64,000 nt of DNA from positions 2,914,001 through 2,978,000 of the forward strand of contig JAECYW010000005.1 in the NCBI GenBank assembly GCA_023014335.1, given 5' to 3'. The DNA is from Galerina marginata. Lineage: Eukaryota > Basidiomycota > Agaricomycetes > Agaricales > Galerinaceae. Numbering within the stretch: the stretch's first letter is position 1; the number at the start of each line of letters is the position of its first letter. A program made the translations under genes and the position numbers. This document shows, one piece after another, positions 1 through 64,000 of the stretch. Under the pieces are notes generated by a model. The model was not told where the DNA came from, made no database searches, and was given only the letters and a program-made list of their open reading frames with translations.

Positions 1-3000
1 ACTCCTGCGTTGTCGACGGTGACTGGTCCGAAGTCAGGCGTACGTTCGGGTCCATAGGAATAGACACGGGCTTGAGGTCTTCAAGCCCATAGCGGCGGAT
101 GATGGAGTCGAGGTAGGAGCGTTGAGAAAGAAAAAGACGGCGCTGTTCACGAATTCTTCGGACTTCGATGCCGAGAATCCAATGGAGTTCTCCGAGGTCC
201 GTGATGTCGACATGTTTGGCAATTTCGGACTTCAGGGACTCGATCAGTGGCAGTGCATTTGCCACGATCGTGCAGTCATCAACATGAACCAAAACAATCA
301 CCAAGTCCTTTCCTCGACGCATGAAGAAAACTGCCTGGTCGACGTCGCAAACCGTGAAGCCAAGCAGCTTCATAATTTCCACCAACCTCTGGTACCACCG
401 CCGCCCGGACTGCTTGAGGCCATATAGGGTTTTGATAAGGCGGCACACCTTCCTTACGTGCTCAGGGATCGCGTAGCCTGGCGGCTGTCGCATGTAGATA
501 ACTTCTTCTGAGGTAAGTCATCCGTTTAGGTATGCTCCCTTGACGTCGAGCTGATGGATTTCCCAGTCGTTGGCGGCTGCCATAGCCAGGACAGCGCGAA
601 TTGACGCCAACCGCGCAACTGGCGCGAAAGTGTCGAAATATTCGACGCCCGGGACTTGCGAAAATCCCTGGGCTACCAAACGAGCCTTGTAACGAACGAC
701 GTTGCCTTGCGCGTCTTTCTTCGCCCGGAAAACCCACTTGGAACCGACGATATTGGCTCCTGGAGGTGCGTCAACGAGTTCCCAAGTCCCTGCTTCCTTC
801 AAAACGGCTAATTCTTCCTCAATTGCCTTCTCCCACAGCTTCCAGTCCGGCCGCGCCTTCGCCTCAGCGAGCGTTCTAGGCTCCAATGCCTCCGCGTCGC
901 TTATTTCCGCCACCATAGCCCACTCATCTTCGAAATCATCCGCCATCTCCCACTTATTCACCTCCTCCCCCTCAAGCGCAGCATCCTCCGCTCCTCCTAC
1001 TGGATCTGGAGTCGGTAACTGCACACCGCGAGCGACTCTAGGCGCGCTAGGACGATTTGACGCAACCGCGCGGCCTGCAAGAATGTCTTGAATTTTGCTG
1101 GTCGGCTTTCTGTTACGTTTCGGGCGTGTTTCGGCTTCAGAAGAGGTGTCCTCGGGCTCGGAAATTGATTCAGGAGGGTCTGGAGCGGTTACAATGGGGC
1201 TGACAGGTGTCGCGGATGTAGAAGTGGGTGTAGTGGGCCTAGATTCACCTTTAGGTGAGGTTTCCGCAGGTAAGTCAGCTTTCGTTTTGATGAACTCCCA
1301 TTCCTCCCCCTCGAAACAACTTGCTGATGCCCCCGTCTTATCGTAATAGACGTTGCGCTCGACCGTGATGGTCTTCCTCGATGGCCAGTACACTCGGACT
1401 CCCTTCCTCTTCTCGTCGATGCCCATCCACCGTCCCTCCTCAACTCGTCCACCCAGCTTATTCCCCTTCTCCAATCGCGCCCACACCTTATCGCCCCACT
1501 CTCGCACCTCTCTCAAGTCCGGCTTCTTCCCAAAAGCCGCCTCATAGGGGGTTTTACCGTCCAGTGCTTTCGTCGAAGTGCGGTTAAGCAACCAGACGAT
1601 ATGACGGGCTGCTTCACCCCATAGGAACCGAGGGAGACCGCTGGCATGTAATAATGCCCGTATCCGCTCAACAATGGTACGGTTCCTGCGTTCCGCAACT
1701 CCATTCTCAGCTGACGTGTCGTGTACAGTCTGCTTCTGAGTCGTACCTCGGGACTTCAGGTAAAGCACAAACTCTTTGCCATCGTATTCGCCACCCTGAT
1801 CGGAATGTAGGACTTTGATACGCTTGCCATACTGGGTCTCGACCCACGCGTTGTACTGCTTGTACGATGTTGGAGTCTCGTCCTTCTTGCGCAGGAAGTA
1901 AATGTTGGTGAGTCGCGTGCAGTCGTCCACATAGGTTACGTAGTAACGACGGCCACCTTTCGATTCGACAGGTGCAGGTCCCCAGAGGTCCGAATGGACT
2001 TCATCCCCAAATTCCTTCGCCCTTTCACCACCTCTCTCCTTCGGCACTGGCTTACGCGTTGCCTTCGCATACACACACGACTCACAGAAGAAGTGGTCTG
2101 GTGAAAACGCGGAATTCTCGAGACGAATACCCGTAACAAACCCTTTATCGACTAGTCGTTTCGCGATTGCAGGTGAGATATGACCCATCCGCCTGTGAAA
2201 CTGATCTAACGTGATGGTCTCAACAGAGTTTGCGGCGTCCTCCTTGTCGGGTGCGCTGTGCTCGACGCGATAAAGCCCCTTCGCATCCTTCGGCACCTTC
2301 CCAACCTGGACACCATTCTCGTCCTTGATGGTGCAATAACCATCTGCAAAACGAACGTCATAACCGAGTTCGTCAAGCTTCCCGATGGATATGAGGGTGT
2401 ATCCGACTTCGGGAGAATAAAGGACTTCGTTGAGCAAGAGATTAGAAGCGTTGGCACCGTTAGGTACGCTAATCTTGAGCTCGCCGATCCCGGTAGCGCT
2501 GAAACTATGCTTGTTGGCAGCACGGAGAGCTCGAGGGGAAGTATCTGTGAAGCGTCCGAAGTCGTCTCGGTATGGCAAAAGATGGCGGGTGGTTCCTGAG
2601 TCGTAAATCTCAACTCGAGGAGCAACGTTTTCTGGAACGTGGCCAACAAGGTATGCTGCCGCCATGTTCACATGTTCGTCCTCGACCTCCAGAGACGTAT
2701 CTGACTCCCAATCCCTATCTGCATAGTCGCCTGCATCACTCCCCACCTCCGAAAACCAATCGCCGCTCTCAACATCATCGGAATCACCATCGCGGTTATC
2801 CAAACCGCTAACACTCGACTCCTCAACACCCGAATCGCTTTGCGTCCGCAAACTGGGCATCGAGTCGTCAACACAGCCTCCACAAGAGGTCAGGTCCGTA
2901 TCGTCATCCGGGTCGGGCATCGAGTCGTCTGACTCTGCCTCAGATTCGGTCTCACAGCTGACAGCGAACACGCCGTCACTGTCCGAATCGTACTCCACGA

Positions 3001-3994
3001 CATTGGCCTTCTCCGAGTCCTTCCCCTTCCCCTTCCCATCCTTCCCATCCTTCGAGTCCTTAGAGCCAGAGCCAGCCTTCGGCGGCTTCGTGCACTGGTT
3101 CTTGAAGTGACCCTTCTCTCCGCAGTTCCAGCAAGTAATGTTCGACTTCCCCTTTCCGCGGCCCTTCCCTTTCGATGACGATGACGAGGTGACCGCCATC
3201 GCTTTGTCGTCCTTGTCGTCGGACTTGGCCTTCCCACTGCGACGCGAGTGCTGCGTCTTCTGGCGCTCGTACTCCTCCGAGATCATCGTGGTCAAGGTGT
3301 TCGGGTCGACGACATGGGTGGTGCCGGCTGGCGCATATATGCGAGCTGCGGCCAATGTTGATGATGCGAAGTTGGAAAGGGAAACAGGTAAGGATGAAAG
3401 GATCGTTGAAATATAATCTTGCTGACTGATTGAAACCCCAGCGGATGCCAGCTCCTCGCGCTTGACGCGCAAGGTTTCGAGGAACTCGCGCACGTTGCCC
3501 TTGTCCGGGCACTTGGACTCTAGGAAACGCGCACGCATATCGGTCTGCGCGTACTCGCCCTTCTCGGTGAACTCGCGAGCAATGATCTCCCAGCGCTTGC
3601 GGACCGAGTTCTTGTCATGAACGCGCATCAACGTCGAGTCGGGGATCTTCTGGGTCAGCAGGGATTTCGCGGACAACTCGTCCTTGTCCCACTGCCGCTG
3701 GGCTGCGGTTTCGTCGGCCGTCGGGGCTTTGACCTCGGCTGTGGTGGTCGTGGTCCCCTCGGGCGTAGTCGTCGTGACTGCTGGCGTCGCGATTCGGAGA
3801 ACTGGTCGGGTTGAGGTTCCGTCGAAGTGGCTCCAAAAGCCTTTCGCTTCGATAGCGTCCTTGAAGCGCACGCGGAAGACGGCCCAGTTCGTACCCTTCA
3901 GCTCGAGCTTCGGGACGGTAGACGGGAGGGTATCAGATAAGGAAGTGGTTGACTGAGACATGGTAGGAATAAAATAAACTTTTGAGGTTGACAC
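1..3994 (-). pseudogene. copia gag-pol polyprotein, interrupted by TGA, partial
   Basis: The start is at 3994 (or the in-frame Met at 3961). The frame is open for 1158 codons to a TGA at 520-518. Then it stays open to the window edge. Visible parts are a Gag-like region (about 1-285), a CCHC zinc knuckle (residues 288-301), an acidic linker, the protease DSG triad (465-467), a GAG-pre-integrase zinc region (about 597-640), the integrase core with D669, D732 and E768 (the last two with D35E spacing), and reverse transcriptase from about 1071. The TGA falls just after the RT motif KGAYLNG. Past it the frame continues with YMRQPPGY and the HVDD catalytic box (copia usually YVDD). The TGA replaces a sense codon, so this copy is probably inactive unless it is read through or is a sequencing error. 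Confidence 0.92.
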
Positions 3995-4038
3995 GAGCTA
4001 ATAACGAGGTTTAGATGCAGGAGGCGGGGCCCATAACC

Positions 4039-4464
4039 TGTAGGAAATCTAGATACGAAGTAGCTCAGTCGTTTGGGGGCAAAAGACTAATAGCATTGAT
4101 AGATACCTAGATACGAAGTAGCTAGGTATCTCGTAAGTAAAAGTATACAAGTATAAAGTAAAGTTAAATCTCACCTCAGTCGTTTGGGGGCAAAAGACTG
4201 AGGGAGCGAAAACGAGACACTACAGTATAAGTGTCCTACGAAACGCCGGTGCACGGCAAAGGTATATGCGGCGGAGCTCCGCCGCAGGAATCATAAGCTA
4301 AGATATAAAGCCAAGGCTGTCGACGAGGCCTCTCGTCGACAGTACGAATGTAAAGTAAACATGACGGAAGTAAATATACTCAACAAGAAAGGAAATAGTC
4401 CATCGCACGGCAGCATAGCTTGCCCGCCGTGCTCTTGTGTCGGTTTGCCTGGGCAACTCCAACA
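4039..4464 (-). repeat. 5' LTR of the copia element
   Basis: On the minus strand the segment begins TGTTGGAGTT and ends TTTCCTACA, the TG...CA termini of LTRs, and is 426 bp long. It sits 44 bp upstream of the gag start. Internal short repeats (AGTCGTTTGGGGGC near 4067 and 4179; AGATACGAAGTAGCT near 4050 and 4111) and strong hairpins occupy it. The boundaries are inferred from termini only, because the partner LTR is outside the window. Confidence 0.72.
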
Positions 4465-4539
4465 TTGGGTCCCCATATTATGGTGAACTGTGATATTTAT
4501 TAATATCAGTCGTCAGTGCAGAACCTATCTGGCGGGCTG

Positions 4540-4577
4540 CTCGTCGCCAACCTCCGGTTGGCTCCTCGTGGCCCGTT
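4540..4577. repeat. 38-bp dispersed repeat with hairpin, copy 1
   Basis: A 38-bp sequence that recurs at 5172-5209 with a single mismatch. Its core is a perfect 7-bp stem (GCCAACC / GGTTGGC) around a TCC loop at 4546-4562. It has no coding context. It may be a tiny mobile or hairpin element. Confidence 0.7.
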
Positions 4578-5171
4578 ATCTCATTCCTAGGATTCTTCTA
4601 AGTACAGTTACAGACATTTCACTAAGCAAAGTGACTATTTTTTGAGGTTCTATCTTACTATTCAAGAACAGTGGAATTGATTCCAAAGATAATTTTTTTA
4701 AATGCCGTTTCCGCGCGTGTTGGATGAGCGCTACATGTCTAGCACTCAAGCACCGGATTTTACTGACTTCACATGATAGAGGCTATATCGCTTATTTCAC
4801 ATTCTGTGCCGGACACACCGAAGGCTGCCTTACCGGAGGCGTTTTGAAAATGCCCCAACTAAGCCTATGACCATTTTTTTTTCATTTCCCCCATGTGTTC
4901 GGTGTACCATATTCAAATCCAACCCAATCCCACTGTAATTTATTTTACAGAGTCAAGACAGCCGTTTCAACCAGAGAAAAATCCCCAGTTATTTTGAAGT
5001 TCATTATTTCAACTCATTTACTTTTGCTTATCTCCTGTTCATTACTTATATTCGCGACAATGCACAAAGGTGCTTCAAGGCTTGTGGCTGTACACTTCGG
5101 GCACGCAGATTGCTTATTTAATAACATTTCACTTTGCCACCACCGTGACCACCCCCAACTGCGCCGTGCCA

Positions 5172-5209
5172 CTCGTCGCCAACCTCCGGTTGGCTCCTCG
5201 CGGCCCGTT
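5172..5209. repeat. 38-bp dispersed repeat with hairpin, copy 2
   Basis: Second copy of the 4540-4577 sequence in the same orientation, 37 of 38 bases identical, with the stem-loop intact. The flanks of the two copies do not align by eye. Confidence 0.7.
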
Positions 5210-6419
5210 GCGGTAAAAGAACGACGCATAAGCAAAATTCGTGGAACGTAAGCGACCTTAGGTCAAATGAGCAACAAACATAAGCAACATTAGGTAATGA
5301 TAGAGAGATCGTCAGCTACATTACCAGAAAGGACCCTGAAATTCGAATAATCCCCTAAGTTTTGCCTTGAAAAGGTAGGAGGACCCTGAAATCATTACCA
5401 TCTTAGGGCACTTAATATCCACGCCACCAAATCCTCGTATTCTAAAATAACGACTTCCCCTAAAGGGGACTCGTAAATCCTGGCTTGCAGGCAGCAGGCT
5501 ATTTATGCATTACCCAATCCAGTATGTCAGAATACTCGCTATTTTATTATTCTTTAGAGTCCAGGCATTGCCCGCAGGGCCATTAACAGGAATCTATGTA
5601 CTGTTCAATGTACCTAGTTAGACGCATTTCTTTGCACCATCGGGCCGGTCGTTTCTTAATGGGACCTCCCCGGTAATAAACTCCTTCCTTCCTTCCTTCC
5701 TGCAACCTCATTGTAGGTGAATTCAATTGAATGGCCAATTTTTGGGTCCTTTAAATTTTTGCGGGAGCCCAGGTATCTGTTGAGCGTCTTCCGCTAGAAG
5801 GACTGGTAATCTCAGCAATTCGTCGGGTCTACGCCTCGGGCGAAGTATAGGAGATTGCATCATTGGACTTTCAACCATCATCAGCATCATTCAGATACCC
5901 AACGGACTTGAGAGCATTCCATTCACGGTCTGGATTGGGTATTCATTGGCCCCCTCTAGGACCAACTCAACTGTAGAGTGGGAAATACTCGATGCCAGAT
6001 GGTGAAATTATGAGGGTTGCAAAGGGAAAGCCTTTGGTGGACCCTCTAGATCTCCATCTGAAGTATGCGTTATAATTAAGTTTGATGTCGCGTGCGGATG
6101 AGCGGTAAGTGCTCAACGCACGCAGTAACGAACTTTGCCGCAAGAAATTGGAAGATGTAGCTAAATGGAAGGCGGGCTCAGATAGGGAGTTGCCATTATT
6201 CTTCTGCCTTCGAAGATTGAAGAGATTGAATTTCAAATATTTTCTTGATATCTCATTGACTGCATCTGACAGAGGCGTTACTTGATTGTTGATTTCATGA
6301 GGGGTATAGTATATAGAAATACAATATGATATGTAGGTTTAATGCTAGGTACGATTGAATGATGAGTAGGAAGGAAAGGCATTGCGAAAACCATGTATAA
6401 TAATACAGATCGTCCTCAT
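5210..6419. other. Intergenic, no gene seen
   Basis: Frames are short and none gives a recognisable protein. AGGACCCTGAAAT occurs twice (near 5331 and 5381). The sequence from about 5570 to 5700 resembles a retroelement 3' end (see the TTCC tract). Otherwise unremarkable. Confidence 0.5.
5682..5700. repeat. TTCC microsatellite
   Basis: A short run of (CCTT)n that directly follows GGTAATAAA. A polyadenylation-like signal followed by a simple repeat is the look of a non-LTR retrotransposon 3' end. No reverse transcriptase is present upstream, so at most this would be a dead 3' tail. Confidence 0.6.
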
Positions 6420-7100
6420 TCACACCACAGGCAAAGGGGTTGAGGTGGAAAGGCGAATGTTCCTCCAACTATCGTTCAAATTCAGGCTCGACTGCAAAGC
6501 CTGTCTGCGGCGCTCAGGAGCACGGCCAGCAGGTCGATTCCTTCGGGGTGTTACGCGCGCTGGAGTAGGGGTAGCGGTTGGGACGCGAACAGGTGTGGTT
6601 ATAGATAAAGTAGGTACCACTGGCTGTTGCTGGAAATTCCAACCCGCGTGCCTCCTGGGACTCGCCAACTCCCGCTGGTGCTGGTGTTCCGCGAATTCTA
6701 GGTTCTTCTTTGTACGGCGGTTCATAACCACTTCGGGGCAAGAAGCCCGGATCTTCTCTTTAAGACCCTCATCCGCATTTGGGCGGAGAGAGAGCAAGAA
6801 GTCGGCGGAGTAGACCCTGGGGTGCTGTTTGGGCACTTCGGTTACTATATAAGGGCATTATTAATAAATTAAACAGGTAAATGATTGGAAGGATAGGGAC
6901 ATACCTGACACTGCGGATAAGCGCGCGCCAGAAGGCTCAAAAGCCCGAGAGGGTGATGACCCGGTACGCTTATGTACGGGGATGTAGACGCCGGCTGAAG
7001 TAGGCGTTGTCGGCGCAGATGACAGTGATGAAGATGCGGACGACGACGACGACGACGAGCTCGAGCTCTTAGAACGGGGGATAGCAATAGGCGAAGACAT
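6420..7100 (-). CDS. Small protein with eIF4E-binding-like motif (two exons)
   Basis: Exon 1 is 7100-6905 and exon 2 is 6844-6420. The intron (60 bp) starts GTATGT and ends TATAG, and joining keeps the frame for 206 aa. Exon 1 opens with a serine run and contains a YIPVHKRT block. Exon 2 begins with VYSADFLLSLR. That matches the YxxxxL-hydrophobic consensus by which eIF4G, 4E-BPs and 4E-T bind the cap-binding protein eIF4E. The rest is Arg/Pro/Gln-rich and probably disordered, typical for such regulators. A translational regulator is an inference from one short motif plus composition. An additional intron or a different C-terminus cannot be excluded. Confidence 0.6.
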
Positions 7101-7929
7101 CTCAGCGACGAGCAGTGAAGAAGACCGTGTGATGAGTTACAGGCGCGGTGAGTAATCCACTGGGAGAGGATGAGAGATATGTCTCCAATCTGTGGGGGGT
7201 TAAATACCTGAGATGACTCAGGCGTCTCAGCAAGAGGCGGGCGCAGCACATAAGACACGTATCACGAAGCATGACCGCGAAATCGCTGGGGACGCGGAGA
7301 CGGCTCTAGAAAGTCGTGGAACAGGAATGACTTATCCGGTGGCTGTGCCACGGCCTCGGCATCGCAAATATGTCCGCGTCACCCGCGATGCTCATGTCAG
7401 TGGGCTTCCGGAGTCTCCCCAACCATTCCTATTACTACGCATCGATCACGAATCCTCCAGAATGACAGAATACTCGCGAAGCAGTAGCAAGAAAGGTAGC
7501 AGGTCATCCGAGCTGTCTAAGCCTGTCTTTGACTGAACAGAGCCTTAGAAGGCTGGCATTTTGAACCTTTCGGTCTATCCTTTTCAGGGGCGTCGTGGAG
7601 AGAAAGCCCCAGTGGGCATTGCGGGTCTTCCAACGAACTTGTTATGAAGGTGGTCGTGGAATCGGGCAGTCTGCATGATCAAAGATATTAAGAGAGGACG
7701 GGTTTTTGATGACATAAGAATGTTACTTAATAATGTTATGTAATAAGCTGAGTTTGAACCAACCTCCCTCTCTTCAACCGCCTTCCCGGAAGTTCCCACA
7801 GTTCAAGATTTGTTGATGGTGCCGCGTCGCGTCACTTTCTTGCTTCCAACCACCACCACCATTCCTCCCCTCCTTCGAGACACATCCCCTGTCCATCTGC
7901 CGTGCCACCAACCTCATCTGACGTGACCG

Positions 7930-9010
7930 AAACAACGCCCAGGACCGTTCCGAGCGCCCCTCCTCTCCAATGAGGGATGTGGGCCGGAAACGAGGGGAAA
8001 TGACCAGGTGAGCCACGAAAACGACCGCCGCCGTCCAACTAACCCACCTCGCAGCACCTTACGGCGCCTCCGCGTTGCCCACGTCACAACACGCTAACCC
8101 AGGTACGTCATGAAAAATAACCCCCCGCTGTGCAACTAACCGATACCGTCCCCCATTACAGCGTCCGCCAGCCCCTCATAACCCACATTGACCGCCGCGC
8201 CACAGCAAGAACACACGACGAGGGTAAATATGCCCGGTACGTCGTGTCCTCCCTGCCCACGTTACAACACCCAGGTACGTCAAGAAAATAACCCCCCGCT
8301 CTGCAACTAACCAACACCATCCCCCATTGCAGCGCCGGCCAGCTCCTCAGGACCCACATTCGCTGCCACGTCACCGCAAGAACACGCTACGCCCGGTACC
8401 CCGTGCCCCTCCCCTCCAATGAGGGATGTCAGCTGAAAATGGGATCACCAAGTGAGTAACAAAACCAACGCCGCCATACAGCTGACCCACACCGCACCAC
8501 CTTGCAGTACCGTTCAGCGACTCCAGACCCCACGGCGCCCGCTTTGACGTCGCGTCACGTCAAACCCACCCACCATCTGCGACGGCCGTCGTGCCCAGTA
8601 CCCCCACATCAACGAGGACCCCACCACGTTGGTGTCGGGTACGAGGAGGTAACGAGACGGTGCACACCCGACATCAACACGGAAACCAACCGTGTCGGTG
8701 TAGGGGGGGTATGCAGCCCCAGTCAGCGTCTCGGCAACCATGCCCCCACTCGCCAAGACCGCCGCCATGCGCCCAGTACCTCCACGTCAGCGGGAATTCA
8801 CCGCAGGTGTGGGGTGGTTATGGGGAGGCGACGAGACGGCGCACCTGCCTACTGTCAGCGACGACGGGTGCCCAAGTCCCCCACATCGACAAGGAACCCA
8901 CCGTGCGGGTGTTGGGGGTAGGCAGAAGCAACGAGAATGTGAACACAGCACCAGACGACGAGCGGAGCCCCACATCGGCGCAAAAACCAACTGCGCCGGT
9001 GTAGGGAGTA
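7930..9010. repeat. GC-rich degenerate tandem repeat block
   Basis: Diverged copies follow one another. CAGGTACGTCA-type units start at 8100 and 8272 (period 172 bp). CCAATGAGGGATGT occurs near 7966 and 8417 with similar downstream sequence. From 8590 onward, CCCACATC...GGAACCCACC-type units of roughly 120-150 bp recur, many closing with short inverted arms. The reading frames across it, several over 100 codons, are low-complexity Pro/Arg/His translations and are not credible genes. Confidence 0.65.
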
Positions 9011-9208
9011 ATGTTAAGTGTTGGGACTGTGCTGCCACTGCTCACCCCATCCCACTCTATTATATATCAATGTATTAGATTAATGTTTGTAAGTAGAATG
9101 ATATAGATTTATTAAAAGTGTGCATGGATTTAAATGAGTGAACTGAACATATAACAGTGTAGCTTTAAATTATGGGATTAAGAATAGACAAAAGATACTT
9201 AAGAATAT

Positions 9209-9274
9209 GAAAAAATGAGAGGCAGAAGCAGGTAGGCGAGCGAAGCGAGACTGCCTCCTTTCTCTCATTTTTTC
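9209..9274. repeat. Imperfect inverted repeat
   Basis: GAAAAAATGAGAGGCAG at the left pairs with CTGCC...TCTCATTTTTTC at the right, with a short insertion in the right arm and a loop containing GCGAGCGAAGCGAG. It lies in AT-rich DNA. It could be a small fold-back element or a transcription end signal; no gene next to it needs one. Confidence 0.5.
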
Positions 9275-9360
9275 GTTGACTGAAATTTTATTCTGTGTTT
9301 CCACCTAATTATAAGAAATAGAAAGCACTACAAAATTTGTACAGAACTTTTAAAAGAATC

Positions 9361-9480
9361 ACTACGGAGGCGCGAAGCGCCGACGGAGCGGGGTCCAGGG
9401 GCGCAGCCCCGGCAAGCTGGAGACCCGTAGCGCAGAGCCGGGTGAGCGAAGCGAACCCCGGCGCGTAGCGACGGGTCGTA
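9361..9480. repeat. GC cluster of short palindromes
   Basis: About 120 bp of very GC-rich DNA stand in an AT-rich surround. They are built of small mirror or palindromic modules such as GCGAAGCGC, GGGGCGCAGCCCC, GCGTAGCG and GAGCGAAGCGAAC. This is reminiscent of GC clusters seen in fungal mitochondrial DNA, but origin cannot be decided from the window. Confidence 0.5.
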
Positions 9481-9589
9481 AGCTTGTGACAGTGCAGAAG
9501 AGACGACAACAGTGCCGAATTATGTCAGCCGAGCGAGTGCCGCAGACATCGGCCGTCTGGCACAACTGGGTCCAGAATAATCGCAAGAA

Positions 9590-10698
9590 GGTAAGTTATC
9601 GGAACATTTAAGTGCTAGTGTCTTCTGTACCTATTATACAGTCGTGCTCGTTAGAACTTAGCACCCTATCTTTCCGACGCAGACGAAATGATGGAGCGTT
9701 TGTCGAACTATCATCCTCTGTTCGATGATGTCGGACGGCCGTCATCACCTCAAGTTCTTCCCAGTTCTTCCCCCATCGTTTAAAGTAAGCTAGAATCACC
9801 TTTTGACACTGGCAGAACTCATCGGAAAAATACAGTATGGAAAGGAATTGGTACACGACTGCGTCCGCAGTAGTAATCCAACCGCACGCTCGGTCAGCAT
9901 GCTCGACGGAATGGGCTCTTCTTTCGATAACGCGTGCGGTTAGCACGACCCGCTTAACCACCGTGTAGGAAAAATCGCGCCATCGGGGGCCATTCTGACA
10001 CCAACTAGTTCAGGCTGAGCTAGCGCTGTGAATGTAGTTCCTGAGCACCACAACTGCGTTGTTGGAGTCTGTGCAATTCATTCTCATCTCACGCCTTAGG
10101 CATTAGTGTTCCAATCGAGGAAAGGTTAGATTTTTGCATTGTCCCAATTATGTCAATCCCTGCCATGAATCTCGTAAGTGGCTAGCTGGCATATCATTTC
10201 CGTCGGTTGGACGAACCTAGGAAGAAAAGCATAGCGAGACTCTACTTGCACGGATATGGAATATATTGTAGGTAAGGCCTGGGCTTTATATTTTATTCTG
10301 TGATATCTTTCAAAAAATTGCTACAGTTCCGAAGGGAATCGGTTTACGGGAAAAAAACCTCTTACCAGTGGTCTATAATGTTTTACACCCGTCGTTCGCC
10401 CAGTGCATCACGGTTTTAAACGTTCAATTAAGTATGAGACTAATTTCCCCAATGAAATTATTGGTAGGTATCACCAGTGACCACCAACGGTCGAGTGATT
10501 CTTACAAGGCGGATTGATTGGGTTGATGAAGTTCTTGAACACGGAACGCGTTCATTACGTGATCGCTCATGTGCTGAGATTTTCCCTTCAGGCGCTATTT
10601 GAGCGCCGCGGAGCTTTAAAGTTCAACCCTTCTCCACGGTTGACCATTACACTGCAGTCCAGAGGCGTCTATTCAGTAATCTATTCCAACTTAAAGTC
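9590..10698. other. Intergenic; one unsupported 117-codon frame
   Basis: A minus-strand frame at 9961-9608 (117 aa) has no recognisable features and no supporting splice partners. The rest up to the first F-box-like gene shows no gene. Just before it, GTAATCTATTCCAACTT near 10676 resembles the GTAATATATTCCAAC upstream of the family A gene at 18319. Confidence 0.4.
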
Positions 10699-11931
10699 AT
10701 GAATATCACCCTCCTTCCACTCGAGTTGGTCCACCTCATGATAGAGAACCTCAAAACTGAGCGCCGTAGTCTCCATGCGCTCACTTTGACCTCAAAAGCC
10801 CTCCGACGGGAGGCGACCCGCTTCCTCTACCTGTCTATGACGGATGCCAACGAAACAACTCAACATACATTTCTGTTGACCATTCAGAGCCAACCAACAG
10901 AACTAGCCCCACTGGTACGGACATACCATACCCCAGCCGAACCACCAACGGACCCTTTTTGGGAATTAATAAGGGGCTGTCTGACTCTCATGGTGAACCT
11001 CAAAGAACTTACCTACCACCAGATCCTTGATGGAAACCCGGTGCATATATTCCCTTCCGTCAGCGAGGGACAGAAAATGCCGTTTCAACTCGACAAGTTC
11101 AAGTGGATGATGCAGCACCATAAGTACAACAACCAGTTGAAAAAGTTTCTCGAGACTCAGCACGATTTGACCCACTTTCGATGGTCAACTTTCTATAGCG
11201 CGGAGTTCCCTGAGAAGGCATGTCCTAGGCTATCATCTTTCGAAGGGAGCATCAATGCCATCATGGTCGTTCTTCCTTCACACTCGATCAGCGAGCTTTT
11301 TTGGGTTGACGATTTGACGCTCAAATTTCTTCATTCAAGTTACATAATCACAGTCCTCCAACTCACAGAATTTGCCGCGTTACGCGGTCTATCGCTCCAG
11401 AATGAGTGGGTCTGGGAAGCCGTAGTGATGCATCCGGGCTTCAAAGCGACCTCGTCGTTGGAGGTGCTGGAAATTCCTTTCTTATTCCATGTTTATCCTG
11501 ACCAACTTGAAGACGGTGACTTAAATTGGACGACTGTGGGTTTAATTTTCCGTCAGGACTCCCTGTCTTGATCTGATTTTTTTTTATTCGCGTAGCTGTG
11601 TACCGTATTACCCAAGTTTCCCCACCTCAAGAAACTAGTCGTCACAATGGATGCGCCATTTACGCAGTACCTGGACGAGCAAGATGATCCGACCTCCAAA
11701 ATTGGTCAACTGTTCGTGCAGTGCCTTCACCTCAAATATGTAGACGTTTTTTGGGACCATGACTACCTCTATCGACGCTGGGTCGTTGGAGGGCCGTTAC
11801 CTGACCTGTTATCAATTAAGCGGGATAGGGTGCTGAAATTTGAGTGGGTCCCTGCTGCACAATACTCGCACCTTAAACTAATTGAACAATGTGTCCCATG
11901 TCTACGTTGTATAAATTTTGCCTATAGGTGA
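10699..11931 (+). CDS. F-box-like protein, family A, copy A1
   Basis: Exons are 10699-11535 and 11596-11931. The 60-bp intron has donor GTGGGT and acceptor CGCGTAG at exactly the position and phase of the introns in copies A2 and A3. The product is 390 aa. Residues 1-50 form an F-box-like motif (LLPLELVHLMIENL...TSKALRREATRFLY), the part that would bind Skp1 in an SCF ubiquitin ligase. The remainder is a leucine-rich alpha/beta region that would choose the substrate. Copy A1 reads through the point where A2 and A3 stop (LKFE) and gains about 28 residues. It is tail-to-tail with B1, unlike the divergent pairs elsewhere. Substrate unknown. Confidence 0.8.
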
Positions 11932-12203
11932 AAGGAAACTAATACCCACTTACTAACCGAAAACGCACCATAGGCGTCTGCGTGATCGGCGATGACGCGG
12001 TGAGGAGGGAGTTGGGAGGGGGACAACCGCGAAGATGTTGAGAGAAATCCGGAACTAGAAGAGGGAGGACAGCTAGAGAAAACAGGCTACACGTTGACTG
12101 GTGAAACATAGAGACTCGGAGAGGAGAGAACTCACAGTAGCAGTGTCATATTCCGACATATAGTAATAAAGTAGGAGGAAATCGAAGATTACTAGTAGCA
12201 GTG
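11932..12203. other. Convergent intergenic spacer
   Basis: Spacer between the 3' ends of A1 and B1. No gene or clear repeat is seen. Confidence 0.4.
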
Positions 12204-13549
12204 CTAGAAAGCCGGCAGGCATATCCTCTCCGTCTTTTGGCAACCAAATGCCTCGTAAGTCAAGCTGACCTCCTTCTCTTCCTTGTCTTCTTTCTGCAAC
12301 TTGCGCAGAAGCTGCACAGCGAAATCCAAGACAAGCTGCCTACTAGCATTGTCTGTCGAAAACTTCCAGATAAGATTAATGGTTTTGAGGTGTTTTAGCG
12401 TTACCAATGCAGCGAATGCTTCCTGATGAATGTTAATGGATATAACAAATCGTTAGAAAAGAGGGCATCAAATCTGAAAGGCAAAAGCATACCGATAATG
12501 GCTCATAATAAAAGTAGTTAAGTTTCAAGGCCAACGTACGTAGTTTCGGAAAGGCCTGCAGGGTTTCTACTGCTTAAAGTGAGGTTAATCTCAACGATCG
12601 AGAAAAAAGGCAAACAAACCTTCAGGTTGCAGCTCAGCCATTCCGATGGCAAGGTTCTCCAAGTGCGTACAAAAGCCTTTCAAATATCTCAGCTCAAATC
12701 TACCAGGCCACATCCTGGAGTCCTGTACGTTGACCGACCTGACGGACGGACATGAGAGGAGGAAGGCGAAAGCTGACCTGGAGACAATGACTTGATGGAT
12801 TTGCGGATACGAGTACCGGGAAAACGCCTTTCCCTTGAGCACAGCCTGGTTATCTATCCTGCAACTCGGGAGTGAAATTCTGAGCTTAACCAGACGGAGA
12901 TTGGGGAACAGGGCAATACAGCGCGCTAGTTCTGTTAAGATGCGTCGCGTCGAATAGTCCGATATTTCGACGTTAAGAAGTCTGGTGTAAAGATTCACTC
13001 TTTATTAGGCGATTTTGAGAGAAAATACTTGGAGAGATTTACTGCTCACTTTACGTATTGGGCAAGGCTTGGATCCCTTACAGTGACAATCTCAAGTTGG
13101 CGAACCAGTGCGCGGTTATATTCCCGGTGGTTTTGGCTTGCATCGCCCAACACGGTACCAAAGACGTGCATCCCGGAGCAAACCTCAATGCGACTCCAGA
13201 TATAGGGGCGGAAGAACCGCCTCAGGTTCCGACACGTCTGGGAGCGAGCCGTTAATATAGCGCGCCTTTTCAAGTGTTTGTTGGCCTCCTCAGCCACCGC
13301 TAGGTAGCCCTGGATGTCCGTTAACAGAGGGTCTGGCCTAGGAACAGGGTAAGATGACATGATTTCGAGGAGGAGCTCGTCGGGCAACACGGGGAGCCCC
13401 TTGGTGTTGTCACCAATCTGTGCATCGTCGACCCCAGTTCTCCTGTGCCTGGGTCTGGTGGACTTGACCTTTTTGCTTGTCCTGCGCGTTTGCGTTGAAT
13501 ATTTCTTGCTGGTGGACCTCGTCACCATCCTTCTTGTATGATTTTCCAT
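12204..13549 (-). CDS. F-box-like protein, family B, copy B1
   Basis: Four exons: 13549-13050, 12981-12620, 12569-12493 and 12422-12204, with phases 2, 1, 0 as in all family B genes. The product is 385 aa. A basic, Thr/Ser/Lys-rich N-terminus (about 50 residues) precedes an F-box-like stretch, LPDELLLEIMSSYP, separated by a charged insertion from QTCRNLRRFFRPYIWSRIEV. Leucine-rich repeat-like segments follow (LARCIALFPNLRLVKL). The C-terminus carries the family signature EDKEEKE. No break is seen. The promoter lacks the CACGTG element found before the other B genes. Likely an SCF substrate adaptor. Confidence 0.8.
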
Positions 13550-14399
13550 ATGGATTTCGATATGATCAATTCGAAGGCGGAATGGCTCAGGGAAGCTGAG
13601 GGTTTATTCGGCACAGGTCGAGAAGCTCAACAGATAAAGAAATTCAAGTCAAACGAAGGATGAATAGGTGTTCAGAGTTGCCGCGGCACCCCGGGAGAGT
13701 GGTCTCAGTGGAAACAGGCGGTGGGTAACGAGAAATTTGGAATCCGAAGGACGAGCCTCAGGTAGAAGGTCTAGAACAGAGAGTGAGTCACTGAGTCACT
13801 TTTCTTAAACTTGAAAAGAGTCATACCGTCATCCTTGCGCATGAGAAATGCGGATCGCAGGTTTCAAACCAGGAAATATCTAAAACCTATTCTACTATCA
13901 AAAAAGGTGAGATTGGACAAGAAAGCCCAAGCGCCCGATTAGATCTACTACTTACAGTAAACTATCTTTAGACATAATCTGGTAAATGCGTATACTCGAC
14001 GAGGGAGGGAATATAACACTGACCTGGTAACGTTGAACGGAAGCGTGTAAAATCAAGTTCGAAGACCACCATGACTTTCCAGTTACCAGTACAGGTACGC
14101 GTCACGCTTGGTTGATGCCATAAAATCATTTTTAGAAAGTACTGTAGTGATAGTACTTACATACTTGGATTCTCCTCGAGGTTCGACAGACTGCGATATA
14201 CATAAGACGATCATGAGCCTTGGTCATATACGACGCCTTTGTCAGAGACTCGTCATTAGGCTATGAAGAATGATCATATGAGTCGGCTTGTAGTCGGCTT
14301 GTAGTACGGTATTCATTAAGAGGAGCGCCTATTGCGAAGACTGTTGAAATTATGAACCTCCAGTAAATTTTTTCCAACTAAAAGACAAAAGACAACGTT
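13550..14399. other. Intergenic, no gene seen
   Basis: The first 60 bp upstream of B1 still resemble the B3 promoter. The rest has no frame or repeat of note up to the start of the inverted duplication. Confidence 0.4.
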
Positions 14400-14861
14400 A
14401 CATACGGCGGCGAATAGTTTATCGCGATAAACCAGTTTCTACTCCCATAAATATTCAACCGCCATCGACTCGTCTGGACCTCCGAGCAGCTGAGTGCTCG
14501 TTGAGTGCTCGCACTCCATCGTCTACCCTACTTATTATAACCTCTAGATAAGTGACTGTGGTCCCTGGCCAGTCACCTCTGGCGGTGCATCAATGAAGTA
14601 AAGACAAGCTGTCCGCAACTCGAGTAAGAAATCTTGTAGCCGAGTGATACCTAACAAAAGGTCCAATAATTGATTGGCTGCAATATCAAAGAAGACAGCT
14701 CTGCAGATGGCTTTACATATATTGTAGGCGTAGGGCTCATCACATATATCGTTGTCTGTCTAGGAAAGACTAAGATGGCTTCACCGCTTCTTGATGGGCG
14801 AGACCCACAATATATATTTGAATGTAGAGTGGAAATGGAATCGGCTGGAGGACTTCCAACA

Positions 14862-16334
14862 TTAATGGTGGTTTGGAACAGGCAGACGTATCCTTTCTGT
14901 CGTATGGTTCCGTTTAGCTGAGTACCCAAATCCAAGTCCTTCCATTGTCATATAAGTCAGGCTAGCCTCTTTCTCTTCCTTGTCCTCCGCTTGCAGCTTC
15001 AGCAAATGCTGCACAGCGAAATCTAAAGCACGCCGTCTATCAGTATCTCGAACTGAATAATCCGTGAAAAGTTTGATAGCTTTGAGGTTTTTCAAGGCTC
15101 CTAACAGCATGAATTTACTCTGATAAAAAATTAAGGAGAAGGGTTATCAGAAGGTCAGCGAAGAGGTTATGATTCAGTGAAATCTTGATGGCGGTGACCT
15201 ACGAAGAACAAAGAATGGTTAAAATAGTTAAACACCAAAGTGAGGGTGCGTAGATTCGGAAACACTTGCAGAGTTTCTATCGGGTTGAAATATTATTTTG
15301 GGGATAATTAGACCCGTGGAAAAAAAGTATACTGACCCTCTGTATACAGTGCAGCCATATCGATTGTAAGATTCTCCAGTTGCGGATAAATCTCCTTGAG
15401 ATGGTTCCCAAATTCGCCAGACCACTTCACGTTCATCAGGTTGACCGACCTGACGGAAGGACACGAGCGGAGGAACGAGAGGGCCGACTGGGAGTCGACG
15501 ACGACGTGGTCGATCTGCGGATATGAGTATGGGGCGAATGATTTGCTAACGAGCGCGGTCAAATTGTCCAGCGTCCGCGTGGAGGATAAGATCTCGAGTC
15601 TAACCAGATGCAGGTTGGGAAAGAGGGCTATACAACGGGCTAATTCGGTTAAGACGGTTGGGGTCGAGTAGTCTTTCACTTCAGCGTTGATGATTCTGTA
15701 GGTGCAAAAATTACAAATTATTAGACAATTTGGAGAGAAAGAACTTATGAGAGCCTACTCACTTTACATACTCAGCAAGGCTTGGATCCCGCACAGTGAC
15801 AATCTCGAGTTGGCGTATCAGCTCAGCGTTAATCATCCTATTAGTAGTCGAAGTAGGAAGGTATTTGGCCGGATATTTCCGCACACCAAACGTCGTGTCT
15901 CCGACACGCATCCCGGAGCAAACCTCAATGCGAGACCAGATATACGGACGGAAGAACCGCTTAAGGCTGCTGCACGTCTGTGAGAGAGACATTAACGTAT
16001 CCCGCCGGGCGGCATGTTCGCTGGCATTCTGAGCCAAAGTTTGGTAGTCAGATGTTTCTGCTGAAACTTTGTCTGCCTGAGGCACTGGGTACCATGACAT
16101 GATTTCGAGGAGGAGCTCGTCTGGCAGTACTGGGAGCCCTTTAGTGTTTTCGCCAATGGGCGCATCTTTGATCCCAGCTTTCCCGCGTGTAGGTTTGGTC
16201 GACTTGGCCTTCTTGGATGCCTTGGTCGGTGGACTCTGGGGTTTGTTGCCAGTACTAGGTGGCTTATCCTTCTGAGCTTTCCTTTTCATAGACCGTGTAT
16301 TCATCTTCCTTCGATGACCTTCCACGGGGGCCAT
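14862..16334 (-). CDS. F-box-like protein, family B, copy B2
   Basis: Exons are 16334-15763, 15695-15337, 15276-15203 and 15119-14862, giving 420 aa. The basic N-terminus starts MAPVEGHRRKMNTRS. The F-box-like segment (LPDELLLEIMSWYP) and the QTCSSLKRFFRPYIWSR block are intact. Leucine-rich segments and the EDKEEKEASLTY tail follow. It is the inverted-duplication partner of B5. A CATGTGACTGCGG element lies 128 bp upstream (16462-16467). Probable SCF adaptor; function is inferred from the F-box only. Confidence 0.8.
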
Positions 16335-16703
16335 AGTTCGTCTGGGGGTGGTTTGAGACAGAGAAGCAAGCTAAGGTTCATTGGAAACAGTGTGAACTGT
16401 CAGTACATCATGTACATGGCAATCATGATGTATCATTGATACTTCAATTTGGCACCGCAGTCACATGTTTGCCTCTTGACCTACGACAAAATTAATAAGA
16501 GTTTTGACCAGCGTTATTTATATATAGAAAGGACGAACACGACATTCAAGCCGTAGATAAGCGGAGCTAGAAGTAAATCAGCTAGGCATCACAAATTTGC
16601 GATGTTATCCGCACGTCGTATTTCACGGTCGATAGCGTCCCGAGTTCAAGAGATCTGTGACAACATTATGGAATATAGCAACAACAGTGAAGGAAGTCGT
16701 ACG

Positions 16704-18109
16704 TCAGCAGTGCTGGGGAGCCGGAAGGGTTACCCTGCGCGTCTTCAGGCCAGCAAATGTTGGATGAACCAAGCTGACTTCTTTCTCCTCCTTGTCTTCC
16801 ACCTGCAACCTAGATAAAAGCTCCAGAGCAAAATCCAAAATAAGCTGCCTGGTATAAGGCTTGCTGATCGAAAATCTCGCCATAAGTTTGATGGTTTTGA
16901 GGTGTTTTAGTGTCCCGAACGCCGTGAATACCTCCTGATGAAAGTTAATAAACACAACAGAATGTCAGAAAGAGGGCATCAAAATTTAAAAGCAACAACA
17001 TACCGAAAACGGAGTATTAAAAATAGTCAAATCTCAAGGTTAACGCACGTAGTTTGGGAAAGGCTCGCAGTGTTTCTAATGCGTTCACGCCTTAAAGTGA
17101 GGCTAATTTCACTCATCGAGAAAAAAGGCGAACAAACCTTCTGACCCTAGCTCAGCCATTTCGAGCGCAAGGTTCTCCATGTGCGGACAAAACCTTTCAG
17201 ATATCGCAACTCAAATTTGCCAGACCAACCCCCGAAGTCCCGCACCCTGACTGACCTAACCGATGGACAGGAGCGCAGAAAGGCAAACGCCGACCTGGAG
17301 ACGATGACCTGGTCAATTTGCGGATATGAGTACTGGGAGAATGCTTTCCCCTCGAGCGCGGCCAGCTTTTCTGCCTTACGGCTTGGGGGTTCGATTTTGA
17401 GCTTGACCAGACGGAGATTTGGGAACAGGGCAATACAGCGTGCTAGTTCTGCTAAGACGCGTGGGGTAGAACAGTCCATTATTTCGACGTGGACAAGTCT
17501 GTGGTAAAGAGCCACTCTTTATTAGATGGTTTCGAGAACTCGAGGAATCCTTTTTGCTTACTTTATGTACTGGGCAAGGCTTGGGTCCCTTACGGTGACG
17601 ATCTCAAGTTGGCGTACCAGCTCGGCGTTAAATATCCTGTTTTCAGCTGCAGTGAGCTGATTTTGGCTTGGATCGCACAAGACTGTACCGGCGACAAGCA
17701 TCCCGGGGCAAACCTCGATGCGACTCCAAATGTAGGGGCGGACGAACCGCCTCAGGTTCCTACATGTCTGCGAGAGAGCTGTTAATGTATCGCGCCTTTT
17801 TATCTGTTCGTTGGCCTCCTCAGCTAGCACTCGGTAGTCCTGGTAGTCGGTTAGCAATGAATCTGGCCTGGACACGGGGTACGACGATATGATTTCCAGC
17901 AGTAATTCGTCTGGTAACTCAGAGAGTCCTTTGGTGTTGTCACCAATCGGTGCATCGTCGACCTCAGTTGACCCGCGTCTGGGTCTGGCAAACTTGCCCT
18001 TTGCGCCAGTCCTGCGCGTTTGTGTTGAAGGTTTATTGCTGGTCGACGAATAGCTTTGACCTTTCAGGTTCCTAGACCTTGTCACTATTCTTCTTGAATG
18101 ATTTTCCAT
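16704..18109 (-). pseudogene. F-box-like gene, family B, copy B3, frameshifted
   Basis: This is the counterpart of B4. Exon 1 (18109-17562) is intact and encodes the N-terminus and F-box-like region. Exon 2 (17498-17138) has lost one base near 17192: minus-strand AAAGGTTTTG against AAAGGCTTTTG in B4. That throws the LRR region out of frame. In exon 3 the segment equivalent to B4 is 2 nt shorter and shows an in-frame TAA, and the exon 3 acceptor has moved (CATTAG). Exon 4 (16955-16704) still encodes the family tail. Two independent lesions argue for a genuine pseudogene rather than one base-calling error. A truncated F-box-only product of about 290 aa could still be made. Confidence 0.78.
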
Positions 18110-18318
18110 GTGCGGCTTCGATGGGTCAATTCGAGGACGAAACGGCTAAAGGCAAGCTGAGAGTTTGTTCGAATTTACTATTAGAATCCGATTTCGCGGT
18201 AGTCACGTGTCTGCCACCGCCAGAACGCAAATTGCATTATGGGCCATAAGGAGATGCACTTACACTGACCACAGTTCAGAACCGTCAATCACCAGTAATA
18301 TATTCCAACAAGGAAGCT
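18110..18318. promoter_or_regulatory. Bidirectional promoter of B3 and A2
   Basis: Only 209 bp separate the divergent starts. A CACGTG palindrome at 18204-18209 sits near the middle, in the context CACGTGACTAC on the minus strand. The same arrangement is kept in the inverted copy at 38133-38327. Confidence 0.6.
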
Positions 18319-19483
18319 ATGAACATCACTCTTCTTCCACCCGAGTTAATCCACCTTTTGATAGAGAACCTCAAAACTGAGCGCCGTAGTCTCCATGCGC
18401 TCACTTTGACCTCAAAGGCCCTGCGATTAGAGGCGACCCGCTTCCTCTACCTGTCTATGACGGATACCAGCGGAACAACACACTATAAATTTTTGTTGAC
18501 CATTCGAAGGCGCCCAGCTGAACTGGCCCCACTGGTACGAATATACCACGCACCGACCGATGCCCATGAACAGAGAGGTCATCTGTGGGGTATCACAAGA
18601 CGCTGTCTGCCACTCATGGTTAATCTAAAGGAACTTGCCTTTCACAAAATCATCGGAAACCCGCTGCAAATATTCCCTACCGTCGGGAAAGGCCAGAAAA
18701 TGCCGTTCCAACTCGACAGGTTTGTGTGGATGGTCCAACATCCTAACCATGAGAAAGACATGCAAAACTTTCTTGAATCTCAGTCCGAGTTGACGCACAT
18801 CCAATGGCCAACCTCCCATTGCGTGGTTTTGCAGTTCCCACTGGCAGAGAATGCCTGTCGAAAACTGACATCGTTCGTTGGGAGTACTAGCACTATCAGA
18901 ACCATCCTTCCTTCACGTTCGATCACCGAGCTTTGTTGGCTCAACGAATGGGCGTCTTATCGGGGGCCGCAGTCCAGGTTTCGTCATGACCCAATTGAGG
19001 TCTTCGAGCTCAAAGAATTCGCTGCGTTACGTGGTCTCTCGCTCGGACTCTCAGTCTGGGACTCCGTAGTGTCCCACCCGCGCTTCAAAGGGAGCTCTTT
19101 GTTAGAGGTGCTGGAGGTCCCTGACATAATGGATTATAATTCTGGCAGGCTAGATAAATTCGATTGGATGAATGTGAGTTTCATTTTCCGTCGGAGACTC
19201 TCTGTCCTTATGCGATCTGTTTTTAATGCAGCTGCGTAACGTACTACGCAAGTTTGCCCGCCTCAAGAAACTAGTTATTACACCGTCGATCCCATTTACA
19301 GAAATTGTAGACATGCAGGACGATCCGACCTCTGAAATTGGTCAAGTCTTCGCGCAGTGTCTACATGTTAGATATGTCGACATTTTGTGGGGTAACGATG
19401 GGATTTATCGACGTTGGGTTGATGGAGAGCCATTGCCTAACCTATTGTCGATTAAGCGCGATAGGATATTGAAATTCGAGTAG
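18319..19483 (+). CDS. F-box-like protein, family A, copy A2
   Basis: Exons are 18319-19173 and 19232-19483, with intron GTGAGT...ATGCAG (58 bp). The product is 368 aa. The start MNITLLPPELIHLL opens an F-box-like motif (1-50). The rest alternates leucine-rich strands and helices without a catalytic motif. It ends SIKRDRILKFE, like A3. It is divergent from B3 across a shared 209-bp promoter and corresponds to A3 in the right arm. A role as a substrate-recognition subunit of an SCF ligase is inferred from family architecture. Confidence 0.82.
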
Positions 19484-19649
19484 GCTGTAGAATGTTACAA
19501 CGGGCAATATGTACCTGAATCAATATTCATTATTTATAAGAACGAGTAACTTGTAAGCAACCCCGCGTCCTGTCGTAAATCACTCCCCAGAGTCCCCACG
19601 CGCTCAACCTCGCCCGTTTTGCATCGCGGTATGTGATAATCCAAAGAAT

Positions 19650-21208
19650 TTATTGAAGGGGAATAAAATCCAAGACTGCAAGGCATGAACCATCATCAAT
19701 CAAATGGCACAACCTCCCCGAAACAGGATCGAACGAGAACTCGTCGAGTCCAGATGTGGTCTGCGAGGACTCAGGCGCAACAGTGATATCAGTGTCAATG
19801 TCCCCGTGAAAAGACCATGATAGCCCAGGTCCGGCGGGTACATGAACCTGCAAAAAGCCACGGTTGCTCCAGCATTTCACTGTGCGGCCGTTGCAGATGC
19901 GGTGGTCTGAAATCACCATCTCTGGATCTGCTTTGGCATCTTCTGAACGCGGGATTTCGGCGGTTGATTTAAGAGAGACCTTGTATTCTTCGCGATAGCC
20001 TGGAATTCCTGAAGATGGCTTGTGTATTTGGTAGGTCTCCAGTGTATACCGATCGTCCTTGGGGCGCTTGGAAGCGATGTCGTACACCCTGGTTATGTCG
20101 TTAGTGTCGTACCATTCAGCGAATAGTTTCCACCTCAATTCTGAGCGGCTGATTTGTTTTCGAAGGAGACCTGAAATCTTATCGACCGCCACAACGAAGA
20201 GGGGTGGAATGACGGTATATGGACCCTGCGACGTCGCTGAGCGTTTTTCGAGGTCGGGTATTTTCCAACCTGCGAGGCTACGCCGACCGATGGCTATAAT
20301 TGTGTCAACTCCATCGACGCGCACCGCCTCGTATGTGTCGTCGGGCATTATCCAGCTCGCAGCAGTATCGTCGCGAAAGTTCCATACATGCAGAGTGTGT
20401 TCTTGGATGCGTATAAAATAATCGGTAGATAAGGTGTATGCCGAGAAATCATCGTCCCCGCTAATCTCGCATACCCTTTCTTCCGCGGAGGGCGATGACG
20501 GAGAATATTCGTAAATAACGATTTCCAGACTAGTAGAACGGGACTTATTATCCATTCGCCCTCATGCAAGGTGCAGGAGGCACTCACTTATTTCCATCGG
20601 TCGGTTCCCTGCCCGCAGCGAGTATCATTCCTTCACGACCCGCTGTTGGTTTGATGCCGAACACAGTGTTTAATGGGAAGAGCCAGGACATGACGATTTG
20701 AGGAGAACTTTCATTAGGGAACGAAGAAAGGTCCCATAGCTTGAGACCGTCCAGAGACCCAGTTACTAGAAAACGTCCGCCTGGAACGAGGAATGCCGAG
20801 TCGAAGTTAACTTCGTTTTCCTCAGGAGAGAAATACCGTGTGCGATGAGGTTTGAGCGGGGTCTCAGGAGAACTTTTCTGGTGATTCTCTAATCGACTAA
20901 GCATCCTGGCGGGTGCCGTGGCGGCCTTTTCCAGCTCAGAGACGGACATGCCGTCGATAGAAAAAGTTGGTGCAAATACTGTGTTCTGGTAGCACATGTT
21001 TCGAAGTACAGTGGTCCATACTTCTTTCCTAAGAGAGGTTTCGGAGAAAGTTTTGCACGACTGGGGGGCTCGGTTCAGGATTTCAAGAATCAAGTCGTAT
21101 GTTTCTGGCGCTCACCTGTCGGATGGAGATAACATCGATTGCGTCGAGCAAGAAGAAAATTTGCAGGTGCAGATTTGGGGGCAGATTTAACAGCCGGGAT
21201 TTGGCCAT
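19650..21208 (-). CDS. F-box / beta-propeller-like protein, family C, copy C1
   Basis: Exons are 21208-21116, 21060-20588 and 20529-19650, giving 481 aa. Exon 1 encodes a compact F-box (LPPNLHLQIFFLLDAIDVISIRQ) that continues across the first intron with SCKTFSETSLRKEVW, the usual F-box split of this family. The body has beta-propeller-like strands (FLVPGGRFLVTGSLDGLKLWDLS; YFIRIQEHTLHVWNF). The family C genes at 52-58 kb share the design but have four exons. It is likely an SCF adaptor. The start was chosen as the only Met that opens the F-box exon. Confidence 0.78.
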
Positions 21209-21716
21209 GCCAGAACTTGTGAAGGAGTTGATCCGGAGTCAGTCGTAGGTTGTTGACTTCCAAGAATGCGAGGCCCCAAGAATGCGAGAGGACGAGGAGA
21301 AGAGCTACAAGGGGCGGGACTCATTCCTTTTATCCTTCAAGTTTCCAGTAACCAATGTGCCAGAGAGCAGACCACCTCCAGGCAGTGCCAAACCGATGCT
21401 GTTTCTAACCACGATGATTCGGGCGGGCACAGCCAGAACAAATTCGTAGCCACATACAGATAACCCCCATTCAAATATCACAGAAAAGTGCACAAAGCTC
21501 CGGGATCTGGATTAATAACGACCTGGTCCTGTTGAGTTCCAGTTCAAGGGCAACAAGCGTTTGGAAACTGGGTACTACCGGAGTGCGGACCGTTCTCATC
21601 ACGTGTTATTCCGTCATGGACAACCATGAGGTGTGCCAAAATTCAACAACCTCCCTAATTATTACTTCAAACAACATCAATACAACCTTAAACTTGAAAA
21701 CAGGTCGTTTTAAATC
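21209..21716. other. Divergent spacer between C1 and the methyltransferase
   Basis: Only short frames are present. Promoters of C1 (minus) and of the methyltransferase (plus) must lie here. No distinct site was recognised. Confidence 0.4.
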
Positions 21717-22766
21717 ATGGCATGGCGCTCAAGCGGACGAACCAACGCTCAACTCATCGCGAACCTATCCAAAAACGGGATATTACACTCGGAACGAGTG
21801 ATAGAGGTAACTAATAGCTGATTTTATGACGGATCCAGACTACATGAAATTCACTTGGAATCCTACAGGCAATGAAGGCAGTGGACAGGGCGAACTACGT
21901 GCCCAGTTACGGAGAGGCGTATGAGGACTCACCTCAGTTGCGTACCTTGTCTCGAAACTCGCGCCGTGCAGTGCTTGTTGCTTCTTCTGCGAGCGAACGA
22001 GCGGCTGCGGGAGCGATGCATTGATGGGATAAAATGTGATGCTCATTATTGTCGTTGTGCACTCGCAGAACTATCGGTCATGGAGCGACGATCAGTGCTC
22101 CGCACATGGTGAGTCTGCAGTGCCCTTCTTCACGACGGATCTGAGGCCTAAGGGGTTCGACAGCACGCATACGCGTCAGAGCACCTCTTACCGTACCTCC
22201 GCCCCGGCTCGAAGGTCCTCGACGTTGGCAGCGGCTCTGGCTACCTCGTTGCGGTGCTGCACAAGCTTGTCAGTCCTGGAGGCAAAGTGGTAGGGATCGA
22301 CCACATCCAAGAGCTCGTCGACTCGTCGGTCGAGAATCTGACGAAAGACGGCCGAGGGGATGCGATCAAGAGGGGAGAGATCGTGATGCTTGCTGGAGAT
22401 GGCCGTCTTGGGTATGCGGAGGGCGGTTCGTCTTTCTGCTTGATGTTTTATCTTGTCCAGTTTTTGTCTGATTTTTTGTATTTTAGGCCCCTATGACGCT
22501 ATTCACGTCGGGGCTGCTGCTGCGACGGTTCCTGAAGCCCTTATCGACCAACTCGCGCACCCGGGGAGGATGTTCATCCCTGTCGGGGTGTATTTGCAGA
22601 ATATCGAACATATTGATAAAGACAAACATGGGAAGATCCATAAAGAAGAGGTGATGGGTGTTCGGGTGAGTTCTTCGTTGTTGTTCACCATCGGGTACTT
22701 CTGACTGACTTGCACTTTCTGCTGCAGTATGTTCCTCTGACTGACCGAGACAAGCAACTCGAATGA
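21717..22766 (+). CDS. PCMT1: Protein-L-isoaspartate O-methyltransferase
   Basis: Six exons (21717-21806, 21869-21936, 22069-22108, 22164-22425, 22487-22665, 22728-22766) give 225 aa, the usual length of this enzyme. It transfers methyl from S-adenosylmethionine to isoaspartyl residues and so starts repair of aged proteins. Seen in order are the MAWRSSG start, AMKAVDRANYVP, the substrate loop IGHGATISAPHM, the SAM-binding VLDVGSGSGYL, the GIDHIQELVD motif, and APYDAIHVGAAA in the form GPYDAIHVGAAA. The end is YVPLTDRDKQLE. Donor sites of exons 2 (GTTGCG) and 4 (GTTCGT) are weak but are fixed by protein homology. It is a housekeeping gene inside a variable region. Confidence 0.92.
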
Positions 22767-23251
22767 GAATACATTTGGAATGAGTCAATACATGTTCAAG
22801 TTTTAACCATTGTATCTGTACCTTCCACTTTTTCTTTCTGTCCTAAAACCTTACAAACGATCTCTAATTTCTATACAGCTGTGTAGCCCAATGTACTTGC
22901 TCAATGTAATATTTTGTGAAACGTATTCGAAGGCTATTGATCATCCTCGACTGGACTGTAACCTCCGCAAATCTTAATTCCGGGCTCCGGTCGTCTTCCG
23001 TTTAAACACGAGTTGATGAACAACTGCGCAGTCCTGAGTTCAAGGCGCAGTCTGCGGTATTATTTACAAGGTTTCCAGAGGATTTGTGAATTTTTTTTTC
23101 CGCATCCACATCCCTTGCCAAGAAAAAAAAGTACATAACTGAAGGAATTTAGTTTTGATAAATATCCTACTTCTTCGTAACTTAGAGTTGATTTCTTTGA
23201 AGGGGTTATGCGTATTGTACAGTGGTAAGTAAAACCTAATTTTTAGGCGAG

Positions 23252-23268
23252 CGGCGATGGGCTCGCCG
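23252..23268. promoter_or_regulatory. Conserved hairpin upstream of transporter copy 1
   Basis: CGGCGA / TCGCCG form a 6-bp stem around TGGGC, 133 bp upstream of the ATG. The same hairpin is present at 34421-34437 before copy 2, in a block conserved with the coding region. It may be a promoter or leader structure; function unproven. Confidence 0.4.
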
Positions 23269-23400
23269 AATCCAAATATCACGAAAACTTCCGCGCTGTC
23301 TGGATGTTACCGCATCAGGGGCTCAAATAACCGTCCTTTCTCTCCAACACCCACCCTCTCTCCTCCACATAGGCCACAACGCATTGAACAGTGGCCAGCC

Positions 23401-25072
23401 ATGATTCATGTCTCCCCAGATCAGTTCTACCAGGCACAGCTAGCCGGGCTCGCCGTCATTTGCTTGGTAGCTCTCTACGTCGATAGATACGTGGCGCGCA
23501 ACGCGAAGGGTAGAGAGTCGGCCGACGAGCGTCTGGAGAGCGGAAAGTCGGGCAACGCGTCTGCTATGGCGTCGTTGACGCGAAAATACCTTATGGTGTA
23601 CGCAATTGTCATGGGTTAGTCTGACTGTATGGGCTTTTAGGGGGAAATGCTGACTTTTTATTATTATCGTTGTTCAGGAGCAGATTGGCTGCAAGGACCT
23701 TATGTATATTCTCTCTACAGAGAGCAGTACCAGTTCCCGGAAAGACTGGTAGCAGTCCTCTTCGTTACCGGCTTCATCTCAGCAGGACTCGCCGCGCCTC
23801 TAGTTGGCGTATGGGCAGATCAGCAGTAAGCACCACCAGAACTCCGGAATTTCCTTCTTTTTTCTTACCCAAATCCCTCTAGCGGTCGACGGAAACTATG
23901 CCTCGTCTTCTGCGTAACATACACTCTCGCCTGCGTATGCATCATGGTGCCTTACCTGCCCATTTTGCTTTGCGGGCGCATCCTCGGCGGCGTATCCACG
24001 TCCATCCTCTTCTCCGCCTTCGAGTCGTGGCTCATCTCGGCGTCGACGACCGCGGGCCTGCCCTCCGCCGATCTCTCTACCATCATGGGCCGGGCGACGC
24101 TGATCAACGGCTTCGTGGCGACTGGAGCTGGTGTTGTGAGCAACCAACTGGTCGCAATGTCGGGCAACTTTGTGTCACCCTTTGTTGCGAGTGGTGCCCT
24201 CCTCATGCTGGGGTGGGTCGTTATTCGCGGGTCGTGGGTGGAGAATTATGGTGGTGGAGGGGGCAAGGCCGATGAGGACATGTTCCAGGTGAAACGCCTC
24301 GGTAAGGCATGGAGCATCGTGCGTCAAGGTATATAACAGTTTGGAAATCGAAAACCCAAATTAATTACTCTCCCTAGATCCTCTCCTACTCGTTCTCGGC
24401 CTCACCCAAACATGCTTTGAAGGCTCCATGTACCTCTTCGTCTTCCTCTGGGTGCCCTCCCTCCAAGAACACGCCGTAACGCCTGCCTTCCTCCCATTGG
24501 GATACATCTTTTCCGCATTCATGATCTCCATGATGCTCGGCTCTTTGCTCTACACCGCCATCGTTGCGCACCACCAACGGCAGACCAAGCTCACGGGCGA
24601 CTCGGCGCTGACGCTGCACGCGAAGCTGAGCAGCATTGTTTGTGCGACGAGTGCGCTTGCGCTGGCGATCAGCGTCGCGTCGATGGACGAGCATGTGCGC
24701 TTTTGGGCGTTTTGTTTGTTTGAGGCGTGTGTAGGGATGTATTACCCTGTGCAGGGTACGCTTCGCGGGACACTCATTTCTAACGAGCATCGTGCTACTG
24801 TGAGTTTTTCTTCTCTCTTTTTCTTCCTCGACGTGTAGCTCATCGCATCCTTTTTTCTGCAGCTATCCTCCCTCTTCCGCGTCCCTCTCAACATCTTCGT
24901 CGTCGTCTCCCTCCTCACGGGCGTCTCCTCCGCCCGACACGCAGTCCTCACTGCCAGCGCCCTCATGTTGGGCTTCTCCTCGCTGATGACCGCCGTTGTC
25001 ATCGTCAACCACGCAGACGCCGAGTCTGCGCACTCCCACGCGTCGCCCAATGGAAATGGGATCGACGATTAG
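23401..25072 (+). CDS. MFSD5-type major facilitator (molybdate-anion transporter-like), copy 1
   Basis: Exons are 23401-23614, 23678-23825, 23883-24328, 24378-24799 and 24863-25072, giving 479 aa. Hydrophobic segments are spread over the whole length as expected for about 12 membrane helices. Family marks are ADWLQGPYVYSLY, GVWADQHGRRK (the MFS loop 2-3 motif), ESWL, LTQTCFEGSMYLFVFLWVP and GMYYPVQGTLRG. These fit the MFSD5/MOT2 family of molybdate uptake proteins in the plasma membrane. The ATG at 23401 was chosen because the earlier Met in copy 2 is absent here. The second copy at 34564 is almost identical in protein. Confidence 0.92.
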
Positions 25073-25975
25073 GCGCTAATCGTATGTTTTCAGGCACGAA
25101 CATATAAAAAGTGAGTATTTTTTGAAAGTAGACTAACTATAAAAGTACTAGATCGTCGAAATTAGTGCAAGTTTTCGACCTTCCGCACTCTCCTTTTATT
25201 CGTACCAGCAAAGGTTCTCCCACCCCGAAGGGCAGGAGAACGAGGTGATGGGTGTACACACACCCATTAACGAAACGAGGGGACAGAAAAGGAGTGTGGA
25301 GGATGAGCTACGGAGGAGGATGGGATGGGGAGAGCGAGAGGATGGGGGGCAGTGGATCAGAAAACACAGGTACGCACCAAGTCTTGATCTACGTAGCCAG
25401 TAGTCGTCAATAAAACCCCTTTGACCTCCCATTTGCCCCCTACGGCTATTAAGCACCCTATCCCTCTCGTCGCAACTCTCTCTAGCCCCATCGCATTCTA
25501 TTCGCTACTTGAGTATTGTCGTGAAAATCGTCGAGGCTGTTAAGGCTCGAATATGAAACTTGAAAATACGTTGAAATCATAAGGAATTCATACCTCAATA
25601 TCCAGTAATTGCTATGTGGATTGTTCGCGGCCAAATCGTATGAATGCTGAAGTGATATATCGATAGCGGAGCACTAGGGGCATTCTGAGGTGAAGGATGA
25701 TTGTACCCGCAAGGCGAACTGTACGGGCAGAGCGGGCAAGCGAGATGCGAAATTTGGATGAATTGGGCGGAGAGGCAATGGGCGGAAAACAGAGCATCGA
25801 CTCAGATTTACGAGGGAATAAATGTAAAACCAATAAAATTAGCAGCAGTACCGAAGAAACGCACATCTATAAATCAATATTGCCCCGGTCTGCACACATC
25901 CGAACACCCCGTTGCCTTCCTAATGTCCCAACATCGAGTTTGACGGCTTCAAGTCAATTGTATCGACGACTCAAT
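25073..25975. other. Intergenic, no gene seen
   Basis: Short frames only. The similarity between the two transporter copies ends at the stop codon, so this spacer is not part of the duplication. Confidence 0.4.
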
Positions 25976-25977
25976 TG

Positions 25978-26520
25978 GCGGAACTCTGAAAATCAACTCA
26001 GAATTTTGTCAGTAGGGGAATTAGACTAACATTCAGTGAATGACAGCAAAGGCTTACCACGTAACACCGAAACTTGAGCCACAATTCTTCGACCTTCGGT
26101 GAGGCTTCAACGATACGGAGGCGATTGGCGGAACACTGAAAATCAAGTCGGATTCTGGATAGCAAATTAACGCCAAACAAAAGGAATGAATGGATAGGTA
26201 GCTTACCACTGCACACCGATTCCCGGAAGTCCAGATATCAGGTCAGAATTTCTGGCTCCTTCAGAGACTCGCAAGACTTTAGATGGATAGTTAGAACTCA
26301 AATCGAAAGGCTAGATAGATATAGGATACTCACAGCATTTGCCGGAACTCCAAATATCAAGTCGGAATTTCTGGCTGCTTCAGAGGCCTGCAAAGCGTTC
26401 AAATGAATGGTTAGAATGCAAATTGAAAGATTAGATAGCCGTTCCATGCTCACACTGTTTCCCGGACCTCCAAATATCGAGTTAAAATCTTCACTGCCTT
26501 ATGACATGACCTGGAAACCA
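25978..26520 (-). repeat. Tandem exon-like repeat with splice sites, degenerate
   Basis: About four diverged units of roughly 120 bp on the minus strand. The clearest unit (about 26392-26339) reads as an 18-codon exon with SEAARNSDLIFG flanked by an acceptor TTTGCAG and a donor GTGAGT. The next units keep the SE.ARNSDLI.G frame but with damaged acceptors. Each unit has an intron of about 60-65 bp. It appears to be a dead remnant of a gene that grew by duplicating one exon-intron unit. The family was not recognised. Confidence 0.5.
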
Positions 26521-26953
26521 ACACACGAGCATAGACCCATAAGAGAGATGAGAAATAGAGCCAACGACAATGTAGAATAAACGCGCCGACGGAGTGATGG
26601 TAATGGTCGAAAAGGGAAAGTCAGGGGAGTGTTTGGCGCATCACGCACCAAACACAAGTGATAAGATCCTGATGAGGCTTCATCGTCGACAACGACAGTG
26701 AGGGGAGGGATTGGGGGCAGATGCCACCATAATGCAAGCATTACGACAACAGATGGGGTACCCTGTCATGGTGGGTGAGTACCCACCTTTATACCTTTTT
26801 CTTGCCAAGCATCTCAAGGCGCTAAAAAGCACTAACACATTGGCATGGTCTAAGTCGTCCTAAGTTCTTGCTTGCTGCCTGTTCGCTTCAAACCTTAGTC
26901 GTAAGTCCCTTAGCCTCTTATTAGTGATTTGTGAGTTGTGACTGTCTTCGCTT
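26521..26953. other. Intergenic, no gene seen
   Basis: A minus-strand frame of 80 codons (26741-26499) ends inside the tandem unit and has one hydrophobic stretch. It may be chance or part of the same remnant. Confidence 0.3.
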
Positions 26954-27216
26954 CATCAGCAACTTCACAATTTACTTGTGCGCTTTTTTCCCTTTTTGGG
27001 CTTTTCGTAAGCCAAAAAAAAGCCAAAAAGGCGAAAAAGTTGGGAAAATCAATAGAATCTTCTCGAAATTACTGATCGAATTGTTAGTTGCCAGGGTCCA
27101 TCAGGGTCGCTTTTCTGGAAAGGGGACGCGGATTGTTTAACTTTTTGCTTTCGCGCTTTTTTTCGCTTTTTTTCGCTTGCCCAAGCCAAAAAAAGTAAAT
27201 TGTGAAACTACTGATG
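26954..27216. repeat. Element with about 24-bp terminal inverted repeats
   Basis: CATCAGCAACTTCACAATTT at 26954 is matched in reverse at 27193-27216 with two or three differences. The interior has facing homopolymer-rich stretches (GCTTTTTT and AAAAAAGCC). It is 263 bp long with no coding frame and looks like a MITE or fold-back element. No target-site duplication was recognised. Confidence 0.5.
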
Positions 27217-27289
27217 TTAATTGAACCCTGAAATTTCATGTAGCACAAGTCGTCCCACATCAAATAAATTCTCATGTTCCCTTACAATT

Positions 27290-27368
27290 CCAGTACTGTC
27301 CCACTCAAAAAAAAATATCTGCTAGCCAATGGCTACCAAATAATATTTTTTGAGTGGGATGGTACTGG
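27290..27368. mobile_element. Short fold-back element (MITE-like)
   Basis: The left arm begins CCAGTACTGTCCCACTC and the right arm ends GAGTGGGATGGTACTGG. The arms are about 27 bp with two differences and enclose a 23-bp loop that itself is nearly palindromic (TAGCCAATGGCTA). The total is 79 bp. There is no clear target-site duplication. Confidence 0.6.
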
Positions 27369-27419
27369 AGTTTCCTGTCACTCAAGCCTGAGGTGAAAAA
27401 AATAAGGCAAACTTATAAC

Positions 27420-28213
27420 ATTAAACGCACCATATCTGCAGGGTCCCATGGCTGAATGCAGTTGGAACGCCGCTGAATCCTGACAGAATTCTAGCCTGTG
27501 AGAATCCACATTGGTGATCTTCTCCAGCTCCGAGGCAGCTCAGCCTTTGTGTCCGCGCGTCATTGCTGCGCACATTCCCGAAACTTTTGGTACCCAATCC
27601 CATCACCGTCTCTCTTTCCCAAACTCCCATCTCCACGCTCACCATCCCATGTCGTCAAGTCATCCAGTAAGTCTCTAGCATATTATCTTGAGTACCTCCA
27701 AGCTCACTGCCATCCTTTCCCATTAGCTTCTGTGCAATCTCTCTTCTGCAAGTTGCAGTTTTTATTTTTTTATTTTGGCCATCACGAAAGTGACATGAGT
27801 AAACTCACGGTAAGAACCTTCTCTTCTGTCTTGACCATTGATATTTGACTCATATGAATTATCTGGTGTAGAGCACTGTGATGCCATGGCCGTAGCATGG
27901 AGGCGCGGTTTGGAATGTGATCGATGCCGCATTCATACTGCTTTCGGAAACCCGTCGCACCACGCGACCTTGGGAAATCTGTTACATCAAACGGTATGCT
28001 CGCTACTTCCTTCCTTGATTTATTCACTAACTTGGACTCAAGGTTTGAGCCCCAGAAATTATCTGCAATCTCAATCAAGATGCACACTTATCATCGGCCC
28101 AAATGGTAAGCCGTCAACCTTTGATTTTTCATGACAGCTGACTTACCATTTCACCAGAATCCTGTCGTACACATTTTGCGCTGTATCCAGCACCTTGGGT
28201 TTCTGCTCGCCTT
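27420..28213. other. Possible small-exon gene, unresolved
   Basis: Splice-like signals (GGTAAGAACC near 27809, GTATGCTCGC near 27992) flank frames such as the one around 27870-27990 (CDAMAVAWRRGLECDRC), but no continuous model could be built and no family was recognised. Confidence 0.2.
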
Positions 28214-28411
28214 CGACTTCTACCACCTTTATAGCTTTGTTACTGGTTACCCGGCTGCTGGGAACAAAGCTACATTGAGTGTTCCGTGTTCATTTCCTCA
28301 TTGGCCGCATTCGACTTCTACCACCCATATGACTTTGTTACTGGTTACCCGGCTGCTGGGAACAAAGTCATATTGGGTGTTCTCTGTCCACTTCCCCATA
28401 TCCACTGAAAG
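28214..28411. repeat. Two tandem 99-bp units, each with a hairpin
   Basis: The units start at 28214 and 28313 and share CGACTTCTACCAC and the loop ACTGGTTACCCGGCTGCTGG. The stems are 28232-28241 with 28264-28273 in unit 1, and 28327-28339 with 28361-28373 in unit 2. The stem sequences differ, but pairing is kept in both. Confidence 0.75.
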
Positions 28412-28779
28412 AGACGACTGCGACGCACCGTTGTCCAGTTTCAAGGTACTTAAAACCCGCTGCCATTTTCCCTTATGTTTTGATGACTTACGTTCCTCTT
28501 CAGAATTCATATTGGTAGTCATACTTAATTAGCACTGCTGTTCTGAATCGCACATTCGGAAAGCTTCTCAAAAGGTAATTTGAATTACGGTGAGTCCAGG
28601 AACAGTGGATGACGAGCTATGATCTTAAGCGCTCACGGGTTTATTGCCTGGCGTTTTGTTTTTCCCGATCTCAGATCTGCACCTTGAGAAATTAAATTAT
28701 GCCGTAGTATTAACAATAACCTTTTTTTCCTTTCCGTAAGGTACAACTTTTAGATGGGCTCGTTGGATGATCAGTTGAC

Positions 28780-30600
28780 CATTCCCTCCTCCGTCCCCGC
28801 ATTGTGTTTACTTGGGACGGAGGCCACTTAATTTCTTCTTCGCTTCTTGGTTTTCGGTTCCGTGCTTACCACTAGTTCTGAGGCGCTGCGTGCCATTGCA
28901 CCGCTATGCATGGCGCGAAGCCGTTTATGGTGTCATAATTTACGACACATCATGATTCAAGGACACGGAACAGTATGTCTAATAATGAGCTGTTAGACTG
29001 TCCCTTTCCTCCGTCCCCGTTTCTGCCAATTTGCTCCGTCTTTTTGGTTCTTTATTTACCACTAGTTCAGGGTTCCATTTGGTTGTGCCGTCACACGAGT
29101 GAGGAACACAGCGCGGTTCGAGAACCATGCATAGCGCCACCAATAAGTGTCGCATTACCCTTTCCTCCATCCCCGATTGTTCTGTGCCATCAACCCATTT
29201 GTTTCTATTCGATTCTAATGTACATAATCAGATGTTTTCATCCCCGCTAGCCCAAAGTTTAATTGGATTAGTAACAGCTCAGCTCGCTATTTAGATCGGA
29301 TGCCACTGTGTAGTAGGAAACTCGAGTACATTTCTAGTAAAGCAAACTATATTAACCATTGATTTGAATTGATAATGGCTGGGTTGGATGGTCGGATTGA
29401 AGGTCACGAAGATGGGCGCTTATTTTGTACCATTAGAAGCCCTCATTAAATGTCCGAGTGTTTCGTCGGTTCTCTACCCAATAGATTCATTAGATCGGAA
29501 AGAATACATAGAGTAGACTACAAATTAATGAGCACTGAAATAAAGGCATTAGACAAGAGGGTGCTGAGATGAGATTGTAATACGGGTAACGGCAGTATCA
29601 AATACTGCCCGATGATCATCAACCATCTCCTCCGTCCCTTCTTCTCCGTTACATTGTCAAAAACGCTCAGGTCTCGAGCTTCGGTTCTGTTATTCGGGTC
29701 CGAGTATTCCAAATCTTCTTAGCGCGTACCGCGTAACAATCGACGTTAAAGGGGGGAAAAAACGACAGCCGCTGCACTTGGGACTGTGAAGGTGGGACTT
29801 GATTTGGATTTGGCCTGTAATATGAATCTGGTAGTACCTATGAGGAAGAGTATTATGAATATTAATGTCTTTAATATTAGCTCCTAATTCTACACAGCTG
29901 AGCGAGTGGATTAACTGACGGAGCACCTGGCAAACGGTAGGCGCTTATTCGCGCTGAATACGACTTCTCGCACTTTTTGCGCACACTGTCATGAATTAGA
30001 AGAAGAAAAGCAATAATATTGTCCGATAGTCCGCGTATATAAGTCACGTACTCGAGACAACAGGTTAAAGGGGGATCTCTTGACGCAAACAAGCTGCCGT
30101 CCGATCAAACTTCCTGTTCCTCCATCCCCCCCTCTCCGTTGACTCCAGGATTTTGGGCCCGTTCTTGTTCCATTGCATCGCTTGGAGCAGGTTACTTGTT
30201 CTGTTTATGCTAGGTCAGGGTTCCGTGGAGTTATCGAAGCCAGCCGGGCTCAAACACTCGAGAAGAGTGTGAGGAACTCATTTAGGCGCCGGTTCATGCT
30301 GCCTTGTGCACGCTTCGCACATCTAATTCAAAGGCGCTAGAAATATAACTATATCAGACCATGCAGCCCGTAGAATGGAATACGTACAGTAATATAATTA
30401 ATACGAAGCGCGACAGCGAAGTGGAACGAACATGAGGCATGGGACTCCGAGATCAAGATATCTCCGGGACTTGCACAAGTTGCATCTCCTCCGTCTCCCT
30501 TTCCATTCTTTTCTCCTCAAAAAAATGGCGCGTTCCTGCTGTTCGGTTCCTTTTCCTATTCGGTAGCTGCTAGGCTGAGAAGCAGAGCTAGTAATTGTCC
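28780..30600. repeat. Degenerate array around CCTCCGTCCCC motifs
   Basis: CCTCC(G/A)TCCCC-like cores stand at about 28788, 29008, 29164, 29628, 30120 and 30487. They are often followed by CTCCGTT or CTCCGTC and then by a GGTTC(T/C) segment, with TTACCACTAGTTC in the first two units. The first core also forms a perfect 10-bp inverted repeat with 28814-28823. No coding frame runs through. It is interpreted as a decayed minisatellite or series of element ends. Confidence 0.5.
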
Positions 30601-31637
<1,037 letters not shown>

Positions 31638-31859
31638 TCATTGTAGTTTCGATCGCGCCCTACGAGAACACATCAGTCCAACGATCAGGTAAGTTTTAAC
31701 GATCTCAACGCACCTGTCAGTAACTTTGATCCTCTTCCTCCTCTCCCAATTCCGTGATTTTAGCACGAAAACGAAGACTACGGCGGCCACGAACTCTCAG
31801 GTAAGATAGTTCTTCAGCCCCTCATCCTTCTCGCTTCCGCGCTGACACCGTGTTCGTTA

Positions 31860-34230
31860 TAGGAGAGTCAACCTACCAAACAAATCAAGGGTAAGTACAT
31901 TCTTCAACAATCGAAGACACATACGAAGACTTACCTGGCTGCTCGCAGAAGTGGGCGCTGGCGGTTTGCGAGTGTTTAACGAGCAAGGTACGCCGATCCT
32001 GCGCCTCTGGAATCGCGAGCTGACCCTCACATCTTCGAGGAAGCATCGAAGGGCCTGGGTACGTGTTTGTTCGCCTTGCTGGCCCGCCGCAGGATCGCAT
32101 GGGTAAGCCATTTTTCGTCGAATTCGCCGTTGTCGTCCTGATCGCCCAGCAGCTCTTCAAGACGCGAGAGGGCGGAGAAGGGGCGATCCACGATAGAAAG
32201 CCGAACGACTGGGCAGGTAGTCGTTGTCGTGGCACTCCACTTGCAGTGCCCGAACCTCCTTCCACCCTCCTCACAAACCGTGCCGCTGTTTATTGTCCTG
32301 GCACCCCTCGACGTGTTCGGTTGGCGGAGACGACGCCGTCGTGTGTCTTCCTTATCGCCTTCCGCCCTGTGTCTTTCGCAGGCGAGGCGGAATATGGAAC
32401 GAGTTGGGAAGCAGGCGGACATTGAGGGTAGGAAATGGGATGGGCTGTGGATAGCTTTTGGTAAGTTTCTGTTTCGTTTTGATGACTCGGAACGTTTGCT
32501 TACCTTAAACGTGCAAGCCTCCTCATCATCGCCATCCACTACAAACACCCGCTCATCCGACGACGACCGTACGACGAAGGTGCGAGCTGAAGAGACCGCG
32601 ATTTCGTTTGGGAGCGGGTTGAAGGAGGAGAGAGACCGGGGCTGCGTGGATATCGGGTAGGTAAGTGCACAATTTCGTGTTGATGCGAATGGTTTGCTTA
32701 CCGGCTCTTGAAGGACACGCAGATAGCGCCGTCGTGTCTTGTGAGTTTCCAGCGTCCCCATTCACTCTGCTACTGCACTTCTAATACTCCACGATAGGTT
32801 GGGCGATTCATGGAACGACTCGATGATGTGGCAGACGTTGGGGTTAGGAAAGACGTGGGATAGCCTGCAGATGAGTTGCGAGTAAGTTTCTTTTTCGTTT
32901 GAATCGCACGGAATGTACGCTTACCTCACGTAAGATCTCCTCGTCATCGCCATCCGCTACCAGCACACGCCAATTCGACGACGACTGTACGACGAAGGTG
33001 CGAGCTGAGGAGGCCGTGATTTCGTTTAGGAGCGGGTTGAAGGAGACAAGGGAATGAGGCTGCATAGTCATCTAGTAAGTGCACAATTTCGTGCTGATGT
33101 GACGGGTTTACTTACCAGAATCAGTGCTCTCGAAGAACACGCGGACTGTGCCCCTCTGCTTGGTGAGTTCCCCGTGTCGTCGTTCGCTTTGCTGCGAAGT
33201 TTCTGATACTTCACGATAGGTTGGGCGGGGCATGGAGTCGATGTGGTGAGCCAATTCGAGAGAAGAAGTGGGAGGGGCTGTGGATGAGTTCAAGTAAGTG
33301 ATTTTTCATTTTGATGACTCGAAATGTTTGCTTACATCAACAGGTGCCCTCGTCATCGCCATCGGCTGCGAAGAAATGCTGATCCGACTGTAAGACGTAG
33401 GGGGCGAGTTGAGGTACAGGTGCTGCATGGATAGCGACTTAGTAAGTGCTCAATGTCGTAATGTGAATGGTTTGCTTACCGGAGTATTGCACATGAAGGA
33501 CACCCGCGGCGTCGAACGTTCGCGATCGCTGAACAGCGGTCTCGACTATTTCCAGTCACGGTAAGCGAGTCATCTTAATTAACGAGAAATAGATCACTTA
33601 CTCACTCAGTATCCCTTCAGCCCGGGCTTGTGAATCGCGCTTGAATTCGCAACCGCTGGGCGAGGCGCTCGCTTGACGATGTCCGCACTACGATAGGCGT
33701 GAGTTGAACGGGGTGGAGGGTGTGGCCACGATCTCGTTGCGAGGAAGATTTGAAGATGATGGCTGCATGGATAACGAACGAGTAAGTGGCCTATTCCACG
33801 TTGAAGTGAATAATTTGCTTACCTTGACTGGAAATAGTTGAGACCGCTGTTCAACGTTCAACGATCATCGACTATTCAATCTATCAGCTTATCCGACAAT
33901 CTGCGAGCCCCTCTGACATCTTCCGTCCCCTCTGCGACATGGCCCGGTGACGATCAAGCTCGAGCTGGAACCGTATCAAGTGAGTAAGTGACCTATTTCA
34001 TGTCAATGTGAGATAGCTTGCTTACCGTGGAAATAGTCGAGATCGCTGCGATCATCAGCGATTCGAATGGTTCGACGCTGCGAGTAGTAGCATATCCGAC
34101 AGTCTGTGAGGCCCACTGATATCTGCAACACGAGCCGGGTCTCGAGTAAGTGTTCTGTTCCATTTTAATTAGAGATAGCCTTGCTCACCGTGAATGGAAA
34201 TAGTCGAGACCGCTGTTCAGCGCTCGTGAA
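31860..34230 (-). repeat. Tandem exon-intron cassette array (unknown gene or remnant)
   Basis: About ten short intron-like segments (40-60 bp) lie at 100-220 bp intervals. Most read on the minus strand GTAAGC or GTAAGT, then about 30-40 bp, then the branch-like CACTTAC, then an AG. Between them, two exon types repeat. One is about 130-150 nt with SFNPL.NEI, SSARTFVV and DGDDEE (33071-32922, about 32655-32507, and a degenerate copy at about 33437-33303). The other ends in a G(T/A)(V/I)(R/C)V.F.S frame (for example 33299-33119). The period is about 420 bp. Stops interrupt some units, so a single intact product is doubtful. The family was not recognised; beta-strand-like repeats are suggested. 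Confidence 0.55.
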
Positions 34231-34420
34231 CGTTGGACGCGACGGGATCAAGGTAGTACGGCGGAGAGGACAGTGAGGAGGGGAAAGTTGGAATGGCTGC
34301 AAACAGGACGGAAAGAGAAGTCGACGGGAGCGAGGGCATCATAAAATAAGAAGGTGGAGTGCTGAAGAGAACGGTGTCATGATCAGTTGCGTGTTGTAAG
34401 GAAATCTATTTTAGGCAAAA

Positions 34421-34437
34421 CGGCGATGGGCTCGCCG
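34421..34437. promoter_or_regulatory. Conserved hairpin upstream of transporter copy 2
   Basis: Same CGGCGA-TGGGC-TCGCCG stem-loop as at 23252-23268, 127 bp before the MIHVSPDQ start. Confidence 0.4.
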
Positions 34438-34563
34438 AATCCAAATATCACGGAAAACTTCCGCGCTGTCTCGATGTTACCGCATCAGGGGCTCCCTCTC
34501 TCTTGACCTACCCCCACCCTCTCTCCTCCACATATGCCACAACGCATTGAACAGTGGCCAGCC

Positions 34564-36234
34564 ATGATTCACGTCTCCCCAGATCAGTTCTACCAGGCAC
34601 AGCTAGCCGGGCTCGCCGTTATTTGCTTGGTAGCTCTCTATGTCGACAGATACGTGGCGCGCAACGCGAAGGGTAGAGAGTCGGCCGACGAGCGTCTGGA
34701 GAGCGGAAAGTCGGGCAACGCGTCTGCTATGGCGTCGTTGACGCGAAAATACCTTATGGTGTACGCAATTGTCATGGGTTAGTCTGAATGTATGGGCTTT
34801 TAGGGGGAAATGCTGACTTTTTATTATTATCGTTGTTCAGGAGCAGATTGGCTGCAAGGACCTTATGTATATTCTCTTTATAGAGAGCAGTACCAGTTCC
34901 CGGAAAGACTGGTAGCAGTACTCTTCGTCACCGGCTTTATCTCAGCAGGACTCGCAGCACCTCTAGTTGGCGTATGGGCAGACCAGCAGTAAGCACCACC
35001 AGAACTCCGGAATTTCCTTCTCTTTTCTTACCCAAATCCCTCTAGCGGTCGACGGAAACTATGCCTCGTTTTCTGCGTAACATACACTCTCGCCTGCGTA
35101 TGCATCATGGTGCCTTACCTGCCCATCCTGTTATGCGGGCGCGTCCTCGGCGGGGTGTCCACATCCATCCTCTTCTCCGCCTTCGAGTCGTGGCTCATCT
35201 CCGCGTCGACGACCGCAGGGCTGCCCTCTGCCGACCTCTCTACCATCATGGGCCGGGCGACGCTGATCAACGGCTTCGTGGCGACTGGAGCTGGTGTTGT
35301 GAGCAACCAACTGGTCGCAATGTCAGGCAACTTCGTTTCGCCCTTTGTGGCGAGTGGTGCCCTCCTCATGCTGGGGTGGGTCGTTATTCGCGGGTCATGG
35401 GTGGAGAATTATGGTGGAGGCGGGGGCAAGGCCGATGAGGACATGTTCCAGGTGAAACGCCTCGGAAAGGCATGGAGCATCGTCCGTCAAGGTAAATAAC
35501 AGTTTGGAAATCGAAAACACAAATTAATCACTCTCCCTAGATCCTCTCCTGCTCGTTCTCGGCCTCACCCAAACATGCTTCGAAGGCTCGATGTACCTCT
35601 TCGTCTTCCTCTGGGTGCCCTCCCTCCAAGAACACGCCGTAACACCCGCCTTCCTCCCACTAGGATACATCTTCTCCGCGTTCATGATCTCCATGATGCT
35701 CGGCTCTTTGCTCTACACGGCCATCGTCGCGCATCACCAACGGCAGACCAAGCTCACAGGCGACTCGACGCTGACGCTGCACGCGAAGCTGAGCAGTATC
35801 GTTTGTGCGACTAGTGCGCTTGCGCTGGCGATCAGCGTCGCGTCGATGGATGAGCATGTGCGCTTCTGGGCGTTTTGTTTGTTTGAGGCATGTGTGGGGA
35901 TGTATTACCCTGTGCAGGGCACGCTTCGCGGGACACTCATTTCTAACGAGCATCGTGCTACTGTGAGTTTTCTCCTCTCTGGACTCCCATCCTTCGACAT
36001 GTAGCTCATCACATTCTCTAGCTGTCCTCCCTCTTCCGTGTCCCTCTAAATATCTTCGTCGTCGTGTCCCTCCTCACCGGCGTCTCCTCCGCCCGACATG
36101 CAGTCCTCACTGCCAGCGCCCTCATGCTTGGTTTCTCATCCCTGATGACCGCCGTTGTCATCGTCAACCACGCAGACGCCGAGTCTGCGCACTCCCACGC
36201 GTCACCCAATGGAAATGGGATCGATCGTCATTGA
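34564..36234 (+). CDS. MFSD5-type major facilitator (molybdate-anion transporter-like), copy 2
   Basis: Exons are 34564-34777, 34841-34988, 35046-35491, 35541-35962 and 36022-36234, giving 480 aa. The protein is nearly identical to copy 1: GDSTLTL replaces GDSALTL, and the C-terminus is GIDRH instead of GIDD. All family motifs are kept. An in-frame Met at 34534 would add ten residues, but copy 1 has AGG there, so the inner Met was taken as the start. Conserved protein over many silent changes suggests that both copies are under selection or were recently homogenised. Confidence 0.9.
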
Positions 36235-36949
36235 TCATTGACGTCAATTTGGGTACTAAAATAACTCAGAACTCAGAACCTCCTCCACCGACCACCGACC
36301 CTCATTACTGCAATAACCTATCCATCTACCCATCTATTTATCCGACTATTGAACCACCGCCCAAAACGCATGACCATAACAAACTACCTGGTCGATATAC
36401 CCTACCTTCTAGAGTAGAGGCTGCCCGCCGCTTTATCTAGAGCTGGAATGTAGTATCTATTTTCTGTATCTATAATTCTCGCTAGTGATTAATCCAGAAC
36501 TTGTTTATTTTCCTCGTGCGTCTAGGCGGTTCCTAATCATTGTCTTGTAAGTTGTTCAAACCGAGATTCGCCTTGAATACCAAGGAGTCTTCTGGGGTCC
36601 TAGGACTTTATTCGAGTTTGGTCGACGGATTAGTATCAGAGGCCCTTTCCGACCTCATGATCAATATGCTCACCACCAGTATACCACGTAGATATTCTCT
36701 TACCTTGCAGAGAGATATGAAAAGTCAGCGGTTAGGTAACCCCGCTTACTGTAATACTCGAGGCCAGCGGTTCCTGAATTTATACCCACTTTAATTTTTG
36801 TTCCCATCTAAGGAGACTGGCCTTGAATCTGGTCAATCGTTGAGGTTGAGCACGTAGAGAGTGGCGGGATGGAGTCGATTACACCTGCCGACGCATAAAT
36901 AGTATACATCTGGGTCAAGATTCAGGCATCGCCCAGTGCAGCCCTCGAC
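36235..36949. other. Intergenic, no gene seen
   Basis: Spacer between transporter copy 2 and the inner end of the right duplication arm. Short frames only. Confidence 0.4.
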
Positions 36950-36952
36950 AAC

Positions 36953-38132
36953 TTATTCAAATTTCAATATCTTATCGCGCTTGATTGACAATAGGGCAGG
37001 CAACGGCTCTCCGTCGACCCAGCGTCGATAGACCGAGTCATAATTCCACAAAACGTCGACATATTTGAGGTGAAGACACTGCCCGAAAATTTGACCAATT
37101 TCAAAGGATGGGTCGTCTTTCTTGTTCACAAATTGTGTAAATGGCGTAGGCATTGTGACTACTAGTTTCTTGAGGTGGGGAACTTTAGGCAGTACAGCAC
37201 GCAGCTGCATGAAGGGAAAAAATCAGATCGAGACAGAATCCTGACGGAAAATGAAAACTCACGGCCATCCAATTTAATATATTTTGTTGGGTAGGATAAT
37301 CATGGAATAAGGAGGGAATTTCCAGCACTTCCAACAAAGAGCTCGCTTTGAAGCCCGGATTCATCATTACAGAGTCCCAGATCCATTTATCCTTGAGCGA
37401 TAGCCCGCGTAACGCGGCAAATTCTTTCATCTCGAGGACCTCGAGTACGTCATGGCGAAACAGGTGCGGCGGTGCTCCTCCGGCGGCGCCTCGATACGCC
37501 GGCCATTCGTTAAACCAGTAAAGTTCGGTGATCGAACGTGAAGGAAGCAAGACCCTGATAGTGCTAGTGCTCCCTTCCAAAGATTTCAATTTTGGAGACG
37601 TTTGCGCTGAGCAGGACAAAATGACGCTTTGGGAGGTTGTCCATTGAACATGGGCTAATTCGTTCTGAGTTTCGAGAAAAGTTTGCATTTGTTTGCGGTA
37701 GGTATCACTGTCAGGGACCATCCAGATAAACTTGTGGAGTTGAAACGGCATTTTCTGTCCTTTTCCGACAGAGGGCAAAACATGCAGCGGATTTCCAATG
37801 ATCTTGCGGAAGGTGAGTTCTTTGAGGTTCACCATGAGAGGCAGGCAGCGCCTTATTAATCCCCAAAGATGACCTCTCTGTTCATGCGGACCGGTAGGTG
37901 TATGGTATGTCCGTACCAGTGGAGCCAGTTCAGCTGGGTGCCTTCGAATGGTCAACAGAAATTTATAGTGAATTGTTCCGCTGGTATCCGTCATGGACAG
38001 GTAGAGGAAGCGGGTCGCCTCTAGTCGCAGGGCCTTTGAGGTCAAAGTAAGTGTGTGGAGACTACTGCGCTCGGTTTTCAGGTTCTCCATCAAAAGGTGA
38101 ATTAACTCGAGTGGAAGAAGAGAGATGTTCAT
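36953..38132 (-). CDS. F-box-like protein, family A, copy A3
   Basis: Exons are 38132-37263 and 37204-36953, with intron GTGAGT...ATGCAG (58 bp). The product is 373 aa. The start MNISLLPLELIHLL matches A1 and A2. The frame is open further upstream to 38339, but that extension would overlap the B4 start and has no family support. The F-box-like motif covers residues 1-50, followed by a leucine-rich region. The end is SIKRDKILKFE. It is divergent from B4. Putative SCF substrate adaptor. Confidence 0.82.
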
Positions 38133-38327
38133 AGCTTCCTTGTTGGAATATATTCCTAGTGATTGACGGTCCTGAACTGTGGTCAGTGTAAGTGCATGTC
38201 CTCCATAATGCAATTTGCGTTCTTGCGGTGGCAGACACGTGACTACCGCGAAATCGGATTCTGAATTCGAACAAACTCTCAGCTTGCCTTTAGCCGTTTC
38301 GTCCTCGAATTGACCTATCGAAGCCAC
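38133..38327. promoter_or_regulatory. Bidirectional promoter of A3 and B4
   Basis: 195 bp between divergent starts. CACGTG at 38236-38241 (CACGTGACTACCGCG) lies 87 bp before B4 and mirrors the element between B3 and A2. Confidence 0.6.
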
Positions 38328-39728
38328 ATGGAAAATCATTCAAGAAGGATAGTGACAAGGTCTAGGAACTTGAAAGATCAAAGCTATTCGTCGACCAGCA
38401 ATAAACCTTCAACACAAACGCGCAGGACTGGCGCAAAGGGCAAGTCTGCCAGACCCAGACGCGAAATAACTGAGGTCGACGATGCACCGATTGGTGACAA
38501 CACCAAAGGACTCTCTGGGTTACCAGACGAATTACTGCTCGAGATCATGTCGTCGTACCCCGTGTCCAGGCCAGATTCACTGCTAACGGACTACCAGGAC
38601 TACCGAGTGCTGGCTGAGGAGGCCAACGAACAGATGAAAAGGCGCAATACGTTAACGGCTCTCTCGCAGACATGTAGGAACCTGAGGCGGTTCGTCCGCC
38701 CCTACATTTGGAGTCGCATTGAGGTTTGCCCTGGGATGCTCGTCGCTGGTACAGTCTTGTGCGATCCAAGCCAAAATCAGCTCACTGCAGCTGAAAACAG
38801 GATATTCAACGCCGAGCTGGTACGCCAACTTGAGATCGTCACCGTAAGGGACCCAAGTCTTGCCCAGTACATAAAGTGAGGAAAAAATTTCCTCCAGTTC
38901 TCGAAACCCTCTAACAAAGAGTGAATTCTTACAACAGACTTATCCACGTCGAAGTAATGGACTATTCTGCCCCACGCGTCTTAGCAGAACTAGCACGCTG
39001 TATTGCCCTGTTCCCAAATCTCCGTCTGGTCAAGCTCAAAATCGAACCCCCAAGCCGTAAGGCAGATAAGCTGGCCGCGCTCGAGGGGAAAGCATTCTCC
39101 CAGTACTCATATCCGCAAATCGACCAGGTCATCGTCTCCAGGTCAGCGTTCGCCTTTCTCCGCTCGTGTCCATCGGTCAGGTCAGTCAGGGTGCGGGACT
39201 TCTGGGGGTGGTCTGGCAAATTCAAGTTGAGATATCTGAAAGGCTTTTGTCCGCACATGGAGAACCTTGCGCTCGAAATGGCTGAGCTAGGGTCAGAAGG
39301 TTCGTTTGCCTCTTTTTCTCGATCAGTGACATTAGCCTCACTTTAAGGCGTGAACGCAGTAGAAACCCTGCGAGCGTTTCCGAAACTACGTACGTTAACC
39401 TTGAGATTTGACTACTTTTATAATAATCCGTTTTCGGTATGTCGTTGCATTTTAAATTTTGATGCCCTCTTTCTGACATTCTGTTGTGTTTATTAACTTT
39501 AATTAGGAGGTATTCACGGCGTTGGGGACACTAAAACACCTCAAAACCATCAAACTTATGGCGAGATTTTCAATCAGCATGCCTTATACCAGGCAGCTTA
39601 TTTTGGATCTCGCTGTGAAGCTTCTATCTAGGTTGCAGGAGGAAGACAAGGAAGAGAAAGAGGTCAGCTTGGTTCATCCAGCAATTGGTGGCCTGAAGAC
39701 GCGTAGGATAACCCTTCCGGCTCCCTAG
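38328..39728 (+). CDS. F-box-like protein, family B, copy B4
   Basis: Exons are 38328-38875, 38938-39299, 39360-39436 and 39507-39728, giving 402 aa. The frame is open and all splice sites are canonical (GTGAGG, GTTCGT, GTATGT donors). The basic N-terminus (1-60) is followed by the F-box-like LPDELLLEIMSSYP (about 65-78), then a charged insert, then QTCRNLRRFVRPYIWSR (to about 130) and LRR-like segments. The start was placed at MENHSRR, as in B1 and B3, although six more codons are open upstream. It is the intact counterpart of the broken B3. Confidence 0.82.
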
Positions 39729-40108
39729 CACTGCTGATGTACGATTTCCTCCAATGTTGTTGCTATATTCCATAATGTTGTCACAGATCTCATGAACTCG
39801 GGACGCTATGGATCATGTAATACGACGTGCGGATAGCATCGCAAAATTATGATGCCCTGCCCGATTCGCTTCTCACTCCGCTTGTCTATGGCTTGAATGT
39901 CGTGTACGTCGTTTCTATATATAAATTACGCTGGTCAAAACTCTTAATTATTTTTGTCATAGATCTAGAGGCGAACATGTCACTGCGGTGCCGAATTGAA
40001 GTATCAATGATACATCATGATTGCCATGTATATGATGTACTGACAGTTCACACTGTTTCCAATGAACCTTAGCTTGCTTCTCTGTCTCAAACCATCGCCA
40101 GACGTACT

Positions 40109-41560
40109 ATGGCCCCCGTGGAAGGTCATCGAAGGAAGATGAATACACGGTCCATGAACGGGAAAGCTGAGAAGAATAAGCCACCGCCTACTGGCAACAT
40201 ACCCTGGAGTCAACCGACCAATGCATCCAAGACGATCAGACCTAAACGCGGGAAAGCTGGGATCGAAGATGCGCCCATTGGTGAAAACACTAAAGGGCTC
40301 CCAGTACTGCCAGACGAGCTCCTCCTCGAAATTATGTCATGGTACCCAGTGCCTCAGGCAGACCTAGTTTCAGCAGAAATAACGGACTATCGTGCTTTGG
40401 CTCAGAACGCCAGCGAACATGCAGCCCGGCGGGATACGTTAGTGGCTCTCTCGCAGACGTGCAGTAACCTGAAGCGGTTCTTCCGTCCTTATATCTGGTC
40501 TCGCATTGAGGTTTGCTCCGGGATGCGTGTCGGAGACACGATGTTTGGTATGCGGAGTAATCCGGCCAAATACCTTCCTACTGCGACTACTAATAGGATG
40601 TTTAACGCTGAGCTGGTCCGCCAACTCGAGATTGTCACTGTGCGGGATCCAAGCCTTGCTGAGTATGTAACGTGAGTAGGTTCTCATAAGTTTTTTCTCT
40701 CCAAAACGTCTAATGATTTTTCATTTTTGCAACTACAGAATCATCAACGCTGAAGTGAAAGACTACTCCACCCCAACCGTCTTAGCCGAATTAGCCCGTT
40801 GCATAGCCCTCTTTCCCAACCTGTATCTGGTCAGACTCAACATCTCATCCTCCACGCGGACGCTGGACAATTTGGCCGCGCTCGTTAGCAAATTGTTCGC
40901 TCCATACTCGTATCCGCAGATCGACCACGTCCTCATCTCCGAGTCGGCCCTCTCGTTCCTCCGCTCATGTCCTTCGGTCAGGTCGGTCAATGTGATGAAC
41001 CGGAGGTGGTCTGGCGAATTTGGGAAGCATCTCAAGGGGATCTGTCCGCAACTGGAGAATCTTACAATCGATATGGTTGCACTGTATTCAGAAGGTTGGT
41101 TCTTCTTCTTTCGACAAACGAAATTATTCCCATAATAACATGTCAACCCGACAGAAACTTTGCAAGTGTTTCCGAATCTATGCACTCTCACATTGGTGTT
41201 CGACTATTTTATTCATTCTTTGTTCGTCGTAAGTCACCGCCATCTAAATTACATAACCTCTTCGCTGACCTTCTGATTACCCTTCTCCTTAAATTTTATT
41301 AGAGCAAATTCATGCTGTTAGGGCCCTTGAAAAACCTCAAGGCTATCAAACTTGTCACGGATTATTCAATTCGAGATACTGATAGATCGCGTGCTTTAGA
41401 TTTTGCTGTGCGGCATTTGCTGAAGCTGCAAGCGGAAGACAAGGAAGAGAAAGAGGCTAGCCTGACTTACATGTCAATGGATGGACTTGGATATGGTTAC
41501 TCAGCTAACCGGAACCATACGACAGAAAGGATACCTCTGCCTGTTCCAAAGCAGCATTAA
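40109..41560 (+). CDS. F-box-like protein, family B, copy B5
   Basis: Exons are 40109-40671, 40739-41094, 41155-41228 and 41303-41560, giving 416 aa. It is the duplication partner of B2: the same MAPVEGHRRKMNTRS start, LPDELLLEIMSWYP, QTCSNLKRFFRPYIWSR, then LRR-like strands and the tail EDKEEKEASLTY. No lesion is seen. The promoter holds CATGTCACTGCGG 128 bp upstream, one base off the B2 element. Probable SCF adaptor with unknown target. Confidence 0.82.
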
Positions 41561-42062
41561 TGTTGGAAGTTCTCGAGCCGTTTCCATTTCCACTCTACAT
41601 CCAAATATATATTGCGGGTCTCGACCATCGAGAAGCGGTGAAGCCGTCTGCAGGGTGTCTTTTTTGGTATTGCAGCCAACCAAGTATTGGAACTTTTGAT
41701 AGGTATCAACCAGGCTACAGGATTTCTTAGTCGAGCCGCGTACAAGTTGTCTTTACTTCATTGATGCACCGCCAGAGGTGACCGGTATCGGTGACTGGTC
41801 AGGAAGCACAGTTTCTTATCTGGAGGCCATGATTAGTAGGGAGTACGAGCACTCAAGAAACACCCAGCTACTCGTAGGTCCAGACGAGATGGCGCTTGAA
41901 TAACGTTGAATCTTCATGGGAATTAGTAGCTACTTGGTAGCTATAGCTACAGGTTTATGGCGGCGAACTATATTCGTCGCCTTGTGACGCGCAAAGTGAC
42001 TTTCATCACAAACTTGGCCTTCGTTTGGCTTAGGTCGTTTCTACTCTCATTCAGCCCTGGCC

Positions 42063-44316
42063 ATGTCCTTCCTTCTCAATTGCTTAATTCTCGGTGAAGA
42101 ACCGGAGAATTTCTTCACTGTAAAGGTTTCCAACACCGAATATCTCGCCGAGCTCAAGGAAAGAATCAAAGAGGAGAGAGCAGTTCAATTGGCTCAGGTC
42201 GATGCCACTGAGCTGGAACTCCGGCTGGTTAACATCCGTCTGGACGACCTTGAATCGAAACTAGCAAGTTTTGCGCTCGATACATATCCCAAGCCGTTAT
42301 TCTACTTGAAGATGTCGTCACTTTTTGGCAATGCCAAACCTCCGGACGATTGTCTTCACCTCATTGTCGTCGCCCCTGGCACATTGACGCTTTTCTGCGC
42401 AATTGAAGCTGAAGAAATAGCTTTAAATAGCGTTTTCCTAATTGAAATCGACAGTCGACAGGACGTTAGTCGGCTTAAATACGCTATCAAGGAGACTGTA
42501 AAAGATGCCTTCGATCACATCCCTGCTCATGGCCTAGTCCTCTTCAAGGTTTCCATACCTATAGATATCACTGACCGTGAAAAAGACCCCATCGTCGACG
42601 TAGGACCATTGAGGGCCCTCCTTCCAGTGGAATCGCTGTCGCAATTGTTCCCTCGTGTCGATGCAAGCCATCTGCACATCATTATCCGTGTCCCAGTTGC
42701 CGGTGAGCTGATTTTGGCTTTCGATCGCAAAGCTAAAAATTTCCTCAATATCAAACAGAGAGTGGGGAGACAAGGAGAGATCGTATCAGTGCTTTACATA
42801 AGAGTCCTCTTGGTTCCGTCTTTTCTCTGACCATCGCTGATATTTAAACGGCTTTTTATGTAACAGGATTTCAAAATGTTCTCTCGCGCATGTTGAGAGC
42901 AACGCCTCCCTCCGAATCGGCAAAGTCGTCTGCATACACGAAATCCCTGATCGCTGACTCTATCTATGACGGCCGGTACAAGGAAAATAAACCCAGAACG
43001 AGCGTTGCACCTCCGATTCAATTGTTTCACCCAGCCTTTGCTCATTTCCTGGATGACTTGAAAGGTACTGGCGACATTCCCGACGATATCATTCGCAGAA
43101 CGGCGGAGTATATGAAAGCGTCATCGGCTATCTATGCCACTGAAGGAAACCGCAGCTCCGAGTTGACCCCGATTCTTTGCGATGTTCTTGGCATCGACAC
43201 ACGAATGATTCTGAACACTGACGGAACGAAGACTGAGGGCGTCATGGAATTGGTATTGGCGGCGGGGTACTTCTTAATCTTCCTTAAGGAGGATAAAAAT
43301 GAATTCGAAGCGGGTGATTTGGACCCATCAACGCAGGCTGCCCTGTCCATGGGTCGTTTCTGGGCTCAGACCAAGGTAGACAAATCTCACCATTCATTCT
43401 TTTTCACTCATTTGTTGTTCAGTTCGAGAAACTCCGAAACGCTACCAATTGCCCCACGTTTGTTGTAGCCACCGCTGGTCCATGGATCGTGATTCTTGGT
43501 GCCGTCTTCACCGACGGCTTGATTGTCCAACCTCTGACCGATTATATATGGGTTGGATTAGACTCCGTTCTGAACGAGGCTCATATCTCACGCGTCGCGA
43601 GAATCTTTTATGCCCTAAAGAATGGCTTGGACGGCCTCAAGTCCTATTACGAGAAGCTGGAGCTGCCTAGCGATTTACCTGTCGAGTCGCGGTATTTTCC
43701 TTCGATCACTGCTTACACTATTGGCGACAAACTTGTTCATTTCAAATATCTTGGGTTTTTGGAAGACGTCCCAGATTGCATGGTGCTTCGCGCACAGACG
43801 CTTACGACGCCGGCTATGGATATCGTCGTCAAATTCGCCGACCGCTACGGGGAAAGGGCACACCGCCTGCTTGCGGACAATGGTCTAGCGCCAGAACTTT
43901 TATATTGCGGATCACCACGCCTTAACGATGAGGGCCCTTCATACGAGTCGCTTTCCATGATCGTTATGGGATTCGTCGAGGGCAAGACATTAGCAAATTC
44001 AAAACTGAAAAAGGAAACAGCAAAAACGGTACGAAGGACGCTTGAGGATGCTCTTAAATTGTTGCACGACAATGGACTGGTATTTGGTGATTTCCGTTCC
44101 CCGAATGTTATGATCACTCCTGCAAAGGGTGTCAATTTGATTGACTTTAACTGGGCCGGAGAGGAAGGACAAGCTACGTACCCTTACCTGATATCACCAG
44201 GAATTCTTTGGCCGCCAGGCGTTCAACCACTGTCTGTTATCAAGAGGGACCATGACTTGCAGATGTTGGAGAATATGTTCTGGGGATCTGCACCTTTTAT
44301 GACTACACATGCTTGA
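42063..44316 (+). CDS. Crinkler (CRN)-type protein with kinase-like C-terminus
   Basis: Proposed exons are 42063-42702, 42759-42782 (24 nt), 42867-43375 and 43423-44316, giving 688 aa. The N-terminus is a Crinkler ubiquitin-like header (LNCLILGEEPENFFTVKV..., about 1-110). A second similar header follows (about 111-213, LTLFCAIEAEEI...FLIEID). The C-terminal about 200 residues are a divergent protein-kinase fold: VVKF with K528, VFGDFRSPN (D614, N619) and IDFNWAG (D632, where kinases have DFG). Such CRN-kinases occur in fungi and oomycetes as effectors or in self/non-self conflict. The micro-exon is inferred; a single 164-bp intron 42703-42866 also keeps frame. There is no signal peptide. Confidence 0.8.
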
Positions 44317-44746
44317 ATACCACCAACTCTATTCGTTTTTTATCTTGTTTGTAAGGGGTACCCTCCATGGACATGAGAAAGGTTCAAAGTGCAGATTACA
44401 GCTCGTAAGTTTCCTCGAGTTACTTATTTAATTCGGAGGTGTTAAGTACTATTACTATGCGCTTTGTAGAAATCTGCACAAAATTTTCCCGTCGTCTACA
44501 GAAACTGAACGGCCTTCCGATACCATTTAACAGTCCTCCTTATCTTGGATTTTAGAACGTAAGCCGAGATCTGAGACATGGAGCTCACTGCTGGGAATTT
44601 CCTTTGGAGTAAGTTGTGCGCCGTCTCGAGCCAATCTCGAGCGCTTACTGGTCGACACGTGACTGCGGGCCCGAAATGAAGGTGATGGGATTCCAATATG
44701 ATGAATGTCTTCGTTTTCTCTCACCACCAGACGTACTGAGTCCAGC
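44317..44746. promoter_or_regulatory. Spacer with B6 promoter; CACGTG element
   Basis: CACGTG at 44656-44661 in the context CACGTGACTGCGGGCCCGAAAT, 86 bp before the B6 start. The rest shows no gene. Confidence 0.5.
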
Positions 44747-46165
44747 ATGGAAGATCGTTCAAGAAGGATGGTGACAAGATCAAAGAACCTGAAGGTTCAG
44801 AAGGATAGCCCTGCTGCAAACAGCAAACCTTTAATCATCAGGGCGAACAAGATGGCCAAATCCGCCAGACCCGAGAAGATAGAAGTCAAGAATGGCGCGA
44901 GTCTTAACACTAGTGGCTTCCCTATGCTGCCAGACGAGCTTCTTCTGGAAATCGTGTCATTTTACCCACCCAAGTCCGACCTGCTTTCAATGGAGCCCAC
45001 TGACTACCGGGCCTTGGCTCAGGACGCCGGTGAATATGCAGCTAAACGCGATACGTTGATGGCCCTCGCGCAGACGTGCAGGAACCTGAGGCGGTTTTTT
45101 CGCCCATATATCTGGTCTCGTATTGAGGTTTGCCACGGGATTCGCGTTGGAGAAGCAGTGTTAGGCGTTTGGACCAAAGGCAGCACTACTGCGAGTATCG
45201 ACCGGATGTTCAATGCTGAGCTGGTCCGCCAACTTGAAATTGTTACCGTGCGGGATCCCAGCCTTGCCAAGTACATAAAGTGAGTATTAGTTAAGAGCTC
45301 CTCAAAGCATCTAATAAAGTGTAATTTTCATTACAACAGACTTCTGAATGTCGACCTGAGAGACTACTCGACCCCGACCGTTTTAGCAGAATTAGCGCGT
45401 TGCATAGCATTGTTCCCAAATCTGCGCCTGGTCAAGCTCAACGTTTCGTCTTCTAAGCGGAAGACAGAAAAATTAGACACGGCCGTAGGGAAAGCGTTCT
45501 CCTCATACCTGTATCCGCAAGTCGACCAGGCTTTCGTTTCCAAGTCTGCCATCGCGTTTCTCCGCTGTTGCCCGTCACTCAGACTGGCGAATTTGATGGA
45601 CTACGGGATACAGCGATATAGTGATTATGGGCTTGCTATGCGTTTAAAGGGTTCTTGTCCACGATTGGAAAACCTTATGATGGGAATAGGTGAAGTGGAT
45701 TCTAAGGGTCAGTGTTTTGTACCCAACAGACGAAGCTGGCATCACACTAACGCGTCACTTTATTCAGAAACTCTTCAGGCTTTTCCAAATCTACGCCAGG
45801 TTACCTTGGTCCTCCATGCCTTCCATCATGGTTTGTTCATGGTAGGTCACGATCACTAATGTTTTCTTTTTGTCTGACTAAGGTCTGTTGTTTTTCTTTT
45901 CTTTAAGAACAAAATCGCAATGTTCGGCACGCTGAAGCATCTCAAGTACATCAGGCTTATCGCGATCACCTCACTTCAGGAAGCGGATAGGCGGACCATT
46001 TTAGATATGGCCGTCCAGATTTTACTCAAGCTGCAGAAAGAAGACAAGGAAGAAAAGGAGACTAGCCTGACTTACACAGCGGAAGACAGCCCTAGGTATC
46101 TGGCTTACTGGAATCAGAAGACTGAAACAATTTGTCTGCCTGTTCCTAAGCCTCCGAGTCGGTAA
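44747..46165 (+). CDS. F-box-like protein, family B, copy B6
   Basis: Exons are 44747-45279, 45340-45707, 45768-45841 and 45908-46165, giving 410 aa. The start is MEDRSRRMVTRSKN. It has F-box-like LPDELLLEIVSFYP and QTCRNLRRFFRPYIWSR, LRR-like segments and the EDKEEKETSLTY tail. Intron 2 (45708-45767) is 60 bp and free of stops, so retaining it would simply add 20 residues; the family pattern says it is spliced. B6 and B7 form a closer pair than either does with the duplication arms. Confidence 0.8.
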
Positions 46166-46501
46166 TATTACACTTATTTCGCAAACTTCTCACTTGTCAG
46201 CTTTTGCTGAGATTGGCTGATACCCTTCCCCAAAATATTAGCCACTTGTCCTTGCCCATCCCGCTCCAGTTCATCACGTATTTAATTCGGAAGCATATTA
46301 CTACTGAGCACTCGTACTATACGCGCAGTGTAGAAATCCGCATAAAATATTTCCCATTTTCTGCAGAAACAAAACGCCCTTCGGCTACCATCTCGTGGTT
46401 CTCATAATTCTGGAATTTTGAAACTTGGACTTCAAAGCATAAGCGCTGAGACAATCCAAGTAGTAATCAGGCTATAGAGGTAGACTTAATTCCCACGACC
46501 T
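46166..46501. other. Intergenic, no gene seen
   Basis: B6 downstream region; nothing recognised before the MITE. Confidence 0.4.
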
Positions 46502-46504
46502 TTA

Positions 46505-46993
46505 GGGTCAGTCCGGCAACCATAATCCAGCTCGCATTTTCATTTTGATGGCAGCTGGATTATTCTCACAACCCTAAGCGTGATCCAGGATCATAACGCC
46601 ACGTCGCATCAATTTCCGGTCTTCATCCCGCGTTTCCCCGAGCCCGTGTCGGGCTCGTTGTTGGCAACATCGAGCATATCCCGACGCTGTCCTTTCGTTA
46701 AAAGACGTGGCGCGCTTCGTTATTCATATTTGATATGTACAATAAAACATTTTTTTCTATCTAAACTCGCTTTATTAGGTCTGAATAACAGCTCACCCAT
46801 GCCGGAGATGACGAGCAGACGACGACGAGCAGCCCCGCCGGGCGTCGGTGAGGTGTGCGAAAACCCCGACCAGACCTGAACCCGTCACATTCTAAAAGGG
46901 AAATTACCCACCTTCCCGTTTGAGAGTTGTGAGAATAATCCAGCTGCCATCAAAATGAAAATGCGAGCTGGATTATGGTTGCCGGACTGACCC
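46505..46993. mobile_element. Non-autonomous DNA transposon (MITE), PIF/Harbinger-like
   Basis: The 68-bp terminal inverted repeats (46505-46572 and 46926-46993) are identical base for base. They begin GGGTCAGTCCGGCAACC. A TTA triplet flanks both ends (46502-46504 and 46994-46996), a 3-bp target-site duplication of the TWA type used by PIF/Harbinger elements. Each terminus also contains its own inner palindrome (ATAATCCAGCT ... AGCTGGATTAT). The interior has no transposase; a 99-codon frame at 46580-46879 is unrecognised. Perfect termini imply recent movement. Confidence 0.9.
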
Positions 46994-46999
46994 TTAGGT

Positions 47000-48181
47000 A
47001 GTGGGTTTTAGAGAGCAATCCATTTCCTCTTTAGGCTCGATGCTTTTTTACGGCATGTCTTGTGACGTCCATCCTGCCGAGATATAAGTCGCAAAATCGC
47101 TCCAACCGAGTCCAACGCTTCCACTGTCCACATCAGTCATGCCGTCCACCGCCCTTATCGGTTCCCGTCCCGTTTCCCTTATATTTGTGCCCACACTTAC
47201 TTTTCATTTTGTCTCCTGAAGGTACATAGACGAACAATTTGAATCTGACCAGCCAACCTCTGAGATCACCACCCACATCTTCCGCAAGGCCAAAGGGGCA
47301 CAGTGGCCAAAGGACTGAGACGACTCAGAAACCCTCAGTGTCATCGACGGTCTCCTTTCAAACCCCTTTTCTAGGCTCTGTCTTGAACATAGGTAATCTA
47401 CTTCTTCTGACGTTTAGAGGGTTGTCTTTGCAGACTTTTATCATCATACATGTCGTCAATGGATCGCTTGTGTGCGACTCTTGACACAATACGCTTTGGT
47501 TTGCAATGACTTGTCTCTTGTCTCCTCGCTGACTTTTTGCAGAGCGCCGCTATTTCCTAATACCATGCGCGTCGACCCAATCAATTATGGTGCTTCTGCG
47601 CCTTTCGAGAACATTGTACTTCGCTCTGACGTCACCGACCTTGAATTAGCCTTCAGTCCCGTCCATTTTCATGAACCATTTCGCTTCGGTACACCTCAGG
47701 CTGCTCTTGCGTTCAGTTCATCATCTGGCGTCACCAACCTTGAATTGGCCTTCAATCCCAAACCATTTACATGAACTTTGTCCTCTGCAGATGCGGACCA
47801 TCTATCCAAGTTGCACCGTCTCCTCAAGCAAGAACCAGTCAAATGGAAACGTAATAGGATTCGGCGTAAAATAAAGTACGACAATTTGCTGTTGGCGCGA
47901 GGAAGAGAGGTATCGAAAGACGGGGTTTGGGGCTTGTAGGAACCATGTTTGTAGATGGCAGCGTCACTCAGAACTTGCTTGAAGGCTGAGCCATAGCGAC
48001 CGAAAAAATGAATGGGAGTGGGCTTTGCCGGGCACCGGCGCTACAAGACTTATATAATAATAAAGTCATTCTCGACTCTCGAGCGCTGGTCAGCACGTGA
48101 CTGCGGCCCGAACTGAAAGTGATGGCAATAAATGATGGAAGTGGTTCGTTTGTCTCTTCCACTAGACGCACTGAATCTAGC
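47000..48181. other. Intergenic with small duplicated exon-like segment and B7 promoter
   Basis: A segment of about 50 bp (GTCACC.ACCTTGAATT.GCC) occurs at about 47631-47680 and 47726-47775 and reads VT(D/N)LELAF in one frame, within a run of splice-like signals. No complete gene could be built. CACGTG at 48094-48099 (CACGTGACTGCGG) lies 83 bp before B7. Confidence 0.35.
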
Positions 48182-49572
48182 ATGGAAGATCGTCCAAGAA
48201 GGATGGTGACACGGTCAAAGGTCCTGAAAGTTCAAAAGGATAGGCCTTCTACCAACAGGCCTTTAACGACCAGGACGAACAAGAAGGCTAAGTCGGCCAG
48301 ACCCGAGAAGATAGAGGTCAAAGACGGCGCGAGGATTAACACTAGAGGCCTTCCTATGCTGCCAGACGAGCTTCTCCTGGAAATCATGTCATTTTACCCA
48401 CCCAAGTCCGACCTGCTTCCAATGGAGCTCACTGACTCCCGGGATTTGGCTCAGGACGCCAGTGAATATGCAGCTAAACGCGATACGTTGATGGCCCTCG
48501 CGCAGACGTGCAGGAACCTGAGGCGGTTTTTTCGCCCATATATCTGGTCTCGTATAGAGGTTCACCATGGAATTCGCGTTGGGGAAGCGGTATTAGGTGT
48601 TTGGACCAAGGGCAGCACGTCTGCCAATATTGACCGGATGCTCAATGCTGAGCTGGTCCGCCAACTTGAGATTGTTACCGTGCGGGATCCCAGGCTCGCG
48701 AAGTCCGTAAAGTGAGTTGTAGATATGATGCTCTTTCTCTTTAGAATATCTAATCAAATGTAACTTTCATAACAACAGACTTTTGAATGTCGAAGTGAGG
48801 GACTACTCAATCCCGACCGTTTTAGCAGAGCTAGCTCGCTGTATAGCCTTGTTCCCAAATCTGCGCTCGGTCAAGCTCGACATTTCGTCTTCTAAGCGGA
48901 CGGCAGGTAAATTAGTTGGGGCCGTAGGGAAAGCGTTCTCGTCATACCTGTATCCGCAAGTGCGCCTGGCCCTCGTTTCTGGGTTTGCCATCCAGTTCCT
49001 CCGCCGTTGTCCTTCGCTCAGACTGGCGAACTTTGTGGGCCATGGGATACGGCAGTCTACTGATTATGCACTTGCAGGTCAATTAATGGATTATTGTCCA
49101 CGATTGGAAAACCTTAAGATCAGCATAGGTGGACTGGAGTCTCTTGGCCATAGTCTGTACCTCATTGATAAGAGTCGAAGCTGGCATCACAATAACCAAC
49201 TTTTATTCAGAATTTATGCAAGCTTTTCCACATCTACGCACCGTTTTCTTGGATGTCCATTCTTTCCGTCATGATCTGTTCATGGTACGTCACAATCACC
49301 TACTTTTTTTTCTTGTCTGACTTTTCTTTAAGAACAACATCGCGATGCTCGGCGCGCTGAAACGCCTCAAGTGCATCAGACTCACGGCGTTCATCCCACT
49401 TCTTGAAGCGGATACGCAGAATCTTTTAGATACAGCCGTCCAGCTTTTACTCAAGCTGCAGAAGGATGAAAAGGAAGAAAAGGAGGTCAGTCTGACTTAT
49501 ATGGCACGAGGCGACCTTTATGTGAACTGGAAAACCGAAACAATTTTTCTGCCTATCCCTCAGTCTCGTTAA
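48182..49572 (+). CDS. F-box-like protein, family B, copy B7
   Basis: Exons are 48182-48711, 48779-49152, 49211-49284 and 49333-49572, giving 405 aa. F-box-like LPDELLLEIMSFYP, QTCRNLRRFFRPYIWSR, LRR-like segments and the EDKEEKE-like tail (KDEKEEKEVSLTY) are kept. The ancestral donor of intron 2, at 49147 by alignment to B6, reads GC rather than GT. A GTCTGT six bases downstream restores a donor in the same phase and adds two residues. Without splicing there the frame shifts into a short tail. It is therefore annotated as probably functional, with doubt at this site. Confidence 0.72.
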
Positions 49573-50162
49573 TGTTAGTCTCACTATCATATATCTCCCA
49601 TTCATCTGCGTATACCCAAACCCTTTGCTGAAATTGGCTAGTACCCTACCCTTAAATATTAACCGGTTAATCACTAAGCTTAAGACTTGTCCTTGCCCCT
49701 CCTGTCATGAAGTAGATCAGTGGTGATAATTATATATTCGTGAGAAACTTCGTAGTAAGGCCCTTCCTGATATTTAACTACAACCATCCTCTTTCTAGGT
49801 ATCAGGCTTACGCGGCCTTGGCTATGGCGTACTGCGGATTACTATCGTCCACGATTTGATCAGGCGAAAAGCAAGTCACGATACGTGTAGCATGGCTGGG
49901 GCGCAACCCCAGGCTACTGCGGGGTATCAACGTGTCGCTGGGGGGGTACATGGCCACCGCATTTTGCAAATTTAAAGCTCTATAGCCTCGTGACTGCTAC
50001 ACGGGTATGATTCTTTACGGTAAGAGGGCTGTCTCACGTCAACTATAGCGCTCGATCGCCAACTCTCTGTTTCTTTTCCTCCAGCTTCTTGCTCACAAAC
50101 AGATATCTAGCAGGACTTTTTCGCACTCGTTGACTCTCTCTACCTGTGCTTCCCGTGTCAGA
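49573..50162. other. Intergenic with stem-loop
   Basis: A stem-loop at 49887-49917 (GTAGC + CTGGGG pairing with CCCCAG + GCTAC, loop CGCAA, small bulge) is the only structure noted. No gene is seen before the ankyrin gene. Confidence 0.4.
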
Positions 50163-51683
50163 ATGAGCGGAGTGGACCGCAGTACAACTGAATTTCTACC
50201 AGCTTATGTCCAGCACCAAGTCCCTCAGAGTGCTTTCGATGCACTTCTGACAAGAATAGTCATCGGCGCGAGGGACCCCAATGCCCGCGTGATTCTTGAA
50301 AGCTTCATCGAGAGCCAGAAGGCTCCGGCTTATAATTCATCACAAAAATCCGAGCCGCCCAAACCCATCGAACACTATCCGATCGGTAGAGATCCATTGA
50401 CGCTCGTCAAACAGCAGGTCGTCGCGGAGCTGTTCCATGCCATCCGAAGAGAAGATAGCGAAACCGTTGTTTTTTTAATCCAAAACAACCTCGTCACCGC
50501 GAACACCACGAACCAAGTCGGCCGAACGCCGTTATTAGAAGCAATTTCAACGAAAATCATTCACTTAGTCAAGGAACTCCTAGACTTCGGCGCGGACCCC
50601 AATGCATTTGGTGTCGTAGTAAGCCTTTTCTCGCCTACCCACTGTAACCCCAGAGCCCATCTGATGCTCCAGTTTCGCTAGGAATATGATCGCAAAGCCA
50701 CCCGTACTCCCTTGATGTTCGCCGCAAGCTTAGGATCCCTCCCAATTGTTAAACTACTCTTCGAACCCCCTTACTCTGCCAACGACGCCCTCGTTGCTCC
50801 TGACGGCCAGATTGCCCTCCGACTCGCCTCGGCTGCTGGCCATCGCGCAATAGTCGAGTACTTGCCCTCTCGCCGCGTAGGCGGCTTCCTCCGCTGGAAG
50901 ACACAAAATGCTCCAGCCATTGCACGGATGAAGAGGGCACTGCGGAGCATTCGTACCTTCATCAAATTTTTCGTCTGGTATCTGCCCAAATTTTTCGTCT
51001 GGGACGCACCCAAGCATTTGGTCGTACTCCCCGTCGTGAAGGGCTGTAAATGGTCTTGGGCAAATCGAAAGAAATTCGGTGGTTGGTGTAAGCACCAAAT
51101 CACTGAGACGCCGAAACGGTTCGTTCGGGCTGCAAAGCGGGTTTGGAATGGTGTCAAAAAGGTTCCGAAGGCGATATGGAAGTTCGGGACGCAGACAGTG
51201 CCAAGATGGATCAACAAGTTGGCCATTTGGTTTGGGGAATTGATCACTGTGCGCATTCCTAAAGCGATTGGTATTGCGGCGAAGTGGATCTGGTCCGGAC
51301 TCAGCTCGCTCGGGAAGGCGATTTGGGGTGCCATCCTGAAGGCGGTGTCGTTTTTGCATACGGTCCTTGAGGCCATCGTGACGTTCTTGCGCAATGTGAC
51401 GATGAAGGATATCTGGAATGGGTTCTGCGACCTCCTCCGGGCTATTTTCATCACTTTCCCTACGACTCTTTGGTCGTGGATACGGAGGTTCGGAGTAGCG
51501 TCATTCGAGGTCATGAAGACCCTCTTTGGTTGGTTCGGTGAATTGCTATGGTGGATTGTGGTTGGATTGGAATGGCTTGTGCTTTATATCCCGGCCAATC
51601 TTTGGATTATTTTGCGCAGCCTTGGAGGCTCCATTGGCAGAGGTTGGTCTGAATTTGTGATTTGGATCAATCCAAAGGCATAG
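50163..51683 (+). CDS. Ankyrin protein with Trp/Lys amphipathic tail, family D, copy D1
   Basis: Exons are 50163-50618 and 50682-51683, giving 485 aa. The N-terminal region (1-85) is conserved in the family (VPQSAFDALLTRI; ESFIESQKAPAY). Two ankyrin-type blocks follow: GRTPLLEAISTKIIHLVKEL..GADPN, and after the intron TRTPLMFAASLGSLPIVKLL. The last about 265 residues are Trp, Lys, Phe and Val-rich with recurring W and P at 11-22 residue spacing (PKAIWKFG, PRWINKLAIWFGEL, AKWIWSGLSSLGKAIW). They end WINPKA. The tail should form amphipathic helices, so membrane or lipid binding is inferred. There is no signal peptide. The start at MSGVDRS was chosen over an upstream Met by alignment with D2 and D3. 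Confidence 0.75.
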
Positions 51684-52254
51684 TTTTGCTCATCAAGCTA
51701 AGTACCTTTTTTTTTTCGATATTTACGATTTGTACTCGAGTTGCTGTACGATGGAAAATGGCAGTATTTTTATCGAGACTACGCTATTTTTGTCGAGATA
51801 AGGGTTGTCCGTTTGCTGAGTTGTGGTGGAACTCCGGACATAAACCCCTCGGCAATGTCCATCTCCACGTTCTCCTTCAGTTCTCATGGATGTCGATTCT
51901 CTTCTTTCTATCTCACCTCCAGGACCCTTCAGACTTGCTTCAAACTCTACTTTCACAGTATGCCCCAGTACACATAGTCTCTGGCAGTTCAACCGCGATC
52001 AACTCCTCAGCCGAAACTTCCAGTCAACTTTGGCCGGTGCGTCACGTTGGGTTTTGCAAAAAAAGTCGTCTAGTCGCGATACCGGGCTGACCTTCAAGGT
52101 CCGAGCCTCCGAGGCACGGTTTTTACCGTGTAAATCGATCCTAGTCCATAAATAACGCGTCGAGGGTCAAAACTGCCCTTCTGTTGCGTCTAGTGTCCAC
52201 CCACGACCACGACCACCTTCACCTTCAGCATTTTCCCGGTCGCGGACACAGCAT
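51684..52254. other. Intergenic, no gene seen
   Basis: Overlapping short frames with no support. Contains the promoter of C2. Confidence 0.4.
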
Positions 52255-53930
52255 ATGTCAAGTCCTGATCAAAAAACGCTGAATATTCAAAGTGACGCGG
52301 CCCCGGGCTTCAAATTTATAGAGCTAAGCGTGGACCTCCTAATCAATGTGATCAAATTTCTGCCGCCATGCGACATCGTCTCCGTCCGCCAGGTGTGTGG
52401 TCTGACCTCCATGCTCATGGCCCTGGTTTCACCTCGCCGACATCCTCTAGACGTGTCGAAGGCTTCTTTCCGTCACGAAACTGCGAACGGTCTGGGTGAA
52501 CGCTTTGCACGGAGTCATGCAGGACTATTCCATCACCGAAGATACCTTCCCCCTCCAAACGATGTCTGTTCCGCTGCTAGAACACTCGGCATTATCGCCT
52601 TACCGCCTCGTTTCTTTATTGGAACGATCTGATAACAGCAGGATTGAACCAGCATCGATCCGGGTACTTTCTCCTCGGCTAACGAATCAAGAAAAGGCCT
52701 TTCATGGAATCTTGCACAGCGGCGAACTGTACGACATGTTTTTAGCACCTGGTGGACGCTATCTATCCACCGTTGCACACTATGGTGGCGTTTCTAGCAT
52801 TCTTACTGTCTGGGACCTTGGTCATTCGGGCAACGACGGGGTGAAGGCTTTAACCCGTCTTGTTCAACCAATGACACCACACTGTTCATTAATCAACTTC
52901 TTCCCTGATATTCCGAGACGCGGGATATTTTACCTCGTTTCGAAACGAGAAGCACAGTCACCGTAAGGCCAAACACTTGTCTCCCTAAACATCGCGTTCA
53001 ACCCTCCCATAGGCAAGGAATCGTTGTTGACGTTCACACAATAACCATATCCCCAGCCTTTTCGACATTCGTTTCAGTCAGCAAAATTTGGATACCTGCT
53101 ATGGGTCCAACCGATTATTACGACGTATTTGCGTCTCCAGAGCTACAGAGGATCACAGTTCGCACTGATGACACTGTAAAAAATCGCTTTTTAATTTGGG
53201 ATTTCATACACAACACGGCAGCCGCTTGGATCGCACCTGACTGTCCCATTAGGCCTGAATTAGTTGTGAGTGAATACCCCTTCCCTCTTCAGTTAATGAC
53301 GACACTAAGCGCCTACAGTTTTTTTCCTATCAAGACAGTCTTGTCGTCGGGGTGAGGGATAAAGTGCTGATATATAATATCCCGCCTTTCGTTCCTTTCG
53401 ACTCTGAGATCGCTCCAAGACATCTTGAAGCATCCCTTTCCCTCTCAAGTCCATTTCCAACCCCGGGCTTCTTTTTCATCTGCCAAGATTGTCGTCCCTC
53501 TTCACAATCTTCCCAGTATATCTGTGCCGCCAATTCCGAGAAAATAGCGGTTTACAAGGTCAACAATACCCATTCATCAGGGAATCCTGCCGTGCCGAAC
53601 AAACTTCCAACAATAGCTGCCAGTGTTAATGCTGCATATCCATCATTCGCTGTCGACAACATTGACTCTTTTACTCGGATGGAGCACTCTATCGGACATC
53701 TTTTCCTTGGGTGTTCCAACGACGAGTTGGGGACTTTTAAAGTTTACATGTTCAAGATAGCCGACCGGCCCAACAGACAGTGGAACATTAAACCGTCCTG
53801 GGCATCTTTATTTTATGACCCAACTATGGCTCTCCACCGCTCACAGTTTTATCCGCTAACGGGTAGGATGTGTCTTTTGACGCAGAACCGCAAATTGCAT
53901 ATTTTAGATTTTCTAGTACCTCCCGACTAA
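52255..53930 (+). CDS. F-box / beta-propeller-like protein, family C, copy C2
   Basis: Exons are 52255-52392, 52451-52962, 53013-53265 and 53319-53930, giving 504 aa. The F-box is split by intron 1: LSVDLLINVIKFLPPCDIVSVRQ before it and TCRRLLSVTKLRTVWVNAL after it. The body shows propeller-like strands (LAPGGRYLSTVAHYGG...LTVWDLG; RFLIWDFIHNTAAAWIAPDC; VLIYNIPPFVP) and ends LHILDFLVPPD. It is first of a head-to-tail row C2, C3, relic, C4. Likely an SCF adaptor. Confidence 0.82.
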
Positions 53931-54223
53931 CGTAGTGTATTTATCGTGGACTGTATTTTTACTTACTTTCTTCTGAACTACATCCTGTGTCGCCTTTAAT
54001 CTATCGCAAAATGGCGATTACTGGTGCGCAAATAACAGGAAACAACGAGGTCATGCATGAATCACATGATCAGCCGACGGAGGCACTTTTCTTTTTTTCC
54101 AGCAAGGCACTTGCAAGGCAGCAAGGCCACTTACTCTCTCCTCAACGAAATCGACAACGACATACCAACCCGTCTTTGGAGTACATTTGAGTACTCAAAA
54201 TAAAGGCGCGCAAACAACAGCGA
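53931..54223. other. Spacer between C2 and C3
   Basis: No gene seen. AAACAACAGCGAATGGCGCGTAC just before C3 resembles the sequence before C4 near 56282. Confidence 0.4.
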
Positions 54224-55912
54224 ATGGCGCGTACAAAGCATGTTGCGGTGAAAATGTCGGGTAGCATGGGCCCTCGTCGTCGCCATGTGTCGCCGACGCC
54301 AGAGATCCCAGATTTCATTGCGTTGACCCGAGATGTTTTAATCAATGTGATCAAATTTTTACAACCACGGGACATTGTCTCTATTCGTCAGGTATCTAAT
54401 GCAATTTCTCAGTCTGTATTCTCTAAGCTCACCCCCACGTCTTTTAGACATGTCGAACCTTTTTGTCCATCACAAAACTGCGACCGGTCTGGGTGAACGC
54501 CCTTCGCTGGCTCATGCAAGAGCATTGTATCACAGAAGACACATTCCCTCTCCGAACTATGTCTCTGTCTATGCTCGAACACTTGGCGCTATCGCCTTAC
54601 AGGATTGTTTCTTTGATGGAACAATCTGACAACGACAAGTTGGATCCAGCGTCAATCAGGGTTCTTTCACCTAGGTTAACAAATGAAGAGAAGGATATTT
54701 ACGGAATTTTGCACAGTGGAGAGTTGTATGACTTTTCCTTGGCATCTGGCGGACGCTACCTGTCCACTGTTGCAAGCTGTAGTGATGTTTCAAGCCTTTT
54801 TACTGTCTGGGACCTTGGTCTTTCGGGCAACGACCGGGTGAAGGCCTTAACCCGTCTCGTTCAACCGGTGATATGCTGTGAATTAATCAACTTCTTCCCT
54901 GATCTCAACAAACTTGGAGTATTTTACCTCGTCTCTAGACGAGATTCACCGTAAGGCCAGTCCGTTGTCTGTCTGTTTACCATGTTCATATCGCTCATAG
55001 CCAAGGGATTATTGTGGACGTTTACACAATAACGATATCTCCACCCATTTCGACATTTGTTTCAGTCAGTAAAATAAGGATGCCTGCTACAGGTTCGACC
55101 TACGTATTTGCGTGTCCGGAGTTACAGAGGATCACGATTCGCACTGACAACACTGAAATAAACCAGTTCTTAATATGGGATTTCATCCATAACATGGCAG
55201 CCGCTTGGGTTGCAGCAGACTGTCCAATCGACCAGGGCTTGGCAGTGAGTACGTCTTTAGCTTGTCAGTTTATTGCGATCTGAAATGTCTGTAGATTTTC
55301 TCCTATGACGACAGCCTTGTTGTCGGGCTGGCGGATAAAATGTTCATATACAATATTCCACCTTTTGTTCCCTACAACCCCGATATCGTTCCAAAACGCC
55401 TTGAGCCATCTATTTGCCTCTACAGCCCACTTCCCGGATCCGATGCATTTTTCCTTCTGCAAGATTCTTGGCCCCTTCCCCGAGCACCGAAGTATATGTG
55501 CGCCGCCAATTCTGAGCAAATAGTCGTTTACAAAAGCAACAATATCCTTTCTTCCGACGCGGGTTCTGCGATGCCAAACATACTGCCAACATTTGCAGCC
55601 AGTGTCAGTGCTGCATACCCTTCATTCGCGCATAACAATCGGGATATTTTCATTCAAATGGTGCAAGCAGTGGGCCACCTTTTCCTGGGATGTTATGACG
55701 AGAATTCAGGAATCCTCAAAGTTTTTATAGTCAAGATAGCTGATCAGCCTGTCGGCCAACGAGACATTATACCATTCAGGGTTTTTCTAGGCAACGACCC
55801 GGCCGACGTCTTCCAATACACACAGCTCTACCCTTTAACGGGTAGGATGTGCTATTTAACAAAAGAATGCCGCAGATTGCATGTCCTCGATTTCCTGGTA
55901 CCACCCGAGTAA
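54224..55912 (+). CDS. F-box / beta-propeller-like protein, family C, copy C3
   Basis: Exons are 54224-54391, 54448-54950, 55001-55244 and 55295-55912, giving 510 aa. The four-exon structure and phases match C2. F-box: LTRDVLINVIKFLQPRDIVSIRQ joined to TCRTFLSITKLRPVWVNAL. Propeller-like motifs are repeated (LASGGRYLSTVASC...FTVWDLGLSG; QFLIWDFIHNMAAAWVAADC; MFIYNIPPFVPY), with end LHVLDFLVPPE. No lesion is seen. Confidence 0.82.
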
Positions 55913-55964
55913 CAATATCACGCTTCATATAGACTGCTATCATACAAAACAGTATAACTCTTAA

Positions 55965-56225
55965 TTGGTGCCGCAGCTGCCGCCCGCGCTAAATAACCTC
56001 CAGGCAAATATTCAAAGCAACACAACCCCAACTTTGATCGCGGTACATGCTTCAATGTCCTGGTCTCCTAAGTCTATTTTACCTCTGGGTCTGGAAAGTC
56101 TCCTACTCATAGACATGTCGGAACCTCACAAGCCTGCAAACGGTCTGGGTGAATGCACTGTTTAGGTTAATAAATCAGCAACCGAGATACAACTTGTAGA
56201 TTTTTTGGTACCTCCCGAGTAAGTG
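55965..56225 (+). pseudogene. Family C relic, internally deleted
   Basis: TCATAGACATGTCGGAACC...GCAAACGGTCTGGGTGAATGCACTG (56107-56161) matches the start of exon 2 of C2 and C3. About 15 bp later, ACTTGTAGATTTTTTGGTACCTCCCGAGTAA (56195-56223) matches the last codons of the family (LDFLVPPE). The 1.4 kb between has been deleted. This is the remains of a fourth tandem copy. Confidence 0.75.
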
Positions 56226-56284
56226 TACTTTTTACTCACTTTCTCCTGAACGACATACTTACCGACCCCTCTTTTCTCGAACTA

Positions 56285-58102
56285 ATGGTACGCAAACAAC
56301 AGCAAATAACGCGTGCAAAGCACCGCGCGGCGCCACTTAAGTTACTCACCCTGCCACATCGTCACAAGCACCATTCTGTCCTCCCCTCACTGATATTGAT
56401 TCCAACGTGCATGCCACCGATGCCAGAGAACCCTCAGGAAATACTGGAAATCATTCAAAGCAACACGGCCCAAACCTTCATCTCGCTCAGCCCAGATGTT
56501 TTAATCAACGTAATCAAATTTTTACAACCATGCAACATTGTCTCTGTTCGTTAGGTAGTTATCCAATGCGTTTTCTAAGTTTGTATCGCCTGAATTCATC
56601 CTCCGACGTCTTCTAGACATGTCGAACCCTTTTGTCAATCACAAACTGCGAACGGTCTGGGTGAACGCTCTGCGCAGTGTCATGCAGAACTATTCTATTA
56701 CAGAAGATACTTTTCCTCTCCAAACCATGTCTTTGCCAATGCTCGAACACTCGGCGCTGTCACCTCGGCGGTTCATTTCGTTGATGGAAAAGTCTGATAA
56801 CCGCCAACTTGAACCAACGTCAACTCGAGTTCTATCTCCTCGCTTAACCAACCGAGAAAAGACCACTCACGGGCTTTCCGACAGTGGCCATCTGCATGAT
56901 ATGATTTTGGCACCTGGCGGACGCTATCTGTCCACAATTGCGCACTGTGACGGGGACTCTTCGCATTTCACTATCTGGGACCTTGGCCTTTCGGGTATTG
57001 ATGGACTAAAAGCATTGGCGCACCTCCGAGTAGCTCAGCTGGAGGACTATTCCTTTTTGAATTTCTTTCCTGATCTCAAGAAACACGGAATATTTTACCT
57101 AGTTACTAGATCAACTAGAATTTTACCGTAAGATCTATTGCTTATTCTATCTCACTTGCTGTCATACTCATCAAGCCCTTAGTCAAAAAGTCATAGTGGC
57201 CGTTCATACAGTCACTGTATCTCCAAATCCTGAATTCTCATTAACCTCGAGAGTCCAGATAACCGCCTCTTATGCAACCGATCTCCCTGAAGTATTTGCA
57301 TGTCCCAAGCTATGTAGGGTCACAATACGCACTGATGACTCCCACCGAATTTCCTTCCTGATTTGGGACTTCATACACAACACTGCGACCACTTGGATCG
57401 GGTGTGACTATCCAATTTCTCCACTGTCAACAGTGAGTAATAAACTCGGGAGGGTCATTAAATGACAATCTTATATCCCTTTAGTGTTTCTCATATGATG
57501 ACTGCCTCATAGTCGGGCTTGGGGATAAGATGTTGGTATACAATGTTCCACCTTTCACTCCTTACGACCCCCAAATGACTCCAAGGCAACTTGAACCGTC
57601 CCTGAGCCTGTCAAGTTCATTCACATCTGTTGCTGGTTTTTACATTGATCAAAACAGGCAACCGAGTTCGCGTGCCCTTCCTGATTATATTTGCTTGTTC
57701 AATGCCGGCCAAATCATTGTTCAAAAGGTCAAGAACATCTTGTCGGATGGCGATTCTTCAGCACCCAACAAACTCCCAATATTCGAAGGCAAATTCAACG
57801 CTACGCACCCATCATTTAGAAGTGATTGTGATGACGTCTTCACACCTCTGATGGAATCCGGGGGTTGTTTGTTTCTTGGGAGTTCAGATGATGACAAAGG
57901 AACCGCCAGACTTTTCATGGTTAAGATAGCGAACCGATGTGACGTGCAAATGGATGCCAAACTCATCGAGTCAATTCTGTGCAATGACGAAATGGTAAGC
58001 CTTCGTCGCTGGCAATTTTGTCCGTTAATAGGCAGGTTGTGTTATTTAACCGAGACCCGCAAATTATACGTTCTGGATTTTTTAGTACCTCCCGAGCAAT
58101 GA
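56285..58102 (+). pseudogene. Family C copy C4: F-box disabled, propeller body intact
   Basis: The F-box exon (56285-56554) encodes LSPDVLINVIKFLQPCNIVSVR, but its last codon, CAG in C2 and C3, is TAG. Exon 2 (from 56616) has lost one A within the F-box continuation (ATCACAAACTGCG against ATCACAAAACTGCG), so the F-box is out of frame. The body from ATG 56619 is open: exons 56619-57127, 57183-57432 and 57485-58102 encode 458 aa with all propeller-like motifs (LAPGGRYLSTIAHC, SFLIWDFIHNTATTWI, MLVYNVPPFTP, LYVLDFLVPPE). Either a recent pseudogene or an F-box-less protein started at that Met. Confidence 0.72.
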
Positions 58103-58395
58103 AACATGTGTACTTTGTCTACAGTATAACACCGTGTTGCTCTCGAATGGTGAAAGAAAATTATCAACGAAGTCGGGATCCCATATCAGAATCTAGTATG
58201 TGACATGGTTAAACAACAGTGTAAGACGCCAAGAACAAAGTATAATAAAGGCGAACCTATGCCAACCTATAGCTACTTCGCGTTAATGAAGCAATTGCAA
58301 CCCATCTTGGAGTGCTGACGTTGAGTCTTGTTCCTTCATCTGGTTTGTACCCCGATATTCGAATACACGATAAGACGACCGACATTGAGCAAAGG

Positions 58396-59528
58396 TTATG
58401 AATATAATGTATTATCCTCCTCAAACAACGACTCTATGTTTTTGCCCTTCCTGTCCAAGTTGTACACCCAAGGAATGTTCTTACCCCTTGAGCGGTTCCG
58501 CATCAACAGCTCTCCGGCTACAGGCTCTGAAAAATTTTCTCTATATTGAGGATCGTCACATTCGACGGGTTCAAGAATTTCCAGAACACGCAAAACGACA
58601 ATGTGGGTGTTGGCATGTTCGAGGAAAGGGGATTTTTCTAGGCGAACACGGGCTAAACCTGTCAACGTCAAAGGAGGGAACAAGAAGAATAAGGAATATA
58701 AACCTAGATTTCGACTGTAGAGGATAACGTACCTTTGTAAGGACGGACTGTCATCTTCGAGCCATCACCCCGATAATCCGTGCTTGTAAAGGCATTTGTA
58801 GCGAAGCTTCTCCACAATACCATGGCGCGCGGTGTAATGATGGATATTGATCTTGGTGAATGCTTTAAACTCGTAAGAAAAGGTTGAGATAAATGGTATA
58901 AAACTATTGAGTGGGCGCTAGGTCGACTTGTAGGCAGCTTTCGAAGTTGTTCTAGCAGATGCTCTGGAACAAATCCTTCTCTGACTAACATTGAGCCTAC
59001 TGCTTTGTAGTTTCGAAATTGCGCGATTGAGTACAGCAAGACTCTCCATGGCTTGCCGTCGGGGGTTTGAAGATCAGATCCCTGTTCAAACGTGGAAATA
59101 GGAGTGGGTAGAACTCTGAATCGTACGGTTCCAGAGTAGTTTGGTTGACCGTCTGTTGGCTTCTTGTAATATAGATATCCGAAAGAATTAGGCGGGAAAT
59201 TTGCGCCGGGCTCGCCCGATGGATAAGACAACGAAACTCGACCAGGGCTCGGTTGAAAGCACGCCCACAACTTTGGTGAGAGATTGATAGGCTGCTGCCC
59301 GACGGCGGTAAACTTTTCTGGGTCCAGGGTTAGAACTGGGTTTGTGAGCCCGAGATGATACTGTGTATGTCACATCGGGGAATGGTGAATTTGACATTAG
59401 TTAACTCCAAGAGATATGACGCACCACGAATGGCTTTTTTTCCTGCATTGCGACATCAGTGCCGCGATCCTGATGAGAGTCAAAGCTTGAAGACTTACCT
59501 CGACAGACCCCCTGGTCTCAGTACTATT
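58396..59528 (-). CDS. Uncharacterised basidiomycete-type protein, multi-exon
   Basis: Exons seen: 59528-59499 (30 nt), 59442-59425 (18 nt), 59360-58733 and 58658-58396; further 5' exons probably lie toward 59808. The frame continues across all joins (KPFV/YHLGLTNP; PYKG/LARVRLEKSPF). The layout GYLYYKKP, FRVLPTPISTFEQGSDL, GKPWRVLL, LVREGFVPEHLL, TSTDYRGDG and HIVVLRVLEILEPVEC is one I recognise as a recurring architecture among uncharacterised Agaricomycete proteins. No catalytic motif or membrane segment is seen. A further intron inside the long exon, around 58940-58880, is possible because that stretch fits the rest poorly. Confidence 0.65.
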
Positions 59529-60301
59529 CTACAACACCAGATTCTACGTTAGCAAATTGCCAAGGTTGTAAAGAATCATTCTGGCACTAACGGAAAAGAA
59601 CCTCATCTTAAATGTCATGCCAGCACCCGATCCCCTGCTCAACCAATGTGACTGGCTTATTTGACCGACACTGGCACGGGCACAGCTCATAAAACTCAAC
59701 TGAGCTTTCCGACAATAAATCATTGTTGATGTTGCGAGGTATTGATTTTATGGCCCAGCCAGAGATATCGCGAAAATGTCGAAGTAACGTTGAGGTTGTA
59801 AAAGTCAATTCCCGGGCATTGAGGCTGCCCTACGGGCTGAGAAACGAGGTTCGAGGCAGTGATCGTAGAGGTTGGAATCAAAGGTTGGAATCAATTTCTC
59901 ACGCTTGCTTCTTGTCCGTAAATAGAGTACCATCAACCTCCTCTTCACCCCACCTTACATCATGTCAGATGGCAAAGAGTACCAGGTCGCACCACAAACT
60001 CCTCTAACCGCCTCCTCCAACCTAGCTTGCTCTTCAGCATTGAAGTAAACCTGGTAGAAATCCACCCAGCTTATTATTGAGTCTACAATAATACTAAGGA
60101 CCCTTATATGTGTACTCAGTGTACAGCTTTGCTCTGCTGTGCTGCGCCACGAATCCGTTTATCATCAGAACAAGGTGTGAGGCTGTCTGACTCTAATCAC
60201 AAGACGTATTTTGGTACTTATATCCTCCATTGGAACCTCAGGCTTGTTAACACCCATTTTCCGAACCACCCAGTGCAACTGCTTCACAGTTGACTCCGAC
60301 G
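59529..60301. other. 5' region of the minus-strand gene and promoter of D2
   Basis: From about 59930 the sequence repeats at 62630-62979 before D3 (for example CACCTTACATCATGTCAG at 59951 and 62648). This marks the tandem duplication of promoter plus gene. Confidence 0.5.
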
Positions 60302-61981
60302 ATGGAAGCTCTACCCGTGTACGTCGAGGATGAAGTTCCTCAGAGTCCTTTCGACGCGCTTGTAACTCGAATAGCTGCCCCGATATCCTCCACGCACCCT
60401 GATGCTCGGGTTATCCTCGAAAGTTATATTGAAAGCCAAAAGGCTCCAGCTTACGATAGGCCTCAGGAAATTGAAGCGCCTAAGCCCATTGATCACTATC
60501 CGCCGGGCGACGGGCCCAGTACTGATCTATTGACGAGGGTCAAGCAACAGATCGTCAGGGAACTATTCGACGCTATTGCGCGAGAAGACAGCGAAACCAT
60601 CTTACTTTTGATCCAAAACAACCTCGTCACTGCCAACACCACAAGATACGGCCGAACACCGTTATTGGAAGGTATATCAACCAAAATTATCCACGTAGTC
60701 AAAGAACTCCTCGACTTAGGCGCGGACCCTAACGCATTCGGTATTGTGGTAAGCCCAAGTCTGCTCAGACTCAATAACTTACCTATATTTAAATGCTTCG
60801 CTTCCCAGCATAACGGCCAACCTAACCAAGCTACCCGCACTCCCTTGATGTTCGCTGCCAGCATTGGTTCTCTCCCAATTGTAAAACTACTCCTCGAACC
60901 CCCTTACAATGCCAACGATGCACTCGTCGCTCCAGATGGTCAAATTGCCCTGCGGCTCGCTGCGGCCGCTGGCCACCGTGCAATAGTCGAATACCTTCCT
61001 TCCCGCCGCGCTGGGGGCTTCCTACGCTGGAAAACGCATCATGCCCTCGCCGTCGGGCGGATCAAGAAGGCCTTCATAAAAATATACGCGTTTATCAAAT
61101 TCTTTGTCTGGGATGTGCCGAAATTTTTCGTCTGGAGCATCCCCAAGCACGGCATCGTACTTCCCATAGTGAGAAGTTGTAAGTGGTGTTGGGGACGCAG
61201 AAAGCAGTTTGGCGCCTGGTGTAAGCATCAGGTAACCGAGACACCAAAGAGGATTGCGAGAGCTGGGAAGTGGGTCTGGAAGGGGGTGAAGAAAGTCCCT
61301 GCAGCGGTCGCAAAGGCGGGAAAGTGGGCTGGGAATGGTCTAAAGAAAGTTCCAGCAGCAGTCAAAGCGACCGGGAAGTGGGTATGGAAGTTCATAACGG
61401 AGACATTGCCGAAATGGATAAAGGATACGGTTGTCGGCCTTTGGAGGATCGTCAAGGACATAGCAAAGGAGCTGTGGAAGTTTGGAACAGAAACATTGCC
61501 GCGATGGATCAAGAACGTGGTGGTATGGTTTTGGGAACTCTTTACAAAGCGCATTCCAAAGGCAATTTTTACTGCGCTCAAGTGGGTTTGGGCAGGATTT
61601 ACCTCGCTTGCAAAGGCGACTTGGAATGTTATCGAGAAGCTGATGTCGCTCGTCCATACCCTCCTCCAAGCGGTCATTAACTTCCTCCGTAACGTGAAAC
61701 TCGTGGATATCTGGAATGGATTCCGCGAGGTCCTTCGCGCTATTTTTATCACCTTCCCCGCAATGCTTTGGTCCTGGGTGGAGAAATTCGGCGAAGCGTC
61801 GTACAAGATTATGGAGTCGCTTTTCGGCCTTTTCGGAGAAATTGTGTGGTGGATTTTCTACGGGCTGAAGTGGCTGATATTTTATGTTCCGGGGAAAGTC
61901 TGGGTTATCCTGGAAGGCATGGGAAGCTCCCTTGCTAAGGCCTCGCACGAAATACTGGTTTGGATCAGTCCGAAGGCGTAA
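60302..61981 (+). CDS. Ankyrin protein with Trp/Lys amphipathic tail, family D, copy D2
   Basis: Exons are 60302-60748 and 60809-61981, giving 539 aa. The 60-bp intron lacks stops and is a multiple of three, so a retained form would add 20 residues. Ankyrin blocks: GRTPLLEGISTKIIHVVKELLDLGADPN and TRTPLMFAASIGSLPIVKLL. The tail (about 217-539) is about 55 residues longer than in D1. It contains tandem repeats of 16-20 residues built on GKW..G.KKVPAAV (three in a row), then TLP(K/R)WIK...LW modules. It ends WISPKA. Charge and Trp pattern predict membrane-interacting helices. The function is unknown; a sensor (ankyrin) plus membrane-acting tail design is inferred. Confidence 0.78.
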   Translation: MEALPVYVEDEVPQSPFDALVTRIAAPISSTHPDARVILESYIESQKAPAYDRPQEIEAPKPIDHYPPGDGPSTDLLTRVKQQIVRELFDAIAREDSETILLLIQNNLVTANTTRYGRTPLLEGISTKIIHVVKELLDLGADPNAFGIVVSPSLLRLNNLPIFKCFASQHNGQPNQATRTPLMFAASIGSLPIVKLLLEPPYNANDALVAPDGQIALRLAAAAGHRAIVEYLPSRRAGGFLRWKTHHALAVGRIKKAFIKIYAFIKFFVWDVPKFFVWSIPKHGIVLPIVRSCKWCWGRRKQFGAWCKHQVTETPKRIARAGKWVWKGVKKVPAAVAKAGKWAGNGLKKVPAAVKATGKWVWKFITETLPKWIKDTVVGLWRIVKDIAKELWKFGTETLPRWIKNVVVWFWELFTKRIPKAIFTALKWVWAGFTSLAKATWNVIEKLMSLVHTLLQAVINFLRNVKLVDIWNGFREVLRAIFITFPAMLWSWVEKFGEASYKIMESLFGLFGEIVWWIFYGLKWLIFYVPGKVWVILEGMGSSLAKASHEILVWISPKA

Positions 61982-62979
61982 TATATTACTCTCTGCCACA
62001 GATCCAAAAACAGTCCATTTGACGGCGACAATGAATCAATGCTTTTCACTGCTGAGCATCTCAATGGTTAAGCTTCTTCAAGCAAAACTTTAGCACTCAA
62101 CATCTGACCGTGGCGAGTTGTCAATGGTGAAGGGCCTGACCAGAACGGCTAAGTACACTAGGTCCCATTTCCGCATTTGGAAAATATTTCCGCTTGCGGA
62201 GAACCTCAGAAGGTAAGTAGATGGTCGATCATCTGTTGCTAATGCAAGATGCTATGTTTTAAATATGTCTGAAGATCTCATCTGAAGCTCATTTTCTTGG
62301 AGAATGGAGTCCAAAGTCATCTCCGACGTCTCTGCCATATAAAAAACGGATAATTACCCGACTTTAGTATCTGGCACATACTCGAGTAAGGATCGATAGC
62401 CAAATTTTGCCTTTTTGAGGACCAAAAATATGTACAGGCTTAGATAGCTTTCAGGAGTATTCTAACAACTTCTCCTTCACGGAGACAACTTTTATTGGAA
62501 TTTAGTACCAGGCTGGCCTTGGGCGGGCCGATGTGATGATGGCCTTAGTACACGCATTGATAAATAAAACCGCTCTCAACTTCAATCAAGATCTCACGAC
62601 GTGAGGGGACTTAATTGAGCCTATTCTTTTACCCAGGCTCACCTCACCACCTTACATCATGTCAGGTGGAAAAAAGTACTGGGTCGCACCACAGTTCTCT
62701 AAACGCCTCCTCCAACAGCTTGCTTGTTACTCAGCGCTGAAGTAGACCCGGTATGAAGCCATCCCTTTTTTTATTGGAATTCGAGCCTATAATACTGATG
62801 AGGGCCCTTATGTTATGTACAGCTTTGCGGCGCTGTACTCCATCTATCATCTGAACGTGTGAGGCTTTTGACTCTGATTGCAATATGCGCTTTTACTTAT
62901 TCTCTTTGTTGGAACGTCAGGCTTGTTGACTCCCTTTTCCTAACCACCCAGTGCACCTGCTTCACAATTGACTCCGAAA
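61982..62979. other. Spacer and D3 promoter
   Basis: No gene seen up to about 62630; then a duplicate of the D2 promoter. Confidence 0.45.
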
Positions 62980-64000
62980 ATGGAGGCACCGCCCGTCTAC
63001 GTTGAGGATGAAATTCCTCAGAGCCCTTTCGACGCGCTTGTGACTCGAATAGCTGCGCCGATATCTACCACGCATCCTCTTGCTCGGGTTATCCTCGAAA
63101 GTTTTATTGAAAGCCAAAAGGCTCCAGCTTACGATAGACCTCGGGAACCGCCTCAGCCCATTGATCACTATCCGCCGGACGACGGGCCCAGTACCGATAC
63201 TTTGACGAGCGTCAAACAACAAATCGTCAGGGAACTATTCGACGCTATCAGGCGAGAAGATAGCGAAACCATCTTACTTTTAATCCAAAACAACCTCGTC
63301 ACTGCCAACACCACAAGAAACGGCCGAACGCCCTTACTGGAAGCTATATCAACCAAACTCATCCACATAGTCAAAGAACTCCTCGACTTAGGCGCAGACC
63401 CTAATGCATTCGGTGCCGTGGTAAGCTCCAAGTCTACTCAGACTCGACATCAATATTTAAATGCTGCGCTTCCCAGCATAGCGGCGGCCAACGTGGCCAA
63501 GCCACTCGCACTCCATTGATGTTGGCGGCGAGCATTGGTTCTCTCCCAATTGTAAAACTGCTCTGCGAACCCCCTTACAGTGCCAACGATGCACTCGTCG
63601 CTCCAGACGGCGAAATTGCTCTACGGCTTGCTGCGGCTGCTGGTCACCGTGCAATAGTCCAGTACCTCCCTTCCCGCCGCGCCGGGGGCTTCCTACGCTG
63701 GCAGACGCATCATGCACTCACCATCGCGCGGATCGAGAAGGCCTTCAAAAAAATTGGCACATTTATCAAATTCTTTGTTTGGGATGTGCCGAAATATTTG
63801 GTCTGGAGCATTCCCAAGCAAGAGGTCGTGCTTCCCTTCGTGAGAGGCTGTAAGTGGTGTTGGGGACGCAGAAAGCAGTTTGGAGCCTGGTGTATACGTC
63901 AGGTTACCGAGATGCCAAAGAGGGTTGCGAGGTTTGGGAAGTGGGTTTGGCACGGAGTGAAGAAAGTTCCTGCAGCAGCTGCGAAGGCGGGAAAGTGGGC
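62980..64000 (+). CDS. Ankyrin protein with Trp/Lys amphipathic tail, family D, copy D3, cut by window end
   Basis: Exon 1 is 62980-63420 and exon 2 runs from 63477 past the window end. It is a tandem copy of D2 at an offset of 2678 bp. The N-terminus MEAPPVYVEDEIPQSPFDALVTRI, the ankyrin blocks (GRTPLLEAISTKLIHIVKEL, TRTPLMLAASIGSLPIVKLL) and the beginning of the Trp/Lys tail (FIKFFVWDVPKYLVWSIPK; GKWVWHGVKKVPAA) are present and in frame. The intron is 56 bp with TTCCCAG acceptor. No lesion is seen in the visible part. Confidence 0.75.

What the first reader, a model, noticed from the sequence alone, without database searches (positions are those of the whole stretch)
50163..64000. Family D: ankyrin proteins with long Trp/Lys-rich amphipathic tails, an architecture I cannot assign
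Three genes share a conserved head, two ankyrin-type blocks and a 265-320 residue tail with Trp and Pro at regular 11-22 residue spacing and many Lys. The pattern suits amphipathic helices lying on or entering a membrane, with ankyrin repeats as a recognition part. Neighbours are F-box arrays and a Crinkler-type gene, which are common in conflict or immunity loci. The membrane role is inference.
Basis: partly seen in the sequence, partly recalled or inferred. Interest (0 to 1): 0.78.

Follow-up and report, generated by a model that had tools for sequence, protein, structure and literature searches.

The report
Fungal ankyrin proteins with membrane-ribbon tails
Three neighbouring mushroom genes belong to a widespread, unstudied fungal family in which an ankyrin head is joined to a very long greasy-faced helix that probably lies flat on a membrane and that mostly changes length over evolution in whole helical turns.

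Summary
The three genes are real: one short intron each, purifying selection, the only copies found in the host genome, a relative of Galerina marginata. They belong to an uncharacterised ankyrin family of Agaricales and Pezizomycotina. No convincing Pfam, PDB or viral match was found for the tail. Four lines support a helix lying on a membrane. (1) AlphaFold gives tail helices of 32-70 residues, mean pLDDT 88. (2) Hydrophobicity has a helical period of about 3.7 residues. (3) In 93 non-redundant tails Ile/Leu/Val/Phe fill the apolar centre, Trp lines both edges, Pro mainly one edge, Lys/Arg the far face. (4) In 63 disjoint pairs, tail indels cluster at whole helical turns (3/4, 7/8, 11, 18/19); heads do not. 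The membrane reading is well supported but unproven; some hydrophobic stretches could span. The conflict/immunity hint is not supported: the ankyrin part evolves slowly and each copy has a close relative in G. marginata. Best reading: an ankyrin docking platform held on an anionic membrane by a 40-48 nm cationic helical ribbon. A tree hints weakly at transfer from ascomycetes. Partner and membrane are unknown.

The parts
50163..51683 (+). D1 gene, 485 aa; exons 50163-50618 and 50682-51683, intron 50619-50681
   Evidence: 94.6% identical to G. marginata P0004
50697..50864 (+). D1 best ankyrin stretch (Ank_2, residues 158-213)
50883..51680 (+). D1 tail, residues 220-485: amphipathic Trp/Lys-rich helices
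   Evidence: helices 2-60, 62-93, 97-166, 174-215, 217-262 of 266
60302..61981 (+). D2 gene, 539 aa; exons 60302-60748 and 60809-61981, intron 60749-60808
   Evidence: 95.5% identical to G. marginata P0001 over 539 aa
60824..60997 (+). D2 best ankyrin stretch (Ank_2, residues 155-212)
61016..61978 (+). D2 tail, residues 219-539, 55 residues longer than that of D1 (about three 18-residue units)
   Evidence: model of the near-identical P0001
62980..64000 (+). D3 gene, cut by the window end; exons 62980-63420 and 63477 onwards, intron 63421-63476; 534 aa, last sense codon ends at C39:2978637 (window-equivalent 64637)
63687..64000 (+). D3 tail, from residue 218, continues beyond the window

Best explanation
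D1-D3 are peripheral (monotopic) membrane proteins. SHOWN from sequence: intact genes, an ankyrin head, a family-wide tail. COMPUTED or predicted: the head runs straight into a tail of about 240-400 residues that is nearly all helix; the helix has an Ile/Leu/Val/Phe stripe, Trp rails at both stripe edges, Pro mainly on one edge and a Lys/Arg far face; selection keeps the face in register while length changes mostly by whole turns. INFERRED: the stripe sinks into one leaflet of an anionic membrane, Trp sits at the headgroup layer, Lys binds acidic lipid, and the helix forms a 40-48 nm ribbon (D1-D2, at 1.5 A per residue) that anchors, and perhaps coats or bends, the membrane. The ankyrin head then docks a conserved protein partner there. 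The nearly gap-free C-terminal ~110 residues (TLKD, which looks like a helix-capping box, LFG..G, E..vWinPK) would be the specific anchor or assembly part, and the repeat region an adjustable ribbon.
For: AlphaFold tail model mean pLDDT 88, 249 of 266 residues in five helices; long helices also in the full-length model. Hydrophobicity period 3.72 in the mean spectrum of 129 tails; median 3.71, and 81 of 93 non-redundant tails (87%) peak at 3.65-3.80. Angles from the local apolar direction in 93 tails: Ile 22.4% of residues at 0-30 degrees; Trp 0.5% there and 14.8% at 90-120, with 993 of 1577 Trp at 60-120 and 1106 beyond 90; Lys 21.6 and 18.8% at 120-150 and 150-180; 745 of 880 Pro on one side. 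Shuffled tails are flat for the six residue types printed; 12 other window ORFs and 52 heads show no such placement for the types printed. Tape-measure control: Trp counts 1,16,9,1,0,0 in 30-degree bins, inside the apolar face. Net charge +21 to +53 in all 146 tails; 68 of 72 heads negative. Indels: 63 disjoint pairs, 63 gaps, the 56 of 3-40 aa tested: mean cosine 0.66 at 3.67 against null -0.06 +/- 0.09; heads no signal. Alignment-free length differences agree, z 6.1, with 22 of the 27 non-zero ones tested. 34 of 34 full-length relatives scanned carry Ank models.
Against: No experiment, no localisation data, no membrane in the model. Turn-quantised indels show a continuous functional helix face, not membranes as such; coiled coils could do the same. 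One in-phase face along the whole tail is only moderately supported: for 44 of 93 tails at most 5% of random-phase versions reach the observed peak, median 7%. Some stretches are hydrophobic enough to span: 12 of the 16 octanol-favourable 19-mers listed for D2 and D3 lie in the tails, and three Kyte-Doolittle peaks in the D1 and D3 tails are 1.75-1.93. The tails are related, so angle counts are not independent, and the soluble Trp-rich control is a single protein. Some indels are out of phase (5, 10, 12, 17 once each; length differences of 50 and 57). The five tail models differ in confidence (mean pLDDT 73.8-88.0) and the repeat region of the longer D2-like tail is poorly predicted.
Confidence: 0.6

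Rival explanations
1. Regulated membrane-damaging effector: the acidic head masks the cationic tail until a signal binds the ankyrin repeats, then the tail permeabilises the cell's own or an invader's membrane, as a cell-death or defence protein.
For: Strongly cationic, bulky-hydrophobic amphipathic tail and mostly acidic head; neighbours include an F-box-like gene and a Crinkler-kinase-like gene.
Against: dN/dS 0.13-0.24, head more conserved than tail; close relatives of all three copies in G. marginata; only ankyrin models, so no NACHT, HET, HeLo or gasdermin model, in 34 relatives at E <= 0.01. Neighbourhood alone is weak.
Confidence: 0.15
2. Protein-anchoring ruler: the tail is a soluble helix whose Trp/Phe marks bind copies of a small partner protein, as in phage tape-measure proteins; length is adjusted in units.
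For: Weak profile match to a tape-measure protein (9d93 E 0.023); Belcaid et al. 2011 (PMC3271669, passages) describe Trp/Phe marks with a period of 11 and a possible mixed 11-11-18 pattern, like the 11 and 18/19 steps here.
Against: In the TP901-1 tape measure 26 of 27 Trp lie within 90 degrees of the apolar direction and net charge is +6 over 937 aa; here 1106 of 1577 Trp lie beyond 90 degrees and D1-D3 tails carry +31 to +36 over about 270-320 aa. One control protein only.
Confidence: 0.12
3. Integral membrane protein: some tail helices span the bilayer.
For: Octanol-scale 19-mers are favourable, best -10.6 to -11.7 near the C-terminus of D1, D2 and D3, and the family median dips there (scale values recalled). 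Kyte-Doolittle peaks reach 1.93.
Against: Predicted helices of the D1 tail are 32-70 residues long with a charged far face; length changes by one or two turns would be odd for spanning helices.
Confidence: 0.1

Closest known systems
Perilipin 4 giant amphipathic helix (PMC5889406, passages seen)
   Same: Very long membrane-surface helix, net positive, made of repeats, described as a slightly extended 3-11 helix
   Different: Plin4 is weakly hydrophobic and its 29 33-mers have no insertions or deletions between them; here bulky Trp/Phe/Ile/Leu, many Pro, 18-19-residue units, ankyrin head, no PAT model found
Exchangeable apolipoproteins (mostly own knowledge; 3-11 helix mentioned in the passages)
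   Same: Repeated amphipathic helices with Pro that can lie on lipid
   Different: Animal, secreted (recalled); no Pfam match here; Trp far rarer (recalled)
Phage tape-measure proteins (PMC3271669 passages; TP901-1)
   Same: Long helices with Trp/Phe marks at 11 and perhaps 18 spacing, variable unit number
   Different: Trp inside the apolar face and near-neutral charge in the one tested; phage origin; no ankyrin
Fungal HeLo/HELL and gasdermin cell-death executors (PMC12881547 passages)
   Same: Fungal, membrane-targeting
   Different: Helical bundles or gasdermin folds with other sensors; no sequence match found, fold comparison inconclusive

Membership tests
Ankyrin-repeat proteins | Ankyrin repeats above Pfam cut-off | tested here: met
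   D1 and D2: Ank_2 55.0 and 55.7 bits, cut-off 27.3; 34 of 34 relatives match Ank_2 at E <= 0.01
Perilipins | PAT domain | tested here: not met
   No PAT model among Pfam matches of D1 and D2 at E <= 1 or of 17 tails at E <= 0.1
Perilipins | Lipid-droplet localisation | not testable with these tools
   no localisation data
Exchangeable apolipoproteins | Apolipoprotein Pfam model | tested here: not met
   no such model
Exchangeable apolipoproteins | Long amphipathic repeats with helical period near 11/3 | tested here: met
   period 3.71-3.72; indel steps best at 3.67; shared by other families, so not diagnostic
Phage tape-measure proteins | Trp marks inside the apolar face, as in TP901-1 | tested here: not met
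   1106 of 1577 Trp lie beyond 90 degrees, against 1 of 27 in TP901-1; one control protein
HeLo/HELL/MLKL four-helix-bundle executors | Matching Pfam model | tested here: not met
   none
HeLo/HELL/MLKL four-helix-bundle executors | Four-helix-bundle fold | tested here: inconclusive
Fungal NLRs | Nucleotide-binding NACHT/NB-ARC domain with repeats | tested here: not met
   only Ank models in 34 relatives

The most novel reading that the evidence does not exclude
A new class of giant amphipathic helix: a Trp-railed, Pro-kinked, cationic ribbon whose length evolves in whole helical turns, fused to an ankyrin platform, assembling side by side into a coat or spiral that shapes a fungal membrane domain, and acquired by mushrooms from ascomycetes.
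Probability: 0.25. Interest if true: 0.78.

Novelty: new variant of a known kind. Interest (0 to 1): 0.6.

Why it matters
It turns an unnamed ankyrin family into a testable membrane protein family. It gives an unusually clear natural record of a helix face held in register while length varies turn by turn, and an opposite design to perilipin 4 (bulky instead of weak hydrophobic face). If the mushroom copies came from ascomycetes, the protein is useful enough to be kept after transfer.

Tried and rejected
Known tail domain: Pfam on D1, D2 and 17 tails gave only scattered hits, seven families with one member each at E <= 0.1, best E 0.0055. PDB sequence profile: whole-sequence E 5e-6 to 2e-4 to three long chains named DP221, PP507, DP622, but no single stretch significant (best i-Evalue 4.6 in those chains, 0.32 in the tape-measure chain), so treated as summed helix noise. 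Fold search: the full-length model is dominated by ankyrin hits; the tail alone had 0 PDB and 0 viral matches at E <= 0.001; the VIA rows are long-helix hairpins, BAR and F-BAR domains among them, and a family missing there shows nothing. Viral or prokaryotic source: 40 and 16 pattern matches in viral contigs and 15 in genome contigs, none confirmed; in genome contigs only the ankyrin junction was sought, since the tail alignment was too variable. Trp or Pro spacing alone as the regular signal: no consistent peak. Tails without ankyrin: 33 of the 41 proteins that missed my tail filter still show the PDG..AL junction; six pieces of 198-293 aa start at or inside the tail and are probably fragments. 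Two listed relatives, P0141 and P0144, have the head but lack a complete tail in the model; not followed. One search was not used for D1 head/tail scores, because the script's motif matched an N-terminal site there; its 149-tail counts may share that fault. Literature: the searches listed no paper that I recognised as being on this family (listings and abstract starts only); of PMC12881547, PMC5889406 and PMC3271669 I saw passages; the library is open-access only. In the listing, PMC8598163 (start of abstract) treats conserved secondary-structure features in diverged proteins, a possible precedent. One search gave one paper, not read.
Full report
WHERE IT IS. The window lies in a 69.3 Mb, 43-contig genome. 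D2 is 95.5% identical over 539 aa to a Galerina marginata protein, so the host is a close relative of that mushroom (inference). D1 is 50163-51683, D2 60302-61981, D3 from 62980 to C39:2978637 plus its stop, that is 637 bases of coding sequence beyond the window end. Each has one phase-0 intron of 56-63 nt at the same place. A protein search of the own genome with the D2 exon-2 translation gave four matches that are these three genes (the tool states that counts are lower bounds).

THEY ARE GENES. Nei-Gojobori dN/dS over whole proteins, computed in a script: D2-D3 0.24, D1-D2 0.13, D1-D3 0.18; dS is 1.2-1.6 in the D1 pairs, so those two values are rough. The head is more conserved than the tail in each pair: 88.3 against 80.3% identity, 76.9 against 59.0, 75.7 against 59.2. 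Neighbouring copies may be usual: two Psilocybe cubensis proteins have consecutive locus tags, and two Hebeloma proteins share a contig length, while the two Agrocybe ones do not.

THE FAMILY. Three searches found 209, 350 and 160 proteins at E <= 1e-3 among about 8000 candidates each, of which the best 120 are listed each. The names listed are fungal: Basidiomycota only of the genera Galerina, Hebeloma, Psilocybe, Agrocybe and Hypholoma, and many Pezizomycotina (Leotio-, Sordario-, Dothideo-, Orbilio- and Geoglossomycetes; classes recalled except for Galerina and Trichoglossum). Names are mostly 'hypothetical protein' or 'ankyrin'. Many unnamed environmental hits cover 70% of the query and look like second exons (inference). 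Of 187 proteins in hand (three of them D1-D3), 146 have my junction motif plus a tail over 220 aa; of the 41 others 33 show the PDG..AL junction, and the rest are mostly short pieces. I saw no tail with a different head.

TAIL STRUCTURE. The D1 tail alone is predicted as helices 2-60, 62-93, 97-166, 174-215, 217-262 of 266, mean pLDDT 88.0, pTM 0.63, five models 73.8-88.0. In the full-length P0001 model, which has the longer tail, the blocks from about 301 to 380 are under 70 (under 50 at 310-342 and 349-351) and the other tail blocks are 70-92. Foldseek found no PDB or viral match for the tail at E <= 0.001. This does not show a new fold: long helices give weak scores.

PERIOD. Hydrophobicity in D1-D3 tails has moment z-scores of 6.1-7.6 at 100 degrees against shuffles, the heads 0.1-1.9. 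Over 129 tails the mean spectrum peaks at 3.72; over 93 non-redundant tails the median peak is 3.71, quartiles 3.70-3.72. A few tails peak elsewhere, such as P0085 and P0102 at 3.58. Whether one face stays in phase along the whole tail is only moderately supported: for 44 of 93 tails at most 5% of versions with five randomly rotated segments reach the observed peak, median 7%.

AROUND THE HELIX. For each residue the local apolar direction was taken from its neighbours only (13 on each side). In 93 tails, from 0-30 to 150-180 degrees, Ile makes up 22.4, 15.9, 7.0, 3.0, 3.8, 3.2% of residues; Trp 0.5, 2.4, 8.9, 14.8, 7.2, 4.9; Pro 0.9, 4.8, 10.0, 2.9, 1.7, 1.5; Lys 1.4, 1.4, 4.0, 13.1, 21.6, 18.8. 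Signed angles put Trp on both edges and 745 of 880 Pro on one side. In the last 110 residues Trp is spread further (7.2% at 150-180 as well), so the rails are clearest before them. Shuffled tails are flat for W, I, L, K, R, P; heads and 12 other window ORFs are nearly flat for the types printed (W, I, L, F, K), with mild Ile and Phe gradients in the heads. Trp at the rim of an apolar stripe with Lys beyond it is what established membrane biophysics expects for helices lying in the headgroup layer (own knowledge). In the TP901-1 tape-measure protein, a Trp-rich helical protein not known to me as a membrane-surface protein, Trp lies inside the apolar face: 1, 16, 9, 1, 0, 0. The tails are related to each other, so counts are not independent, and one control protein is few.

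INDELS. Tails pair up into 63 disjoint pairs (50-97% identity; P0001, P0003 and P0004, near-copies of D1-D3, dropped first). The 63 gaps are 1 (2 times), 2 (1), 3 (7), 4 (8), 5 (1), 7 (12), 8 (3), 10 (1), 11 (5), 12 (1), 14 (1), 15 (1), 17 (1), 18 (5), 19 (4), 22 (1), 29 (2), 33 (2), 40 (1), and four above 40. The 56 gaps of 3-40 have mean cosine 0.659 at 3.67, null -0.058 +/- 0.089 from jittering lengths by up to 2; periods 3.2, 4.0 and 4.4 give nothing. In heads, 31 pairs with 126 gaps (77 tested) give nothing, and gaps of 1-2 are common, 49 of 126. Without alignment: in 51 disjoint pairs (135 of 143 tails could be trimmed) 24 length differences are zero and 22 of the 27 others are 3-40: z 6.1 at 3.67. 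So selection keeps the helix face in register but lets the length drift in turns. Some tails carry clear extra units of about 18-19 residues (P0002, P0018, P0082; by eye). D2 has 55 residues more than D1.

MECHANISM. Committed reading: peripheral membrane ribbon with an ankyrin docking platform. Shown: gene structure, family, selection, ankyrin head. Predicted by computation: helices, apolar stripe, Trp rails, cationic face, turn-wise length change. Inferred: membrane contact, leaflet depth, preference for acidic lipid, partner docking, coat formation. The C-terminal 110 or so residues are nearly gap-free across the 17 tails aligned and hold almost invariant S, T, D, P, G, E and a final PK, so they probably do something more specific than binding lipid.

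ORIGIN. A tree of 61 rows (58 named proteins that I chose, not all named hits, plus D1-D3) puts Agaricales in one clade (99/98), next to Trichoglossum (93/84), inside a clade with Leotiomycetes (100/98). Holding all non-orbilian ascomycetes together, as vertical descent would want, is rejected weakly: p-AU 0.032, group named after seeing the tree. The tool warns of long branches (P0082, P0135, P0140). Sordariomycetes and Dothideomycetes are also mixed, so old paralogy is possible. Transfer from an ascomycete to an ancestor of these mushrooms is a hint only.

CONFLICT IDEA. The neighbourhood does hold a Crinkler N-terminal domain (E 1.6e-32) with kinase-like sequence downstream and an F-box-like gene. 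But D1-D3 themselves do not look like arms-race genes.

Noticed in passing
window 10.7-19.2 kb and 37.0-41.6 kb: Large inverted duplication of a gene block that includes F-box-looking genes: arms such as 15497-16207/40227-40937 (711 nt, 92%) and 17551-18112/38325-38886 (562 nt, 95%).
   Followed up: partly
window 42063-44316: Crinkler N-terminal domain (PF20147, E 1.6e-32) followed in further ORFs by a kinase-like stretch (RIO1 24.1 bits, cut-off 22; Pkinase below cut-off): a probable Crinkler-kinase gene with introns.
   Followed up: partly
   Followed up: partly
window 2-3994, - strand: Copia-like retroelement ORFs with Gag zinc knuckle, integrase and reverse-transcriptase-like stretches (by eye, from the translation).
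   Followed up: no
D2 residues about 272-288: Cysteine-tryptophan patch (SCKWCW...WCK) mostly kept in the Agaricales and Leotiomycetes shown, partly lost in the Sordariomycetes and Dothideomycetes shown; could be S-acylated.
   Followed up: no
L005 4506-4967 and L006 6769-8311: An arginine-serine-rich ORF follows the D cluster, and a gene resembling the 20-21 kb and 52-58 kb window genes lies further on (by eye).
   Followed up: no
P0141 (Pseudogymnoascus) and P0144 (Xylaria polymorpha): Relatives whose models have the ankyrin head but no complete tail; real variants or gene-model faults.
   Followed up: no
family tree, P0123-P0125, P0128, P0132, P0133: Six Xylariales proteins sit inside the Dothideomycete group, another possible transfer or old paralogy.
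   Followed up: no
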